Positions 1 through 64,000 of a DNA stretch of 64,000 nucleotides are shown here, piece after piece; position 1 is the stretch's first letter; each line of letters begins with the position of its first letter. The stretch is from Alcanivorax sp. DG881 (GTDB lineage Bacteria > Pseudomonadota > Gammaproteobacteria > Pseudomonadales > Alcanivoracaceae). Under the pieces are notes generated by a model. That model was not told the origin of the DNA. It ran no database searches and was given only the letters and a program-made list of their open reading frames with translations. A program made the translations under genes and the position numbers. The stretch covers positions 1,596,104-1,660,103 of the forward strand of contig NZ_DS989915.1 in NCBI RefSeq assembly GCF_000155615.1, given 5' to 3'.

Positions 1-5
1 CGCTC

Positions 6-1169
6 CTACGGCAGGGTTGGCAAGGCAGGCACCAGCGTCAAACGCAGGTCATCGCCGATCTGGCGCACATCCTGCCAACGCAACGCCACTTTTTCGCTCA
101 TGCTGGCCAACTGCGGCAGGCCCAGTAACGGCCGGGCTGACGAGCCCAGCAGGGCCGGTGCCATATAGACGAGAATTTCGTCGAACAGGCCCTCACGGAC
201 AAAAGCACCGGCCAGCGTGGCGCCACATTCTACCAGTACTTCATTACATTCGCGCCGGTTCAATTCGATTAGCAACTGCTGCAGGTCGATCCCGGAGCCA
301 GAGGCCGGCAAATGCATGACCTCAGCCCCGGCGGATTCCAGCGCATTCTGGCGCCCCGGATGCTGTTCTCCGGCCACCAGCAGGCAATGCCCCGGTGCAC
401 TGACCACCGGCACATCCGGGGGCGTGCGCAGGGTTCTGTCCAGAATTACCCGCAACGGCTGGCGCACCCAGTCGCGGCCCGCCTGATTGTGCTCTCCCGG
501 GCTACCGTGATAGTCCGCCAGGGTCCACTGCGCCGGCCGCACCGTATAGGAAGGCCGGTCCGCCAGCACCGTCCCCACGCCGGTGACCACCGCCGAACTG
601 CGTGCCCGCAGGCGCTGCACATCTTCCCGCGCCGCCGGGCCGGTGATCCACTGGGACTCGCCACTGGCCATGGCCGTGCGGCCATCCACACTGGCAGCAA
701 TCTTGATACGAATATAAGGCCGCTGCCGGGTCATCCGGGCAATAAACCCCGGGTTCAGGTCCCGGGCCTGGGTTTCCAGCAATCCCGACGCCACCGCGAT
801 ACCGGCATCCGCCAGCCGTTGCAGTCCCTGCCCCGCTACCTGCGGATTCGGGTCTTCCATGGCCGCGACAACCCGGGCCACCCCGGCTTCCACCAGCGCA
901 TCGGCGCAAGGACCAGTCCGACCGGTATGGGAGCAAGGCTCCAGGGTGACATAGGCCGTGGCTCCCTGAGCCCGATCGCCAGCCGCCGCCAGCGCATGGC
1001 GCTCGGCATGGAGCTCACCGGCCCGGGCATGGAAGCCCTCGCCCACCACCGCGCCACCACGCACCAGCACACAGCCCACCCGTGGATTCGGGTCCGTGGT
1101 GTACAGGCCATGGCGCGCCAGTTGCAGCGCCCGGCTCATAAACTGATGGTCGGCGGCAGAAAAGCTCAT
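6..1169 (-). CDS. ribD: Bifunctional riboflavin biosynthesis deaminase/reductase RibD
   Basis: RibD carries out two successive cytosolic steps of riboflavin synthesis: deamination of the diaminopyrimidine product of GTP cyclohydrolase II, then NADPH-dependent reduction of its ribosyl chain. The 387-residue protein has the usual two-domain length. The N-terminal deaminase shows the zinc signature HAE at residues 54-56 and the PCxxxxxxxxPC pair with Cys79 and Cys88. The reductase domain covers about residues 150-375, with a [12 protein letters not shown] segment near its start. Its ATG overlaps the nrdR stop by 4 nt (ATGA), so the two genes are translationally coupled, as is common in gammaproteobacteria. 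The gene is complete, with its stop at the very edge of the window. Confidence 0.97.
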
Positions 1170-1660
1170 GATTCCTTCGGGTCTTCTAGTTTGTCGCCGG
1201 GTTTGCCGCCGGCTTTTTTCAGGCGATCCACTTCAGCAGAAAACTCGGAAATATCCTGGAAACTGCGGTACACCGACGCAAAGCGCACATAGGCCACATC
1301 GTCCAGCTGTTGCAGCTCTTCCATCACAAATTCACCCAGCTCCCGGGCCGGCAACTCCCGTTCGCCGGTGGCACGCAGACGGTGGCAAATCCGGCTGATC
1401 GCGGCTTCCAGGTCTTCCATGCTCACCGGCCGCTTCTCCAGCGCTCGCAGCATGCCCGCGCGCAGCTTGGCCTCATCAAACGGCTGACGGGTGCCATCGG
1501 TTTTCACCAGGCGTGGCATCACCAATTCCGCCGTTTCAAAGGTGGTAAAGCGCTCGGTACAGCTCAAGCACTCACGGCGACGACGGATCTGCACCCCATC
1601 CGCAACCAGACGAGAGTCGATCACCTTGGTGTCCTGGGCGGAGCAAAACGGGCAGTACAT
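1166..1660 (-). CDS. nrdR: Transcriptional repressor NrdR
   Basis: NrdR is a nucleotide-sensing repressor of ribonucleotide reductase genes. The 164-residue protein has the family layout: an N-terminal zinc ribbon with Cys3, Cys6, Cys31 and Cys34 (CPFC and CLSC), a basic RRRR stretch, then an ATP-cone domain over about residues 46-136. It lies upstream of ribD with a 4-nt overlap. The short leader upstream carries one arm of a heptamer repeat element that ends about 11 nt before the start codon. In related genomes nrdR follows glyA directly, so the small gene between them here is an interruption. Confidence 0.97.
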
Positions 1661-1671
1661 GGAAACCCCAA

Positions 1672-2107
1672 TTAATAGTTAATAATTAATAGTTAATAGC
1701 TAAAAACCATTAACTGCGTGTTTTGGTGGTTTTGATGATGGCAGCCAAAAGCCTGATCAACTCTTCCGCATCAGCCTGCAATGAAGCCCCTGCTTCAGGG
1801 TTGAAGTAACCTGAGTCACACAGCAAATTTATCCAGTAGTCTGTCTCACTGGCTTCTTTCAACGCAATATGCAGCTTATGGACAAAGTCTGCTCTGCTTT
1901 CAGCATATTCCGCCTCCCTGATCAGGGCACCAATGGCCGTTCCACTGCGTAATAGCTGTTTGCTAAGTACATATCCCTTTCTTTCACTTTGCAGAAAACG
2001 GGAACTTTTCACCACCCGCAAAGCAAAAGCGCGGGATTTCTCCCGCGCTGCACTACCTTCCGCCATCCTTGGCCTCCAGTTATTAATTATTCATTATTAA
2101 CTGTTAA
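1672..2107. mobile_element. Candidate element: 28-bp inverted heptamer arrays flanking a four-helix-bundle gene
   Basis: Left arm 1672-1699 is four exact 7-bp units of consensus TTAATAR, followed by a degenerate unit CTAAAAA. Right arm 2080-2107 is four 7-bp units (TTATTAA, TTATTCA, TTATTAA, CTGTTAA). The reverse complement of the right arm matches the left arm at 24 of 28 positions, so the arms are facing inverted repeats. The arms sit 3 to 13 nt from the enclosed gene, and the whole unit fills almost all of the space between the glyA stop (2110-2112) and the nrdR start (1660). No target-site duplication was identified. Calling it a mobile element is inference; the repeat structure is seen directly. 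Confidence 0.6.
1710..2066 (-). CDS. Four-helix-bundle protein (S23/IVS, Avd-like family)
   Basis: A 118-residue, all-helical, charged protein of the family first known from intervening sequences in 23S rRNA genes and related to the Avd accessory protein of diversity-generating retroelements. Recognisable family features are the FALRVVKSS start of helix 1, the SKQLLRSGTAIGALIREAE helix, and the motif DFVHKLHIALKEASETDYW near the centre. The biochemical role of chromosomal copies is unknown; family members are thought to bind nucleic acid. The ATG at 2066 is preceded by a good ribosome site (GGAGG, about 9 nt upstream). The gene is bounded on both sides by inverted heptamer arrays and separates glyA from nrdR. 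No reverse transcriptase or rRNA sequence is nearby. Confidence 0.85.
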   Translation of the reverse strand: MAEGSAAREKSRAFALRVVKSSRFLQSERKGYVLSKQLLRSGTAIGALIREAEYAESRADFVHKLHIALKEASETDYWINLLCDSGYFNPEAGASLQADAEELIRLLAAIIKTTKTRS

Positions 2108-2109
2108 TT

Positions 2110-3366
2110 TTATCTCTCGTACACCGGCAACCGCGCACAAATTTCCTTCACCTTGCCTTTAACGCTTTCGATCACAGACTCGTCGCCCATGTTGTCGAGG
2201 ATGTCGCAAATCCAGCCAGCCAATGCCTTGGCGTCTGCTTCGTCAAAGCCACGGCGGGTGATGGATGGGGAACCGATGCGCAGGCCGGAGGTTACGAACG
2301 GGGAACGCGGGTCGTTGGGCACGGCGTTCTTGTTCACGGTGATGTTAGCCCGGCCCAGGGCGGCGTCGGCATCTTTACCGGTGATGTCCTGCTTGATCAG
2401 GCTGAGCAGGAACAGGTGGTTTTCGGTGCCGTTGGATACCACGTCGAAACCACGCTCGATGAATACGCCGGCCATGGCCTGGGCGTTCTTCACTACCTGC
2501 TGCTGGTAGCCCTTGAAATCCCCTTGCATGGCTTCCTTGAAGCAGATTGCCTTGGCGGCAATCACGTGCTCCAGCGGGCCACCCTGGCCACCGGGGAACA
2601 CGGCAGAGTTGATCTTCTTCTGAATCTCTTCGTTGGCCTTGCCCATGATCAAGCCGCCACGGGGACCACCCAGAGTTTTGTGGGTCGTAGTGGTGGTGAT
2701 GTCGGCAATACCCACCGGGCTGGGGTAGACGCCTGCGGCAACCAGACCGGCCACGTGGGCCATGTCTACCAGCAGGATCGCGCCCACTTCGTCGGCGATG
2801 TCACGGAAACGCTGCCAGTCCACTACCTGGGAGTAGGCAGAGAAGCCCGCCACGATCATTTTCGGCTTGTGCTCACGGGCCAGGGAGGCCACCTGCTCGT
2901 AATCAATCAGGCCGGTCTCGTTGTCCAGGCCGTACTGGATAGCATTGTAGGTCTTGCCGGAGAAGTTCGGCTTGGCACCGTGGGTCAGGTGACCACCCGC
3001 GTCCAGGCTCATGCCCAGCACGGTGTCGCCCGCTTTCAGCATGGCCATGTAAACCGCGCCATTGGCCTGGGAACCGGAATGCGGCTGCACGTTGGCCCAG
3101 TCTGCGCCAAACAGTTCACAGGCGCGATCAATGGCCAGCTGCTCGACCACATCCACATTCTCGCAACCGCCATAGTAACGCTTGCCCGGGTAGCCTTCGG
3201 CGTACTTGTTGGTCAGTACGGAGCCCTGGGCTTCCATGACCCTTGGCGAGGCATAGTTTTCAGAGGCAATCAGCTCGATGTGCTCTTCCTGGCGGACTTC
3301 CTCAGCCTTGATAGCGGCCTGGATTTCAGGATCAAACTCGGCGATGGACATGGATTTCGGGAACAT
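2110..3366 (-). CDS. glyA: Serine hydroxymethyltransferase
   Basis: GlyA is a PLP enzyme interconverting serine plus tetrahydrofolate with glycine plus methylene-tetrahydrofolate in the cytosol, the main source of one-carbon units. The 418-residue length is standard. Visible motifs are [11 protein letters not shown] near the N terminus, [22 protein letters not shown], and the PLP-lysine motif [14 protein letters not shown] at about residues 225-238. It is the first gene of the minus-strand group glyA, four-helix-bundle gene, nrdR, ribD. A later start at Met6 is possible. The 287-bp divergent region to ettA probably holds promoters for both genes, but no clear promoter or riboswitch could be assigned. 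Confidence 0.98.
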
Positions 3367-3653
3367 GGGCTACCCTACGGAGTCATTGGTGGATTCAGGG
3401 GCGCGTATTCTAACCAAATCCGGGGCCAATGGCACTTGAAGTCCGCTCATGGAAACCGGCCAGTCGTCTCATGGCGTCAGGCACCGGTTTTCTGGCGCCA
3501 ATCCGGCCTTACGTCGCCCTATCAGGGGGCCCGCACTTTCACTCACGGCCGCTTTCCGTTAGCTTAGGCGCCAATCAAAGTACCCTCTGCCGGGGCCTGC
3601 AGCCAACCTGCACCGCGCGCCCCGCACATTAATACAGACTGCGGTCGGAGTTT

Positions 3654-5321
3654 ATGAGCCAGTACATCTTCACCATGGACAAGGTGGGCAAGGTTGTCCC
3701 GCCCAAGAAACACATTCTGAAGAACATCTCCCTGTCGTTCTTTCCTGGCGCCAAGATCGGCGTACTGGGCTTGAACGGCTCCGGTAAATCCACACTGCTG
3801 CGCATCATGGCCGGCGTGGACAAGGACTATCTGGGTGAAGCACGGCCGCAGCCGGGCACCAACATCGGTTACCTGCCCCAGGAGCCGGAGCTGGACCCGG
3901 AAAAGAATGTCCGCGAGATCGTCGAAGAAGCCGTGGCGGATATCCGTAACGCCCAGCAACGCCTGGAAGAAGTCTACGAAGCCTATGCAGCGGAAGACGC
4001 GGATTTCGACAAGCTGGCCGCCGAACAGGCCAAGCTGGAAGACATCATCGAAGCCAGCGATGCGCACAACCTTGAGCGCAAACTGGAAATCGCCGCCGAC
4101 GCCCTGCGCCTGCCGCCCTGGGAAGCCAGCGTAAAAACCCTGTCCGGTGGTGAGCGCCGCCGGGTCGCCCTGTGCCGGCTGGTGATGAGCGCCCCGGACA
4201 TGCTGCTGCTGGATGAACCTACCAACCACCTGGACGCAGAGTCCGTGGCCTGGCTGGAGCGCTTCCTGCACGAATTCCCCGGCACCGTGGTGGCGGTAAC
4301 CCACGATCGCTACTTCCTGGATAATTCCTGTGAGTGGATCCTGGAACTGGATCGCGGCGAAGGCATTCCCTGGCAGGGCAACTATTCCTCCTGGCTGGAG
4401 CAGAAAGAACAGCGTCTGGAACAGGAAGCGAAGAGCGAGTCAGCCCACCGCAAAACGGTGGAGAAGGAACTGGAATGGGTACGCCAGAACCCGAAAGGCC
4501 GCCGCGCCAAGAACAAGGCCCGTGTGTCTGCGTTCGAAGAGCTGGCTAGCCAGGAATTCCAGAAGCGCAATGAGACCCAGGAATTGTACATCCCGCCGGG
4601 TGAGCGCCTGGGCGAGCAGGTGTTCGAAATCAAGAATGTGGCCAAGCAATTCGACCACAAGCTGCTCTACGAAGATCTGGATTTCCAGATTCCCCGTGGT
4701 GCTATCGTCGGCATCATCGGCCCCAACGGTGCCGGTAAAACCACCCTGTTCCGCATGCTGGCCGGCCAGGAAACCCCGGACAGCGGCGAGATCGTCACCG
4801 GCGACACCGTACAGATGGCCTACGTGGACCAGAGCCGTGAAGACCTGGACAGCAACAAGACGGTCTGGGAAGAAGTGTCTGACGGCAACGACATTCTGCG
4901 CATCGGCAACTATGAAGTCCCCAGCCGCGCCTATCTGGGCCGGTTCAACTTCAAGGGTGGCGATCAGCAGAAACGTGTCGGCGACCTGTCCGGCGGTGAA
5001 CGTAACCGTTTGCACCTGGCCAAGCTGCTCAAGCAGGGCGCCAACGTACTGCTGCTCGATGAGCCCACCAACGATCTGGACGTGGAAACCCTGCGGGCAC
5101 TGGAAGAGGCCCTGCTGGCGTTCCCCGGCTGCGCCATCGTGATTTCGCACGATCGCTGGTTCCTGGACCGCGTCGCCACCCACATTCTCTCTTTCGAGGG
5201 CGATGCCCGGGTAGAATGGTTCGAAGGCTCTTACACCGAGTACGAAGAATACAAACGCAAGCAGCTGGGCGATGCAGCCCTGCAGCCCAAGCGCATGAAG
5301 TACAAGCGAATCGAAGTCTGA
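3654..5321 (+). CDS. ettA: Energy-dependent translational throttle protein EttA (ABC-F)
   Basis: EttA is a cytosolic ABC-F ATPase that binds the ribosomal E site and gates the first elongation step according to ATP/ADP level. The 555-residue length equals that of the E. coli protein. It has two ATP cassettes: Walker A GLNGSGKST near residue 41 and GPNGAGKTT near residue 360, signatures LSGGERRRVAL and LSGGERNRLHL, and Walker B LLLDEPTNHLD and LLLDEPTNDLD. Between them is the charged linker containing ENPKGRRAKNKAR-like sequence. The C-terminal KRMKYKRIEV tail is also typical. ATG 3654 follows GGAG closely. Confidence 0.97.
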   Translation: MSQYIFTMDKVGKVVPPKKHILKNISLSFFPGAKIGVLGLNGSGKSTLLRIMAGVDKDYLGEARPQPGTNIGYLPQEPELDPEKNVREIVEEAVADIRNAQQRLEEVYEAYAAEDADFDKLAAEQAKLEDIIEASDAHNLERKLEIAADALRLPPWEASVKTLSGGERRRVALCRLVMSAPDMLLLDEPTNHLDAESVAWLERFLHEFPGTVVAVTHDRYFLDNSCEWILELDRGEGIPWQGNYSSWLEQKEQRLEQEAKSESAHRKTVEKELEWVRQNPKGRRAKNKARVSAFEELASQEFQKRNETQELYIPPGERLGEQVFEIKNVAKQFDHKLLYEDLDFQIPRGAIVGIIGPNGAGKTTLFRMLAGQETPDSGEIVTGDTVQMAYVDQSREDLDSNKTVWEEVSDGNDILRIGNYEVPSRAYLGRFNFKGGDQQKRVGDLSGGERNRLHLAKLLKQGANVLLLDEPTNDLDVETLRALEEALLAFPGCAIVISHDRWFLDRVATHILSFEGDARVEWFEGSYTEYEEYKRKQLGDAALQPKRMKYKRIEV

Positions 5322-5386
5322 TTCGCACAGGATAATGCCGGCACAGGAAAGGCGTGCCGGCACGGGGACGCAACAGGGACGACAGC

Positions 5387-5746
5387 ATGAACGAAAGACG
5401 GCGGGCCAATCGGGTGGACTTCGACGGGGAAGCCACCCTGGTTTTCCAGCAGGATAACCACCCCGTGTCACTGGACGACATTTCCGTCATGGGCGCACGA
5501 CTCAACAGCAGCACCCCGCTCACGCTGCCCGCTGCGTCCCCGGTCATCCTGACCATTACACTGGAAGATTCCGATATCACGCTGACCCTCCCGGCAAAAG
5601 TGCAACGCCAGCAGGGCCGGGATATCGGCATCATGTTCGATCGCCCTTCCGTGGATGATATGCAGCATTTACGCCGCATTGTCATGCTGCATCAGGGCGA
5701 CGACGGCGAAGATGACCCCGCTACCCTGCTGACCCCGGAGAGCTGA
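5387..5746 (+). CDS. PilZ domain protein (c-di-GMP effector candidate)
   Basis: A 119-residue single-domain protein. It carries both parts of the PilZ cyclic-di-GMP binding signature: an arginine-rich RRRANR at residues 4-9 and DISVMG at residues 31-36 (the D/NxSxxG motif), followed by beta-strand-rich sequence with LPAKVQRQQG and IGIMFD. ATG 5387 was chosen because AGGGAC lies at ribosome-site distance; an upstream GTG at 5354 would add 11 residues outside the fold. It ends 4 nt before the sigma factor start, so it probably forms an operon with the sigma/anti-sigma pair. Binding of c-di-GMP is predicted from the motif; the output is unknown. Confidence 0.88.
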   Translation: MNERRRANRVDFDGEATLVFQQDNHPVSLDDISVMGARLNSSTPLTLPAASPVILTITLEDSDITLTLPAKVQRQQGRDIGIMFDRPSVDDMQHLRRIVMLHQGDDGEDDPATLLTPES

Positions 5747-5750
5747 CACC

Positions 5751-6359
5751 TTGGACCCGACCCTGGAAAGCCCGGAATTCATTGAACGCCTGCGCCAGGG
5801 AGACCAGGCAGCCTTTGGCCAACTCGTCAAAGCCCACCACAACATGTTGCTGGCCACGGCCCGCACCATGCTGTCATCCGCCGATGCGGAAGAAGCGGTG
5901 CAGGATGGCTGGATCGCCGCGCACCGCGCCATCAGTAAATTCGAAGGCCGCAGCCTGCTACGCACCTGGCTCACCCGCATCGTGATCAACCAGGCACGCA
6001 TGATGCTGCGCAAGGGCGGTCGCGAGATACAGTTTGATCCCACCGATGAGCAGGATGCCCTGGCCCACCGTTTTCGTGACGGCGGGCACTGGGACCACCC
6101 GCCACAGCACTGGGACCTGAGCGGCCCGGATGCCCTGCTCACCCGCGACGAACTGCGCCACTGCATGGAAAAGACCCTGGGAAAAATGCCGGACAATCAG
6201 CGCCTGGTGCTGGAATTGCGGGACCTGCAAGGCATGGATTTCGATGATATCTGTAACATGCTGGACGTGAGTGCATCCAACGTCCGTGTGCTGTTACACC
6301 GGGCCCGCGCAAGGTTGTTTGAATTGGTGGACCATTTTCAGGAGACAGGCGAATGTTGA
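5751..6359 (+). CDS. ECF (RpoE-like) RNA polymerase sigma factor
   Basis: A 202-residue group 4 sigma factor. Region 2 is seen in AFGQLVKAHHNMLLATARTM, then DAEEAVQDGWIAAHRAISKF and RTWLTRIVINQARMML. After a linker of about 50 residues, region 4 shows MPDNQRLVLELRDLQGMDF and the helix-turn-helix LDVSASNVRVLLHRARARL. It begins with TTG at 5751, 4 nt after the PilZ gene, with GGAGAG as ribosome site. It overlaps the next gene by 7 nt. It probably directs a small regulon held in check by the downstream zinc-finger protein. Target genes cannot be read from the window. Confidence 0.93.
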   Translation: MDPTLESPEFIERLRQGDQAAFGQLVKAHHNMLLATARTMLSSADAEEAVQDGWIAAHRAISKFEGRSLLRTWLTRIVINQARMMLRKGGREIQFDPTDEQDALAHRFRDGGHWDHPPQHWDLSGPDALLTRDELRHCMEKTLGKMPDNQRLVLELRDLQGMDFDDICNMLDVSASNVRVLLHRARARLFELVDHFQETGEC

Positions 6360-6586
6360 AGTGCAAGCACGTCGTCGCAAAGGCCGATGCCCTCGTGGAC
6401 GGCGCCCCGATGACCAGACGGGAGCGCTTTGCCCTGCGCCTGCACCTGCTCATGTGCCACCACTGTCGCCGCTATATACGCCAGTTACGCGCACTGCTGA
6501 GCACTCTGCCCCGCGAGACGGATGCCCTCGATGATGCCCGTACCCAGGAAGTCCTGGACAGACTCAACATCCCCCAGGACCGCTGA
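6353..6586 (+). CDS. Small zinc-finger (zf-HC2-like) anti-sigma factor candidate
   Basis: A 77-residue protein translationally coupled to the ECF sigma gene by a 7-nt overlap. It has the H-x3-C-x2-C zinc arrangement of the anti-sigma zinc-finger family (His31, Cys35, Cys38, sequence HLLMCHHC) inside a helical, basic segment. There is no membrane segment or extra sensor domain, so if it is an anti-sigma factor it is a soluble minimal one. Position and zinc motif support the call; release conditions, for example redox or metal loss, are inference. Confidence 0.8.
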   Translation: MLKCKHVVAKADALVDGAPMTRRERFALRLHLLMCHHCRRYIRQLRALLSTLPRETDALDDARTQEVLDRLNIPQDR

Positions 6587-6649
6587 GGCCCGGTAACCGC
6601 GCCTGAAATCGCCATTACGGCTTCTTACCTCCCAACGCCAAGGCAGACC

Positions 6650-7057
6650 ATGGAACGCAAACTCGCTCTCTCATTGCTCTTGCTACGACTCGGTGTCTTC
6701 ATCGTGATGCTGATGTGGACTCTGGACAAGTTCATCAACCCCGGCCACACCAGCAAGGTTTTCGCCAAATTTTACGGGCTGGAAGGGCTCGGAGGCACCG
6801 TCCTCACCGTACTGGCCTGTCTGCAGCTTATCGTCGTATTAGCCTTTGCTGCCGGCGCCCTGCGCCGCTACAGCTACGGCATCATCCTGCTCATGCATGC
6901 CGGCTCCACCTTCTCGTCCTGGCAGCAATACCTGGACCCGTTCAATCACCTGCTGTTCTTCGCCGCCTGGCCCATGCTGGCCGCCTGCGTTGCCCTCTAT
7001 GTGCTGCGCGATCAGGACACCCTGCTCAGCATTGATGGCCGCAAAAGCAAAGCATAA
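6650..7057 (+). CDS. DoxX-like integral membrane protein
   Basis: A 135-residue inner-membrane protein with four predicted hydrophobic helices, at about residues 7-25, 46-70, 74-90 and 102-120. The N-terminal segment (LLLRLGVFIVMLMWTLDKFINP) has the look of DoxX/DUF417-type small membrane proteins, a family linked loosely to redox functions. It follows the anti-sigma gene by 63 nt on the same strand and might be a target or companion of that sigma factor. It ends before a strong hairpin shared with the convergent pst operon. Specific function unknown. Confidence 0.6.
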   Translation: MERKLALSLLLLRLGVFIVMLMWTLDKFINPGHTSKVFAKFYGLEGLGGTVLTVLACLQLIVVLAFAAGALRRYSYGIILLMHAGSTFSSWQQYLDPFNHLLFFAAWPMLAACVALYVLRDQDTLLSIDGRKSKA

Positions 7058-7066
7058 AGGCACGCC

Positions 7067-7095
7067 CCTCTGCGCAGGATAATACTGCGCAGAGG
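7067..7095. terminator. Bidirectional hairpin between convergent genes
   Basis: A perfect 11-bp inverted repeat, CCTCTGCGCAG and CTGCGCAGAGG, separated by 7 nt. It lies 10 nt after the DoxX-like gene stop and about 43 nt beyond the pstB stop on the other strand. There is no strong U run on either side, so efficiency is uncertain, but the position between convergent genes fits a shared terminator. Confidence 0.6.
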
Positions 7096-7137
7096 CAAGA
7101 TGCGACGAAAGCCTTTACCGCAAGCGAGGTTCAAAGG

Positions 7138-7920
7138 CTAGCCTGCCTCCCCCGCACAATAAGCCGCGGTGATCGGATGCGCGGGATTCTCGAAGACCTG
7201 TTCGCAGCCGTTGGACTCCACCACACAACCACACTGCCCCTCCAGCCAACAGACCGTCACGCTATCCGCCAGGCGCCGTGCCTGAGCCAGGTTATGGGTC
7301 ACCATCAGAATCGTATAACGCCCTTTCAGCGAGCGGATCAGCGCCTCGACCACCCTGGAAGAGACCGGGTCCAGTGCGGAACAAGGCTCATCCAGCAGCA
7401 ACACCCGTGGCTCCAACACCAGGGCCCGAGCAATGCATAACCGCTGTTGCTGCCCACCGGACAACCCCAGCGCCGGCCGGGAAAGGCGCTCCTTCACCTC
7501 CTCCCACAGCCCCACATCGCGCAGCGCCTGTTCGGCACGGGCACGCCGCTGCCCCCGGGGAACGCGGTGCTCGGCCAGCGGGAACAGCAAGTTGTCGATG
7601 ATGGATAACGGAAAGGGATTGGGCTGCTGAAATACCATACCCACCTGCCGACGCAACACCGTCAGGTCGTGGCGTTGCCGGACATCCTCCCCATCAAGCC
7701 ATATTCGGCCACCCACCCGACAGCCGCTGACCCCATCGCTCATGCGATTAATGGCCCCCAGAAGGCTGCTTTTGCCGCAGCCACTGGGGCCCACCAGCGC
7801 CATCAACTCACCCGGCTCCACCTGCAAGGACGCATCACTGATCGCCACTTGCTCCCCATAAGTGACAGACACGGATTCCAGCATCAGTGACGGCGCCCGA
7901 TGCGTTCGTTGCTCACTCAT
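7138..7920 (-). CDS. pstB: Phosphate-type ABC transporter ATP-binding protein PstB
   Basis: The cytosolic ATPase of a PstSCAB importer, 260 residues. It shows Walker A GPSGCGKSS, Q-loop VGMVFQQPNPFP typical of PstB, signature LSGGQQQRL and Walker B VLLLDEPCSALD. It is the last gene of the operon; no phoU follows. Its start lies in a 14-bp tandem duplication (7908-7935) that also contains the pstA stop. The first copy still offers an ATG overlapping the pstA stop, but that frame ends after four codons, so the ATG at 7920 must be the real start. Confidence 0.93.
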   Translation of the reverse strand: MSEQRTHRAPSLMLESVSVTYGEQVAISDASLQVEPGELMALVGPSGCGKSSLLGAINRMSDGVSGCRVGGRIWLDGEDVRQRHDLTVLRRQVGMVFQQPNPFPLSIIDNLLFPLAEHRVPRGQRRARAEQALRDVGLWEEVKERLSRPALGLSGGQQQRLCIARALVLEPRVLLLDEPCSALDPVSSRVVEALIRSLKGRYTILMVTHNLAQARRLADSVTVCWLEGQCGCVVESNGCEQVFENPAHPITAAYCAGEAG

Positions 7921-7935
7921 AGTTGCTCACTCATA
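7908..7935. repeat. 14-bp perfect tandem duplication at the pstA/pstB junction
   Basis: GTTGCTCACTCATA occurs twice head to tail at 7908-7921 and 7922-7935. Read on the minus strand each copy contains TATGAGTGAG, so the pstB start codon and its context are duplicated. The upstream copy overlaps the pstA stop in an ATGA arrangement and the downstream copy starts the real pstB. Confidence 0.95.
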
Positions 7936-8758
7936 CCAGCGCCTCTGTCATGGGCTGGCGCAGCACACGCCGCACCAGCAAATTCAGCACCACCAACAAG
8001 GCCACCAGCACCACCGCCGTGGCTGCTGCCCGCGGCATGCCACCGGGCACATTCATGGCCAGATCGTAAATATGCACACTCAGGGTGCGCCCGGAATCGA
8101 ACAGGGAGTCAGGACGGCGCAGCACGTAGCCGGCGGTAAACAACAGCACCGCCGTTTCCGCCAGCGCCCGCCCGGCACTGAGAATAATGCCCACCGCAAT
8201 ACCCGGCGCCGCGCAGGGCAGCAGAATCCGGCGCACCCAGCCCCAACGGCTCAGCGCCAATGCATCCCGGGCCTGGCGATACCCCATTGGCACCGCACGC
8301 ATGGCCTGCTCGGCACTGCGAATCATCAGCGGCAAGACCATCAGCGACAGGGCCAGGGCGCCACTGAGAATGGAAAAACCCAACCCCAGCGTAATGGCAA
8401 AAAACTGGTAACCGAACAGTCCGTAGACAATCGATGGCACCGCCGCCAACATGTCCAGCACCCCACCCAGCCATTGGGCGCGGCGGCTATCCGCCGGCAA
8501 CGATTCGCTCAAATACAACGCGCAGCCAAGGCCCACCGGCACGGCCACCAGCAGACACAACGCCAGAATCCACCCGGTGCTGATCAACAACGCAGCAATA
8601 CCGCCACTGCGACCGGCCCGCCCCGGGTCCTCTAACAGAAACCCCACACTCAGGACATCGGCACTTTGCTGCCAGAGCGCCGTCACCATCAACGCCACCG
8701 GCACCATCACCAGTGCAAGTATCACCCAACCGGCCAGCCAGGCCACACGGTCAGCCAT
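7931..8758 (-). CDS. pstA: Phosphate-type ABC transporter permease PstA
   Basis: Inner-membrane permease subunit, 275 residues with about six hydrophobic segments and the inner-membrane permease loop around residues 185-205 (ALALSRWGWVRRILLPCAAPGI). It overlaps the upstream pstC stop by 8 nt and pairs with PstC to form the channel. Its stop is separated from pstB by a 14-bp duplication. The length is near the short end of the PstA range. Confidence 0.92.
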   Translation of the reverse strand: MADRVAWLAGWVILALVMVPVALMVTALWQQSADVLSVGFLLEDPGRAGRSGGIAALLISTGWILALCLLVAVPVGLGCALYLSESLPADSRRAQWLGGVLDMLAAVPSIVYGLFGYQFFAITLGLGFSILSGALALSLMVLPLMIRSAEQAMRAVPMGYRQARDALALSRWGWVRRILLPCAAPGIAVGIILSAGRALAETAVLLFTAGYVLRRPDSLFDSGRTLSVHIYDLAMNVPGGMPRAAATAVVLVALLVVLNLLVRRVLRQPMTEALV

Positions 8759-9614
8759 GGGACACTCCTCGCAACCGCCAACTGGCCATCAACAACAGCC
8801 CGGTCACGGCAATCAGCAGCAAGCCACTGGCAAACAGCGCCACGCGGTGGTCACCGGTGGCGTAAGCCATCTCCAGAGCAATATTCGCGGTCAGCGTGCG
8901 CACTGGGGCAAACACCGAATCCGGCCATTGCACCACATTGCCACACACCATCAGCACGGCCATGGTTTCCCCCAACGCCCGTCCGAACTGCAACACCACA
9001 CCACCCACAATCCCGGGCGCCGCGCGGGGCAACAGCACCCGCCGCAACATGCCCACCCGGGACAAAGCCAGCGCCTCACCGGCGCGTTGATAACGCAGCG
9101 GTAACTGCCCGAGCGCCGCGTCCGTCACCAGCAGCGCCAACGGCACAATCATCAGCCCCAGCACCAGTGACCCGGCCAGCCAGGAGGCGCCCGGCGGCAC
9201 CCATTGATTAATCCAGGGCACCAGCACCAGCATGCCCCACAGGCCATACACCACCGACGGAATACCCGCCATCAGCTCCACGCCGGCCAATACCGGACGA
9301 CGCAATCGTGGCGCAAAGTAACGTAGCCAGGCGGCCAGCAAGACCGCCACCGGAGCCGCCAGCACCAATGCCAACACACTGACGAAGAGCGATCCGGCAA
9401 TCATCGGCGCCATTCCGTATTCGCCCTGCCCCGGCTGCCAGGTGCTTTGCCAGATCCCCGCGCCTTCATTGATCAAAAACGGCAATGCCTGCACCAGCAG
9501 CACCACCACAATACCGCCGAGCACCAGTGCCGCCAGCCCCCCACACAGGCGCAGCACCAGCGTCAGCAGGCGATCACTCAGCGGCAGGGAGGAAGTAGTA
9601 ATCATGGTAGACAT
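8751..9614 (-). CDS. pstC: Phosphate-type ABC transporter permease PstC
   Basis: Inner-membrane permease subunit, 287 residues with about six membrane segments. The conserved permease loop is ALALSRVGMLRRVLLPRAAPGI, closely parallel to that of PstA. The start overlaps the end of pstS by 41 nt (ATG 9614) or 32 nt (ATG 9605); the ribosome site is therefore inside pstS, which implies coupled translation. It acts with PstA, PstB and the lipoprotein PstS. Confidence 0.9.
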   Translation of the reverse strand: MSTMITTSSLPLSDRLLTLVLRLCGGLAALVLGGIVVVLLVQALPFLINEGAGIWQSTWQPGQGEYGMAPMIAGSLFVSVLALVLAAPVAVLLAAWLRYFAPRLRRPVLAGVELMAGIPSVVYGLWGMLVLVPWINQWVPPGASWLAGSLVLGLMIVPLALLVTDAALGQLPLRYQRAGEALALSRVGMLRRVLLPRAAPGIVGGVVLQFGRALGETMAVLMVCGNVVQWPDSVFAPVRTLTANIALEMAYATGDHRVALFASGLLLIAVTGLLLMASWRLRGVSHG

Positions 9615-10383
9615 CCGCCATGTCTGTACGGGTTACAAAGGCCAGAAAGTCGGCCACCGGTTGCGACATCTCACCATGGGTCACCAGGTTCAACTCGCGG
9701 GCCAGGGGGTACCCCCCCTGCGCCAGTACGGCCAACGACGCAGGCTTGCCTTCCAGAGGCAGCAACCGGATAGCCGTACCATTGTCAGCTTCATAAATCG
9801 CGGTGCCGATGGACACATAGCCAATGGCAAAAGGATCCCCCGCCACCGCTTTGATGCCCTGCTGGTTTTCACCAATCACCCGATCCGGCTGGACCTGGCT
9901 GTTTTCCAGTTGAAAGTAGGCAAGGAAAAGCTCCTGGGTGGATCGGCCCTGCGCCTTGTGAACAACGGTAATGGGCCTGCCTTCGGTTGATCCAGCGTCC
10001 CAGCGCTGCATCTTGCCGGTGTAGATGGCACGAATCTGGTCATCATTGAGCGCCCGTACCGGATTGTCGCGATGAACGATAATCGCAATACCATCGCGCC
10101 CGATCAGGTGCCCATCCAGATCCTGTTCATCCGCTTTCAGCGCGCGGCTCACCATGCCCAGATCCGCCAACCCCTGACGCACATCACCCATGCCTCGCCC
10201 GGACCCACCACTTTGTACATCCACCTGTATTCCGGTTTCTGTTTCATAGCGTTCCGCCAACTCCGCCATCAGCGGCGCAATCGTGCTGGAACCAGTGACG
10301 GTTAACGTACTGCCAGACTCTCCGCACCCCACCAGAAAAAGCACAATCACAGCCCCTCCCAGCCACCTCAATCCAAACTGCAC
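9574..10383 (-). CDS. pstS: Periplasmic phosphate-binding lipoprotein, PstS type
   Basis: A compact 269-residue binding protein. GTG 10383 is preferred over ATG 10410 because AAGGAG lies about 6 nt upstream of the GTG. The lipobox LVGC makes it a lipoprotein. Ligand-binding features of the PstS family include VTGSSTIAPLM, QSGGSGRGMGDVRQG, DGIAIIVHRDNPV and RSTQELFLAYF. It is shorter than the classical PstS of enterics and resembles the compact marine and archaeal type. The selectivity for phosphate over arsenate cannot be judged by eye. It heads the pstSCAB operon, divergent from the arsenite methyltransferase gene. Confidence 0.88.
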   Translation of the reverse strand: MQFGLRWLGGAVIVLFLVGCGESGSTLTVTGSSTIAPLMAELAERYETETGIQVDVQSGGSGRGMGDVRQGLADLGMVSRALKADEQDLDGHLIGRDGIAIIVHRDNPVRALNDDQIRAIYTGKMQRWDAGSTEGRPITVVHKAQGRSTQELFLAYFQLENSQVQPDRVIGENQQGIKAVAGDPFAIGYVSIGTAIYEADNGTAIRLLPLEGKPASLAVLAQGGYPLARELNLVTHGEMSQPVADFLAFVTRTDMADVYHDYYFLPAAE

Positions 10384-10435
10384 TACCCTCTCCTTCCTGG
10401 CTGCCCGCATTCTTCACGTTATCTGCGGCACTTTG

Positions 10436-10453
10436 ATGCAACACTCATGCAAC
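10436..10453 (-). promoter_or_regulatory. Candidate PhoB-type operator upstream of pstS
   Basis: On the minus strand GTTGCAT occurs twice as direct repeats separated by 4 bp (GTTGCATGAGTGTTGCAT), giving the 11-bp spacing of PhoB boxes. The word differs from the E. coli consensus CTGTCAT at three positions, so the site may belong to PhoB or to another OmpR-family regulator. It lies 53 bp upstream of the preferred pstS start, in the region divergent from arsM. Confidence 0.4.
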
Positions 10454-10588
10454 TATTACATTGATGAGCGTCTTATTCGCCTCATTACTCACAAGCGCAG
10501 GAAACATTCCATCAGCACTGTAACCTGCAGCGATTTGCTGCATCCTATTAGCCTTACCCGGACAGCTTGATACTCAGGAGAGTAAGCA

Positions 10589-11629
10589 ATGCGTGAAGAC
10601 GTGCAGGATTATTACGGCAAACAACTGCATTCCAGTGCAGACCTGCAGACTAATGCCTGCTGTGATCAGGCGCCGCCGGAACACCTGAAGCCCCTGCTGG
10701 CACAACTCCATGATGAAGTGGTCAGCCGCTACTATGGCTGCGGGCTGGTAGCCCCGGAGCAACTGGAAGGCATGCGCATTCTGGATCTGGGTTCCGGCTC
10801 CGGACGCGATGTTTATCTCCTATCGGCACTGGTCGGCGAGCACGGCGAAGTGGTTGGCGTGGACATGACCGACGAGCAATTGGCGGTAGCCAATCGCCAC
10901 CTCGACTATCACCGTGACGCTTTTGGTTACGCCAACAGCAATGTGCGTTTCCTGAAAGGCTATATTGAAGAGCTCGACCAGCTGGACTTGCAGGACGGCT
11001 ACTTCGACATCGTCATTTCCAACTGCGTCATCAACCTGAGCACCGACAAGGCCAAGGTCATCAGCGACGTAAAACGCCTGCTGAAACCCGGCGGCGAGTT
11101 CTTTTTCTCCGATGTTTATGCAGACCGTCGCATTCCTGCCTCACTGGCCAAAGACCCGGTACTGTACGGAGAGTGCCTGTCCGGCGCCCTGTACTGGAAT
11201 GATTTCATCAACCTTGGCAAGCGCTGCGGCTTTACCGATCCAAGACTGGTGGAATCCCGCCCGCTGACCATTGAAAACCCGGCTATCGAAAAAACGCTGG
11301 GCAATATCCGCTTTTATTCAGCCACCTACCGGCTATTCAATATCGATTCGCTGGAGCCAGCCTGTGAAGATTATGGCCAGGCGGTGGTCTACAAAGGCAC
11401 ACTGACAAACAGCCCTCACCGCTTTGCTCTGGACGACCATCACTGGATCGAAACCGGTAAAGTTTTCCCGGTGTGCGGGAACACCTGGTTGATGCTGGAG
11501 AAAAGCCGCTTTGCGGCACACTTTGATTTCATCGGCAACTTCGACACCCATTACGGTATCTTCGAAGGCTGCGGGCTGAATGTGCCTTTCGAAGACAATC
11601 AGGAAGGTAGTGCAGCGAGTTGTTGCTGA
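10589..11629 (+). CDS. arsM: Arsenite S-adenosylmethionine methyltransferase (ArsM/AS3MT type)
   Basis: A cytosolic SAM-dependent enzyme expected to methylate trivalent arsenic. The SAM site LDLGSGSGRD is at residues 65-74. The three arsenic-binding cysteine positions of the family can be placed: Cys24/Cys25 in TNACC, Cys146 in SNCVINLS, and Cys196 in YGECLSGAL. SDVYADRRIP is also characteristic. The 346-residue protein has a C-terminal extension with several cysteines and ends in Cys345-Cys346, as in ArsM forms from marine organisms. ATG 10589 follows AGGAG. It is divergent from pstSCAB and upstream of the TVP38-reductase fusion. No arsR, arsB or arsS is seen nearby. Confidence 0.88.
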   Translation: MREDVQDYYGKQLHSSADLQTNACCDQAPPEHLKPLLAQLHDEVVSRYYGCGLVAPEQLEGMRILDLGSGSGRDVYLLSALVGEHGEVVGVDMTDEQLAVANRHLDYHRDAFGYANSNVRFLKGYIEELDQLDLQDGYFDIVISNCVINLSTDKAKVISDVKRLLKPGGEFFFSDVYADRRIPASLAKDPVLYGECLSGALYWNDFINLGKRCGFTDPRLVESRPLTIENPAIEKTLGNIRFYSATYRLFNIDSLEPACEDYGQAVVYKGTLTNSPHRFALDDHHWIETGKVFPVCGNTWLMLEKSRFAAHFDFIGNFDTHYGIFEGCGLNVPFEDNQEGSAASCC

Positions 11630-11661
11630 AGCCGCAGTCGTTTTCTTGCAAACCAAGAAGA

Positions 11662-11746
11662 AAGTCGCGAGAAGCGAGTAACGAAGATCAAAAGCGTGAT
11701 CACCCTTCCGGGTTTTGCCTTTCGCAACTCGTTACTCGCAATTCAA
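11662..11746. repeat. Inverted heptamer arrays between arsM and the TVP38 fusion
   Basis: Left arm 11662-11696 runs in 7-bp steps (AAGTCGC, GAGAAGC, GAGTAAC and two degenerate units). Right arm 11719-11746 runs in 7-bp steps with CTCGTTA and CTCGCAA words. The core GCGAGTAACGA at 11674-11684 is perfectly complementary to TCGTTACTCGC at 11729-11739, so the pair can form an 11-bp stem. The word family matches the radA-alr locus. Confidence 0.75.
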
Positions 11747-11811
11747 ACGCCCGACGAGCATAAACTCTGACCAAGATCCTCCAGCACCGTAACACTGATC
11801 AAGGAAGCCAA

Positions 11812-13956
11812 ATGAACATCAAAAAAGCGCTGTTACTTGCCATCATCGCCGCGCTGATTGCCAGCTACTTTGTGTTTGATCTGGGCCAATATTTCAGCCT
11901 CGGTTATATCAAGGAGCAGCAAAGCGCTTTTGATGCGTTGTACCAAGACAACCCTGCGCTGATCCTCGGTGGCTTTTTCGCGCTCTATGTCATAGTCACG
12001 GCACTCAGCCTGCCCGGCGCTGCCATCATGACGCTGGCCGCCGGCGCCCTGTTCGGCTTCTGGATTGCCCTGGCACTGGTCTCCTTTGCATCCTCAGCGG
12101 GCGCTACCCTGGCGTTTCTCGCCTCCCGTTTTCTGTTTCATGACACGGTGCAAAATCGCTTTGGCGAACGGCTGAAAAAACTCAATGAGGGTGTCAAAAA
12201 AGAAGGCGCGTTTTATCTTTTCACATTGCGTCTGGTGCCCGTTGTACCGTTTTTCATTATCAATCTGGTTATGGGCCTCACCCCCATCAAAGCGCGCACT
12301 TTTTACTGGGTCAGCCAGGTGGGTATGCTGGCCGGCACCGCCGTCTACGTGAATGCGGGCACCCAACTTGGCCAGATCGACAGCCTGGGTGGTTTACTGT
12401 CACCCGAGTTACTGGGCGCCTTTGTGCTGCTGGGTATTTTCCCGTGGATAGCCAAGGCGATCATGGCCCGCTTGCAGGCGCGAAAAGTGTACAAGGGCTG
12501 GAAAAAACCCAAACAGTTTGACCGCAACCTGATTGTTATCGGCGCAGGTTCGGGCGGGCTGGTCAGCGCCTACATTGCCGCCACCGTCAAAGCGAAAGTG
12601 ACCTTGATCGAGAAACACAAAATGGGTGGCGACTGCCTGAATACCGGGTGCGTGCCGTCCAAGGCACTGATCAAGAGTGCCCGCGTGGCCTTCTATGAAA
12701 AACAGGCGGAAAAATTCGGCTTCGACAGCATTCGCAATGACTTCCGTTTCCGTACATTGATGGAACGTGTCCACACCATCATCAAGAAAATTGAGCCCCA
12801 TGACTCTGTAGAACGATACAGCGAACTGGGCGTGGACTGCCGTTACGGGGAAGCCACCTTTATCTCGCCATGGGAAGTGGAGATCCGCAACGGTGATCAC
12901 CGCGAACGCCTGACCGCCCGCAGCATTATTATCGCCACCGGCGCCCAACCGTTTATTCCACCGGTTCCCGGTATCGAGGACATGGATGCCCTCACCTCCG
13001 ACACCCTGTGGAACATTGAAGAACAGCCCCAGCGCCTCGTGGTCCTGGGTGGCGGCCCCATTGGCTGTGAGCTGTCGCAAACGTTTGCCCGTCTGGGCAG
13101 CCAGGTGACGCAGATACAGAAAGGCCCGCGCTTGATGCCCCGCGAGGATGAAGACGCCGCAGCACTGGTCACCGCCGCCCTGGAAGAGAGCGGCGTCACG
13201 GTATTGGTGGATCACACCACCGTGCGCTTTGCCCGGGAAGAGGGTGAAAAGGTGTTGTATGTCACGGGGGACGGACAGGAAAAGCGGATCGTATTCGATA
13301 CGCTATTGCTGGCCGTGGGGCGCAAAGCCAACACCGCAGGGCTGGGACTGGAAACGCTAAAGCTGCCCACCGATGGCAACGGCACCATCACCGTCAACGA
13401 TCATCTGCAAAGCCGCTTCCCGAATATTTATGCCTGCGGCGATGTGGCCGGCCCCTACCAGTTTACCCATACCGCCTCTCACCAGGCATGGTATGCCTCG
13501 GTCAATGCCCTGTTTGGTTTTGCGAAAAAATTCAAAGTGGACTATCGGGTGATCCCCTGGTGCACCTTTACCGACCCGGAAGTTGCCCGGGTCGGGCTGA
13601 ATGAACAGGAAGCCAACGAGCAAGGCATCGATTACGAGGTCACCCGCTACGGCATTGACGACCTGGACCGGGCCATCGCCGAAAGTGCGGACCTGGGTTT
13701 TGTGAAAGTACTGACCGCCACAGGCAGCGACCGGATTCTCGGCGTTACCATTGTCGGCCAGCACGCCGGGGAGCTGATTGCCGAGTACGTACTGGCCATG
13801 AAACACAAGCTGGGCCTGAGCAAGATCCTCGGCACCATCCATATTTACCCAACCATGGCCGAAGCCAACAAGTTTGCTGCCGGGGAATGGAAAAAAGCCC
13901 GCAAGCCAGAGGGACTGTTACGCTGGGTAGAGCGGCTTCACAACATTCGGCGCTAA
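11812..13956 (+). CDS. TVP38/TMEM64 membrane domain fused to pyridine nucleotide-disulfide oxidoreductase
   Basis: A 714-residue fusion. Residues 1 to about 225 form a TVP38/TMEM64 (DedA-superfamily) membrane domain with segments near 5-25, 48-75, 78-105, 135-155 and 195-215 and the loop LPGAAIMTLAAGALFG. Residues 238-714 form a flavoprotein disulfide reductase: FAD site GAGSGGLVSAYIA, redox-active Cys275 and Cys280 in GGDCLNTGCVPSK, an NAD(P) site GGGPIGCEL, YACGDVAG, and the catalytic HIYPTMAE. It resembles mercuric reductase in sequence but lacks an N-terminal heavy-metal domain and the C-terminal Cys pair, so mercury is an unlikely substrate. Its position after arsM suggests an arsenic or thiol-redox role, which is inference. 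Confidence 0.85.
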   Translation: MNIKKALLLAIIAALIASYFVFDLGQYFSLGYIKEQQSAFDALYQDNPALILGGFFALYVIVTALSLPGAAIMTLAAGALFGFWIALALVSFASSAGATLAFLASRFLFHDTVQNRFGERLKKLNEGVKKEGAFYLFTLRLVPVVPFFIINLVMGLTPIKARTFYWVSQVGMLAGTAVYVNAGTQLGQIDSLGGLLSPELLGAFVLLGIFPWIAKAIMARLQARKVYKGWKKPKQFDRNLIVIGAGSGGLVSAYIAATVKAKVTLIEKHKMGGDCLNTGCVPSKALIKSARVAFYEKQAEKFGFDSIRNDFRFRTLMERVHTIIKKIEPHDSVERYSELGVDCRYGEATFISPWEVEIRNGDHRERLTARSIIIATGAQPFIPPVPGIEDMDALTSDTLWNIEEQPQRLVVLGGGPIGCELSQTFARLGSQVTQIQKGPRLMPREDEDAAALVTAALEESGVTVLVDHTTVRFAREEGEKVLYVTGDGQEKRIVFDTLLLAVGRKANTAGLGLETLKLPTDGNGTITVNDHLQSRFPNIYACGDVAGPYQFTHTASHQAWYASVNALFGFAKKFKVDYRVIPWCTFTDPEVARVGLNEQEANEQGIDYEVTRYGIDDLDRAIAESADLGFVKVLTATGSDRILGVTIVGQHAGELIAEYVLAMKHKLGLSKILGTIHIYPTMAEANKFAAGEWKKARKPEGLLRWVERLHNIRR

Positions 13957-13971
13957 CTACAAAAGCATAAT

Positions 13972-13995
13972 TGACAATTATTCTCATTATCATTA
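13972..13995 (+). promoter_or_regulatory. Fur box upstream of the TonB-dependent receptor
   Basis: TGACAAT-T-ATTCTCA at 13972-13986 matches the 7-1-7 Fur pattern TGATAATNATTATCA at 12 of 14 positions, and an overlapping ATTATCATTA follows to 13995. It lies 43 bp before the receptor start, as expected for iron-repressed transcription. Confidence 0.85.
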
Positions 13996-14037
13996 CGGTG
14001 CACGGCCGTCCTACCTTGAAAGAAAAAGGAGAGCGCC

Positions 14038-16155
14038 GTGCTCCGCTTTTGCCGTTATGGCTTGCCCGTATCGTTATTGTCCCTTGCGTGTTCCCCATTG
14101 GCCCTGGCCGAAGAAGCCGCTGGCGCCCATGAGCTGGGCCAGATTACCGTGTCGGCCACCCGTGCTCACTCCACCGTTGATGAGACTCCGCAGAAAGTTC
14201 TCATCATCAGCCGCGAAGAAATTGAAGAACAACTGGCCATCAGCAATGACCCCGGCCAGGTACTCAGCAACCTGATTCCCTCTTATTCGCCCAGCCGCCA
14301 GAAGCTCTCCAATGCCGGCGAAAGCTTCCGTGGCCGTTCGCCGCTATTCATGATTGACGGCGTTCCCCAGAGCAACCCGCTACGCGATAGCGCGCGGGAC
14401 AGCTATACCATTGACCTGTCCATGGTGGAGCGCATCGAAGTGATTTATGGTGCCAGTGCCGAGCATGGGCTGGGCGCCACCGGCGGGATCATCAATTACA
14501 TTACTCGCCGCGCCGACACCGGCACCATCAATCAGGAAGCCTCCGTCAGCCTGACTTCCGACGATGATTTTGATTCCGATGGCCAGGGCCACAAGGTGGA
14601 CTACAGCATCAGTGGCCAGAAAGGCGACTGGGATTACCTCGGCGCCATCAGCCAGCAAAAGCGTGGCGTTTTTTATGATGGTGACGACCAGCTTGTCGGC
14701 ATCGCCTACCCCGGCGAACTGCAGAACTCTACCAGCTATGACGTAATGGGCCGGGTCGGCTACTGGATCGACGATAACCAGAACATCGAACTGATGCTCA
14801 ACCACTTCGAACTGGAAGGTGAAGGGGATTATGTTCCGGTGCCGGGTGACCGGGATGAAGGCATCCCCACCCGCGCCCGCCCGGGCGACCCGGTAGGCGA
14901 CCCGGGCTTCAACAAGGTCACCACCGCCAGCTTCTCCTACAGCCATGCAGACTGGTTCGGCAACAAGGCGGACGTGCAAGTGTACGGCCAGCAATTCCGG
15001 GCCCAGTTTGCCACCACCCCGTTCTTCCCCTACGTGGACAGTGCCGGTAATAGTCAGCTCGACCAGACCCGTAACGAATCCGACAAGGTCGGTGCCAAAT
15101 TTACCCTGACCCGTAACGGCCTGCTCAACAATCGCCTGGGGATTACCACCGGCCTGGATCTGCTGCAGGATGAAACCAATCAGGATCTGGTACACACCGG
15201 TCGCACCTACGTACCGGAAACCCAGTACCGCAACTACGCCCCCTTCCTGCAAGGCCGCTTCAAGCTCACCGACAAGCTCAACCTGAATGCCGGTGCCCGT
15301 TATGAAAAAGCCAAACTGAAAGTGGACACTTACTCCACCATCGATCGGGCCAACGTGGTCAATGACAACGTGGTTGTGGAAGGCGGCAGCCCGGACTTCA
15401 GCGAAACGCTCTACAACGCTGGGCTGGTATACCAGCTCACCAACTGGGCGCAGCTCTACGGCAGCTACTCGGAAGGGTTTGGTATGCCCGATGTGGGCCG
15501 GGTCTTGCGCGGCATCAACACCCCCGGCCAGGACGTAGACACCCTCCTGCAGCTGCAGCCCATCGTCACCGACAACCGGGAAATCGGCGGGCGTTTCAAC
15601 TGGGCACGCTACGGCTTTGAAGTGAGCTACTACGAGTCCAACTCGGATCTGGGCGAGCGCCTCACGTTCAACAGTGCCACGGGCACCTTCGAAGGCAGCC
15701 GGGAGAAAACCGAGATCCAGGGCGTGGAACTGTCCGGACACATGCAGATTAACGACGCCCACCGCGTCAAACTGTCCTACTCCCACGAGGACGGCGAATC
15801 CGACACCGATGGCAACGGCGTTGTCGATACCGAACTGAGCGGCCTGACCATTGCGCCCGACACGGTACAGATGAGCTGGAATGCCGGCTGGAGCCGCACC
15901 GTCTCATCCTACCTGCAAGTCAGCCACTTCTTCAGCCGCGGCTTTGATGACCCGGACTTGGACTTTGACGGCTATAGCCTGGTCGACGCCATGGTCAGCT
16001 ACAAGCTACCCGCGGGTAAACTGGATCTGGGCATTGAGAACCTGACGGATGAAGACTACTTCACCTACTACTCCCAGGCCGCCCGCGTGAGTGACGAGTA
16101 CAACTTCAAGGGCCGTGGTCGCACCTACACTCTGGGATATAGTCTGGACTTCTGA
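14038..16155 (+). CDS. TonB-dependent outer-membrane receptor, siderophore type
   Basis: A 705-residue outer-membrane receptor for an iron complex. GTG 14038 follows AAGGAG at good distance, and a signal peptide ends near LALAEE. A TonB-box-like ITVSA precedes the plug domain (about residues 55-165), which contains IDGVPQSNPLRD and the VERIEVIYGASAEHGLGATGG motif. The rest is a 22-strand-type barrel with the NLTDEDYF segment and terminal YTLGYSLDF. The Fur box upstream and the PepSY gene downstream support ferric-siderophore uptake. The ligand is unknown; no biosynthetic genes are close. Confidence 0.93.
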   Translation: MLRFCRYGLPVSLLSLACSPLALAEEAAGAHELGQITVSATRAHSTVDETPQKVLIISREEIEEQLAISNDPGQVLSNLIPSYSPSRQKLSNAGESFRGRSPLFMIDGVPQSNPLRDSARDSYTIDLSMVERIEVIYGASAEHGLGATGGIINYITRRADTGTINQEASVSLTSDDDFDSDGQGHKVDYSISGQKGDWDYLGAISQQKRGVFYDGDDQLVGIAYPGELQNSTSYDVMGRVGYWIDDNQNIELMLNHFELEGEGDYVPVPGDRDEGIPTRARPGDPVGDPGFNKVTTASFSYSHADWFGNKADVQVYGQQFRAQFATTPFFPYVDSAGNSQLDQTRNESDKVGAKFTLTRNGLLNNRLGITTGLDLLQDETNQDLVHTGRTYVPETQYRNYAPFLQGRFKLTDKLNLNAGARYEKAKLKVDTYSTIDRANVVNDNVVVEGGSPDFSETLYNAGLVYQLTNWAQLYGSYSEGFGMPDVGRVLRGINTPGQDVDTLLQLQPIVTDNREIGGRFNWARYGFEVSYYESNSDLGERLTFNSATGTFEGSREKTEIQGVELSGHMQINDAHRVKLSYSHEDGESDTDGNGVVDTELSGLTIAPDTVQMSWNAGWSRTVSSYLQVSHFFSRGFDDPDLDFDGYSLVDAMVSYKLPAGKLDLGIENLTDEDYFTYYSQAARVSDEYNFKGRGRTYTLGYSLDF

Positions 16156-16174
16156 ACGTCACCGCCGTTTCATT

Positions 16175-16201
16175 ACGGGCAGCCTATGGCTGCCCGTTTT
16201 G
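16175..16201 (+). terminator. Rho-independent terminator after the TonB receptor
   Basis: ACGGGCAGCC and GGCTGCCCGT form a 10-bp perfect stem with a 3-nt loop, followed by TTTTG. It lies between the receptor and the PepSY gene and may reduce but not abolish read-through. Confidence 0.85.
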
Positions 16202-16220
16202 TATAAGGATCCACACCTGC

Positions 16221-17351
16221 ATGCGCAACACCCTGTTCACCCTGCACAAATACACCGGCCTGATCACCGGGCTGCTGCTGGTGGTTATCGGCCTTAGCGG
16301 CAGTTTGCTGGTCTTCCATGACGGCCTGGATGAGTCGCTCAATCCGCAACTGATGACCGAGGGGAGCGAGACGCTTCCCTTCAACGATATCGTTGCCAGC
16401 GCCGAGGCGGAGCTGGGCCGAAAGGCCTTGCGTCTCGAACCGGCGCAGGATTCAGGCAGCCCGCACACCCTGCGTTTCTTTGCCCCGCCGGGAGAACCCG
16501 GCCCGATTCAGGTTAGCGTCTCGCCCTATACCGGCGAGGTCCTTGCGATTCGCACCTGGGGCGACTACCTGATGACCTGGATCTACAGCCTGCATTACAC
16601 CCTGTTGTCCGGCGAAATTGGCGAGATTGTGGTTGGCGTGCTTGGCCTGTGCTTGCTCGGCTTCTGTCTGACCGGCGTTTACCTGTGGTGGCCCACCGGC
16701 AAGCGCAAGGGAAAGTGGCGCCGCAACCTGACCATTAAACGGGGCGGCGGCACCTACCGATTACACTTTGACCTGCACCAGGTCATCGGCATCTATTTTC
16801 TCCCGGTACTGCTGGTGGTCGCCTTTTCCGGGGTCACCCTGATATTCCCGACCCAGGTGGCGGCACTGGTGGATGCCGTGCTCCCGCTGGAAAAACGCCC
16901 CTCACCTTCGTCAACGCTACCGGACAGCCCGGGCACGCCCTCTATTACCCCGCAGCAATCACTGGATATTGCCCGCACCGTTTTCCCACAGGCACCGCTG
17001 ATTCGCCTCGATTTCCCCCGCAGTGAAACCGGCAGTTATTCGCTGGCGTTCAACCGGGACGGAGAACCCTGGCAGCATTACGGCGCCAGCCGTATCTGGG
17101 TAGACCAGTACAGCGGCGAGGTACTGGCGGTATGGGACGCCCCCAATGTGGCCGCCGGAAGCCAGTTCATGACCTGGCAATTCCCGCTCCACAATGGTGA
17201 TGCCCTGGGCATGCCGGGGCGCATCATCGTCCTGATCAGCGGCCTGACGCCCCTGCTGTTCTTTATCACCGGCACCTACCTGTGGTGGCAAAAACGCCAG
17301 CTTCGCCGGCAGGCACAACGCCGCAAGCTGGCACGACAACAGGCACGTTGA
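16221..17351 (+). CDS. PepSY-associated membrane protein (iron-uptake linked)
   Basis: A 376-residue inner-membrane protein of the PepSY_TM family. Four membrane segments are apparent near residues 12-32, 135-155, 190-212 and 335-357. The first begins with LFTLHKYTGLITGLLLVVIGLSGSL, and the second pair is preceded by WIYSLHYTLL; histidines His9, His133 and His188 are candidates for metal or haem contact. FDLHQVIGIYFLPVLLVVAFSG and MTWQFPLHNGDALG are characteristic. Such proteins often sit beside siderophore receptors and are thought to act in periplasmic ferric-siderophore reduction. It follows the receptor by 65 nt. Confidence 0.88.
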   Translation: MRNTLFTLHKYTGLITGLLLVVIGLSGSLLVFHDGLDESLNPQLMTEGSETLPFNDIVASAEAELGRKALRLEPAQDSGSPHTLRFFAPPGEPGPIQVSVSPYTGEVLAIRTWGDYLMTWIYSLHYTLLSGEIGEIVVGVLGLCLLGFCLTGVYLWWPTGKRKGKWRRNLTIKRGGGTYRLHFDLHQVIGIYFLPVLLVVAFSGVTLIFPTQVAALVDAVLPLEKRPSPSSTLPDSPGTPSITPQQSLDIARTVFPQAPLIRLDFPRSETGSYSLAFNRDGEPWQHYGASRIWVDQYSGEVLAVWDAPNVAAGSQFMTWQFPLHNGDALGMPGRIIVLISGLTPLLFFITGTYLWWQKRQLRRQAQRRKLARQQAR

Positions 17352-17409
17352 CGCCCTGTTGTCACCCTTCCATGCTTAACTGAAAGCTGAAGACCACAAG
17401 GAGCCTCAC

Positions 17410-18195
17410 ATGCGTCAATGGATGTCCGCACTGGTGATCAGCCTGCTTCTGCTAAGCAGCCAGGTCATGGCGTTTGACCACAGCCGCTGGAACACATTGC
17501 TTCAGCAACATGTGCAACCGCAGCGCGGCGGTGTTGCCACGGCAGTGGATTATGACGGGATCGCCGAGAACCATGAGGCCCTGCAGTCGTATCTGGACAG
17601 CCTAACGGCGGTCACTCAAGGTGAGTTCAACGGCTTCAGCCGCGATGAAAAACTGGCATTTCTGATCAACGCCTACAACGCCTTTACCGTTGAACTGATC
17701 CTTCGTGAAAATCAGCCTGATTCCATTCGCGATATTGGCAGTCTCTTTTCCGGCCCCTGGGACAAGGCATTCTTTTCCTTATTGGGAGAGCCCCGGACGC
17801 TGGATGAACTGGAACATGAAATGATTCGTGACAATCCAGACCTGATGGACCCGCGTATTCATTTCGCTGTGAACTGCGCCTCCATCGGCTGCCCTGCCCT
17901 GCGCGCCACCGCCTACACCGGTGAGCAGCTGGAAGCCCAGCTGGAGGAAAGCACAACGCAATTTCTCAGCGATAAACAACGTAACCGCTACAACAGCGAA
18001 CAGGATGCCCTGGAAGTCTCGAAGATTTTCGACTGGTATGAAGACGATTTTGAAGGCGCCGCCGGCAGCCTGTCCCATTACCTTCTGCAATACTCGGACA
18101 CGCTGGGCATACCCGCCAATCGCCAAAAGGCACTGGACGAAGGGGACCTGGAGGTGCAGTTTTTACCCTATGACTGGTCACTGAACTCCCAGTAA
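17410..18195 (+). CDS. Exported DUF547 protein
   Basis: A 261-residue protein with a signal peptide ending near VMAFDH. It shows the DUF547 family sequence: LAFLINAYNAFTVELIL at about residues 84-100, then a conserved pattern DPRIHFAVNCASIGCPALR with a Cys pair, and FDWYEDDF near the C terminus. The family is widespread in marine bacteria and its function is not established. ATG 17410 follows AAGGAG. The next gene begins 27 nt later and is probably co-transcribed. Confidence 0.88.
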   Translation: MRQWMSALVISLLLLSSQVMAFDHSRWNTLLQQHVQPQRGGVATAVDYDGIAENHEALQSYLDSLTAVTQGEFNGFSRDEKLAFLINAYNAFTVELILRENQPDSIRDIGSLFSGPWDKAFFSLLGEPRTLDELEHEMIRDNPDLMDPRIHFAVNCASIGCPALRATAYTGEQLEAQLEESTTQFLSDKQRNRYNSEQDALEVSKIFDWYEDDFEGAAGSLSHYLLQYSDTLGIPANRQKALDEGDLEVQFLPYDWSLNSQ

Positions 18196-18222
18196 CCCAA
18201 CCAACGCCAGGAGGGACAAGGC

Positions 18223-18669
18223 ATGGACGCCTACCACGCAATCACCACACACCGCCTGCACAGCATCTGGCTGTCGTTTCGCAACCTGCCACGCTGGCTG
18301 CAGGGCTGGGTCGCCCTGATTCTGATGCCCCTCAACGGGGCCAGTCTGCTGTTGCTGGATACGTTCTCTGGCCAGGCCATCGCGCTGGCCCTGCTGCTGG
18401 TTCTCGCCGTGAACCTGCCCCTGATGTGGCACCACCGTGGCATGAACAAGGACATGTCACTGGTGCATCTGCTGGCCTGGATTCCACTGGAAATCGCTTT
18501 GCTGGGGCAACTGGCGGGGCGCTGGGGCGACGATCATCTGACACCGGCACTGTGGGGTTTTACCCTTGCGGTATTCATGGTCAACGCCATCAGCCTGTTC
18601 TTCGACGTGGTCGATGCCTGGTGCTGGGCCCAGGGCGATCGCCTGACCCTCCACCCGGATCACAGTTGA
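18223..18669 (+). CDS. Small integral membrane protein, unknown function
   Basis: A 148-residue protein with four hydrophobic segments near residues 25-45, 48-66, 82-98 and 110-128, no signal peptide, and polar ends. It is not recognised as a named family. AGGAGG precedes the ATG at 18223, and the 27-nt gap suggests co-transcription with the DUF547 gene. Its TGA stop (18667-18669) lies inside CAGTTGACAG, the short left arm of a heptamer repeat element, so the present C terminus may have been set by that element. Confidence 0.75.
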   Translation: MDAYHAITTHRLHSIWLSFRNLPRWLQGWVALILMPLNGASLLLLDTFSGQAIALALLLVLAVNLPLMWHHRGMNKDMSLVHLLAWIPLEIALLGQLAGRWGDDHLTPALWGFTLAVFMVNAISLFFDVVDAWCWAQGDRLTLHPDHS

Positions 18670-18808
18670 CAGCGGCGCGGGTGTAGCGCCGTCATTTCAT
18701 CAGGTGTTTAATCCCGCGCCGAGACTCTGGACGCGGCCTCAACCATCTAAAACAACGACAACGCTCAGTTCGCGAGCTACCAACTGTCCACTATCAACTG
18801 TCAACTGA
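18663..18808. repeat. Heptamer repeat element between the small membrane gene and radA
   Basis: The right arm 18781-18808 is four exact 7-bp units (CAACTGT, CCACTAT, CAACTGT, CAACTGA), ending directly at the radA stop codon. CTGTCAACTG at 18798-18807 is the exact reverse complement of CAGTTGACAG at 18663-18672, a short left arm. Inside is a second perfect inverted repeat, GGCGCGGG (18674-18681) with CCCGCGCC (18713-18720). The word family resembles that around the four-helix-bundle gene. Confidence 0.7.
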
Positions 18809-20176
18809 TTACAGGTACTCCAGCGCCTCGGCCACATTGCTCACGCCGATAATTTCCACCCCATCGGGCAGTTTTCTTGGCAGGTTCGCCTTGGGAACGA
18901 TGGCTTTTTTGAAGCCGTGCTTCACCGCTTCATAGAGCCGCTCCTGCCCTTGAGGGACGGGACGTATTTCACCGGATAGCCCCACCTCACCGAACACCAC
19001 CAGCTCCCGCTCCAGCGCCCGGTCCCGGAAGCTGGACACAATAGCCAGCACCTGGGCCAGGTCCGCGGCGGTTTCGGTGACTTTCACCCCGCCAACCACA
19101 TTCATGAACACATCCTGGTCGCCCACCTGGATACCACCATGACGGTGCAGCACCGCCAGCAGCATGGCCAGCCGATTCCCTTCCAGTCCCACACAGATAC
19201 GCCTGGGGTTACCAAAATGGGAGGCATCCACCAGCGCCTGCAACTCCACCAGCAACGGCCTTGTGCCTTCCCAGACCACGGTAACCAGCGAGCCCGAGGC
19301 AATCTCATCAGCCCGATTCAGGAAAATAGCAGACGGGTTCTTCACTTCTTTCAGGCCCTCGCCGGTCATCGCAAATACGCCCAGCTCATTCACCGCCCCG
19401 AAACGGTTTTTCAGGCCGCGCAGGGTGCGAAAACGGGAATCCGTGGAACCTTCCAGCATCAGTGAGCAATCAATCATATGCTCGAGCACCTTGGGGCCTG
19501 CCAGGGTGCCATCCTTGGTAACGTGCCCCACCAGCAGCAGCACTGTGCCGGTCTGTTTGGCAAAGCGGGTCAGGGCTGCCGCACATTCGCGCACCTGAGC
19601 CACACTGCCCGGCGCTGACTGCAACGCCGCCAGAAACATCACCTGAATGGAATCCACCACCAGCACGCGCGGCATTTCCTTGCGTGCCAGTTCCAGAATC
19701 TGCTCCACATCCGTTTCCGCCGCCAGGCGCAGTTTTTCCTTGGGAAGCTTCAAACGATCGGCGCGCATGGCCACCTGGGACAGGGATTCCTCACCGGTGA
19801 TATACAGGCAGCTTTGGCTGTCCGAGAGTTTGCACAGTGTCTGCAATAACAAGGTAGATTTGCCCGCGCCGGGGTGCCCACCGATCAGAATGGCCGAGCC
19901 GGGCACCAGCCCACCACCCAGCACGCGATCCAACTCGCCCATGCCGGAACTGATACGCGGCGTTTCTTCCAGCACAATATCGTTAAGGTTCTGCACTTCT
20001 GACAGTTGCCCGGAAAAACCGCCGCGGCTGCCCGCCCCTTTGGACGATGGCGTGGCGGGGTCGTGGACAAATTCCTGCAGGGTATTCCAGGCATTGCATG
20101 CCGGGCACTGCCCTTGCCATTTGGGAAAATCCGCTCCGCAATCCGTGCACACAAACGCGATTTTTTTCTTGGCCAC
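18809..20176 (-). CDS. radA: DNA repair protein RadA
   Basis: RadA is a RecA-like helicase that processes recombination intermediates. The 455-residue protein starts with a C4 zinc finger (CTDCGADFPKWQGQCPAC), followed by an ATPase core with Walker A GHPGAGKST, the RadA-specific KNRFG motif, and a C-terminal Lon-like domain with GEVGLSGEIRPV. GTG 20176 is preferred because AAGGA lies about 7 nt upstream; a TTG six bases earlier is too close to that site. The stop adjoins a heptamer array. Confidence 0.96.
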   Translation of the reverse strand: MAKKKIAFVCTDCGADFPKWQGQCPACNAWNTLQEFVHDPATPSSKGAGSRGGFSGQLSEVQNLNDIVLEETPRISSGMGELDRVLGGGLVPGSAILIGGHPGAGKSTLLLQTLCKLSDSQSCLYITGEESLSQVAMRADRLKLPKEKLRLAAETDVEQILELARKEMPRVLVVDSIQVMFLAALQSAPGSVAQVRECAAALTRFAKQTGTVLLLVGHVTKDGTLAGPKVLEHMIDCSLMLEGSTDSRFRTLRGLKNRFGAVNELGVFAMTGEGLKEVKNPSAIFLNRADEIASGSLVTVVWEGTRPLLVELQALVDASHFGNPRRICVGLEGNRLAMLLAVLHRHGGIQVGDQDVFMNVVGGVKVTETAADLAQVLAIVSSFRDRALERELVVFGEVGLSGEIRPVPQGQERLYEAVKHGFKKAIVPKANLPRKLPDGVEIIGVSNVAEALEYL

Positions 20177-20210
20177 AAACAATTCCTTCTTGTGAAGACG
20201 TAGCTACGGA

Positions 20211-20438
20211 GCCGCTGTAGGAACGTAGCGCAGCGGAGTAACGCACGGAGTGCGGCCCCAAAGGGGTGAGCGCAGCGAATAACACCTCTTGAGGTGCGAA
20301 TACGAGCGTTAACGAGTTTCGAGTTTCGAAAAGCACAACCGGAACCTGCCGGGCCTGATAGGTTTGGTTTTCGAAACTCGCTTCTCGCAACTCGTAACTG
20401 TTTTGTTCGCGCCTCAAGTGGCGCTCCTACAGCGACGT
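20211..20438. repeat. Composite of REP-like units and inverted heptamer arrays between radA and alr
   Basis: Outer layer: GCTGTAGGA at about 20217 with CACCTCTTGAGGTGCGAA at about 20282-20299 on the plus strand, and a compact REP-like unit on the minus strand (20406-20436, GCTGTAGGAGCGCC then CTTGAGGCGCGAA), in opposite orientation. Inner layer: left heptamer arm 20304-20331 (units such as AACGAGT and TTCGAGT) and right arm 20370-20404 (CTCGCTT, CTCGCAA, CTCGTAA). The arms are inverted copies, 16 of 21 matching, with the perfect core TTTCGAA. This fills almost the whole 266-bp gap. Confidence 0.75.
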
Positions 20439-20442
20439 CGAA

Positions 20443-21504
20443 TCAGACGATGACGCGCTCCGGTCGACCGGTGATCTGGCAGAATAATTCATAACTGATG
20501 GTGCCGCAGGCACGGGCCACGTCATCCACATCCACCACGTCGCCCCACAGCTCCACTTCGTCGCCCACACTGGCATCCAGCCCCGTCACGTCAACGGTAA
20601 GCATATCCATGGAAACACGACCCACCAATTCCGTGATATTCCCGTTCACGGCCACCGGTGTGCCACTGGGGGCATGGCGTGGGTAACCATCACCATAGCC
20701 CACAGCCACCACAGCAACCTGGCGAGGCTCAGCTGCGGTCCAGGTCGCGCCGTAGCCTACACTTTCACCTGCCTCCACCGCATTAATGGCAATTACACGG
20801 GCGGTAAACCGGTGGCTGACCGCCAGGCCCAGCTCGCTGGCCGTTTGCCAGTCGAAAGGAGACGAGCCGTACAGCATGATGCCGGGGCGCACTCGCTGCG
20901 CATGGGACTGGGGGTAACGTAACAGCGCCGCCGAGTTGGATGCTGACAACGGCAGCATCAATTGCTCGGCTATCTGGCCGGCGACCAGTAGCTGTTTTTC
21001 GGAATACGCATCCTGACTCACATCCGCACAGGCAAAATGGCTCATGACCCCCACCGGTGCCATTCCCCCTGCCCGCAATTGCGCCGCTGCCTGCAGGGCC
21101 GTGTCCGGGCGAAAACCAAGACGGTTCATGCCCGTGTTCACTTTCAACCAGATGCGCACCGGGCAAGGGCTGGCCAGCAGCAATTCCACCTGCCACTGCG
21201 AGTGCACGACCACTTCAAGGGATAACCGCTCCGCCTCCTTCAGCTCTTCCGCATCGAAGAAGCCTTCGGCGACAAGGATCGGCAAGGTCATGCCGTGCTC
21301 TCGAAGCGCACGCGCCTCTTCCACCAGCGCCACCCCCAGGCCCGACACGTTTTCGTGCATGGCATCCGCCGCCAGCAACAGGCCATGCCCGTAGCCGTTG
21401 GCCTTGACCATGGCAAACACCTCAGCCCCATCAGCCAGCTGCCGGGCCAGACGCGCATTATGGGCCAGCGCAGAAGGGCGAATTTCGACTCGGGTGCCTC
21501 TCAT
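20443..21504 (-). CDS. alr: Alanine racemase
   Basis: A PLP enzyme converting L- to D-alanine for peptidoglycan. The 353-residue protein has the PLP-lysine motif VKANGYGHG near residue 35 and the catalytic tyrosine region ESVGYGATW, with the C-terminal domain containing GYGDGYPR and VGRVSMDML. ATG 21504 gives the family start MRGTRVEI; an in-frame TTG 15 nt upstream is less likely. It lies downstream of dnaB, separated by a heptamer element. Confidence 0.95.
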   Translation of the reverse strand: MRGTRVEIRPSALAHNARLARQLADGAEVFAMVKANGYGHGLLLAADAMHENVSGLGVALVEEARALREHGMTLPILVAEGFFDAEELKEAERLSLEVVVHSQWQVELLLASPCPVRIWLKVNTGMNRLGFRPDTALQAAAQLRAGGMAPVGVMSHFACADVSQDAYSEKQLLVAGQIAEQLMLPLSASNSAALLRYPQSHAQRVRPGIMLYGSSPFDWQTASELGLAVSHRFTARVIAINAVEAGESVGYGATWTAAEPRQVAVVAVGYGDGYPRHAPSGTPVAVNGNITELVGRVSMDMLTVDVTGLDASVGDEVELWGDVVDVDDVARACGTISYELFCQITGRPERVIV

Positions 21505-21520
21505 AAAAAATATCGCCAAA

Positions 21521-21595
21521 CGCCTGACGCCTGACGCCTGACGTTTAAAGAACAGGACTTCGCATCCGGCATCCGGCGTCTAGCGTCTAGCGTTT
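21521..21595. repeat. Inverted heptamer arrays between dnaB and alr
   Basis: Left arm 21521-21548 is three perfect CGCCTGA units plus CGTTTAA. Right arm 21561-21595 is five units in exact 7-bp register (CGCATCC, GGCATCC, GGCGTCT, AGCGTCT, AGCGTTT), and it runs into the dnaB stop codon. GACGCC and GGCGTC cores make the arms partly complementary across a 12-bp spacer. The word family (GCGTCY with A or G) is the same as at the mutL-miaA junction. Confidence 0.8.
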
Positions 21596-22989
21596 TATTC
21601 ATCCCCTGCCGCCAGCTGGGCATAGTATTCCGGCGCCAGATCGTCGAAGCGGGTGAACTCGCCGCGGAAGGCCAGTCGCACGGTGCCGATAGGACCATTA
21701 CGCTGCTTGCCGATAATGATTTCGGCCACACCGCGCTCGTTACTGTCCTTGTTGTACACCTCATCCCGGTACAGGAAGACGATCAAATCCGCATCCTGCT
21801 CAATCGCCCCGGATTCACGCAGATCCGACATCACCGGGCGCTTGTTGGGCCGTTGCTCCAGGGAACGGTTCAACTGCGACAGGGCCAGCACCGGGCAATT
21901 CAGCTCCTTGGCGATCCCTTTCAGGGAGCGGGAAATTTCCGAGATTTCGTTCACCCGGTTTTCCACACCCGGCACCTGCATCAGCTGTAGGTAATCGACC
22001 ATGATCAGCCCCAGTTCGCCGCCACATTCGCGGGCCACCCGGCGGGCACGGGCGCGCATTTCCAGCGGGCTTAATGCCGGCGTGTCGTCGATAAAGAAGC
22101 GCTGCTCACTGAGCATGTGAATGGCCGAGGTGATACGCGGCCAGTCATCCTTTTCCAGGTTACCGGAACGGATCGCGCCCTGATTGATGCGCCCCAGTGA
22201 GGAGAGCATCCGCATGACGATGGATTCCGCCGGCATCTCCATGGAGAACACCAGCACTGGCTTGTTGCTCTTGATCGCCACGTTTTCGCACAGGTTCATG
22301 GCGAAGGTGGTCTTACCCATGGAGGGACGGCCGGCGACCACGATCATGTCGGCGGGCTGCAAGCCACCGGTCATTTTATCCAGCTCTTCAAAACCGGAGG
22401 TCAGGCCGGTGAGTGAGCTCTTGGTTTTGTACAGCTCATCAATGCGGTCCACCGCCTTTTTCAGCACCGACTTGATGTTCTGGGGGCCATCGCCTTTCTT
22501 CTGTTGCTCGGCAATCTCGAAGATGGAGGACTCGGCCTCATCGAGAATTTCCAGGGATTTACGCCCTTCGGTATTAAAAGCGCTATCCGCCACCTTGTGC
22601 GACACATTGATCAACTGCCGCAGGATGCTGCGCTCACGGACGATATCCGAATAGGCGGTAATGTTGGCCGCACTGGGGGTATTTCGGGCCAGCTCCGACA
22701 GATAGGTCATACCGCCGATGGATTCGAGCTGCCCCAGGTTATTGAGCGCCTGGGAGACGGTGACCAGGTCACTGGGGTTTTCCTCTTCCACCAGCTGGGC
22801 AATCACGTCGAAAATCAGGCGGTGCTCCTTGCGGTAGAAATCCCGCGCGCCCACTCGCTCGGCCACATCATCCCAGGCGCTGTTATTGAGTAGCAAACCG
22901 CCCAGTACCGCCTGCTCCGCCTCCACCGAATTGGGAGGAATACGCAGGTTCTCAGGCAGGTGTTTGTCCAGCGACATGGGTTCATTCAT
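21595..22989 (-). CDS. dnaB: Replicative DNA helicase DnaB
   Basis: Hexameric helicase that unwinds DNA at the replication fork. The 464-residue protein has the N-terminal domain beginning PPNSVEAEQAVLGGLLL, Walker A GRPSMGKTTF, and the RecA-like motifs LIMVDYLQLM and ALSQLNRSLEQRPNKRP. No intein is present. ATG 22989 (MNEPMSLDKHL) was chosen; the frame stays open upstream only because it crosses the heptamer element. The gene lies in the usual rpsF-priB-rpsR-rplI-dnaB order. Confidence 0.96.
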   Translation of the reverse strand: MNEPMSLDKHLPENLRIPPNSVEAEQAVLGGLLLNNSAWDDVAERVGARDFYRKEHRLIFDVIAQLVEEENPSDLVTVSQALNNLGQLESIGGMTYLSELARNTPSAANITAYSDIVRERSILRQLINVSHKVADSAFNTEGRKSLEILDEAESSIFEIAEQQKKGDGPQNIKSVLKKAVDRIDELYKTKSSLTGLTSGFEELDKMTGGLQPADMIVVAGRPSMGKTTFAMNLCENVAIKSNKPVLVFSMEMPAESIVMRMLSSLGRINQGAIRSGNLEKDDWPRITSAIHMLSEQRFFIDDTPALSPLEMRARARRVARECGGELGLIMVDYLQLMQVPGVENRVNEISEISRSLKGIAKELNCPVLALSQLNRSLEQRPNKRPVMSDLRESGAIEQDADLIVFLYRDEVYNKDSNERGVAEIIIGKQRNGPIGTVRLAFRGEFTRFDDLAPEYYAQLAAGDE

Positions 22990-23014
22990 GGATAAGCCAA
23001 CGTGTTGGGAAAAT

Positions 23015-23166
23015 AGAGTTGAAAGACCAAAGTTTAACGTTGAAACGCGATCCAGGCATGTACCCATCGCTAGATTCTATAAGCCGCGACAACGCTGTAG
23101 TCGCGGCCTTGTACCGCCAAGAACACACCGGCTCCACTCGCGTTTCAACTTTAAACTTTCAACGTT
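23015..23166. repeat. Inverted heptamer arrays with central REP-like hairpin between rplI and dnaB
   Basis: Left arm 23015-23049 and right arm 23139-23166 run in strict 7-bp steps of words such as AAAGTTT, AACGTTG and CAACTTT. The right arm's reverse complement matches 23022-23049 at 23 of 28 positions, with GTTGAAACGCG (23039-23049) perfectly paired to CGCGTTTCAAC (23139-23149). The spacer holds a separate hairpin, GCCGCGAC (23083-23090) with GTCGCGGC (23100-23107). Confidence 0.8.
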
Positions 23167-23181
23167 GCACTGCCCTTCAAC

Positions 23182-23214
23182 AAAAAAGGGCACTGCCCCC
23201 ACCTGAAAACAGGT
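23182..23214 (-). terminator. Possible terminator after rplI
   Basis: Read on the minus strand, a small hairpin ACCTG/CAGGT and a GGGC-AGT-GCCC hairpin precede a run of six T, about 70-100 nt after the rplI stop. The stems are short, so this is a weak terminator candidate for the rpsF-priB-rpsR-rplI operon. Confidence 0.45.
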
Positions 23215-23280
23215 TTCGGACAATGCCCTGATTCTGTCACCGCACCCCCGCAGGGGCAAACCGGTTGTCAGTTCTGTCGA

Positions 23281-23733
23281 TTACTCGGCAGGAACCACAG
23301 CCAGTTTGATGGTCACAGTTACCTCGGCGTGCAACGCCAGGTCGATTTCGAACTCACCGGTGGTGCGCAGTGCACCGTGGGGCAGCTTCACTTCTGCTTT
23401 TTCCACGTCCACGCCAGTGGAAGAGGAAATGGCTTCCGCGATGTCGCGGGTACCCACAGAACCGAACAGCTTGCCTTCGTCGCCCGCTTTGGCGGCGATG
23501 GAAACTGCGGCTTCGTTCAGCTTCTCGGCACGTTCCTGGGCAGCACCCAGCTGCTCTGCAGCGTGCTTTTCCAGCTCGGCACGACGCTGTTCCACTTCCG
23601 CCAGGTTGGCTTTGGTGGCAGGCAGCGCTTTGCCTTGCGGGATCAGGAAGTTACGGCCGTAACCGGAACGTACGTCTACAACTGCGCCCAAATCGCCCAG
23701 GTTCTTGATCGTTTCCAGCAGGATCACTTGCAT
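23281..23733 (-). CDS. rplI: 50S ribosomal protein L9
   Basis: A 150-residue ribosomal protein with the L9 layout. The N-terminal domain begins [16 protein letters not shown] and has the signature [19 protein letters not shown] long connecting helix rich in Ala, Glu and Lys follows (about residues 41-75). The C-terminal domain includes [16 protein letters not shown]. It is the last gene of the ribosomal operon, 15 nt after rpsR. The length is standard. Confidence 0.98.
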
Positions 23734-23748
23734 GATGGTCCCCTCGGC

Positions 23749-23979
23749 TTAATTGTCGTGGCTGTCAGAGTACGGCAGCAGCGCCAGGAAGCGAGCCTGC
23801 TTGATAGCAGAGGCCAGCTGACGCTGGTAGCGTGCCTTGGTGCCGGTAATACGGCTGGGCACGATCTTGCCAGTCTCGGTGATGTAGGCTTTCAGGGTGT
23901 CGAGATCCTTGTAATCGATGTACTCAACACCTTCCGCGGTAAAGCGGCAGAACTTGCGGCGGCGATAAAAACGGGCCAT
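23749..23979 (-). CDS. rpsR: 30S ribosomal protein S18
   Basis: A 76-residue protein starting [13 protein letters not shown], with the S18 signature [23 protein letters not shown] and [21 protein letters not shown] 23979 follows AGGAG. An upstream in-frame extension overlaps priB and is not the start. S18 pairs with S6 on the 30S platform. Confidence 0.98.
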
Positions 23980-24001
23980 TGGATAATCTCCTGTCGAATC
24001 C

Positions 24002-24310
24002 TTAGTTAAGGCTTTGCAGCGTTTGGGCAAGCAATTGCAAACGGTCCCGGGCGTCTCCCTTGTAACCGGCGCGACTGAGGCATCCGGTTACCTTGATTCG
24101 CTGACCCTCTTTCAGGCCCTGGGCCTGTTGGGTCATCCCACCCGCCAGAATCACGGCGATGCGGGCCTGGACTTCACGGGGATGTCCGTCTTCCAGTTGC
24201 CGGGAGCGATGTTCCAGCCAGACTCGCTGACGGGGCACTCCGGCTGGAGTCAGGGCCACCTTTTCCAAGGTGACGATCACACCAGTGAGTTCGCAGTGGT
24301 TGCTTTCCAA
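24002..24310 (-). CDS. priB: Primosomal replication protein N (PriB)
   Basis: A 102-residue single-stranded-DNA-binding OB-fold protein of the PriA-PriB-DnaT replication restart pathway. The start [10 protein letters not shown] and the central [26 protein letters not shown] show the expected fold and family. It lies between rpsF and rpsR, the standard place for priB in beta- and gammaproteobacteria, 2 nt after rpsF. Confidence 0.93.
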
Positions 24311-24312
24311 AA

Positions 24313-24654
24313 TTAGCTGGCAGCCCCTTCCTTCTCGTCGTGTTTCGCCAGCGGCGACGGCTCGGTTACGGCGTTGTCGCGACGAATTACGAGGTGACGG
24401 ATTACGGCATCGTTAAAGCGGAAAGTGTTTTCCAGCTCGCCCAGGGTCTCGCCGTCACATTCGATGTTCAGCATCACATAGTGAGCTTTGTGGATCTTGT
24501 TGATCGGGTAAGCCAGCTGACGACGGCCCCAATCTTCAACACGGTGGATAGTGCCTTTGCCATCGGTCACGATCGCGCTGTAGCGCTCGACCATGGCAGA
24601 GACCTGTTCGCTCTGGTCCGGGTGAACCAGGAACACAACTTCGTAATGACGCAT
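24313..24654 (-). CDS. rpsF: 30S ribosomal protein S6
   Basis: A 113-residue protein starting [18 protein letters not shown], with the S6 core [27 protein letters not shown] and the acidic, charged C-terminal tail ending EKEGAAS. It is the first gene of the ribosomal operon and is preceded by AAGGAGCT. In other proteobacteria the S6:S18 complex can repress the operon by binding the leader; a candidate leader hairpin lies upstream. Confidence 0.98.
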
Positions 24655-24703
24655 GTTAGCTCCTTACGGTTGCGACGCCTCACGACGCCAATTCAGCTTC
24701 CCG

Positions 24704-24779
24704 CCGTGATCATGATCAACGCACGGTGAAGCAAGGAGACCTGCATCCCCGCCCCGAAAAACCGGGGGAGACGCAGGAA
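24704..24779 (-). promoter_or_regulatory. Structured leader of the rpsF operon
   Basis: Two inverted repeats precede rpsF on the minus strand. The outer stem pairs CCTGC (24742-24746) with GCAGG (24775-24779), continuing with TCCCC (24748-24752) and GGGGA (24767-24771). A second stem pairs CCGTG (24704-24708) with CACGG (24722-24726). An S6:S18-responsive leader is known in related bacteria, but I could not confirm its conserved bulge here. Confidence 0.35.
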
Positions 24780-24863
24780 GCGCGCGATTCTATCCCATTG
24801 CAGGGGGCAACCTCAAGGCATATCCATTGCCATCTGCCGGCGACGGACGTATGCTCAAATAAA

Positions 24864-24893
24864 ACAAAACGCTACAAACGCTTACAAAAAGCG
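24864..24893. promoter_or_regulatory. Three 10-bp direct repeats upstream of a small exported-protein pair
   Basis: ACAAAACGCT, ACAAACGCTT and ACAAAAAGCG follow one another without gaps, 58 bp before the 24951 start. On the minus strand this reads as GTAAG-N5-GTAGC, which resembles the spacing of CpxR or OmpR boxes. The regulator is not known. Confidence 0.35.
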
Positions 24894-24950
24894 TCGTTAA
24901 CCCCAAGCCCCTGAAAAGACAGGGGAAAACAACAACAATGGGATACGACA

Positions 24951-25655
24951 ATGTACATCCGAGCCCTGGCCACCGGCCTGTGCGGTTTTTTATTGCTGAC
25001 TCCAGTTCACGCCCAGGAGCCACCGTCCCCCTGTGGCAGCCCGGTGGCGGTGCCGGACAAACCGCTACTGGAAGACTACCCGGATTACAGCAATTTCCTG
25101 CTGCAGATCATGAAATACAAGCAGGCCCAGCGAGACCAGGCGGCCCACCGCAACGCCTGCCCCGACGACTACCTGCCCCAGCCCATGGCCAGCAGCGACC
25201 CGACCGTCATTGACGAACCGGAGACCCTGTCCAGCGCCCTGGCACGCACCGGTAAATTTGAGCAGATCGATTACCAGCGCAATCGCACCTGGTATAACCG
25301 ATCCACCTCGAAAAGCTTTGTGCTGCCTCCTCTCGGCGGTGACTCCCTGGCCAGCGAACGCATCCGCACCCTGCTGGCGAACGCAGGCTCTGACACACCA
25401 CTGTTCCTGCCCATGACCATTGTCGGTATGCAGCTCGACGGCATCAACGATGGCGGCGAAGCACAGCAGCAAGAGGTCCAGTTCAGTTATGAGCTGCTTC
25501 CCAAGCAGGAGCGCCAGGCCAGCCGCGCGGCGTTTATTGCCAACACCCAGCAGCAGTTCAGCGGCGTGTATCGCAGCGGCAATCTGCTCCTGTATCTGGA
25601 TAACACCGGCGAAGCCTTCCTTATAGAGGGCACCGTGGAGGGGAGGTTGAGGTAG
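24951..25655 (+). CDS. Exported protein of unknown function, paired with the next gene
   Basis: A 234-residue protein with a signal peptide cleaved near PVHAQE. Not recognised as a named family. Mature sequence has DYPDYSNFLLQIMKYKQAQRD near residues 42-62 and YNRSTSKSFVLPPLGG near residues 117-132; both segments have counterparts in the next gene. The C-terminal third (SGVYRSGNLLLYLDNTG) is predicted beta-rich and resembles the peptidoglycan- or trypsin-family-independent small periplasmic folds only loosely, so no function is offered. The next gene starts 2 nt after its stop, so the two are co-translated. Confidence 0.75.
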   Translation: MYIRALATGLCGFLLLTPVHAQEPPSPCGSPVAVPDKPLLEDYPDYSNFLLQIMKYKQAQRDQAAHRNACPDDYLPQPMASSDPTVIDEPETLSSALARTGKFEQIDYQRNRTWYNRSTSKSFVLPPLGGDSLASERIRTLLANAGSDTPLFLPMTIVGMQLDGINDGGEAQQQEVQFSYELLPKQERQASRAAFIANTQQQFSGVYRSGNLLLYLDNTGEAFLIEGTVEGRLR

Positions 25656-25657
25656 CC

Positions 25658-26254
25658 ATGACCGGGCGCGTGCTGCATACCCCCATTATGCTGATCAGTG
25701 TCATGATGTTGGCCCTGAACGGGCAAGCACTGGGCGCCCAGGAGGTGGAGTCGCCGCAGGAGGCGCTGGCCCGCGCGCTGGGGGCGAGGCCGGAAATTCG
25801 CGACTACACGCGCCAGGACCGATTCGTGACCGACCTGCTCGCCTGGCAACGCCACAAAAGCGAACTGGAGGCCAAACTGGCCCGGGGGGAGTCCATTGCG
25901 CCTCCTGCACCAGCGCCACAACCAAACTGGCACCATGTTACCGGCCCGGAAGACCTGGATACCGCCCTGCACAATGCGCAGGGCTACAAACAACCGAACT
26001 ACCAGGAACCCATTCGCTACGACCGCACCACCCACCTGAGTTTTCCGCTGCCGCCATTGCCGCAACAACAGCTGTCAGAAAAGGTATTGACCGGCGAACG
26101 CCCCGTGCCGGCAGACCCGGCCAAAGAAGAGATTCATGAGGAACTACTGGAGGAGAATACCCGGCTACAACGGGAAATGGCCGCCAGCCGGGCAAACCTG
26201 CCGCCCCCGGAACTCAACCGGCAGCATTTCGTCAGCCATTCTCAGCTACGCTGA
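25658..26254 (+). CDS. Exported coiled-coil protein of unknown function
   Basis: A 198-residue protein with a signal peptide ending near ALGAQE. It shares with its upstream neighbour the pattern DYTRQDRFVTDLLAWQRHKSE (compare DYPDYSNFLLQIMKYKQ) and YDRTTHLSFPLPPLP (compare YNRSTSKSFVLPPLG), which suggests a common ancestral module. The C-terminal part has a charged helix, EEIHEELLEENTRLQREMAA, likely a short coiled coil. Its end overlaps the end of convergent rlmB by 13 nt. Function unknown. Confidence 0.72.
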   Translation: MTGRVLHTPIMLISVMMLALNGQALGAQEVESPQEALARALGARPEIRDYTRQDRFVTDLLAWQRHKSELEAKLARGESIAPPAPAPQPNWHHVTGPEDLDTALHNAQGYKQPNYQEPIRYDRTTHLSFPLPPLPQQQLSEKVLTGERPVPADPAKEEIHEELLEENTRLQREMAASRANLPPPELNRQHFVSHSQLR

Positions 26255-26991
26255 GCCCTGACCTGAAACAACATCACACCCGTGGCCACCGACACATTGA
26301 GGCTCTGCACCTCACCGGCCATGGGAATTTCCAACAGCTGGTCGCACTTGTCACGGGTCAGACGTTTCAGCCCACTCCCCTCGGCCCCCATTACAATTGC
26401 CAGTGATTCCGGTGGCTGAAAGGTAAACAAGGACTCACTTCGCTCTTCCAGTGCCGTGCCCACCACCCACACGCCGCGATCACGCAACTGATCCAGCAAA
26501 CTGGCCAGATTACCGATTTCGTAATAGACCAGGCTTTCCGCCGCGCCCACCGCGGTGCGACACGCCACCGGCGTCAGCCCTGCCGCATTGCGGCGCGGCA
26601 CGATCACCGCCTGAACCCCGGCTGCATCCGCACTACGCAGGCAGGCACCCAGGTTATGCGGGTCGGTGACATTTTCCAGAATCAGCAACAGCGGACTGGC
26701 CGGCTTGCCGTCCAGCCACTGCAGCAGCGCACTCTCGTCCGCCGGCCGGCGCGGGCGCGCCCGCGCTACAATGCCCTGGTGCTGTGGCCCGGCATGCTTT
26801 TCCAGCACCTCGCGGCGAGCCCGTTGCACGGCAATTCCGAAGTCCTTTGCCGCCTGGATCATGGCGGCAAGGCGCGGGTCATCCCGGTCCACCCGGGTGT
26901 CTTGCACAAACAGTTCCAGCACCGCCTCCGGGCGATGCCGCAACAAGGCCTCCACCGCGTGAAAGCCGGAATACATCAGGGGTTTATTCAT
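26242..26991 (-). CDS. rlmB: 23S rRNA (guanosine-2'-O-)-methyltransferase RlmB
   Basis: A SpoU-family enzyme that methylates the 2'-oxygen of G2251 in 23S rRNA. The 249-residue protein has an N-terminal substrate-binding domain starting YSGFHAVEALLRHRPEAV and the SPOUT motifs NVTDPHNLGACLRSADAAG, VMGAEGSGLKRL and IPMAGEVQSLNVSVATG. It lies downstream of rnr, the usual order, with a REP-like pair between them. Confidence 0.96.
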   Translation of the reverse strand: MNKPLMYSGFHAVEALLRHRPEAVLELFVQDTRVDRDDPRLAAMIQAAKDFGIAVQRARREVLEKHAGPQHQGIVARARPRRPADESALLQWLDGKPASPLLLILENVTDPHNLGACLRSADAAGVQAVIVPRRNAAGLTPVACRTAVGAAESLVYYEIGNLASLLDQLRDRGVWVVGTALEERSESLFTFQPPESLAIVMGAEGSGLKRLTRDKCDQLLEIPMAGEVQSLNVSVATGVMLFQVRAQRS

Positions 26992-27057
26992 AACGACGCC
27001 TGCACGCTGGACGCATCACGCAAACACGCAATGCGCAGTGGAGGTGGAATCAAAACA

Positions 27058-27127
27058 CAGGAACGGCGCTTAAGCGGCGAATCATTGCCATCAAGACAAC
27101 CCATTCGCGGCTCAAGCGCCGTTCCTG
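27058..27127. repeat. REP-like inverted pair between rnr and rlmB
   Basis: CAGGAACGGCGCTTAAGCGG at 27058-27077 (continuing to 27082) and its near reverse complement ATTCGCGGCTCAAGCGCC at 27103-27120 (continuing to 27127) flank a 20-bp spacer. Each arm is itself partly palindromic, as in REP/BIME elements of pseudomonads. The word is related to the REP unit between radA and alr. The pair ends 4 nt from the rnr stop. Confidence 0.75.
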
Positions 27128-27131
27128 CGGG

Positions 27132-29615
27132 CTAGCTCTTTTTGCTACGGCGCGCGGCTTTCTTGCCGCGGGGCGGCCCCTTGCGCTTGGCCTTGGGTTT
27201 GGGAATATCACCCTTGGCCAGCTTTTCCCGCTCGGACGTGCCCGAGTCTGCCTTTGCGGCACTCCCCGAGCGCCCGCCCCGGCCTCTGCCGGACGGCTTT
27301 TTCTTGCTGCCGGCTTTGGGGCGACCTTTACCGCTGGGGGTAAACGATTCCAGCTGCAGGTCAATCTTGCGGTCTTCGGTGTGCACCGCCGCCACGCAGA
27401 CCGTGACAGCATCACCCAAGCCAAACTGACGACCACTGCTTTCACCGGTCAGGGTCAGGCTTACTTCATCGAAGTGGTAGTAATCGCTGTCCAGATTGGC
27501 CACATGTACCAGACCATCGATGTGCAGGTCATTGAGCTGTACAAACAACCCGAAACTGGCCACGCCGCTGATGGTGCCCTCAAACACCTGCCCCAGATGC
27601 GCCTCCATGAACTGACATTTAAGCCAGGACACCACATCGCGGGTAGCTTCATCCGCACGGCGCTCGGTCATGGAGCACTGCTCACCAATCGCCACCATGT
27701 CCGCCTGGCTGTAAGGCAGGATTTTCTGGCGTGGAATCTCCGGCAAATCCCCCGGATTATCCACGTGGTTCGGCTCGCCGTTACTGCGGATCAGGAACCG
27801 GATAGCCCGGTGCACCAGCAAATCCGGATAACGACGGATCGGCGAGGTGAAATGGGTGTACGCCTTGTAGGCCAGACCAAAGTGGCCTTTGTTCTCGGCC
27901 TCGTACTTGGCCTGGCTCATGGTGCGCAACATCATTGTCTGGATCACGTTGCGATCCGGGCGCTCCAGAATCTCTTCGCGCAGGTCCTGGAAGACATAAG
28001 GCTTTGGCGCCGCCCCTTCCGACCAGGCGATACTCAAGCCCAGCCCACCCAGGAACTGCTGCAACTTGCTCAGGCGCTCTTCCTTGGGCGGCTCGTGGTT
28101 CCGGTAAAGCGCCGGCACACCGGCTTTTTCCAGCAATTTGGCAGAACAGATGTTGGCGGCCAGCATGGCCTCCTCGATCATGATATGCGCCACATTGCGC
28201 TGCACCGGTACGATGGCTTCGATCTTCTTGTTCTCGTCGTAAATAATACGGGTGTCATCGCTATCGAAATCGATGGCACCGCGCTCTGCACGACGACGGC
28301 GCAGGGCCAGGAACATTTCGTGGAACGACCAGATCATGTCCAGGGACTCATCGTCCAGGCTGGCCACAGTGTCCTGGGCCAGTTCGGACTCCGGCTCTTC
28401 GATGATCGCGCCAACCTTGTTGTAGGTCAGACGGTGCCGCGAGCGCATCACCCCTTCACGGAAAATAAACCGGGTGAGGCGACCGTTGGCGGAAATCTTC
28501 ATGTCGCAGTACAGGCACAGGCGGTCCACATGGGGGTTCAGGGAACATAACCCATTGGACAGCGCCTCCGGCAGCATCGGGATTACCCGATTGGGGAAAT
28601 ACACGGAATTGCCGCGCTTGGCCGCCTCCTGGTCCAGCTCGGTGCCAGGCTGCACATAGTGGCTCACATCGGCGATGGCCACGATCAAACGCCAGCCACC
28701 GCGGGGGCGACGCTCTACATAGACCGCATCATCGAAATCACGAGCGGTTTCATCATCAATGGTAACCAGCGGCAGATCACGCAGATCCACCCGGTGGGCC
28801 TTGGGCTTATGGGGCACCTTGTCACCGAATTTTTCGGCGGCGGCCTCCACCCCTTCCGGCCAGACATGGGGAATCTCGAAGCGGCGAAGCGCCACCTCCA
28901 CTTCCATGCCGGCTTCATCCGGGGTGGCAATAATCTCTTCCAGACGCACCAGTACATGGTGGTCGCGGCTGGGGTACTGGGTAATAGTGGCACGGACATG
29001 ATCGCCCGGGTTGGGCTTGATGCCGTTCTTGTCCTCGATCAGGACTTCTTTGGTGATCCGGCGGTTTTCCGGCTCGATAAAGCTGATCCCGGCTTCCCGG
29101 GAATAGCGACCCACCACTTCCGTGGCCACGCGCTCGGTGATTTCGACGATGCGGGCCTCTTTCTTGCCGAAGCGGTTATAGCCGGCATTGCTGACCAGCA
29201 CCCGGTCGCCGTCCATGACGTTTTCCATCTGCCGGGGGGCGAGAAACAGGTCACCCTGGGTCTTGTCGTCCGGAATAAGGAAGCCAAAGCCATCTTTATG
29301 GCCCTGCACCCGGCCAGCGATCAGGTCCATCTTGGACACCACGCCAACCTTGCCGTTGCGGTTCTGAACCAACTGGGCATCACGGAGCATGGCCTTGATA
29401 CGGCGATCAAGCCCGACTTCCCCCTCTTCATCCACTTCCAGCAGCTGAGCCAGCAGCTCAAACGACAGGGGTTTGCCCTGATCATTGAGCACATCCAGAA
29501 TCAGCTCCCGGCTGGGAACAGGGTTCTCGTATTTTTCCGCCTCTCGGTCGGCATGGGGATCGCTATAGCGTTTTTTTGAGGTCATCGAAGATTTTTTCGA
29601 AAAGGAATTTGACAT
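27132..29615 (-). CDS. rnr: Ribonuclease R
   Basis: A 3'-5' exoribonuclease able to degrade structured RNA. Domains in order: an N-terminal helix-turn-helix region (REAEKYENPVPSRELILDVL), two cold-shock domains (about residues 90-240), the RNB catalytic domain with DDETARDFDDAVYVE and LCLYCDMKIS, an S1 domain (GQVFEGTISGVASFGLFVQL), and a basic Lys/Arg-rich tail. ATG 29615 is used here (827 residues); ATG 29585 (817 residues) is about equally likely, as neither has a clear ribosome site. Confidence 0.95.
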   Translation of the reverse strand: MSNSFSKKSSMTSKKRYSDPHADREAEKYENPVPSRELILDVLNDQGKPLSFELLAQLLEVDEEGEVGLDRRIKAMLRDAQLVQNRNGKVGVVSKMDLIAGRVQGHKDGFGFLIPDDKTQGDLFLAPRQMENVMDGDRVLVSNAGYNRFGKKEARIVEITERVATEVVGRYSREAGISFIEPENRRITKEVLIEDKNGIKPNPGDHVRATITQYPSRDHHVLVRLEEIIATPDEAGMEVEVALRRFEIPHVWPEGVEAAAEKFGDKVPHKPKAHRVDLRDLPLVTIDDETARDFDDAVYVERRPRGGWRLIVAIADVSHYVQPGTELDQEAAKRGNSVYFPNRVIPMLPEALSNGLCSLNPHVDRLCLYCDMKISANGRLTRFIFREGVMRSRHRLTYNKVGAIIEEPESELAQDTVASLDDESLDMIWSFHEMFLALRRRRAERGAIDFDSDDTRIIYDENKKIEAIVPVQRNVAHIMIEEAMLAANICSAKLLEKAGVPALYRNHEPPKEERLSKLQQFLGGLGLSIAWSEGAAPKPYVFQDLREEILERPDRNVIQTMMLRTMSQAKYEAENKGHFGLAYKAYTHFTSPIRRYPDLLVHRAIRFLIRSNGEPNHVDNPGDLPEIPRQKILPYSQADMVAIGEQCSMTERRADEATRDVVSWLKCQFMEAHLGQVFEGTISGVASFGLFVQLNDLHIDGLVHVANLDSDYYHFDEVSLTLTGESSGRQFGLGDAVTVCVAAVHTEDRKIDLQLESFTPSGKGRPKAGSKKKPSGRGRGGRSGSAAKADSGTSEREKLAKGDIPKPKAKRKGPPRGKKAARRSKKS

Positions 29616-29636
29616 TGGCCCATCATATACTAGAAT
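29609..29636 (+). promoter_or_regulatory. Sigma-70 promoter of tRNA-Leu
   Basis: TTGACA (29609-29614) and TAGAAT (29631-29636) are separated by 16 bp, a strong match to the housekeeping consensus. Transcription would start about 45 nt before the mature tRNA-Leu. It overlaps the 5' end of divergent rnr. Confidence 0.75.
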
Positions 29637-29687
29637 GCACCCGCTTTCGCGATGAACGGCTAATAAATTTAGCCCACGCATAGCGAA

Positions 29688-29774
29688 GCCGAGGTGGTGA
29701 AATTGGTAGACACGCTAGCTTCAGGTGCTAGTGCTCGCAAGGGCGTGGAGGTTCAAGTCCTCTCCTCGGCACCA
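29688..29774 (+). tRNA. tRNA-Leu (anticodon CAG)
   Basis: An 87-nt tRNA with a class II long variable arm. The acceptor stem GCCGAGG pairs with CCTCGGC, the anticodon stem CTAGC/GCTAG holds the loop TTCAGGT with anticodon CAG, and the T arm has GGTTCAAGTCC. CCA is encoded. It follows a clear promoter and is followed by a terminator. Confidence 0.97.
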
Positions 29775-29784
29775 ATTAAGAAAG

Positions 29785-29810
29785 AGGGCTCCCAGACGGG
29801 GGCCCTTTTT
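29785..29810 (+). terminator. Rho-independent terminator after tRNA-Leu
   Basis: AGGGCTCCC and GGGGGCCCT form a 9-bp stem (one T-G pair) with loop AGAC, followed by five T. It lies 10 nt after the tRNA. Confidence 0.88.
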
Positions 29811-29857
29811 CGTTTCGGGCCCGGCCCAACCCCCAATCACTGATAGCGCAGGTCCAT

Positions 29858-30100
29858 ATGACACTCCTTCGCCCCGTGATCGCTGCACTTGTGCTGGCCT
29901 GTGGCCTCGCCCTGGCCCCCGTGGCCACCTACGCCAAACCGGATAATACGGTGCAAGCCACCGAATCCGTCCACCCGGCCATTCAGCAGGCCGATGCTCA
30001 CCGGGAGAAAGAAGCCCGCCGCAAACGCTACCTGCTGTTTTTCCCCATCGCCGTGGTCGGCGTCACCGTGGCACTGATTGTGATTACCCGCCGCAAATAA
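29858..30100 (+). CDS. Small exported or membrane-anchored protein, unknown
   Basis: An 80-residue protein with a signal-peptide-like N terminus ending in TYAKPD, a short charged middle (HREKEARRKRY) and a C-terminal membrane helix (LLFFPIAVVGVTVALIVI) followed by TRRK. Not recognised. It sits alone between tRNA-Leu and the convergent tat gene group. Start context is only moderate (CAGGTCCAT before ATG). Confidence 0.6.
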   Translation: MTLLRPVIAALVLACGLALAPVATYAKPDNTVQATESVHPAIQQADAHREKEARRKRYLLFFPIAVVGVTVALIVITRRK

Positions 30101-30130
30101 CCCCGCAAGCCAGACTGCCTGCTATCTTCA

Positions 30131-30155
30131 GCCGCTCCTCACCGTGGGGAGCGGC
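30131..30155. terminator. Hairpin between convergent small genes
   Basis: GCCGCTCCTC and GGGGAGCGGC form a near-perfect 10-bp stem with a 5-nt loop. It lies 31 nt after the small plus-strand gene and spans the stop of the convergent tatC-linked gene. There is no U run. Confidence 0.45.
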
Positions 30156-30681
30156 GCTCAAGATACGATAGCTGCCACTGAACATCCCCGCCTCCGGCTC
30201 TCCCGGTCGACACTCGCACCGGCAGACTCACCGCTGGCACCCACAACACATCCTCCCCTGAAGCGTGGACAAAGACTTGCACCGGGCAGCCCAACACAAC
30301 GCCAGCAGCACCCTCTTTGAGCTGGAAACCGGCCCGTTCAAGCATCTCTCTGCCCCGTCCCTGCCCCCTTGCTTCCAATAACTGAGCGAACAACGCAGGT
30401 GCCTGCGGCACTGCTTGTTGAGGATATACCACCATAGGAGGCGCCACGGTCTCTTCACTCCCCAGCAACGGCACCAACCAATCCGGGCGCGCTGAGGGCA
30501 ATGCCATCTGCACCAGATAACGCCCATCCCCGGCACTAACCTGATATCGGGCATGCACCACCGAACCATCACCGGGTAGACAATTCGCCTGAAGGGATGC
30601 CGCAATCCCCAGCAAGCCCCACGTTAGCAAAACCCATCCACCACGCATGGCTCTCGCAACCCTTGCTGCGCCGACAAACAT
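30139..30681 (-). CDS. Exported protein of unknown function in the tat operon
   Basis: A 180-residue protein with an N-terminal hydrophobic segment (MRGGWVLLTWGLLGIAASLQA), a likely signal peptide; starting at the internal Met12 would give a more normal signal. Not recognised as a named family. The mature part is beta-rich, with two cysteines (Cys near LQANC, and Cys in VVLGCPVQVF). The start shares one base with the tatC stop (TGATG), so it is tightly coupled to tatABC. Confidence 0.65.
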   Translation of the reverse strand: MFVGAARVARAMRGGWVLLTWGLLGIAASLQANCLPGDGSVVHARYQVSAGDGRYLVQMALPSARPDWLVPLLGSEETVAPPMVVYPQQAVPQAPALFAQLLEARGQGRGREMLERAGFQLKEGAAGVVLGCPVQVFVHASGEDVLWVPAVSLPVRVSTGRAGGGDVQWQLSYLERRSPR

Positions 30682-31415
30682 CAGGATAGCGCCTCCCCAT
30701 CACTGGCCATTGGCTGCACCCAGCGAGAACAGAGCAGGCCCACTTCAAAAAGGAACCACATGGGAAGAGCCAACAAGCTCTGCGAGATAATATCCGGTGG
30801 CGTAAGCAGCATGCCAGCAACAAAGCAGCCCACCACAATGTAGGACCGAGCCCCTGACAACGCAGCCGGCGTAGTGATACCGGATGCCACAAGCAGCACG
30901 ACAACAACCGGCAACTCAAACGCCATCCCGAACGCCATCACAAAAGTCATGGTAAATCCAAGCCAGGCGCCGATGTCCGTCATCACGGCAACCCCCTCCG
31001 GGGCAACCGAAACAAAGAAAGCGAACAACAAAGGCATTACCACGAACCAGGCAAAGAATGCGCCGAGATAGAACAACAACACACTGGAAAAAAATAACGG
31101 TCGCGCAAACTTTTTTTCGCGACGATAGAGCCCCGGCGACACGAAACTCCAGCACTGGTGCAACAGAAACGGCATCGCCAGCAACATGCTCAGGTATAAC
31201 GCCAACTTGAATGGCACCAGAAACGGCCCGGTCACATCGGTGGCAATCATGCTGCCACCCTCAGGCAGCGCCTGCATCAGGGGCTGCGCCAGGCTGGTGT
31301 AAATTTCCCCGGCAAACATGAACAAGGGAATAAAAACCAGCACGATGGCAACCACTGAACGCAGTAGTCGCTGGCGCAACTCCAGCAAGTGCCGAGTCAA
31401 CGGCATGGTGCTCAT
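30681..31415 (-). CDS. tatC: Sec-independent translocase protein TatC
   Basis: The core membrane component of the twin-arginine translocase, which recognises RR signal peptides. The 244-residue protein has six membrane segments and begins with the conserved HLLELRQRLLRS cytoplasmic helix. PLMQALPEGG and the FELPVVVVLL segment are typical. The start overlaps the tatB stop by 4 nt. It is expected to export the nearby PhoX. Confidence 0.97.
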   Translation of the reverse strand: MSTMPLTRHLLELRQRLLRSVVAIVLVFIPLFMFAGEIYTSLAQPLMQALPEGGSMIATDVTGPFLVPFKLALYLSMLLAMPFLLHQCWSFVSPGLYRREKKFARPLFFSSVLLFYLGAFFAWFVVMPLLFAFFVSVAPEGVAVMTDIGAWLGFTMTFVMAFGMAFELPVVVVLLVASGITTPAALSGARSYIVVGCFVAGMLLTPPDIISQSLLALPMWFLFEVGLLCSRWVQPMASDGEALS

Positions 31416-31699
31416 GCGGATTCCACTTTTTTCGCCGGTAGCCGTTTCGCTCTGTCATCCTGCTCGGCAGACTCGTGTTGCAACAATGCAAGCTCACGCT
31501 GGATTTTTTCACGGCGCTCCTTCATATCAAGATTGCGCGCTTCACTTTCCAGTTGCTGCTGCATGTTCTTCACCATTCCCCGGCCTCGCCCCACCCATTG
31601 CCCCAGGGTTCGCACCAATTTCGGCAGCTTTTCCGGCCCCAGCACGACCAGCGCGATCACACAGATCAGCAGTATCTCCATGAAACCGAAGTCGAGCAT
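31412..31699 (-). CDS. tatB: Sec-independent translocase protein TatB
   Basis: A 95-residue TatB with an N-terminal membrane helix (GFMEILLICVIALVVLGPEKLP) containing the family Glu and the hinge GPEKLP, then an amphipathic helix (LVRTLGQWVGRGRGMVKNMQ) and a charged tail. It lies between tatA and tatC with a 4-nt overlap to tatC. Confidence 0.95.
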   Translation of the reverse strand: MLDFGFMEILLICVIALVVLGPEKLPKLVRTLGQWVGRGRGMVKNMQQQLESEARNLDMKERREKIQRELALLQHESAEQDDRAKRLPAKKVESA

Positions 31700-31704
31700 G
31701 GCTG

Positions 31705-31932
31705 TTAGCTCCGCACCGCGTCTTTTTGTTTTTCCATATCACTGGATACCAGTGCCGCCTGATCATCCTGCTCAGTTTCCAAGTTTTTTTCGTCATCCTT
31801 TACCGCATCACGGAAGCCCTTGAAAGCGCCCCCCAGATCAGAACCAAGGCTGCGGATACGCTTGGTACCAAACAGCATAATAACGATGGCCAGAACGATA
31901 AGAAGTTGCCAGAGACCAATACCGGAAAGCAT
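31705..31932 (-). CDS. tatA: Sec-independent translocase protein TatA
   Basis: A 75-residue TatA with the short membrane helix [20 protein letters not shown], the [20 protein letters not shown] hinge and amphipathic helix, and a polar tail. It is the first gene of tatABC, and phoX lies directly upstream on the same strand, separated by 176 bp with a terminator. Confidence 0.96.
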
Positions 31933-32061
31933 GAATTTTACCTACGTTTTTCTGATGGGATATGACTTGCATTGTCATGGTTTTCCATGACTTCGGGATG
32001 ACAACATAACGCTATCTTGGTGACACCTTTTCCCTTTCAGAAAGCAGGCACCACAACAAAA

Positions 32062-32091
32062 AAAGCCGTCCACAAGGGTGTGGACGGCTTT
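32062..32091 (-). terminator. Rho-independent terminator after phoX
   Basis: GCCGTCCACA and TGTGGACGGC form a perfect 10-bp stem with loop AGGG, extended by A/T pairs, followed on the minus strand by a run of T (32058-32064). It begins 18 nt after the phoX stop and separates phoX from tatABC. Confidence 0.93.
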
Positions 32092-32108
32092 AGTCTCGCG
32101 GTTGCAAC

Positions 32109-34265
32109 CTACAAAGCGATTTCACCATTGTCTTCACGGGTGATCACGATCGTAGCGGAGCGGGGCCGACTGGCACCATTACCCAGCGCCAAGGCATTGC
32201 CATTCGGGTTTGGCCAGGTGCTCACATCTGTATTGAAGTTGCCTGCAGAGCCCCCTTCTCCTGGGTGCTGGACGTTAATGAACAAGCTGCGAGCATCGGG
32301 AGTCATAGTGATACCGGTAATCTCGCAGCCTTTCGGGCCGACCAGAAAACGGCGAAGGTTCACCGCCGACGCGTCTTTACCAACAAACGTCGTATTTTCC
32401 TCGTCACCGAAGTCATTGGTGAACGTCAGCATGCCGCCGTCACCCACTTCACCCGGTATAGCCACCAGCATCTGGTTGTTCACCGTATCGCGGTAGGCAC
32501 CGTCATCGGTCTGAATCCACAGCAGGCCACGTTGATCGAAGTACAAACCATCCGGGCTGGAGAAATCATTGTCTGCGGTCAAGCCGGACAGGTTGATACT
32601 CTGAGCATCCTTGTCGGCAGGAGCGCCGAACAGAAACACATCCCAATCGAAGCTGGTGGCACCATGATCGCCGCCCTCTTCGCGCCAGCGGATAATATGA
32701 CCGTTGGGATTACCGCCCGAGCCGCCATAGGTGCGAGGGTTGGCGCCATCAACGGTATCAGGGGTGCGGTTGCTACCACTATTGTTGGTTAGCGTCAGGT
32801 AGCATTCCCCATTCATTGGGTTGACCGCAGCCCACTCCGGGCGGTCCATTTTGGTCGCACCAACGTGGTCCGCGGCAAGACGAGTCGCCAGGATCACATC
32901 CCCCTGGCTGGAGAAGGGGTAAAGCGGATTCATTGCATCCAGCCCATTCACCCCAAAGCTCAGCTCTTTCCATTCGCCGGTGCCATCATTGTTGAAGACC
33001 GCCACGTACAGCTTGCCATCATCCAGATATTTGTTGCCGGCAGCCGTACCCATGCCCACATCAGCCGGGTCCCAGTTGGTGGCACTAACAAACTTGTAGA
33101 GATATTCGTTGCGGGAATCATCGCCCATGTAATACACCAGCGGCTTGCCGGCTTCGGCGGGAGCGAAGATCGCGCCTTCATGGGCAAAGCGGCCCATGGC
33201 GGTCCGCTTGACCGGTTTGCTGGCGGTGTCAAAAGGGTCAACTTCCACGATATAGCCAAAGGTGTTCGGCTCATTGCGGAAATCATCGGTGGCCGCCGCC
33301 CCCGTTGCGCTGATATCGAAGCGCTGGTACATGTCGCCGGCAACGGTGTCCCATTCCCGGTACGAGAACCCTTTGCTCACCAACCCCATGCCATAGCGTG
33401 CAAACAGGTCATTCTCGGTGGCACTGCGTGCATCCGCCGCGTCGTTGCGATTGAAATATGAAAACCAGTTTTCTTCGCAAGTCAGGTAGGTGCCCCAAGG
33501 GGTACGACCGCTGGCACAGTTATTAAGGGTACCGAATCCCTTGTCACCGGCGGGGCTCAGCTTGGTTTTCAGTGCATCCAGCCCCGCGCAAGGCCCCGAA
33601 ATGACAGCTTCCGTGGCGCCGGTAACTCGACGATTGAACACCGAGTCTTTTACGTAACTCCACTGACCGTCCTGCTTGATAACTTCCAGGCACGCCACAC
33701 CGTGGGCGAGAATTTCCCGGTCAATTTCAACTTGCGGACGGGCACCACCGTTATCGGCAGCCTCTGTCACTCCATTCTCGTGCAGCGTGTTATCTTCCAG
33801 GTTCTCGTGGTTCATGCACAGCACACCACGCTCTGACGCATTCGGATCCCAGGTGCCGTCGGCGCCCAAGCCGAAGAACTCCATGCCGTCATGCTCATCA
33901 CCAGAACGCTTGTCGAAATCTTCACCGCTGCCATCGTTCTGATAATCCGTAATACCTGAAAACAATGCATCGCCCTTCGCGATCAGAACACTGGCTTGAT
34001 AGCCATCAGGCAACACCACACGATCCTCCAGTGACCGTGGTACTGAAGCAAAGCCCAGCTCGGCAGGCATCTCGCCACCCGTATCACCGCCATTGCTGCG
34101 ATTGCTGCTGTCACCACCACAGGCCACCAGGCTGGCACCAGCCACCACGGTGGCCGCAGTGGCGCCGCCGCGCAGAATCTGGCGACGGGAAACGTGCTGC
34201 TCCAGCACAGAATTAATGGAGGTGTTATCGGAACGGTTACTGTCTTCTACGGGATGGTGCCCCAT
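32109..34265 (-). CDS. phoX: PhoX-family phosphatase, Tat-exported, probable lipoprotein
   Basis: PhoX enzymes are calcium/iron-dependent periplasmic alkaline phosphatases releasing phosphate from organic esters. This 718-residue protein has a twin-arginine signal SRRQILRG at residues 26-33, followed by a lipobox-like LVAC with Cys49. DUF839/PhoX features include CMNHENLEDNTL, GTLNNCASGRTPWGTYLTCEENW, EVDPFDTASKPVKRTAMGRFAHEG and FSSPDGLYFDQRGLLWIQTD. ATG 34265 was chosen for its ribosome site AGGGAG; the frame extends 24 codons upstream without one. It lies next to tatABC, which is needed for its export. Confidence 0.93.
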   Translation of the reverse strand: MGHHPVEDSNRSDNTSINSVLEQHVSRRQILRGGATAATVVAGASLVACGGDSSNRSNGGDTGGEMPAELGFASVPRSLEDRVVLPDGYQASVLIAKGDALFSGITDYQNDGSGEDFDKRSGDEHDGMEFFGLGADGTWDPNASERGVLCMNHENLEDNTLHENGVTEAADNGGARPQVEIDREILAHGVACLEVIKQDGQWSYVKDSVFNRRVTGATEAVISGPCAGLDALKTKLSPAGDKGFGTLNNCASGRTPWGTYLTCEENWFSYFNRNDAADARSATENDLFARYGMGLVSKGFSYREWDTVAGDMYQRFDISATGAAATDDFRNEPNTFGYIVEVDPFDTASKPVKRTAMGRFAHEGAIFAPAEAGKPLVYYMGDDSRNEYLYKFVSATNWDPADVGMGTAAGNKYLDDGKLYVAVFNNDGTGEWKELSFGVNGLDAMNPLYPFSSQGDVILATRLAADHVGATKMDRPEWAAVNPMNGECYLTLTNNSGSNRTPDTVDGANPRTYGGSGGNPNGHIIRWREEGGDHGATSFDWDVFLFGAPADKDAQSINLSGLTADNDFSSPDGLYFDQRGLLWIQTDDGAYRDTVNNQMLVAIPGEVGDGGMLTFTNDFGDEENTTFVGKDASAVNLRRFLVGPKGCEITGITMTPDARSLFINVQHPGEGGSAGNFNTDVSTWPNPNGNALALGNGASRPRSATIVITREDNGEIAL

Positions 34266-34343
34266 CTCTATTCTCCCTGTTTCTGTTTTCGTTGCCTGCC
34301 TGCAGTAGCCAGCCATTGGTCGGTAAAAGTTCGTCAACGAGAC

Positions 34344-34362
34344 TAGACAGAACGAATGACAA
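34344..34362 (-). promoter_or_regulatory. Weak Pho-box-like site upstream of phoX
   Basis: On the minus strand TTGTCAT and CTGTCTA occur as direct repeats separated by 5 bp, one base longer than the 4-bp spacing of PhoB boxes. It lies about 80 bp before the phoX start. PhoB control of phoX is common in other bacteria, but this site is only suggestive. Confidence 0.3.
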
Positions 34363-34438
34363 AAAGGGGTACAGACCGTGTCATTTTCAATGCACGGATA
34401 TGTCTATCAAAAGACAATGATTAGAGAGGAATAATCAG

Positions 34439-34501
34439 GGCGGAGCGGAAGGGGAAATAAACATAAACCGCTCCGCCATCGACCCCCACAGGCATCGATG
34501 G
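34439..34501 (-). terminator. Double hairpin after purA
   Basis: GGCGGAGCGG (34439-34448) pairs with CCGCTCCGCC (34468-34477), and a second stem pairs CCATCGA (34476-34482) with TCGATGG (34495-34501). Both lie within 80 nt of the purA stop. A T-rich ATTATTCC follows on the minus strand. Confidence 0.55.
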
Positions 34502-34517
34502 CGAAGCAGCATAAAGA

Positions 34518-35846
<1,329 letters not shown>

Positions 35847-35851
35847 TCAGT

Positions 35852-37027
35852 TTAAAGGTCGGTCACAACCCAGCCATCTGCCTGGGCGACCAGGCGACGC
35901 TGGCAACCCAGCTCGGCCGGATCATTATCGGCGCCGGGCAAGGCCAGCACTACGCGCTCACCCTGCTCACGCAACGCGGAAACCGTAGTGGCAAAGGTCG
36001 CATCCTGCAGCGAACCTTCCGCCAGAATACCGGTGAGCGCGGCGGATTCCGCCCGCTCCGCCAGCATCTTCAAATCTGCACTGAAACCGGTGGCCGGACG
36101 GGCCCGGCCAAACACTTCACCAATGTGATCGTAACGGCCGCCCTTGGCCACCGGCTCACTCTCACCGGGCAGGTACGCCGCAAACACGCAACCGGTGTGA
36201 TAGTGGTAGCCGCGCAGCTCACCCAGATCCAGGTGCAACTGCACACCGCGGGCACCCAGCACATCGACCAGCACAGCCAGTTCATCCAGGGCCGCCAGCG
36301 CGCCGGGGAAAGGCGACAGCAGCGCCCGTGCTTCGGTCAGCACGTCCACGCCCCCCGCCAACCAGGGCAAGGCTGCCAGGGCTTTACCCGCCGCAGCGGG
36401 CATATCATGGCTGGCAATAAAGGTGTCCAGCTCTACCCGCGCCTTGCGGACATAAATGTCTTCCAGCTGGCTCTGCTGACTGTCACTCAAGTCGCAGCTG
36501 TCGAGCAGGCCACGGAACAACCCCACGTGCCCCAGATCCAGCACCACATGCTGGTCCACACCTGACAGGGTCAGCGTTTCCAGCAGCAGTGAGATCACTT
36601 CCAGGTCACTGTCGGTGCCGGAATGGCCGAACAGCTCCACGCCCAGCTGATAAGGCAGGCGCGTGCCACCCGCCACCACCGGACGGGTGCGCAGGGCGCT
36701 GGAGCAGTAACAAAGGCGGGAAGGCGCATTACGGCGCAGACTGTGGGCATCCATACGCGCCACCTGCGGAGTAATGTCCGCACGGACCCCCATCAGGCGC
36801 CCGGTGAGCTGGTCGGTAATCTTGAAGGTTTCCCGCTCCAGATCACGGCCACCGCCGTTCAGCAGGGATTCCATAAACTCGATCAACGGCGGGAAGACGA
36901 GTTCATAACCCCAGCGCTGATACAGATCCAGCGTCTGACGACGCAGCTGCTCGATGGCCCGGGCGCGACCCGGGAGGACTTCTTCTACCCCGTCGGGCAG
37001 TAGCCACTGTTCTTCCTGATTCATCAT
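35852..37027 (-). CDS. hisZ: ATP phosphoribosyltransferase regulatory subunit HisZ
   Basis: A histidyl-tRNA-synthetase-like protein without synthetase activity that partners the short form of HisG. The 391-residue protein shows GYELVFPPLIEFMESL, the motif 2-like FKITDQLTGRLMGVRADITPQVARM, and GGRYDHIGEVFGRARPATGFS. Its start abuts the DUF2065 stop. No hisG is in the window, as usual for this locus. Confidence 0.95.
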   Translation of the reverse strand: MMNQEEQWLLPDGVEEVLPGRARAIEQLRRQTLDLYQRWGYELVFPPLIEFMESLLNGGGRDLERETFKITDQLTGRLMGVRADITPQVARMDAHSLRRNAPSRLCYCSSALRTRPVVAGGTRLPYQLGVELFGHSGTDSDLEVISLLLETLTLSGVDQHVVLDLGHVGLFRGLLDSCDLSDSQQSQLEDIYVRKARVELDTFIASHDMPAAAGKALAALPWLAGGVDVLTEARALLSPFPGALAALDELAVLVDVLGARGVQLHLDLGELRGYHYHTGCVFAAYLPGESEPVAKGGRYDHIGEVFGRARPATGFSADLKMLAERAESAALTGILAEGSLQDATFATTVSALREQGERVVLALPGADNDPAELGCQRRLVAQADGWVVTDL

Positions 37028-37219
37028 TTACGACCGCATCAGTAATAACAGGCCCGCACCCAATACCATGAGCACCAGCCCCATAATTCGCAGCAGGCGA
37101 CCATCCAGACGCGCCACCTGAAGTGCTGCCTGACGCGCACGCATAGGCGCCAGAAACAGCGGAAGGCCTTCTATGATCAACACCAGACATAGCGCCTTGA
37201 TCAATAAACTGAAATCCAT
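37028..37219 (-). CDS. DUF2065 (YjeT-like) small membrane protein
   Basis: A 63-residue protein with two hydrophobic segments (ALCLVLIIEGLPLFLAP and MGLVLMVLGAGLLLLM) joined by a basic loop. It belongs to the DUF2065/YjeT family, found between hflC and purA in enterics and before hisZ in pseudomonads. Here it heads hisZ-purA but is cut off from hflC by the 18-kb surface-protein operon. Function unknown. Confidence 0.88.
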   Translation of the reverse strand: MDFSLLIKALCLVLIIEGLPLFLAPMRARQAALQVARLDGRLLRIMGLVLMVLGAGLLLLMRS

Positions 37220-37238
37220 TGTTCCTGCCAGACAGCCA

Positions 37239-37268
37239 CAAAAAAACCGGGAGCCTGCGCGCCCGGTT
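37239..37268 (-). terminator. Rho-independent terminator after the DUF11/GEVED operon
   Basis: AACCGGG (37245-37251) pairs with CCCGGTT (37262-37268) around a 10-nt GC-rich loop, followed on the minus strand by seven or eight T. It lies about 70 nt after the stop of the last operon gene and just before the DUF2065 gene. Confidence 0.9.
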
Positions 37269-37337
37269 GCGGCATTCTACCACGGTCTCCCCGTGGCAGA
37301 TAGGTTACCGGCGGATGGATCGAACAGCACCTGCCCG

Positions 37338-40300
37338 CTATGGACTCACCCGCACATCGTAGCTGACAACCCCTTGATTCCCGGGCAATAACTGCCCGGA
37401 AAACAGCCACTGCAGGGCCCCTTCATAACCCGGCCCATTGCTGCCATCCGGCGCACTCAGGCTACAACCGGACAAATCCGCCGGCAGCGCAGCCGGGCAG
37501 GCCGCGGCCGCATTCAGGGCACTGAAGGCCGGCGTGCTGTCGTTAACGGTTACCTCGGTCAGCGCCCGCACGCCCTGGTTGGAGAACACCAATCGATAAC
37601 GCAGCACATCACCCGGGGCTGCCTGGTTGGCCGTGCCATCGCTGCTGTCCACATCATCCGCCGTTCCCTGCAGCCCGTCCGGGCCAATGTTGCGCACCTG
37701 CTTCTGCAGCAACAACGTACCGGCAGAAAGGCGGGTGGTGTCGCGCACCTGCACACCGGCCTGCAGCGCGGTGCCGGTGAAGGTCTGGGTCGCTTGCAAC
37801 GGCCGGGCATGCAACGCCTCCAGCGGCGCATCCGCCGGGGCGAAGACTTTCACCAGCAGACACAGGCTATCGCCTGCCTGCACGGCAACGCCGGTGACTG
37901 GCTGAGCGGCCTCACCGCTGTCCAGAACACCATTACAGTTACTGTCCCGATAGAGCGTATCCGTCCAGGCCGGGGCAGCGGGCACGGTGTCAGCCGCCCC
38001 GAAAGTGAAGTCCACGGTGCCGGCGGTGCGAGCGCTAAAACGGTGATCGTAGAACAGGCTGTTGCCCGCATCGACCACCCCCTGCCGATCCGGCTCCAGC
38101 ACCGGCAAGCCCACATCCCCAAACAGGATGTCGCTCCACACCGTGCCACTGGGGGGCACCGACAAGGTCATGGTGTCGTCATCGGCGGCACCGACCGCCA
38201 GGCTGCCACCAGCGGTGCCCGCACTTTCGCTGATGGATTGATAACCGTTGGGGGTCTGAACCAGCAGGCAGGCGCTCTTGCCCACATCCGCTAACGGCGG
38301 GGTCAATGCCCAGGCCCCATCGCCGTCCGTGGTGGTCTCCGCCAGCACCGTATCCGTCTGTGCGCACACACCATCGTCATCCGCATCGTGGTAGAGACGC
38401 ACAGGCAGATTGGCCAGCCCGGGTTCGTCATCCCCCTTGTCACCATCGTGCGCCACCGCACCGGTACCATTATCCTCGAACACCCACCCCGAGAGCGTCC
38501 CCGCCGTATTGGCCGAGGCCACGGTGACCTTGTAATCCTCCACTTCACCATCGAACACCACCTGACCGCCAGCGGCCACGTCCGGCGTGCTGGACAGACG
38601 GAAGCGGGCATAGGTATCACCGATAAAGGCACCGGGCGGAACGAATACGCTCAGCTCAATGGTGCCGTTGGCCGGATTACTGTCCTGGGTATCGTTGTCG
38701 CGCACATTCAGAGCCACCTGCTCACTGGCATCGTCAAAATCGTTATCCCGATTCCAGTCGATCCAGCCTTGCACGAAATTGGTGCCTGCAGTCTGTTCTG
38801 TCAGAGTGATCGAGATCACCGCGTTACCGCCGGGAATCAGTGGGGAAAAACTGACACCGTCTTCTTCCGGACCATCCGCATCCGCGTTGGCCGAGTTCTG
38901 GTCGGCATCTTCCGGGTCCGGGCCGGTATCCCCCAGGTAAGGAACGGCAGGCTGCAAGGTGGCTACGGTGAGTGTATTCACATCCGTATCCGTCTGGGGC
39001 TTGCTGCCACCGGTGGCGTCCCTGCGCGACACATGGCCGCCGCTTTGCGGGTAACCACCGGCAATATCACCATGATCCACCTGCAGGAAAACCCCGAACG
39101 CGACCGCCTGGACACCAGAGCCATTCACGATATGAGAGGTGCGACGGGCATCTTCGGTTAAGCCCAGAACCGTGCCGGTCCCAATGGGCAAGTCGCCGGT
39201 GGTCAACACCATGCGCTGATTGGCATTTTCAAAGCGCACCTTCAAGTCCGACGCAGGCGACACCGAGAAAATTTCCCAGGGCTGGCCATCGGTTTCCCAT
39301 GTGAGGCTTTCGTTCTGATCGGTGTCTTCCGCATCAGCCGCAATGATGTCGGCCGGCACCCGCTGACCATTGAGGTAAACCTGCCAATCAATATCAAACG
39401 CTGGCGCCAGCCCGTTGGTGTTGGACAACCCGATGGGGTTCACGCCCTGATAAAGATCATCCAGGCGGTCGCCAGACCAGCTGCCGGTGTTATAGACATT
39501 GACCGCATCAGTCAGGTTGTCCAGCGTGGCGCGAATTTCCACCGGACCAAACACCCAGCTCTTGCGAACAATTTCCCCGGCCTGGTAGTTATTGCGAGCA
39601 CCACAGGACCAATCCAGCCAATAGATCGCATCACGAAAATCACCGGCGCCGCCACTGGCAATACCGCCACCGGTGGCCTCGGAACCCTGTGGGCAGCTCA
39701 CCACCGCCCGGGTAGACACCTGGTAGTCCTCCACTTCACCATCATCCGCACCTTCATAGGGATCGATGGAGGGCGTGGTTGACCAGCGGAAACGGGTGAT
39801 CACATCATTGGCATCCACTGTGCCGGTTGCCGCACTGGCAACAATATCGATCTGCCCATCGCCATCGGTGTCCTGAAGATCCTCGGCAATCTGCTCTCCG
39901 GCATCATCAAAATCCCCATCCTGGTTCCAGTCCACCCAGGCCTGCAAATAGCCACCATCACCTTCCACGCTGACCGAAATCGGGTTGATGCTCGGCAGTA
40001 CGGAAGGAAAGGTCACCCCGTCATCAAAGGTGTCTGCATCGGCATTGGCATCCGCGTATCCGTCCACATCCTCTGACACATCAGCGCCAAGCTGAATGCC
40101 ATCGACCAGAACATGAGACGGGTTCTGGTAACTGGCCGGCGCATCGCCGTAATCAACCAGCACCTGTGGAGGAGCATCGATCACACAGACTTTCTGCAGG
40201 TTGCTGGAGCCCCCGGTGGAGCCGGTAAAGCCGAAGAACACATTCGGGTCGCCGGCAAAATCCAGAGAGGTAAAGTCGCGATTCACAACAGCAACCAAAG

Positions 40301-42149
40301 CACCATCAAAACGGTACTGCAGTTGATTGGAGACCGGGTCCCAATCCAGTGACACCGTGTGCCAACCTCCATCCTCAATATTGCCCAAATCCACCACGGG
40401 ACTTAGCAGACTTCCTCCACCATTGTTGCTGGTATAGTTAACCGGGTCATAAATAACCGTATGGTCATTGGCAATATCGCCGTAACCCCCGCCGTTGCTG
40501 TAGGTATCAAACTCCACCGCCACCGCCGGATCCAAACCGCCCACCCCCAAGGCACCACCAAACACACCGGTGGCACTGCTGCCGGCATCGTCATTCTGGA
40601 AGGCAAAGGCAATCCCGTCCGCACCACTGGCGTCTTTTGTCCCCAGGTAGATGGAAAACTCCACCGTAAAGGGGGAAAGCAGACTAATGCGATTCTGTGA
40701 CCAGGCAGAGCCGGACTGATTGCCACTATCCTGGGTCAGGGTAATTTCATTACTGGAGGTATTTCGCGTGGCACTGCCACTCAGCGACAGGTTTGCGCTA
40801 ATTGCCGCATCACAGGTTTGGGAGGTGACATTCAGACGGTAATCTTCGATCTCACCATTGCCGCCATTCGCCCCCACTCCGGGGTTCGTTGATTCGGTAA
40901 ATTTGAAACGCGCATAGGTCACGCCGGACGCAGCAGAACCCGGCACATTAATGGTCACAGGCGTGACCGTAACGAAATTGGAGGAATTATTGCCGCTGGA
41001 TGTTTCACCGTTATTGGTGATCTGGCGATTGGATACCATGCGCTCGCCGGCATCACTGAAATCCCCATCCCGGTTCCAGTCGAACCAGACGTTCAGGTAA
41101 CCCGAGCCGTATGTGGTCACCGACAGTTCGCTTTGCTGCCCCGGAAAGATGGATTGATCATTCAGAGCGCTTCCGGCCAGGGTAACGCCATCTTCATCGT
41201 CGAAATTGACAACCGCCCCTCCCGACCCGTCCAGGTCATCACCATCCGCTCCCGCACTAGCTTGCTGTGCGCCTTCATGGTCCGCCACCAGACCGGCCCC
41301 CAAACCGAGAAAACTGCTAACAGCCTGTCGGCCAGCCACATAGGGCGAGGGGGCATCACCGTAATCCGTATTGCCGTCCACCACATCATCGAAATCGTCA
41401 ACACGCAGAGACAAATAGGAAACACGCCGGGCGGTACTCGACGACCCTTCTGTTCCGTACGCATTATCATTCTGAACCCGAAAAGACGCATTGGATGTTT
41501 CCGAAAACACCACACTGGCACGGCACTCGGGTTCGACGGTTGTGGCACCGTCTGTGCAATCGGTGTCCCGCCCTTTTATGCGCGTGTTATAGCCGCCAGA
41601 CGCCGATGAAGAAACAGTGGTATCCGTATTAACAGACACATAGGAACGCGTTTTTTCACCGGTATTGAAGTAAAGGTCATCACTGCCTGTGCGGGAGTTG
41701 TCCGAGTTTCTGTCAAGATCGAACCCGGTAACGATCAGCCGGTCCACAACAACAGGCGTGGTGGTTCCCTGACGAACGACCGTTAACCGCAAGTCCTGAT
41801 AGGCAATATTTTCGCCGCTATCCTTATCACGCAAACTGGCAAACAGTACCCCCTCTTCCACCCCCAGGCACTGGAAGCTCCCGGCCTGCTCATTGTCTTC
41901 CTGCAGAACCTGAACCAGAACATCCAGCGGCTGACCGTCGTAACTTGCGGATGTGCCAAACCGGTATGTCGCCTGAGAACAGTCACTGCCGCTAATGATT
42001 GTCCGCGAACCATTCAGCGGCAAACTGATCGCGTCTGCTGTCCCACTCACCAGGCACAGGCCGACAAAAAGCATGACAATCAAAGCCTGCGTCGCCAGCA
42101 GCCCTGCAACCAGCTTGCCTTTATTTTTTTTCGGTCCGGTTGTCTGCAT
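37338..42149 (-). CDS. Giant exported protein: GEVED x3, L-type lectin, CshA-like and DUF11 modules
   Basis: A 1603-residue Sec-exported protein (signal segment about 17-40). Modules in order, read by eye: a novel N-terminal beta region (about 41-270); GEVED domain 1 (DWNRDGDFSDAGE to GEIEDYRL, about 360-437); a legume/L-type lectin-like domain (about 443-660, with DGIAFAFQNDD and AVEFDTYSNGG); GEVED 2 (about 740-808); a CshA-type region (about 815-1040, with FRDAIYWLDWSCG); GEVED 3 (about 1130-1205); an SdrD-B-like repeat (about 1215-1310, GWVFEDNG); and a terminal DUF11 module (about 1480-1603). It starts 4 nt after the preceding gene. A surface adhesin role is inferred. Confidence 0.85.
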   Translation of the reverse strand: MQTTGPKKNKGKLVAGLLATQALIVMLFVGLCLVSGTADAISLPLNGSRTIISGSDCSQATYRFGTSASYDGQPLDVLVQVLQEDNEQAGSFQCLGVEEGVLFASLRDKDSGENIAYQDLRLTVVRQGTTTPVVVDRLIVTGFDLDRNSDNSRTGSDDLYFNTGEKTRSYVSVNTDTTVSSSASGGYNTRIKGRDTDCTDGATTVEPECRASVVFSETSNASFRVQNDNAYGTEGSSSTARRVSYLSLRVDDFDDVVDGNTDYGDAPSPYVAGRQAVSSFLGLGAGLVADHEGAQQASAGADGDDLDGSGGAVVNFDDEDGVTLAGSALNDQSIFPGQQSELSVTTYGSGYLNVWFDWNRDGDFSDAGERMVSNRQITNNGETSSGNNSSNFVTVTPVTINVPGSAASGVTYARFKFTESTNPGVGANGGNGEIEDYRLNVTSQTCDAAISANLSLSGSATRNTSSNEITLTQDSGNQSGSAWSQNRISLLSPFTVEFSIYLGTKDASGADGIAFAFQNDDAGSSATGVFGGALGVGGLDPAVAVEFDTYSNGGGYGDIANDHTVIYDPVNYTSNNGGGSLLSPVVDLGNIEDGGWHTVSLDWDPVSNQLQYRFDGALVAVVNRDFTSLDFAGDPNVFFGFTGSTGGSSNLQKVCVIDAPPQVLVDYGDAPASYQNPSHVLVDGIQLGADVSEDVDGYADANADADTFDDGVTFPSVLPSINPISVSVEGDGGYLQAWVDWNQDGDFDDAGEQIAEDLQDTDGDGQIDIVASAATGTVDANDVITRFRWSTTPSIDPYEGADDGEVEDYQVSTRAVVSCPQGSEATGGGIASGGAGDFRDAIYWLDWSCGARNNYQAGEIVRKSWVFGPVEIRATLDNLTDAVNVYNTGSWSGDRLDDLYQGVNPIGLSNTNGLAPAFDIDWQVYLNGQRVPADIIAADAEDTDQNESLTWETDGQPWEIFSVSPASDLKVRFENANQRMVLTTGDLPIGTGTVLGLTEDARRTSHIVNGSGVQAVAFGVFLQVDHGDIAGGYPQSGGHVSRRDATGGSKPQTDTDVNTLTVATLQPAVPYLGDTGPDPEDADQNSANADADGPEEDGVSFSPLIPGGNAVISITLTEQTAGTNFVQGWIDWNRDNDFDDASEQVALNVRDNDTQDSNPANGTIELSVFVPPGAFIGDTYARFRLSSTPDVAAGGQVVFDGEVEDYKVTVASANTAGTLSGWVFEDNGTGAVAHDGDKGDDEPGLANLPVRLYHDADDDGVCAQTDTVLAETTTDGDGAWALTPPLADVGKSACLLVQTPNGYQSISESAGTAGGSLAVGAADDDTMTLSVPPSGTVWSDILFGDVGLPVLEPDRQGVVDAGNSLFYDHRFSARTAGTVDFTFGAADTVPAAPAWTDTLYRDSNCNGVLDSGEAAQPVTGVAVQAGDSLCLLVKVFAPADAPLEALHARPLQATQTFTGTALQAGVQVRDTTRLSAGTLLLQKQVRNIGPDGLQGTADDVDSSDGTANQAAPGDVLRYRLVFSNQGVRALTEVTVNDSTPAFSALNAAAACPAALPADLSGCSLSAPDGSNGPGYEGALQWLFSGQLLPGNQGVVSYDVRVSP

Positions 42150-42153
42150 CGTT

Positions 42154-45033
42154 TTACTCCACCCGTAACCCGAAAATAAGAACGGCAGCTTCGCCCGCTT
42201 TTAATTCACCCACATTCACCGACACATCACCGCTACCGCCCTCGGCTGGTGCAGCCACATCAGCGCTGCAATCCCCCGAGGGAAGCTGGCAACGTGTGGC
42301 AGCAGACAGCATGGTTGTGAACGGCTGGGTGCGATCATTAATAGTGACTTCATACATGCTCTGCGCGCCGGTGTTGGCCGCCGTCAGACGATAAATCACG
42401 CATTGCTCGCCAGGTGCTGCCGTGAATCGGGTATACACGAAACAACCATCGGCGGTACAGCTGCCCGGGCCATCGGGGACACCATCACAATCCGCATCCA
42501 GCGCCTGCTCCTTGGTCACCGCCACATCGGTATTGCTGGTCGTGGTGGAATCCGTCGCAGTGTCTGTCACCGTCTGCCCGGCACCCTGTGCCGTGACGGT
42601 GAGCGTCTTCAGGTTGGTAATGCCATAACCGGCCGTTGCCGGGGCAAAGACCCGGGCAAACACGGACAGGCTCTCGCCCACGGCAAGCACACCATCCGCC
42701 CCGGCAGTCTGCAGGGGAGTGCCATCGACAATCAGGGTATCCGCCGTATCCCATTGGCCATTGCCATTACTGTCCTCGTAGAGGGTAATCGACCAGCCAT
42801 TGTCACTGGCGCTGTCAGGCGTGCCACTGAGCAACACATTGGTCAAATCCACATTACCGGTGTTGGTGAGCTGATGGCTGTAGAGCACGCTGCTGCCCGG
42901 CGCCACTTGCCCGGTCTGGTCCGGCTGCAGTGAAAGTGCCGGCCCCGCCACCACGACCACCTGGTCCAGCTTGATATCGCTGGCATTGCTGGTCGGCGAC
43001 AACGCACGCAGATACAGCGGCAAGATATCGCCCCCGCTGGCCGATTCCGGCACCGTGACCTGGGCACACACCAGCCGCTGGCTACCTGCCGGCACCAGCC
43101 CGGTATTGGTAATGGCAACGCCATTGGCACTGCAGTCACCCGATCCACCGTCACGGTAAAAAGCCACAGCCCACCCCGCGGGTAATTGCCCCGGATTGAA
43201 ATTGCTGTTGCTGGCGTGCAGGTCGTAGCTGTCCTGCCGCGGCCCGGTGTTATTCACGTACAACACAAAGGTGCCACGGCTGCCCGGCGCCACAGACAAG
43301 CTTCGCACCGGCGAGGCTTCTGGCCCCGGCCCTTCACCCGGAGCGCTACCGTTAACCGGCTGATCATTGGTGAGGTCCACACTGTTGGTCGCAATGCTGA
43401 TGAGCGTGTCGGTCACCGCATTGCGCACCTGGGGATCGGTGACTGAACTGGCAACCTTGGTGACCTGGAAGGGCCCACCCAGTGCATTGGGCGGCAGGAT
43501 GGCCTGCAGGACAACGCGCACGCCGCACACACCATTACCGGCATCGCGGACAAAGCGGGCCGGACACTGGCCACCGTGATCGACCAGCGGAATCGGGCCG
43601 GTGTCAGGCACCCCGTTGCCATCGGTATCCACCAACGGAGTAGCACCATCCGCCTTGAGTAACTGGAAGACGGTACCCTGGGGGAAGGGATCGCTTAGTG
43701 CCGCCCCGGAACGGTCGTTGGCGGCGTCGATGGTGATATCGAAACGGTCTTCACCATCGCCGGTATTCCAGATCACGTTGTTGAACAGCACGGTGCCACC
43801 CTGCCCGGCACTGGCAATCTCGACACGGTTACCGGTATCGCTCACGTCATCGCTACCGGTAATGCTGTCATTCTCACTGTTGTTGGCCACCACCGCTGGC
43901 GCCAGCGCCCGGTCGATAACCCGGTAGCTCACCGCATTGGTACTGAACGGAGACGGCGTACCGAAATCCGTATTGCCGGCTTCGTTGGAATAGCGGAAAC
44001 GGCCGGTATTGCGAACCCGGTCGCCGGCACTCAGGCCCGCATCCAGGGTAACCTCGAAGGTGAGAGTGCCCACACCGCCCGGTGGCAATTGCGTCACGAC
44101 CGCCCGCACCCGATCCTGACAATCCGGTTCAGCAGCATCTGTATCGTAGGCACAATAGCGGATCAGGTTAGGGGCATTGCCCTGATCACCATCATCGCCA
44201 TCGTCTGTGAGCGGGGTGTTGCCGGTAAACGTCCAGCGAGCGGAATCCGGCACATAGGTCATGCCTGCTGACACCCCATCCACGGAAACCGTCGGCAACA
44301 CATCTTCAATGATGATATCCGTGGCCGCCTGGTCCGACGGGTTACGGTAATCCAGGGTGACGGTGATCGGCCCATCCGGGGAGCGGCCTTCCCGCTGGCT
44401 CAATGACTTGACCACTTCAATCACCGGACCATCGATGACATCCGCTTCATCCGTATTGATGGCCAGCAGGGTGTTATCCGCATCACTACGCGCCCGAACC
44501 TGCAATGACGGCTGCTGGCCCGCCACCGTTCCCGCCGACAATTCAGCTTCCACCACCAGCGAAAATGTTTCGCCGGAAATCATGTCCGGGGTCAGATTAT
44601 CCCAGCAGCCATCCGCGTCTGTCTGGGTAAACAAGGCACCGCCCGCATCGGGTTGGCCATCGCCGTTGCCGTCGGCGTAAACGGCCCAGGCATCAATGTC
44701 ACTATCCACATTGGTAATACACAACTGATACTGGTCGCGCCCATTACCGGTATTGGTCAATACATGGGGGAAATACACCAGCCCACCGGGCACTGCTGGC
44801 TTGCCCTGATCACTGACCAGTTCAATACCCGGAACGTTCTGCACCAGCGTCTGCACCAGGTTGGAGGTAACCCGCTGTGCTTCCGCCTGCTCCGTACAGC
44901 CATCATCAAGACAGGCCCGGTAACTCGCCGACGCCTGGTTTTTGATCACGGTGCCTGCCGCAGGTGTGGCCGCCTGAACACTGGCTCCCAGCATCAGCAA
45001 CACCATCAGCCCTGTACGTTGCAGTGTCTTCAC
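42154..45033 (-). CDS. Large exported DUF11-repeat protein
   Basis: A 959-residue protein with a signal peptide ending ASVQAAT. The mature N terminus, AAGTVIKNQASASYRACLDD, belongs to a module shared with the 988- and 2099-residue proteins of the operon. Then follow repeated immunoglobulin-like DUF11/CARDB-type domains with recurring LTNTGN and calcium-loop-like DGNGDGQPDAGG, DTDGNGVPDTG and DSNGNGQWDTAD. It ends with a DUF11 module (YRLTAANTGAQSMYEVTIND to IFGLRVE) like those of its neighbours. It starts 13 nt after the OmpA-type lipoprotein gene. An outer-surface or periplasmic scaffold is inferred. Confidence 0.83.
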   Translation of the reverse strand: MKTLQRTGLMVLLMLGASVQAATPAAGTVIKNQASASYRACLDDGCTEQAEAQRVTSNLVQTLVQNVPGIELVSDQGKPAVPGGLVYFPHVLTNTGNGRDQYQLCITNVDSDIDAWAVYADGNGDGQPDAGGALFTQTDADGCWDNLTPDMISGETFSLVVEAELSAGTVAGQQPSLQVRARSDADNTLLAINTDEADVIDGPVIEVVKSLSQREGRSPDGPITVTLDYRNPSDQAATDIIIEDVLPTVSVDGVSAGMTYVPDSARWTFTGNTPLTDDGDDGDQGNAPNLIRYCAYDTDAAEPDCQDRVRAVVTQLPPGGVGTLTFEVTLDAGLSAGDRVRNTGRFRYSNEAGNTDFGTPSPFSTNAVSYRVIDRALAPAVVANNSENDSITGSDDVSDTGNRVEIASAGQGGTVLFNNVIWNTGDGEDRFDITIDAANDRSGAALSDPFPQGTVFQLLKADGATPLVDTDGNGVPDTGPIPLVDHGGQCPARFVRDAGNGVCGVRVVLQAILPPNALGGPFQVTKVASSVTDPQVRNAVTDTLISIATNSVDLTNDQPVNGSAPGEGPGPEASPVRSLSVAPGSRGTFVLYVNNTGPRQDSYDLHASNSNFNPGQLPAGWAVAFYRDGGSGDCSANGVAITNTGLVPAGSQRLVCAQVTVPESASGGDILPLYLRALSPTSNASDIKLDQVVVVAGPALSLQPDQTGQVAPGSSVLYSHQLTNTGNVDLTNVLLSGTPDSASDNGWSITLYEDSNGNGQWDTADTLIVDGTPLQTAGADGVLAVGESLSVFARVFAPATAGYGITNLKTLTVTAQGAGQTVTDTATDSTTTSNTDVAVTKEQALDADCDGVPDGPGSCTADGCFVYTRFTAAPGEQCVIYRLTAANTGAQSMYEVTINDRTQPFTTMLSAATRCQLPSGDCSADVAAPAEGGSGDVSVNVGELKAGEAAVLIFGLRVE

Positions 45034-45046
45034 CCCAACTCCCCCT

Positions 45047-45667
45047 TTACTTCACTGGCGCCGGCGGCACGAATTCATCGCCGCCACTGCGGGCAAAATC
45101 AGCCCGCAGTACCAACGGGCGACTCTGCGCATCCAGCGGCATCAATTCAACACGACGATTGATGACCCGCTGTTCGTTATTCGCGTCAGGCAGAATAGGC
45201 AGCTCTTCGCCCAGAGCGACACGCTTGATGCGGCCATTGCTGATGCCCCCATCACGCAGGTACTGCACAACCCGGTCCAAACGACGTGCCGCCAGTTTCT
45301 GGTTATAGCTGGCCGCGCCCTTCTCATCGGTGAACGCCTGCACGCTCACCTGCAGGGTCGGATACTGTTTCAGCACCGCCAGATTGCTTTCCAGCCGGCG
45401 CGCTTCAGCGTCCGCCAGCTCATTCTGGTCAAACCCAAAATACACCGCCGGCTCCCAGACCTGGGTGCGACTTTCACCGGCCACAAGGCCTGCTCCGCCG
45501 CCAGCAGCAATACCGGTGACCGTCACCAGGCCGGTGCTCGTTACCCGAGCCTCCACCGGGCACAGTTCATCATACTGTGCATACAGTGACTCGGTGCTGG
45601 CACAGCCGGCCATTGTTGTCATGCCCGCCAGGATCAGCAGAGCGAACCGCGCTTTCATCGTGTTCAT
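45047..45667 (-). CDS. OmpA-type peptidoglycan-binding lipoprotein
   Basis: A 206-residue lipoprotein with lipobox MAGC (Cys22). After a short linker it has an OmpA C-terminal domain at about residues 74-178: VYFGFDQNELADAEARRLES, the peptidoglycan-contact region VQAFTDEKGAASYNQKLAARR, and NRRVELM. Pal/OmpA-type proteins tether the outer membrane to peptidoglycan. The start overlaps the stop of the 2099-residue gene by 4 nt (ATGA), so it is translated with it, suggesting that it anchors or stabilises the surface structure. Confidence 0.92.
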   Translation of the reverse strand: MNTMKARFALLILAGMTTMAGCASTESLYAQYDELCPVEARVTSTGLVTVTGIAAGGGAGLVAGESRTQVWEPAVYFGFDQNELADAEARRLESNLAVLKQYPTLQVSVQAFTDEKGAASYNQKLAARRLDRVVQYLRDGGISNGRIKRVALGEELPILPDANNEQRVINRRVELMPLDAQSRPLVLRADFARSGGDEFVPPAPVK

Positions 45668-48600
45668 CGCGCATCTCCCAGATAACTGCGCTGCCCGGCG
45701 GCTTTACTGCCCAGCCAGCTCAGGTCATCTTCATCGAATTTGTATTCCAGTCCAACAAACACGCCTTCCGCGTTATAGCCTTCCGGGTCCAGGTCATCGT
45801 CACGGAAACCGGTAAAGTTATAGCCCACACCCATGCGCAGATTACGGCGCACCAGTGCATTGACGGTAAAGCCGTAGCTGTAACGGCGCTCTTTAACGCC
45901 TTCCGTGGTAATCGCACCACCATGCAGATCCAGATCAAAACGGCGGGTGATATCCCAGATAATCCGGCCATCCGCCACATAGGCATCCGATTCCACATCC
46001 AGATTGCCCAGTTCGGTTTGTTGCCATTTGGCGCCCAGGCGACCAGAGAAAATCCAGTCGTCATGGGCCTGATAGTTATGGTGCGTGGAGAACAGGTGCA
46101 CAGTGCGGTCGCTGCCACCGCTGCCGCCCCACTCTTCTTTCCATTTGTACATGAACAGCATGTGGTGACGATTATCCCGACGCGGACGGCGGGCCATCCC
46201 CAGGGTGACAATGTTGTCGCCTTCCTTGGCTTCAGTATCAAAGTACTGCAGGCGCAGGTCATCACGTACCACCGCAGACCAGTCGGTATTGACTCGCCAG
46301 ATATTGGCCGCACTCAGACCATAGTACTCGCGATCATCACCAAAACGGGTTTCCACCCGGCCCAGGGTCCGGCGGTTTTCATTGCGCTTGTCTTCTGCTC
46401 CCACGGACAAGGCCGTGGCGTCCTGATTGGTCTGTCCGTCCAGTGTCTGAATCCATTCCATGGACGGCGATACGGTGAGCCCCGGTTCAATTTCAATATC
46501 CGACTTCACACCATTGGCCGCGGCCACATCACGGCCATCCACGGCACCGCGCAAACGGTACTCGGAATACACATCCGTATTACGGGTGACCGCAGAACGC
46601 ACACCGGTGGTGAACTGCTGCGTTTCCACGTCATCGTCCAGCGTATTGATGCCATTCAGGCTGTTGATGATCTCGTAACGGCTGTAGAGGCTGGTTTTCT
46701 CGGTGAGCTGCATGTCCGCATCGGCCGCGATACGGCGGCGGCTGGTATCGTTGAAAGCCTGTTCGTATTCCGCACCAATCTGGAAGGGCTTGCCCAGCAG
46801 ATTCAAGCCCCGGTCAGCGCCGAGAATATAGGTGCCGAAATCTTCACTGCCCTGCGCATCCTTCTGCTCGATACCGCGCACCCCGCCGCGCAAGGCGGTG
46901 GCACCGATACGTTTTTCCCCGATCACGCCCAGGCTGTTCTGCTCTTCCGTCCCGTCCAGCTGCTTGGAGCGAATGCCTTCCACTTCCACGGAAAAATCCC
47001 GGGCCAGCATCTGCTCGTGCCCTAAACGCATTTCTTCACGGGCGGCACTGATACCCGCCGACGGGTTATCAAACCCGGCCTCCGCGCGCGCCCAGCGCAA
47101 TTCGGTACGCGAACCATCCACCCACAAACGCTCCCCATTAATGCTGTAGGCGCGCCCTTCCGGGTCATTGTTTTCATGGGCCATGGAGCCGGAAGACACA
47201 TTGATGCGGGTGTTCTCGTCCAGCTTGTATTGCGCGGAAACGCTGGTCAGGTCGAAACCTTCGGTTTCATGGTCATCCTGGGTGCGGCTAACGCCCAGTT
47301 GCAGCTGATCGGTCAGGTCGTAGTTCAAGCGCGCGCCGAGAACATTGTATTCCTCGGCATCACCTTCCACGTTATAGCTCACGCGGACGAACACCGGGTT
47401 CAGGTTAGCATCCACCGTGGGGACCACATCGTGGAAGCGAATATCACCGGTGAAATAATTCACCGAGTAATCCACGTAGCGGGTCAACGGTGTGGTTTCG
47501 ATGACCAGGCCCCGGTTGTTGCGGTCACGCACAATGATTTCCACGGTCTCGCTGTCACGGGCCGGATCATTGCTCAAGGTGAACAACAGCGCGGTACCGT
47601 TACCCGGCAGCTCTTCGGTCACTTGCTCCATGTCCGGGCGAGCAGCGAACACCTGGAAGCGGGCGCGACCGTTATCGTAGACGCCATTCAACCCGGTCAG
47701 GGTGCGCTGGGTACGGCCCAGATCGTAGAAGTCATTCTGCGGGTCGGTGAGATAATCCCCCCACATAATGCTGCTGCGGTCCTTTTCCAGTTTCGCATAC
47801 AGCTTGCTGCGGCTGCGGGCATCGTAGCCACGCACAGACGCATCGCCAGGGATCGGGTAGTAATCTGCGGGATTCAGATCACGGCGCACTTCGTCTTCGG
47901 TGTCCAGATCCTTGTCGGTGTCGTAGGCCAGGGTCAGGTGGGCATCGCCGCGGACCTGACCTTTCATGAACACGGCAGCCCGGCCGTCCACGCCATCTTC
48001 AAATTCATCGGCCACATCCGTGGGAGCATTGCCGTTGTCACGCAAGCCACCGGCACGGCTTTGCACCTGTAAAAAACCCGTGGCCAGCAACGGACGCAGA
48101 GGCGCAATCTGTTCGATCTGGATGCTGTCACTGAAACGGTCCAGGGTGGCACGCAGGCGCACCGGACCGGTGTATTCCGTGCTGCGCAGGTGAGCCAGGG
48201 CCACTCCGTCCACCAGTTTGATTTGATGGCCCGGCGTACCGCTCTGCAAATCCTCTTCCAGCCACTGGCCACGATCGGTTTCCAGTGTCACAAAGTGGCT
48301 GCCCAGCGCCGGGTTGCCTTTGGCATCATTGAGACGAACACGCACACCCAGGGTTGAGCGCCCACCGTCCGCCGGCAGCGTATCGGATTCCGTTTCCAGG
48401 GTAATGGACTGCGGCGCCGCCGGGCGCACCACGGTTTTTTCTGCCATCACCCGCTCGTTGCCAAACATGTCGCGGGTGCTGACTTTCAAGGTGTTTTCCC
48501 CTTCATCCAGGGCGACGCCATACCAGGTGACGACCTGGGCACGCTCACGCTTGTTGACGACCTGCTCACCCAATTGCGCCTTGGCCACTGCCTTGCCATT

Positions 48601-51600
48601 CACGCTCAGAACCGGATCCACGCCGGCACGCACCACCACCTGAAAACGGCCATCACGGCTCACGCCGCCACGCGGCCACAACCAGGCACCCTGCTCCGCC
48701 TGCTCGCGGGTAATGCTGGCAGCCACTTCCTTGGTGTTCTGCATGGTGGCTTCCGGGTTGGCCGGCAACACCGCGGCCGTGTCGGTTTTCTCGCCCTGGG
48801 ACTGGGAAACTTTTTCCCAGGCATCGGTGAGTCCGTCATCCCCGGTCTGGGTATATACACCGCTGCCCAAATCGCCGCTGCCGTCGGCCTGACGCAAAAT
48901 CGGATTGATGGTCTGCTGACGCAGGGGATCAAAGCGCGCCGCTTCATCCAGCATCCAGTCACCGTTCATGGAGGCATTGCGGGCTTTAAGCTGTTCCGCC
49001 AGCGCTTTCGCGTCATCGCCAGTGGGGCAAATGGCGGCAAAATCCGCACGGTGGTATTCACCGGAACGCAAATCCACAAACCGGCTTTCCGGGTCCGCCG
49101 CATGACGGTTGTCGATGGGCTTGAGTTTGACGCCGGCCGGCAAGGTCAACGGATCCACCTTGATGGTATGCAACCCCGGGTTCAGGCCGTAGACACTGTA
49201 CTGGCCGTTCTCGTCGGTAATCACCCAGGTGCCGTCCTGCAGATACAGCTTCACGCCACCAATGGGCCACTCGCCATCGTTCTGCAGGTTATTACAGTCA
49301 GCATCCACATAGACCTTACCGAACAGCATGGCCTTGTCTGACAGCACGCCTTCGTTGCGGATCTCGACTTCGGCTTCGTCCTGGTTGGAACGGTAGGTAA
49401 ACCCGGAGGCCGTGTTGGCCTGGGCCGTGGCCCGGTTGATGCCATCGCTGTCCACCGCGCCCGCCGACAACCGCAAACCGTAGTGCAATGTCACCGTTTC
49501 ACCCGCCTGCAACGGCAGCGCCACCACGGAGCCATTGCTACGCTCGCGCTCCAGGCGGAAGGTCAGCTGCGGCCCGGGGCGGCCCGCCGGGTCCGGCATT
49601 TCGACACGCTGCCCGCCCACGTCCAGCCAGGCGCTGTCATTGATATAGCGAAAGCCATAGGGCAGCTGATCGATAATTCTGCCGGCGTAAAGCGCATCCG
49701 TGTGATTGTTGGTCAGGTTGATGCTGTAGGCCAACACATCACCCACGGCGGCGCTGTCCTTCTCCACATTCTTGTCCAGCACCAGAATCCCGGCAGCGGT
49801 ATTGGCGCTCGGATCCAGCGGGATGTTCACAAACACATTGGAGGTGCCCAGCAGGAACGCCCCGTTGTTACTACCCGCCACCCGCGCGGCTTTGCGCCCC
49901 ACCGGCGCCTGGTAACCTTCCAGGCCGTAGGAGCTGTCATTCACATCCGAATAGAAACTGCCCGCTGCAGCAGCCGACACCTCTGACGGAAAGGTGTAAC
50001 CCGGCGGCGGCAGCACATCCAGGTAATAGCAGTGACCCGGGGTGGCAAAGGGGTACTGGTAATCGCCCAGCACCGAGGTGTTATCCACGTTGACCGTGTT
50101 GGTGTTTTCGCCGTCCAGGCTTTCGCCGGTGTAAGGATCTGTGCCGACTTCATAATCGCTTTGCGCCAGGTCCGCACAGCTGCCCGCGCCACTGGCCGAT
50201 AAGGTTTGCCGGGACTGGTACAGGATCACCTGCGCACCGCCCACCGGGTTACCGTTGCTGGAATCAAAGACCGTGCCGGCCGGATCTACCGCCGCCACAT
50301 CAGACACCACTTCGTAACGTTCCACATTGCCAGTGGGGCCATAAATCGGCATCTGAAAACGGGCGGTCAGGGTATCGCGGGCCTCACTGCGCAGCGCACA
50401 GGCTTCATCCAGCGCCTGGCTTGTCGTGGTATTACTATCGAATTCCTGCGCCTGGGAGGTATTCGCAGTGGAGGGGCACTGGCGGCCATAACCGTTTTCA
50501 TCCGCGCTGAGTACAAACGGGCGAATGCTGCGGAAGACACCAGAATCCGGCGTCGTCTCACGCATGACTACGCGCAAGGTGTCACCGGTCAGGGCCGACT
50601 CCACCGTCACGATGATCAGGCGCTCACCGGAGGGAGTACGCTCCAGGAACTCCCGCTGAGTCGGGGACACGTTAAGCTGTGAGGCGTTCAGGCGCAGGTA
50701 GACGCCATCGGTGAGCACTTGATTGTTTTCAGCCGGCAACAGTGCATACATATCGGCCAGCTGAAAATCGCTGTCTTCGCCGTGCCGCGGCGCTTGCCCG
50801 GAACGGGACACCTGCGGCGTGGGGCGCTCAAACACCAGAGTCGGACGAACCGAGCCCGCCAGGGTGTTGCACACGGTATTACTGGAAAAATCGTCCGTGC
50901 CATCGCCATCGGTATCAACAACCGCCTGGTTGTAAATCCGCGTATTGCTGGTCAACCCGGTGCCAACCTGCACACCGAACGTAAAGCCGCCGGACTCATT
51001 GGACTCCATGGCCGACGCGGGAACCAAAACGCCAAAGCGATCCACGGGTGTAGACGGTGACCACTGATCAAAGCGGATCCATTCATCATCCGCATCGCCG
51101 GAACGGTGCACCACCGCGACAGATTGAATTGGAGAGATACCGGCAGCACTGCCCGGGCGTAACTGCACGTTCGCCGGCAAGGCATCTTCCAGCATAACGC
51201 CCTGCTCCACCTGACCACTGATCAGGAAACGTCGTTCTGCCGGGGCATTGCTGCCGGTATTGGTATAGCTGATGCTGTAGTCCAGCGATTGCCCTTCCTG
51301 GGCAGGGTTATCACAGCTCTGGCTGCTCGACTTGGTCAGATTCAGGAAGGCACCGGAGGCCACCGTGACACTGTCTTGCCGGGAGTCGGACACATCAACA
51401 TCCGTTTGTGACTCGGCCAGTACCGACGCTCTCAGCACATCATTCTGACCTTGCCCGGACGCCACCGTGCCAGCCACCACGAGGGAAAGTGACGCGCCGG
51501 CAGGCAAGCTCACCGGCGCCGTAATTTCCGGTTCACCGGCATCGACCACACCATTGCCGTTCACATCTTCATACAGACGCAAGTTCAGCAGATCACCATC

Positions 51601-51963
51601 GTCGCCGGCACTGTTCACCGCCGTCAGGCTGTAGTCATCGTCCACATTGCCGGTATTGGTCAGAACATGGGGCAGGTTAACGCGCTGACCGGCGGCCACC
51701 GTCAACGCATTGCTGTTACCCAGCAGCACATCACGGTATGGCGCCACAACAAGCTGGGACACATTGGAGTTCTGCGTTACCACCTGCCCGGTGAGCGGGT
51801 TCAGGTAGCGGACCTGGGCCTGGTTACGCAGAACGGTGCCGGCCGAGGTAGCAGCCGCAATGGCGCCGCTGGCAATCGCCAGCAGCGTCATCACGCTGAT
51901 TGTCCAAACCCCGATCCGATTCAATTCACGATGTCCTGTCGTTCCCACGCGGTGCTTGAGCAC
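45664..51963 (-). CDS. Giant outer-membrane protein: DUF11/SdrD-B passenger with C-terminal beta-barrel
   Basis: A 2099-residue exported protein. After a signal region (about 18-38) comes the shared module SAGTVLRNQAQVRYLNP. Further on are DUF11-type segments, a carboxypeptidase-regulatory/SdrD-B-like segment near 565, a DUF11 domain near 725-860, a second SdrD-B-like repeat near 885-960, and an invasin/Big-like domain near 1195-1290 (LPADGGRSTLGVRVRLND). The last 750 or so residues look like an outer-membrane barrel, with alternating strands and many aromatic ends, introduced by YVDYSVNYFTGDIRF near 1495. The GTG start at 51963 is uncertain. It may export or anchor the other operon proteins; that is inference. 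Confidence 0.82.
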   Translation of the reverse strand: MLKHRVGTTGHRELNRIGVWTISVMTLLAIASGAIAAATSAGTVLRNQAQVRYLNPLTGQVVTQNSNVSQLVVAPYRDVLLGNSNALTVAAGQRVNLPHVLTNTGNVDDDYSLTAVNSAGDDGDLLNLRLYEDVNGNGVVDAGEPEITAPVSLPAGASLSLVVAGTVASGQGQNDVLRASVLAESQTDVDVSDSRQDSVTVASGAFLNLTKSSSQSCDNPAQEGQSLDYSISYTNTGSNAPAERRFLISGQVEQGVMLEDALPANVQLRPGSAAGISPIQSVAVVHRSGDADDEWIRFDQWSPSTPVDRFGVLVPASAMESNESGGFTFGVQVGTGLTSNTRIYNQAVVDTDGDGTDDFSSNTVCNTLAGSVRPTLVFERPTPQVSRSGQAPRHGEDSDFQLADMYALLPAENNQVLTDGVYLRLNASQLNVSPTQREFLERTPSGERLIIVTVESALTGDTLRVVMRETTPDSGVFRSIRPFVLSADENGYGRQCPSTANTSQAQEFDSNTTTSQALDEACALRSEARDTLTARFQMPIYGPTGNVERYEVVSDVAAVDPAGTVFDSSNGNPVGGAQVILYQSRQTLSASGAGSCADLAQSDYEVGTDPYTGESLDGENTNTVNVDNTSVLGDYQYPFATPGHCYYLDVLPPPGYTFPSEVSAAAAGSFYSDVNDSSYGLEGYQAPVGRKAARVAGSNNGAFLLGTSNVFVNIPLDPSANTAAGILVLDKNVEKDSAAVGDVLAYSINLTNNHTDALYAGRIIDQLPYGFRYINDSAWLDVGGQRVEMPDPAGRPGPQLTFRLERERSNGSVVALPLQAGETVTLHYGLRLSAGAVDSDGINRATAQANTASGFTYRSNQDEAEVEIRNEGVLSDKAMLFGKVYVDADCNNLQNDGEWPIGGVKLYLQDGTWVITDENGQYSVYGLNPGLHTIKVDPLTLPAGVKLKPIDNRHAADPESRFVDLRSGEYHRADFAAICPTGDDAKALAEQLKARNASMNGDWMLDEAARFDPLRQQTINPILRQADGSGDLGSGVYTQTGDDGLTDAWEKVSQSQGEKTDTAAVLPANPEATMQNTKEVAASITREQAEQGAWLWPRGGVSRDGRFQVVVRAGVDPVLSVNGKAVAKAQLGEQVVNKRERAQVVTWYGVALDEGENTLKVSTRDMFGNERVMAEKTVVRPAAPQSITLETESDTLPADGGRSTLGVRVRLNDAKGNPALGSHFVTLETDRGQWLEEDLQSGTPGHQIKLVDGVALAHLRSTEYTGPVRLRATLDRFSDSIQIEQIAPLRPLLATGFLQVQSRAGGLRDNGNAPTDVADEFEDGVDGRAAVFMKGQVRGDAHLTLAYDTDKDLDTEDEVRRDLNPADYYPIPGDASVRGYDARSRSKLYAKLEKDRSSIMWGDYLTDPQNDFYDLGRTQRTLTGLNGVYDNGRARFQVFAARPDMEQVTEELPGNGTALLFTLSNDPARDSETVEIIVRDRNNRGLVIETTPLTRYVDYSVNYFTGDIRFHDVVPTVDANLNPVFVRVSYNVEGDAEEYNVLGARLNYDLTDQLQLGVSRTQDDHETEGFDLTSVSAQYKLDENTRINVSSGSMAHENNDPEGRAYSINGERLWVDGSRTELRWARAEAGFDNPSAGISAAREEMRLGHEQMLARDFSVEVEGIRSKQLDGTEEQNSLGVIGEKRIGATALRGGVRGIEQKDAQGSEDFGTYILGADRGLNLLGKPFQIGAEYEQAFNDTSRRRIAADADMQLTEKTSLYSRYEIINSLNGINTLDDDVETQQFTTGVRSAVTRNTDVYSEYRLRGAVDGRDVAAANGVKSDIEIEPGLTVSPSMEWIQTLDGQTNQDATALSVGAEDKRNENRRTLGRVETRFGDDREYYGLSAANIWRVNTDWSAVVRDDLRLQYFDTEAKEGDNIVTLGMARRPRRDNRHHMLFMYKWKEEWGGSGGSDRTVHLFSTHHNYQAHDDWIFSGRLGAKWQQTELGNLDVESDAYVADGRIIWDITRRFDLDLHGGAITTEGVKERRYSYGFTVNALVRRNLRMGVGYNFTGFRDDDLDPEGYNAEGVFVGLEYKFDEDDLSWLGSKAAGQRSYLGDAR

Positions 51964-51996
51964 CTTTTTTTGACCGCCCCGGCGGCCATGTTTTTA

Positions 51997-52038
51997 AGAG
52001 CTTTCTCAGACGTTGCGCACAGCGCCTGAGAAAGCTCT
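51997..52038 (-). promoter_or_regulatory. Long intercistronic hairpin inside the DUF11 operon
   Basis: AGAGCTTTCTCAG (51997-52009) and CTGAGAAAGCTCT (52026-52038) form a perfect 13-bp stem; the 16-nt loop contains a further GCGC pair. It lies between the 988- and 2099-residue genes and has no T run downstream, so it looks more like an attenuator or mRNA-stabilising structure than a full terminator. Confidence 0.65.
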
Positions 52039-52087
52039 CCCCCTTCCCCCGCACAGGGAGAAGAGGAAGAGCCCGGGAGGGGCTTGC

Positions 52088-55054
52088 TTAGTTCACTTGC
52101 ACACAGAACTGTGCATTGGCGTTATCACCCGCTGGCAAATCACCCACGAGCCACTCCACAACAGGCGCGGTGCCGGAGTTGGCCACCGAGTTGTTGTCCG
52201 AGGCACGCACAGAATCTTTGGCGGCCAGGAAAGAGGTGTACGGGGTGGTTTCATCGGTGATGGTCACGTTCTTCGCCGTAGCCGCACCTTCGTTGGTTGC
52301 CGTCAGGCTCCAGATCACACACTGACCAGGCTCCACTTCCGTGGTCTGGGTAGCAGCGAACGGGCTATCGGGCGTCCAGGTCGGGGAGGCATCGTTACAG
52401 CTACAATCCGCATCCACACCGGCCGTCTTGTTCAGACGTACCTGGCCGAGAATCACTTCAGTCAGGTCGGTGGCGGTGGCAGACGCATCGGCACCAGCAG
52501 TGTTGTCTTCATTGATGGCAGACAGGGTCAGGGTGTCCTGGGTGCCCTGCGGCGCATTGGCCGGCGCGAACACAGTGACCTGCAGCTCCACTTTCTCACC
52601 CGCTTCCAGCGTCAGCTCCGGCGCGTTATCACCGTCTGCATCCGCCACACCGATTTGCACCGGGTTGCCCGCCTGATCACGCACCCACAGTTGGCCAGCA
52701 GTGGCCAGAGCGGCGATCTGGCTCAGCTCACGGTAAGCATCGGGGGTACCGTCGTTGTTGGTGTCCACATACAGCTGGGTGGTGTTGGTCCAGTCCGGCG
52801 CATTGGAATTTGCAGCACTCAACTCAACGGTTTCGGTGGAGTTACCGTCGTTGGAAAGCACGTGCGGGTAGTCCACATTACCGCCTGGCTGTACCTGGTT
52901 GGCACCGTCAGGAGTGATGCTGATATCACGGTTGGCAACAACGTCTACTGCATCCAGTTTGGAGTCGTTGATGTTGCTGTCAGAGGCGGAGGTCACGGTG
53001 AAGGTCACCGGATAATCACCGTCGCTGTCGTTGGTATTAACCGCATCACCGCCGGTGTAGTCCGCTTCGGCCTGAGCCACGTTGGAAGACACTTTTACTT
53101 CTGCGGTGTAGTGGTAAACCGCGCTGGCAGGCAGGTTCGGGGTGGCCGTTACCACGGAGCCGGCATCGGCGGTGTTATCCAGGGTGCCATTGCCGTCGTT
53201 GTCGATACCCACTTCCTTGAATACCACCGTCCAGCCGGAAGGCAGTGTGGAACCCAACGTATAGGACTGCGGGTTACCGGATTCATTGGCGACAAACAGG
53301 CTGAAGCTGGTGGTTGCACCGGCCGCAGCTGAATTAGTGGTGGTGGGTGTACCGGTGTTGGCATCCGCATCCACTGCACTGTCACCCAAGCCGGTTGCCG
53401 TTGCGCTGTTGGCAAGATCCACAGCGGCCGCATTAATGGTCGCGAGCACACCCTGGGTGTCATCACTTTGGTTATTGTCGCCAGCAGACGTGGCAGTGAG
53501 CGTATAGGCATAGGGGCCTGCACCACTGGCCGACGCCGGCAGATCCGCTTTCACGGTAATATTCAGCGCATTCGCTGCACCTGGCGCCAGGGAACCGGTA
53601 TCCGGGTTGCCATCGCCATTGGTATCGGTGATTTGCACTGTGCCAGCCGCATTCCAGAAGCTGTAGGTGGTGCCCGCGGGGAAAGTGCTGCCCGCAGTAT
53701 CCACGCTCAGTTCAAACACATCGTCGCCGTTACCGTTGTTGGTGATGGTGTGCTTGAAGTCCACCACGGCACCGCTGGCGGCGCTGGCAACATTGAACAC
53801 GTCATCATTGGTGGTATCGGGCGCGATTTCGGTATCGTCCGCATCCACGGCATAGGTCTGACCGATAACGGTCGTTACCGTGTTGGAAGTCACCGGGGTA
53901 TCCGGCGTGTTATCACCATCCAGGTCGCCCTGGGCGGCAAAGGTGTTCTTGATCTCGGTACCTGCAGCAGCAGCCGGATCAAAGCTGACGGTATACACCA
54001 CAGACACGGTAGTGTTCACGCCCAGGCTGGCATCGGTCAGCTGAATACCGGGGATACCGGTTTCACCGCTGGTGCCATCGCCGTCCAGGTCCACACCCGC
54101 AGGCTCATCAATAGAGGCCAGAGCTGCCGGCGTGTACATGGTGGTCGCATCCGCCGGGATATTCTGGTCCGTACCGGTATTGTCTTCGTAGGTGTCACCA
54201 TTGGAGGCCAGCAGACCATTCACCGTGGTGATATCCACGAAGGTGGCATTGGCCGGCACCGCATCGTAGATGTCTACCGCGGTTGCCGCACGGCCACCGT
54301 TGTTTTTCACCGTCAGGGTGTAGGTAATGGTGTTGGCAGTCAGATCAACGGACGCCGCCTTGGTGGTTACCAGCACAGCATCGGTGGTCACTGTCACCTG
54401 GTCGCTGTTGGTATCGTTACCGTCTGCGCCGTTAACACCGTCAGAATCATAGGTGCCAGCATCGCCGTTGGTGCCGATATCCTGTACCAGGCCTCCGTCA
54501 TTGGCGTCGAAGCTGCCATCGCCCCGGGTCGAACGCACCAGCAAGGTGCCATCGATGGTGGCGCCCGCTGCAGTTCCGGATGGAACCGGTACGGCCAGGA
54601 TCAGCTCGACCTGGTCACCAGCATCAACGCTCACAGACGTGGCGGCGCTTTCACCGGCATCAGGCTGACCATTGCCGTTGGCGTCGATAAACACCTGATA
54701 GCTGCCCGCTGCACCGGCACCATTCAGTCCGTCCAGGGTGAAGGTATCGGTGGCATTACCGGTGTTTTTCAGAGTGTGGCTGAAGTAAACGGTTTCACCC
54801 GGCGCACCGGATTTGTTGCCGTCATTTTCCAGCGTACCCGCATAGACTTCTGCAACGGTCACTACCGCTTCATTGGACTGTGCGGAGTAGCTGTTGCCGT
54901 TGGCATCTTCATAGGTAACGGTTGCCTTGTTCTTGATGTCCGTCCCTGCGTCAGTCAGCGCCCACGCTTGCCCTGCGGCAAACAATAGACCCCCAGACAC
55001 AAGGGATGCGGCCATTTTCGAAGACAACACGCCCTTATTGAAGGCATGTTTCAT
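52088..55054 (-). CDS. Large exported DUF11-repeat protein
   Basis: A 988-residue protein with a signal peptide ending GQAWALT. The mature N terminus DAGTDIKNKATVTYED is the module shared with the 959- and 2099-residue proteins. The body is a series of immunoglobulin-like DUF11/CARDB-type repeats with LKNTGNATDTF and ITNNGNGDDVF, and calcium-loop-like DANGNGQPDAGE, DTNGDGNPDTG and DTNNDGTPDA. The protein is very acidic and low in cysteine. It ends with a DUF11 module (LTATNEGAATAKNVTITDE to AQFCVQVN). ATG 55054 follows AAAGGA. Probably a secreted structural or adhesive protein. Confidence 0.83.
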   Translation of the reverse strand: MKHAFNKGVLSSKMAASLVSGGLLFAAGQAWALTDAGTDIKNKATVTYEDANGNSYSAQSNEAVVTVAEVYAGTLENDGNKSGAPGETVYFSHTLKNTGNATDTFTLDGLNGAGAAGSYQVFIDANGNGQPDAGESAATSVSVDAGDQVELILAVPVPSGTAAGATIDGTLLVRSTRGDGSFDANDGGLVQDIGTNGDAGTYDSDGVNGADGNDTNSDQVTVTTDAVLVTTKAASVDLTANTITYTLTVKNNGGRAATAVDIYDAVPANATFVDITTVNGLLASNGDTYEDNTGTDQNIPADATTMYTPAALASIDEPAGVDLDGDGTSGETGIPGIQLTDASLGVNTTVSVVYTVSFDPAAAAGTEIKNTFAAQGDLDGDNTPDTPVTSNTVTTVIGQTYAVDADDTEIAPDTTNDDVFNVASAASGAVVDFKHTITNNGNGDDVFELSVDTAGSTFPAGTTYSFWNAAGTVQITDTNGDGNPDTGSLAPGAANALNITVKADLPASASGAGPYAYTLTATSAGDNNQSDDTQGVLATINAAAVDLANSATATGLGDSAVDADANTGTPTTTNSAAAGATTSFSLFVANESGNPQSYTLGSTLPSGWTVVFKEVGIDNDGNGTLDNTADAGSVVTATPNLPASAVYHYTAEVKVSSNVAQAEADYTGGDAVNTNDSDGDYPVTFTVTSASDSNINDSKLDAVDVVANRDISITPDGANQVQPGGNVDYPHVLSNDGNSTETVELSAANSNAPDWTNTTQLYVDTNNDGTPDAYRELSQIAALATAGQLWVRDQAGNPVQIGVADADGDNAPELTLEAGEKVELQVTVFAPANAPQGTQDTLTLSAINEDNTAGADASATATDLTEVILGQVRLNKTAGVDADCSCNDASPTWTPDSPFAATQTTEVEPGQCVIWSLTATNEGAATAKNVTITDETTPYTSFLAAKDSVRASDNNSVANSGTAPVVEWLVGDLPAGDNANAQFCVQVN

Positions 55055-55155
55055 GGCTTCATTCCTTTAATGGATTGTGTTTTGGATTACCCTCGGTTTC
55101 GAAAGCCTTGCGAGAGCGGCCCCTCGTTATTCACAAGCGGTCCGCCCCTCCCCAT

Positions 55156-55182
55156 GCGGCCGATCGCTGACGATCAAGCCGC
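55156..55182 (-). other. Hairpin between the first two DUF11 operon genes
   Basis: GCGGC-GATCG and CGATC-GCCGC pair around a CTGA loop with small bulges. It lies in the 179-bp gap between the 156- and 988-residue genes. It may tune expression of the downstream genes; no T run follows. Confidence 0.4.
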
Positions 55183-55233
55183 TCGCACAAGACTTCCCGG
55201 GACCTTTCGATCCCGCGTCTGCTTCTCCCGGAG

Positions 55234-55704
55234 CTACTGCACCCGCACCCGGTAGCGATATTCCTGCACCTGGTCAGGTTGCAGGCTGCCTTTCGGCTGC
55301 CAACGCACCTGGGTGTAGTCGCTGGGAGAAACCTCGACGTTCTTGGACTGGCCATTTTCGCCAGTAACGGTTTTGGTGACCGGCTCAGCCTGGAAGCTGT
55401 CGCCGTTATCAATGCTGACGGTGAAATCGGCGCTCACCTGGGTGGCAGCACTGTCTTTTAGATAAACGGTATTGGCCGGAACCGGTCCGGTAATAACCAG
55501 ACCGGAAAGCGGCTGGTCCCCGTTATTGGTGTAAGTCAGGCGGTATTCGACAATATCCCCGGGACTGGCCTGTTCGGCTTCCTCCACCACTTCCTTGCCG
55601 TCTTGACTGGTCACCAGATAGGAATCCATCTGACTGGATAACGGAGCATCCGCCCAGACAGCAGCGGACATCAAGAGCATCAAAGTCGAAAAGAACAGTT
55701 TCAT
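55234..55704 (-). CDS. Small exported single-DUF11 protein, first gene of the operon
   Basis: A 156-residue protein with a signal peptide (KLFFSTLMLLMSAAVWA). The mature part is one DUF11 domain: SPGDIVEYRLTYTNNGDQPLSG, then VITGPVPANTVYL, and a C-terminal VRWQPKGSLQPDQVQEYRYRVRVQ that matches in pattern the extreme C termini of three larger operon proteins. ATG 55704 is preferred because GGGA lies about 9 nt upstream; ATG 55713 is too close to it. Its size suggests a minor subunit or chaperone-like partner. Confidence 0.83.
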   Translation of the reverse strand: MKLFFSTLMLLMSAAVWADAPLSSQMDSYLVTSQDGKEVVEEAEQASPGDIVEYRLTYTNNGDQPLSGLVITGPVPANTVYLKDSAATQVSADFTVSIDNGDSFQAEPVTKTVTGENGQSKNVEVSPSDYTQVRWQPKGSLQPDQVQEYRYRVRVQ

Positions 55705-55959
55705 GAGCAACATTCCCGGTATAAATCAGGGGGCCACCCTGACCTTCACTCAATACATCGCACCGTGCGACATACCCCTGTATAAAAATATTTTTTGTGA
55801 CGAAAGTCCCATAACGGAACCCTGTTACTGTAATTCTTTGTGACAGCCTGCGCATTTTGCACAAAAAATGTCGCTTTTGGGTGAAGGGAATGTAAAAAGA
55901 CTGCAAAGAAAAAATGGCACTATAGAGCCATAAAGTCTCCGCAAGGCCCGCAGTCAAAG

Positions 55960-55989
55960 GCTTACAGACTTGTAAGCAAAAGCTTACAA
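55960..55989. promoter_or_regulatory. Triple TGTAAGC operator candidate
   Basis: A perfect palindrome TTGTAAGC-AAAA-GCTTACAA lies at 55970-55989, and a third half site GCTTACA is at 55960-55966, itself forming an inverted pair with the first half. Three spaced half sites suggest binding of a dimeric regulator. It lies about 250 bp upstream of the first DUF11 gene. Confidence 0.45.
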
Positions 55990-55996
55990 CCAATAA

Positions 55997-56019
55997 AAAA
56001 CCCGCCAGCGGCGGGTTTT
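55997..56019 (-). terminator. Rho-independent terminator after hflC
   Basis: AAAACCCGCC and GGCGGGTTTT pair across a 3-nt loop, followed on the minus strand by T residues. It begins about 27 nt after the hflC stop and ends the miaA-hfq-hflX-hflKC transcript. Confidence 0.9.
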
Positions 56020-56045
56020 CTACGACAAACGGTATGAGCCTCTAT

Positions 56046-57110
56046 TCAGGGTCTGCCGCTTGCCCCTTTCAAATACCGGAAGAAATCACTGTCCGGCTCC
56101 AGTATCAGCACATCCTCGGGCTGATCGAAGCTTTCCTTGTAGGCTCGCAGGCTACGGTAGAAACGGAAGAATTCCTGATCCTGATTGTAGGCCTGTGCGT
56201 AAATCGCGGCAGCCTGGGCATCCCCTTCACCGCGGGCACTCTGGGCCTTGCGGTATGACTGCGCCAATGTCTCAGTGCGTTGACGGTCTGCGGCGGCACG
56301 GATTTTTTCCGCTTCCTCGCGACCCTGAGAACGATGCGCAGCGGCATCACGCTGGCGCTCGGCCCGCATGCGGTCGAATACCCGGCCTCGCACCTGTTCC
56401 GGCCAGTCCACCTGCTTCACCCGGATATCCACCACTTCGATACCCAAATCCTCCAGGGTGGACTTGTTCACCTCTGCACGCACCTGGTCCATCAGCGCTT
56501 CACGCTGATCATTGGCCAAATTGCTCGCTGGCGATTCATCGCTCTCCGTCTTGTTCGCTTCCGCGTCGCGCAATACCGACTCGTCCAGCTGGTCGACGGG
56601 CACTTCCACGGTTTCACCGGTGGTCGGGTCGCGCAGGATAGCGGTATCACCTTCCACTTTTTCCACGTCACTTTCACCAGCCACCACCTGGAACACGGTG
56701 CGCGAAGCGAACTCGTTACGCAGACCCTCGTTCACACGGGGATCCAGCAGCTCACGGGCACGACGCTCCATCACCTGGGGGTTGGAGGACCCGCCGCCGA
56801 CGCTAACGATATAACGCTGCACGTTGCTGATACGCCAGATCACAAAGGCATCCACGTTCAGCAGCTTTTTCTCAGCGGTCAGGAACGACTGGGTACGCAC
56901 GTCATAAACCAGCGCACGCCCGTCTACCTTCACCACCTCTTCCACCATCGGCCATTTGAAGTAAAGGCCAGGCTCAATGTCGGTCTTGTCGATCCGGCTA
57001 AACTGTTTCAGCACTGCCTTTTCTGTCTGGTTAACAATGAAAAAGGAATCCATCGCCAAAAGGACCAGTACCCCCAGAGCCAGTAGCGCCATCCATCCAC
57101 GATTATTCAT
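56046..57110 (-). CDS. hflC: Protease modulator HflC
   Basis: A membrane-anchored SPFH/prohibitin protein that forms the HflKC cage around FtsH. The 354-residue protein has one N-terminal membrane helix (WMALLALGVLVLLAMDSFFIV) and the SPFH motifs NQTEKAVLKQFSRID, GLYFKWPMVEEV and VDAFVIWRISN. It has a somewhat expanded acidic region around residues 150-205 compared with the enteric protein. Its ATG shares one base with the hflK stop (TAATG). Confidence 0.95.
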   Translation of the reverse strand: MNNRGWMALLALGVLVLLAMDSFFIVNQTEKAVLKQFSRIDKTDIEPGLYFKWPMVEEVVKVDGRALVYDVRTQSFLTAEKKLLNVDAFVIWRISNVQRYIVSVGGGSSNPQVMERRARELLDPRVNEGLRNEFASRTVFQVVAGESDVEKVEGDTAILRDPTTGETVEVPVDQLDESVLRDAEANKTESDESPASNLANDQREALMDQVRAEVNKSTLEDLGIEVVDIRVKQVDWPEQVRGRVFDRMRAERQRDAAAHRSQGREEAEKIRAAADRQRTETLAQSYRKAQSARGEGDAQAAAIYAQAYNQDQEFFRFYRSLRAYKESFDQPEDVLILEPDSDFFRYLKGASGRP

Positions 57111-58282
57111 TAGCGCAGCTCCTGGTTGCGGTTGTTGTACAGGCTGCGGCCGGTATTGCGGCCACTGCCACCATCATCCGCGCCGGCACTTGAGGTCGAA
57201 CCGGAAGACGTCGCGTTCTGGCTCTGTGCCTTGGCCTTGCCGTCCTGGTTCTTCATCAACTTGTCCAGCGGCAGGTAAATCAGGCTATCGCCCTTGTTCA
57301 CGTCCACCAGCACTTTACTGGTGTTGCTGAACACCTGGGTCATGGTTTCCAGGTAGAGCCGCTCGCGGGTCACGTCCGGCGCCTTGCGGTACTCGGTGAG
57401 CAGATCAGTAAAGCGGTTGGCATCACCCTTGGCCTCATCAATCACCTGCTGTTTGTAGGCAAAGGCTTCTTCCTCAATACGCTGGGCTTCACCACGGGCC
57501 TGGGGAATCACTGAATTGCTGTACGCTTCGGCTTCCTTCTTGAAGCGGTCTTCGTCTTCCTTCGCCTTGGACACATCATCAAAAGCATCACGGACCGCAT
57601 CCGGTGCTTCGGTTTTATCCAGTACCACCTGACGCAATACCAGCCCGGTATCGTAGCGGGTCAGGTAATCATCCAGGCGTTCACGCACCTGAACCCGGAT
57701 CGCCTCACGGTTATCCTTGAGCACATCATCCATGGAAGATGACCCCACCACATGGCGCAAGGCCGAGCTGGTGGCGTGTTCCAGAATTTCTTCCGGTTGC
57801 GCAACTTTCAACAGGAACGGGCGCGGATCGAGCACCTGGTATTGCACCTGCAAGGTCACGCTGACGATGTTGGTGTCCTTGGTGAGCATTTCCTCGGTGA
57901 TTTCGTAGCGGCGGTTCTGCCCCACGTCCACCTTCTCGTATTGCTCCAGAATGGGTGCCCGCCAGTTCAGGCCCGGCTCCACGATGCGATCGAACTTACC
58001 GAACCGCAGCACCACGGCGCGTTCGCGCTGATCCACCTGGAAAAAACCCATCAGGCCATAGCCGATAGCCACAATCACCAGCGCGATGACCAGCACCGGC
58101 CAGGGAGACCCGCCGCCACTGCTGCTTCCGCCACCGCCGGACTTGCCGCCTTTGCTGCCGAAAACATTGTTGATCTTGTCTTTCAGGTTTTTCAGGGCTT
58201 CATCCAGGTCCGGCGGCCCCTGGTCGCCACCACCACCCCAAGGGTCCTTCGGCTTGTTGCCGCCGGGTTCATTCCACGCCAT
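57110..58282 (-). CDS. hflK: Protease modulator HflK
   Basis: Partner of HflC in the FtsH-regulating complex. The 390-residue protein starts MAWNEPGGNKPKDPWGGGG with the Gly-rich cytoplasmic segment, then a membrane helix (WPVLVIALVIVAIGYGLMGFF) and SPFH domain (QRERAVVLRFGKFDRIVEPGLNW, ALRHVVGSSSMDDVL). ATG 58282 follows GGAGATC; an open extension upstream overlaps the hflX end and was not used. Confidence 0.96.
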   Translation of the reverse strand: MAWNEPGGNKPKDPWGGGGDQGPPDLDEALKNLKDKINNVFGSKGGKSGGGGSSSGGGSPWPVLVIALVIVAIGYGLMGFFQVDQRERAVVLRFGKFDRIVEPGLNWRAPILEQYEKVDVGQNRRYEITEEMLTKDTNIVSVTLQVQYQVLDPRPFLLKVAQPEEILEHATSSALRHVVGSSSMDDVLKDNREAIRVQVRERLDDYLTRYDTGLVLRQVVLDKTEAPDAVRDAFDDVSKAKEDEDRFKKEAEAYSNSVIPQARGEAQRIEEEAFAYKQQVIDEAKGDANRFTDLLTEYRKAPDVTRERLYLETMTQVFSNTSKVLVDVNKGDSLIYLPLDKLMKNQDGKAKAQSQNATSSGSTSSAGADDGGSGRNTGRSLYNNRNQELR

Positions 58283-58319
58283 GTAGATCTCCAGTCCGCC
58301 AAAGCCAATGGGCTCCGGC

Positions 58320-59693
58320 CTAATGATGACTCGCGTTTGACGAGCGTTCTGAATTGTAGGAAGGGGTGTCGTCACCTGCAACCGCAGGGGCCGGAATTAC
58401 CAGCTCTTCCTCTTTTAATCCCTGTTCACGGAGCAGTCGTTCGAAGTGCACCCGATTCACATTGATACGCAGTAACATGCTGCCGTCGGTAGCGGTCTGC
58501 TCTTCCAGCACCTCACCGGCCTCGTGCAAGCGCGCGCGCAGGCGCCCTGCTGAAGCCGGCAACCGTACCCAGCAATCCACCCAGCCCGCCGCCAGCCGCT
58601 CTGCGATGGCCTCAAACAGCAGGTCGAAACCGTCACCGGTCTGTGCGGAAATCCATACCCGCCAGGGCTGCCCGTGCTCGTCGCGCTCAATCCGTGGAGG
58701 CTGGTCCAGGTTATCGACCTTGTTGTAGACATGCAGCACCGGCAGCTTGTCGCCGCCAATCTCTTCCAGCACTTCGTCAACCGCGGCCACATTGCTGTCC
58801 CGCTCTTCCGCGCTGCAATCGGTCACATGCAGCAGCAGGGTGGCGTTGACGGTTTCTTCCAGGGTCGCCCGAAATGCCTGCACCAACCGGTGCGGCAGGT
58901 GGCGAATAAAGCCCACGGTGTCCGCCAGAATGGCGGGGCCGACGCCCGGCACCTTCACCTTGCGCAGGGTCGGGTCCAGCGTGGCGAACAACTGGTCCGC
59001 CACATAGACATCCCCGGTGGTGATGGCATTGAACAGGGTGGATTTCCCCGCATTGGTATAGCCCACCAGGGAAATCAGCGGGGTCTCCGAGCGCTGTCGT
59101 GCACGACGCCCTTGAGCACGCTGCTTACGGACCTTGTCCAGGCGCGATTCAATACCGCGAATACGGTCACGCAATAAACGGCGGTCCGTTTCCAGCTGGG
59201 TCTCACCCGGGCCACGCAGGCCGATGCCGCCTTTTTGTCGCTCCAGGTGAGTCCAGCCCCGCACCAGGCGGGAGGACAGGTGGCGCAACTGCGCCAGCTC
59301 AACCTGCAAGCGCCCCTCGTGGGTACGCGCCCGCTGGGCGAAAATATCGAGAATCAACCCGGTGCGATCCAGCACCCGGCATTTCACCACACGTTCCAGG
59401 TTACGTTCCTGGCCCGGGCTGAGTGCATGATTGAACAGCACCACGTCAGCCTTGTACTCACTCACCATGGCGGCCAACTCATCGGTTTTGCCGGTGCCGA
59501 TGAACAGGGCCGGGTCCGGGCGGTCGCGCTTGCCGGTTAACTCGACCACCGGCTGCACACCGCTGGAGGTGACCAGGTGATGAAATTCGTCCAGATCTTC
59601 ACGCCCCATGGCATCGGGCAGCTCCAGATGAACCAGAATCGCCCGCTCACCAGCTTCGGTACGTGTTTGCTCTGTACGATCAAATAATTCCAT
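58320..59693 (-). CDS. hflX: Ribosome-associated GTPase HflX
   Basis: A GTPase that splits stalled or stressed 70S ribosomes. The 457-residue protein has the N-terminal HflX domain (VELTGKRDRPDPALFIGTGK), the linker GIGLRGPGETQLETDRR, G1 motif GYTNAGKSTLFN, G3 region LADTVGFIRHLPHRLV and G4 VYNKVD. It lies between hfq and hflK, the usual order. Confidence 0.97.
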   Translation of the reverse strand: MELFDRTEQTRTEAGERAILVHLELPDAMGREDLDEFHHLVTSSGVQPVVELTGKRDRPDPALFIGTGKTDELAAMVSEYKADVVLFNHALSPGQERNLERVVKCRVLDRTGLILDIFAQRARTHEGRLQVELAQLRHLSSRLVRGWTHLERQKGGIGLRGPGETQLETDRRLLRDRIRGIESRLDKVRKQRAQGRRARQRSETPLISLVGYTNAGKSTLFNAITTGDVYVADQLFATLDPTLRKVKVPGVGPAILADTVGFIRHLPHRLVQAFRATLEETVNATLLLHVTDCSAEERDSNVAAVDEVLEEIGGDKLPVLHVYNKVDNLDQPPRIERDEHGQPWRVWISAQTGDGFDLLFEAIAERLAAGWVDCWVRLPASAGRLRARLHEAGEVLEEQTATDGSMLLRINVNRVHFERLLREQGLKEEELVIPAPAVAGDDTPSYNSERSSNASHH

Positions 59694-59775
59694 AGGATCC
59701 GGATATGGGGACAGGTGGCCCTAGTTTAAACCAGGATGACGGTGGAAAGGCAGGAAATACGCACAGGTCACAACG

Positions 59776-59803
59776 CACAGAGCCACCCGAAGGTGGCTCT
59801 GTG
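59776..59803 (-). other. Strong hairpin between hfq and hflX
   Basis: CACAGAGCCACC and GGTGGCTCTGTG form a perfect 12-bp stem with a CGAA loop, 24 nt after the hfq stop. No T run follows, so it may protect the hfq mRNA end or attenuate read-through into hflX. Confidence 0.65.
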
Positions 59804-59826
59804 TAACTCAGGCACGGCAAACAGCG

Positions 59827-60108
59827 TTACTGATTGCCATATCCTTCGTCGGCAGCCGGAGCAGCCGTTGCCCCTGCGGCCATGGCCGGGTTACCGGTTG
59901 CGCGCGGGTTACGGGCCGGCACCACGGTAGAAATCGCGTGCTTGTACACCATCTGGCTGACTGCATTTTTCAGCAGCACGACATATTGGTCAAAAGACTC
60001 AATTTGCCCCTGCAGCTTTATTCCGTTCACCAGAAAAATAGATACCGGAATACGCTCCTTACGCAGCGCGTTCAGGAAAGGGTCTTGTAGCGAGTGCCCC
60101 TTTGACAT
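59827..60108 (-). CDS. hfq: RNA-binding protein Hfq
   Basis: The hexameric Sm-like RNA chaperone for small RNA regulation. The 93-residue protein starts [20 protein letters not shown]; Sm1 is [25 protein letters not shown] and Sm2 is [13 protein letters not shown]. The C-terminal tail is short and Ala/Gly-rich, as in pseudomonads. It is downstream of miaA with a 246-bp gap that holds no other gene and may contain its own promoter. Confidence 0.98.
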
Positions 60109-60354
60109 GGCAGATCTCCTTGAAATAACAGTAAAAAGTAGCGCCCAACACTTCGGGCAATCAGCGCGTTAAAGCAGCGAAACCGTCCCAAACGGCCACC
60201 ACCTTCGCCCGGTGCGCCACCGGGCAAATTTTTGTCAACAACCCAGGCAAAAGGTTCCGGGTCCCGACCCATCCATGGCCGCGACACCATTCCCAAGCAA
60301 CGTCGCCGACCTATGCAGTCATTGCATTATAAACCAAAACGCATGCTTTCTGGG

Positions 60355-61401
60355 CTAACTAAACACAGATTTACAGTTCTTCGCAAGCAGCTCAAACAGC
60401 GCCTTTCGCTGTGACAGATCATTACTGTCGAACCACTGCAGATCCGGCCATTTTCGCAACCAGGTGAACTGGCGTTTGGCCAGCTGGCGGGTGGCGATAA
60501 TGCCCCGCTCCACCATGGTGTCGTAGTCATACTGGCCGTCCAGATATTCCCACACCTGGCGGTAGCCCACCGCCCTGATGCCCGGTAACGCCGGATGCAG
60601 CTGTGTTTGCTGCCGCAGCCCTTCCACTTCGGCCAGCAAACCGGCGTCGAGCATGGCCCGAAAACGCAGGGCAATCTGCTCGTGCAGCCAGCCCCGGTCC
60701 CGGGGCGCCAGCGCCAGGCTAAGCACGGGATACGGCAACCCACTGAACTGACTCAAACCATCCCGGTTCTTTATGACAGTTGTATGATGCTCCGCGTGGA
60801 ATGCGGACAACGGCCGACCGGTGAGGCGAAACACTTCCAGCGCTCGCTGTAACCGCTGCCGGTCCGTGGGCTTGAGCCGCGCCGCTGTCACCGGGTCCAC
60901 CTCGGCCAGCGCCTGATGCACCGCCGGCCAGCCTTGCGCATCGGCCAGGGCCGCAATCTCCGCCCGCACCTGCGGGTCCGCTTCCGGCAACGGCGCCAGC
61001 CCCTCCACCAGGGCCTTGAAATACAGCACCGTGCCGCCCACCAGCAACGGCAACTTGCCGTTGGCGTGGATCTCTTCGATATGACTGAGCGCATCGGCGC
61101 GAAAATCCGCAGCGGAATAGGGCTCGGTCAGATCACGAAAGCCCAGCAACCGGTGTGGCGCCAATGCCAGCTCTTCTTCAGTGGGGCGGGCAGCACCAAT
61201 ATTCAAGCCCTGATAGACCAGCGCCGAGTCCACATTGATGATTTCGATGGGCAGGGACTGCACCGCCTCGATAGCCAGCGCCGTCTTGCCGGAACAGGTA
61301 GGGCCCATAAGAAGAAAAACAGGCTTGATGCCGGATGCCGGACGCCGGACTGAGCCGGTTTCACGTTGGGCGTCCGGCGTCTGGCGTCCGGCGTTCATCA
61401 T
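60355..61401 (-). CDS. miaA: tRNA dimethylallyltransferase MiaA with repeat-encoded N-terminal extension
   Basis: Adds a dimethylallyl group to A37 of tRNAs reading U-starting codons. The P-loop [32 protein letters not shown] and [11 protein letters not shown] motifs identify it. ATG 61401 overlaps the mutL stop (ATGA), the likely start, giving 348 residues. Its first 26 or so residues ([16 protein letters not shown] and onward) come from a heptamer repeat element and have no counterpart in usual MiaA, which begins a few residues before the P-loop. If translation starts later, no good ATG exists before Met34 in the P-loop region. Confidence 0.94.
61327..61395. repeat. Inverted heptamer arrays at the mutL-miaA junction
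   Basis: Left arm 61327-61354 has two GATGCCG, one GACGCCG and one degenerate unit; right arm 61368-61395 has four 7-bp units of consensus NGGCGTY. GACGCCGGAC (61341-61350) is the exact reverse complement of GTCCGGCGTC (61372-61381). The spacer is 13 nt. The array begins 3 nt from the mutL stop and lies inside the likely miaA frame. Confidence 0.8.
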
Positions 61402-63266
61402 TGCCCCCGCATAAACAGTCGATCCAGATCCTTGATGCTCATCTGGGTCCAGGTGGGGCGGCCGTGGTTGCACTGGCCGGAACGCTCGGTGGCTTCCATA
61501 TCGCGCAACAGGGCATTCATTTCCGGGATCGTCAGGCGCCGATTGGCACGCACACTGCCGTGGCAGGCCATGGTGGACAACAGCTCATCCAGTTTCTGGG
61601 CAATGCGCTCACTGCTGCCTTGCGCCAGCAAATCCGACAACACATCGCGGACCATGGATTCGCTGTCACCGTTACGCAGCAAGGCGGGCACTTCGCGCAC
61701 CACCAGGGTTTCCGGCCCGGCTCGCTCGACACCGAACCCCAGCCGGGAAAACACCTCCGGCTGCTGCTCGGCGAAATCCGCTTCCCGGGAGGACACGGCC
61801 AGCGACACTGGCACCAACAACGGCTGGCTGCGCACCTTGTCGTCCGCCCAGCTCTGCTTGAGCCGCTCATAGGTAATCCGTTCGTGGGCGGCATGCATAT
61901 CCACCACCACCATGCCTTGCTGGTTTTCCGCCAGAATAAAGATGCCGTGCAGTTGCGCCACCGCGTAGCCCAGCGGCGGTACGGTTTCGTCTTCGCTGGC
62001 CGGCGGCATCATCGACGGCGCCGACTCGCTGACCTGCTGCCCCACCAGGGCTCCGTAGGCATCCGCCTGACGGGCGCCCTGGCCATAAAACGCGCTGCCA
62101 CCCGTGGGCGGATAGGCCTGCCCGGCCGGGCGAGACAGGGAAGACATACCCGCTCCCGCCGGCGAAGTCAGCGACATATTGCCCTGACTGGGCGCCATGG
62201 CCGTATCCATGCCGGCGGCTGTCGCACCTTCATCGACCACGGAACCGGCCAGCTCCTGCCCCGGGCGTACCCCGGCAATGGCGCGATGCAATGAGCTATA
62301 CAGAAAACCATGCACCATGCGCTGTTCGCGGAAACGCACTTCGTGCTTGGTGGGGTGAACGTTCACATCCACCATGGCCGGGTCCAGCTCCAGAAACAGT
62401 ACATAGGCCGGGTGGCGGCCGTGGTAGAGCACATCCGCATACGCCTGGCGCACCGCATGGCTGACCACCTTGTCGCGAATCACCCGGCCATTCACATAAA
62501 AATATTGCAGGTCCGCCTGGGAACGGGAAAACGTGGGCAGGCCCATCCAGCCGTGCAGACGCAAGCCATCGCGCTCCACGTCCACGGCTACCGCCTGCTC
62601 CATAAAGCCCTTGCCACACAGCTTGGCCACCCGAGCCGCCCGCAGAGTGTCATCCAGCCCGGCGGGCAGCTGATGAATCACTTTCTGGTTATGGGTAAGA
62701 CGAAACGCGGTATTGAATTCACTCAGGGCGATGCGCCGAAACACTTCTTCGAGATGATTAAATTCGGTTTTTTCGGTGCGCAGGAACCGGCGTCGGGCCG
62801 GGGTATTAAAAAACAGGTCGCGCATGGTCACGGTGGTGCCACGGGGATGACCGGCCGGAGCCACGGTGGGCGCCATATCGCGCCCTTCCACGGTCACTTG
62901 CCAGCCTTCCGCTTCGCCTTCCACGTTACTGGCCAGGCTCAATCGTGAGACGGAGCTGATCGCCGCCAGGGCTTCACCACGAAAGCCCAGAGTACCGATG
63001 GCCTCCAGATCATCCAGCCCACGAATTTTGCTGGTGGCGTGCCGGGACAGGGCCAGCGGCAGGTCATCGCGTTCGATGCCGTTACCGTTATCGCGCACCC
63101 GCACCAGCTTCACCCCCCCCTGCTCCACATCCACGCTGATGGATTCCGAGCCGGCATCCAGCGCATTTTCCAGCAATTCCTTGAGCACAGACGCAGGACG
63201 CTCAACCACTTCACCGGCGGCAATCTGGTTAGCAAGGCGGGAATCAAGCAGCTGAATCTTGGACAA
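61398..63266 (-). CDS. mutL: DNA mismatch repair protein MutL (endonuclease type)
   Basis: A GHKL ATPase that links MutS recognition to strand removal. The 622-residue protein has N-terminal motifs [26 protein letters not shown] and [10 protein letters not shown]. The C-terminal domain carries [12 protein letters not shown], which fits the endonuclease metal motif DQHA-x2-E-x4-E except for Met in place of Gln, plus [10 protein letters not shown] and CNHGRPT. This is the form found in bacteria without MutH. It is upstream of miaA, coupled by ATGA. Confidence 0.97.
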
Positions 63267-63310
63267 AACAAATCCTTTAGGAAGTTATCTGACCCCGCCA
63301 CACCGGGCAC

Positions 63311-63338
63311 CCGGCACGCCTGGAATTCAGCGTGCCGG
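63311..63338. other. Hairpin between the amidase gene and mutL
   Basis: CCGGCACGC and GCGTGCCGG form a perfect 9-bp stem with a 10-nt loop, 30 to 60 nt after the amidase stop. No T run follows on the minus strand; it may be a weak terminator. Confidence 0.5.
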
Positions 63339-63367
63339 CATGCTGCTTGTTGCGTGCAAGCGGAAGG

Positions 63368-64000
63368 TCACGAACGAGGGATTTTCAGTACCTGGCCGAC
63401 CATGATGCGGTCGCCATCCATGCCGTTGGCCGAACGGATCGACTGCTCGGAAACACTGTACTGCCGGGCAATTTCCGACAGTGTATCACCGGGCTGAATA
63501 CGATACTCATCACCCTGCTCACGGCGCTGGGCCGCGTACCAGCTATTGGGCGACGGGTGGCTACGGAAATAGGCGTCGATGCCATTGAGCACCGAGCGAG
63601 CCAGCTTGGCCTGGTGCGCCGAGGAGCGCAAATTCCGCTCTTCGGTGGGGTTCGAGATAAAGCCGGTCTCCACCAGGATGGAGACCATTTCCGGCTCTTT
63701 AAGCACCGCAAAACCGGCCTGCTCCACCTTGTCGCGGCCACCGTGCAACTTGGTCACCTTGCCCATTTCCATCAGCACCTGACGCCCCAGATAGAGACTG
63801 CCGGCCATGGAGCCGTTCATCTGCAGATCCGCCAGCACGCTGTATAACGAACTGTCGTCTTCCTCTTCTTCATACACCCCGGCCACGCGGTCGGACTCGT
63901 TGGCGATCTTGGCAAGATAGCGGGCCCGGGCACTGGTGGCCCCCCGGTTGGACAGGGCAAACACAGAGGCGCCATGGGCGCGGGCGTCGGTGAAGGCATC
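63368..64000 (-). CDS. N-acetylmuramoyl-L-alanine amidase, AmiC-type, 3' part
   Basis: The C-terminal 210 residues of a periplasmic zinc amidase that cuts septal peptidoglycan; the start lies beyond the window. Visible are the regulatory helix region (about the EEEEDDSSLYSVLADLQM segment), the catalytic stretch PEMVSILVETGFISNPTEE with the conserved Glu, and a C-terminal LysM domain (YRIQPGDTLSEIARQYSVSE to VLKIPRS). The amiC-like gene before mutL-miaA-hfq is the standard order. Confidence 0.94.
   Translation of the reverse strand, partial: DAFTDARAHGASVFALSNRGATSARARYLAKIANESDRVAGVYEEEEDDSSLYSVLADLQMNGSMAGSLYLGRQVLMEMGKVTKLHGGRDKVEQAGFAVLKEPEMVSILVETGFISNPTEERNLRSSAHQAKLARSVLNGIDAYFRSHPSPNSWYAAQRREQGDEYRIQPGDTLSEIARQYSVSEQSIRSANGMDGDRIMVGQVLKIPRS

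Follow-up and report, generated by a model that had tools for sequence, protein, structure and literature searches.

The extra pieces found in some 23S rRNA genes, intervening sequences (IVSs) such as those of Leptospira and Coxiella that carry an S23p open reading frame, are the closest described systems to the unit reported here: they encode a protein of the same family, and their reading frame lies between inverted repeats of similar length that are capable of forming a stem. In the sections of PMC4990558 on which we draw, the Coxiella 23S IVS has a 28-bp stem within which RNase III cuts, tandem GACAGAT heptamers lie upstream of its ORF in two or three sets depending on the strain, and XCC0516 of Xanthomonas campestris is a homopentamer that forms a toroid. 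The same sections cite the old idea that the IVS is a mobile element and call the origin and role of IVSs unclear after more than 25 years. Tandem heptamers that are dispersed and mainly intergenic, as ours are, have been described as GGGAATC in Xanthomonas (Rehm 2015, PMC4692102) and as TAACTGA in Beggiatoaceae (MacGregor 2015, PMC4679880). The passages of Rehm 2015 used here deal with two Xanthomonas genomes, one with 186 and the other with 183 arrays that contain GGGAATC, the majority of four units, with many inverted pairs that are often convergent and generally not with mobile elements; they also state that many bacterial genomes have an excess of heptameric repeats, a subject on which the paper found no detailed literature. 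Unlike the repeats described below, those of each paper are centred on one heptamer type. Neither 'S23' nor 'four helix' occurs in the main text of either, and in the openly licensed PMC literature we found no paper linking heptamer arms to the whole protein family, which is a weak negative.

The window, by which we mean the whole 64,000-nt stretch of Alcanivorax sp. DG881 DNA that was analysed, carries a unit of this kind between glyA and nrdR; these names, like alr, dnaB, rplI, radA, cysC and cysN below, are presumed from the protein sequences. The gene (1710..2066, minus strand) has an open frame for an S23 four-helix-bundle protein of 118 aa. This protein belongs to the 23S_rRNA_IVP family (hereafter IVP), with nearly full-length matches above the curated cut-offs of both PF05635 (E 9.8e-25, 87.3 bits against 33.8, positions 6-105 of 106) and TIGR02436 (E 2e-27, 95.6 bits against 24, positions 3-109 of 109). 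A profile of 21 members matches 2gsc (XCC0516) with an E of 3.8e-42. Nothing in the unit codes for a known catalytic domain. On either side of the gene, 8 and 11 nt away, are two arms of 32 nt each that are 88% complementary and separated by 376 nt. The arm downstream of the gene (1670..1701) consists of TTAATAG/TTAATAA units on the plus strand and adjoins the start of nrdR (1166-1660, minus strand), and the heptamers of the arm upstream (2078..2109) touch the stop of glyA (2110-3366, minus strand) with their outer end. Both arms have a tandem period of 7, with TTAATAG repeated 4.6 times (1672-1703) and TTATTAA 4.3 times (2080-2109). The unit occupies the glyA-nrdR gap and is co-directional with both genes, its arm score is 22, where the best of 60 dinucleotide shuffles reached 11.5, and as a single strand it is predicted to form a long stem around the gene (z -4.7 for DNA, -5.8 for RNA; 0 of 100 shuffles as stable). 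A preliminary description had seen here an intact S23-type gene enclosed within about 13 nt by inverted heptamer arms, the whole filling the glyA-nrdR gap, and was accurate in all of this.

Tandem heptamers in the arms are a feature shared with the Coxiella IVS in the sections cited (PMC4990558), and one family locus joins the two settings: L027, in genome G038, is an IVS inside 23S rRNA by its Rfam LSU match and has AGAGGAC-like heptamer arms (score 25, lag 7). On these two grounds the link to 23S IVSs made in the preliminary description stands. L027 was the only one with that location among 35 other loci scanned with Rfam. Unlike a 23S IVS, the window unit lies between protein genes, outside the 23S rRNA helix, gene-less pairs are dispersed in its genus, and the arm heptamers vary by locus. 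This variation also separates it from a MITE, since there is no fixed terminal inverted repeat common to the copies. The REPIN/RAYT system resembles it in having many non-coding hairpins and few gene copies per genome, whereas our unit is without a known catalytic domain and its arms are without a fixed sequence. RAYT hairpins fade after the gene is lost.

IVP matches occurred in 23 of 57 genomes of the relatives set (own genome included), in 50 of 299 genomes of a phylum draw and in 0 of 14 control genomes; the window's own genome (G000) has four IVP genes. For each locus we measured the local complementarity between the sequences 5' and 3' of the gene and compared it with that of 60 dinucleotide shuffles of these flanks. 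Inverted arms scored above all 60 shuffles at 129 of the 150 IVP loci scored, with a best lag of 7 in 118 of the 129, so that most scored family members have flanking 7-bp arrays; their absence from most members was one of the outcomes that the preliminary description had named as refuting its proposal. A first set contributed 116 of 130 loci (lag 7 in 108) and a second, lower-ranked set 13 of 20 (lag 7 in 10); the remaining 14 and 7 loci, 21 of 150 in all, had arms not above the shuffles. Among relatives, whose loci are mutually non-independent, arms were found at 51 of 51 loci (lag 7 in 50), in the phylum set at 22 of 28 (21), in the class set at 8 of 9 (8) and on cyanobacterial plasmids at 4 of 4 (4; from 4 of 27 plasmid records examined). 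In the genome_contigs set, among the matches listed, the count was 31 of 38 (25), from Verrucomicrobiota, Bacteroidota, Planctomycetota, Acidobacteriota, Chloroflexota, Omnitrophota, Gemmatimonadota and others. A score of at least 14 was reached by 109 of 130 real flanks vs 1 of 248 flanks displaced by 700 nt. Arms had a median length of 31 nt, and the commonest class was that of four units (50 of 116). Chance repeats were considered as a source of the arms and are ruled out by the shuffles, the displaced flanks and the other periods.

The significant loci whose best lag was not 7 number eight in the first set (L002, L079, L097, L099, L100, L105, L111, L118) and three in the second (L325, L332, L335), and for L103 the lag of 7 is nominal only (match 0.38). 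With flanks starting 10 nt ahead of the stop codon, the 99% shuffle line was passed by 49 of the 51 relatives; L001 and L028 pass only with the last 60 nt of the frame included because there the arm overlaps the frame. The relatives scan scored 51 of 55 places, the others being L008, which has a stop inside, and three partial matches. From 78 non-relative places the phylum scan scored 48 plus L308 and L309, with L075, whose frame failed, and L310 dropped and many of the remaining 26 being fragments. Also left out were L306, with stops inside, and the duplicates L009 (same place as L001), L029 (same place as L003) and L310 (a copy of L309). The second set (n=20) includes L328 and L335, with a stop inside, and L342, which is cut by the contig end.

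What the arms keep is their period and not their sequence. Heptamers vary by locus (TTAATAG, TTGACAG, GAGCTAC, CAAGCTA, GTGAGCT, AAGTTGA, CACGCAA, GTAGGCA, GCGAATG and more), and mean arm similarity falls with protein identity, from 0.87 at identities of at least 90% (45 pairs) and 0.55 at 70-90% (151 pairs) to 0.29 at 50-70% (549 pairs) and 0.18 below 35% (4434 pairs). Among 19 glyA-nrdR orthologues the units are mostly TTAATAG-, TTGATAA-, TTGACAG- or TTAACAG-like, with the same kind in both arms. Permuting the units of one arm lowered the re-optimised score from 22.9 to 20.3, and the real order was higher in 83 of 117 cases; the arms correspond unit by unit, and unit order matters. These comparisons show a heptamer that can change freely while its own length and the arm-to-arm match are kept. 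The period itself differs in a few places. One protein clade is made up of six Bacteroidales loci, most of them of rumen or gut origin (L097, L099, L100, L103, L105, L108); in it L097, L099, L100 and L105 have a best lag of 8 or 9, L103 has no clear period and L108 has no arms above the shuffles; elsewhere in the tree L111 has a best lag of 6, and in family f62 L079, L332 and L335 have a best lag of 8. At L077 (1330-1450) the left array runs to about 15 perfect CGAGTAG units with no right-arm counterpart. Over the 116 significant loci, the coding strand of the upstream arm is rich in purines and poor in C, the share of C being 0.14 overall and 0.11 in non-relatives.

The glyA-nrdR site in relatives allows gene and arms to be compared with their neighbours. 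Similarity of the IVP correlates with that of the two arms at r 0.64 and 0.76, vs 0.16 for nrdR DNA and 0.30 for glyA against the left arm. Genomes G007 and G011 have proteins 0.98 and arms 1.00 and 0.98 alike, but nrdR DNA only 0.83 alike; G007 and G000 have nrdR 0.95 alike, but protein 0.67 and arms 0.62 and 0.71. The pattern in G007 looks as it would after a horizontal swap of the unit. Gene plus arms are thereby shown, as far as sequence comparison can tell, to go together as a single unit against the background of glyA and nrdR, and independent variation of the two, the outcome that the preliminary description had named as fatal to its proposal, is not what these values describe. IVP orthologues at this site have a median dN/dS of 0.091, measurable in 49 of 171 pairs at a median dS of 1.52, which is near saturation. 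The gap could be bounded at 24 of 30 nrdR loci and not in the other 6. It is 5, 9, 18 and 24 nt long in four other genera. In G018 a gap of 186 nt holds a gene-less heptamer pair (score 20.5, lag 7; 0 of 200 shuffles as good), while in three genomes of the genus of G018 (G025, G029, G032) the site holds an IVP gene (L026, L045, L053). In G022 the gap is 341 nt long and contains an inverted repeat of 18 bp that is non-heptameric; in G036 the gap is 190 nt long.

Gene-less pairs were collected by a fixed rule of 21-nt arms with a lag-7 match and at least 16 of 21 positions paired. The window has six elements by this rule, the IVP unit included, as against 0 in one shuffle and 0-1 for periods of 5, 6, 8, 9 and 10. 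The five without a gene lie at 11660..11741 (CGAGTAA/GAGAAGC type), 20300..20403 (CGAGTTT type, radA-alr gap), 21514..21596 (ACGCCTG type, alr-dnaB gap), 23015..23170 (AAGTTGA type, dnaB-rplI gap) and 61323..61401 (GATGCCG/GGCGTCC type). Six other loci had been proposed in the preliminary description; the sixth (18660..18808), with CAACTGT units on the right and a worn left arm, is weaker and falls below the rule. In six gene-bearing congeners we counted 53 inverted heptamer pairs in 564 kb, of which 52 are gene-less and the exception is the window's own; the sampled stretches held no other IVP gene place of the relatives scan. Six gene-free genomes gave 3 pairs in 600 kb, although five of the six are of other genera, so genus confounds this comparison. 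The sole congener among these six, G015, accounts for one of the three pairs (1 in 200 kb), and G029, with two IVP genes, has 1 in 100 kb. Shuffles gave 0 pairs, or one at a stricter setting. Period 7 did not exceed the other five periods together in G029 (8 for the others vs 1), G030 (7 vs 2), G019 (5 vs 0) or G015. Outside the family, 100-kb samples held 3 pairs in G243, one of them (L242) not array-like, and 0 gene-less pairs in each of the gene-bearing G105, G125, G271 and G286, which are of other families; the gene-free G338, G101 and G211 likewise had 0 pairs per 100 kb. For the window's genus, these counts show gene-less pairs, as recognised by sequence rule, dispersed in the same genomes as IVP genes.

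Single sites show such pairs changing type and, apparently, decaying. Five genomes carry a pair of the AAGTTGA type between dnaB and rplI; in G012 the type there is CAAGCTG and in G004 it is GAGTTTC, both arms having switched each time. The site at window position 26250 has a pair in G011 and G001, nothing in G000 and G007, a 138-nt stretch without heptamers in G004 and an 89-nt stretch with one array in G008 and G012, with untidy edges. The alr-dnaB sequence of G015 can be aligned with that of G000 (53 matches over its 84 bases), and its arm score is 5 vs 11-20 in six congeners; it is in all likelihood a decayed array. No significant pair was found in G015 at alr-radA (7.0, reached by 54 of 200 shuffles) or at glyA-nrdR (7.5, reached by 22 of 200), where a short heptamer-like 15-mer may be a remnant. 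Array loss in G015 is a single event and is confounded because this genome also lacks Y1 transposases. The proposal that the glyA-nrdR unit is the full form and the others its gene-less derivatives thus fares unevenly: the gene-less pair of G018 and the abundance of pairs in gene-bearing congeners, as against their rarity in G015, speak for it, and the four gene-bearing genomes of other families without gene-less pairs speak against it, as do the GAGTTTC and AAGTTGA pairs of the window, for which no like-armed gene copy exists among the four of G000. One gene-less pair (L295, 2554-2714, in G011 and at the same site in G001) has a GC-rich hairpin in its loop that is terminator-like to the eye.

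We hold with high confidence that the unit is made of an IVP gene flanked by inverted arrays, each of about four to five heptamers. As to what it is, we incline, on a modest balance of probability, to a short selfish element of the 23S-rRNA IVS kind that sits between protein genes and has ends defined by a period of 7 nt and not by a sequence. Slippage within each arm, together with strand switching between the two at the hairpin, would keep the arms matched at the DNA level. The protein may recognise the hairpin, as the preliminary description had proposed: its ring could bind there at about 7 nt per contact, shielding the hairpin or promoting that copying, and would act in trans on gene-less copies. 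With no known catalytic domain of its own, the unit would depend on the host's replication and repair enzymes to move. We know of no transposable element whose ends keep period and partner but not sequence. The same build in many phyla suggests little-noticed selfish DNA akin to the extra pieces in some ribosomal RNA genes, an architecture that ties the unexplained origin of 23S IVSs to the over-represented heptameric repeats. A bolder form, of which we are doubtful and which we offer only tentatively, is that of a widespread class of selfish DNA with ends defined by unit length and mutual complementarity, in which the IVP ring measures and rewrites the heptamers; if true, it would explain both the heptanucleotide-repeat excess in bacterial genomes and the source of 23S rRNA IVSs. 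The interpretation given in the preliminary description is partly borne out, in its link to 23S IVSs and in the joint behaviour of gene and arms, but not in its link to diversity-generating retroelements.

Several observations would also suit an element that works as RNA, its transcript stem being cut by RNase III as in a 23S IVS so that the operon mRNA is processed or freed of the unit. The unit folds as RNA at z -5.8, the window unit is read in the direction of both glyA and nrdR, RNase III cleaves the Coxiella IVS inside its 28-bp stem in the sections of PMC4990558 cited above, and the strands are not equivalent, upstream arms of non-relatives having A 0.32, G 0.34, C 0.11 and T 0.23. If a sense RNA stem were under selection, G-U mismatches should outnumber A-C, but the arm mismatches of 105 loci (103 G-U in the sense RNA, 136 A-C, 315 other) show no such excess; we made no use of the slight lean toward A-C (p 0.04), the loci not being independent. 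These counts led us to reject selection on sense RNA as the keeper of the arms, and they point to complementarity being kept at the DNA level, a view that leaves the purine-rich upstream arms unexplained. An RNA-level element would in addition leave the 7-nt period without a reason, and we consider it unlikely. We attach equally little probability to the idea that slippage and hairpin-templated repair alone make the heptamer pairs, with the gene hitch-hiking between them. Arm-to-arm copying would be expected to give the unit-by-unit match and the lack of a G-U excess, and it has been proposed that heptanucleotide repeats mirror the contact length of the polymerase (Mrazek 2007, cited in the part of PMC4679880 used here). 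A passenger gene fits poorly with the rarity of pairs in this family's sampled gene-free genomes, subject to the genus caveat given above, and with the samples of G125 and G271, which are without gene-less pairs, yet L069 and L335 (G125) and L082 and L309 (G271) have arms, L308 (G271) being without.

A RAYT-type Y1 transposase that moves the gene-less hairpins, the IVP gene being unrelated, is less probable still. Seven gene-bearing genomes were tested and each has 3-6 Y1 matches, G015 having none, and in the four Y1 loci looked at, from 36 places, inverted flanks above 60 shuffles occurred at L315 and L318. L316 and L317 have none, L315 is only weakly heptameric (an inverted pair starting GGGTCAGACC, score 13.5, lag-7 match 0.54), and the flanks of L318 are other palindromic repeats that are non-heptameric (score 26, lag-7 match 0.21); moreover, G030, G017 and G019 carry Y1 genes but have 2, 0 and 0 pairs. 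Next to no credence can be given to the unit as part of a diversity-generating retroelement, its protein serving as Avd for a reverse transcriptase. PF05635 resembles Avd and is of the same fold family in the portion of PMC10053308 cited, but at the sensitivity used G008 was the one genome of seven gene-bearing ones with RVT_1 matches, two in number; G000 is among the six that had none. We rejected this candidate, and with it that link of the preliminary description, on the lack of a reverse transcriptase match in G000.

If the unit is a selfish element of the IVS kind, as we favour, its mobility may be rare, because complete elements are often at the same sites among relatives. In the material compared we saw no transposition event, no target duplication and no clean empty/filled pair among close relatives. 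Recent copying in G271 was considered and rejected, since L309 and L310 are identical over all 3,321 bases fetched, which indicates a larger duplication; phage carriage was considered for the family protein L072, which had no match in the phage collection. Several families have IVP units next to sulfate-assimilation genes, before what we take to be cysC (L003, L021, L031-L035) or cysN (L329, L323, L077), which looks like repeated use of the site. The IVP genes of the cyanobacterial plasmids (L311-L314), which have heptamer arms, lie near integrase, TraM-like, ParB or transposase genes. Elsewhere an IVP gene lies between two tRNA genes (L106, 2269-2858), and another directly before a 6S RNA gene (L114, 2501-3102).
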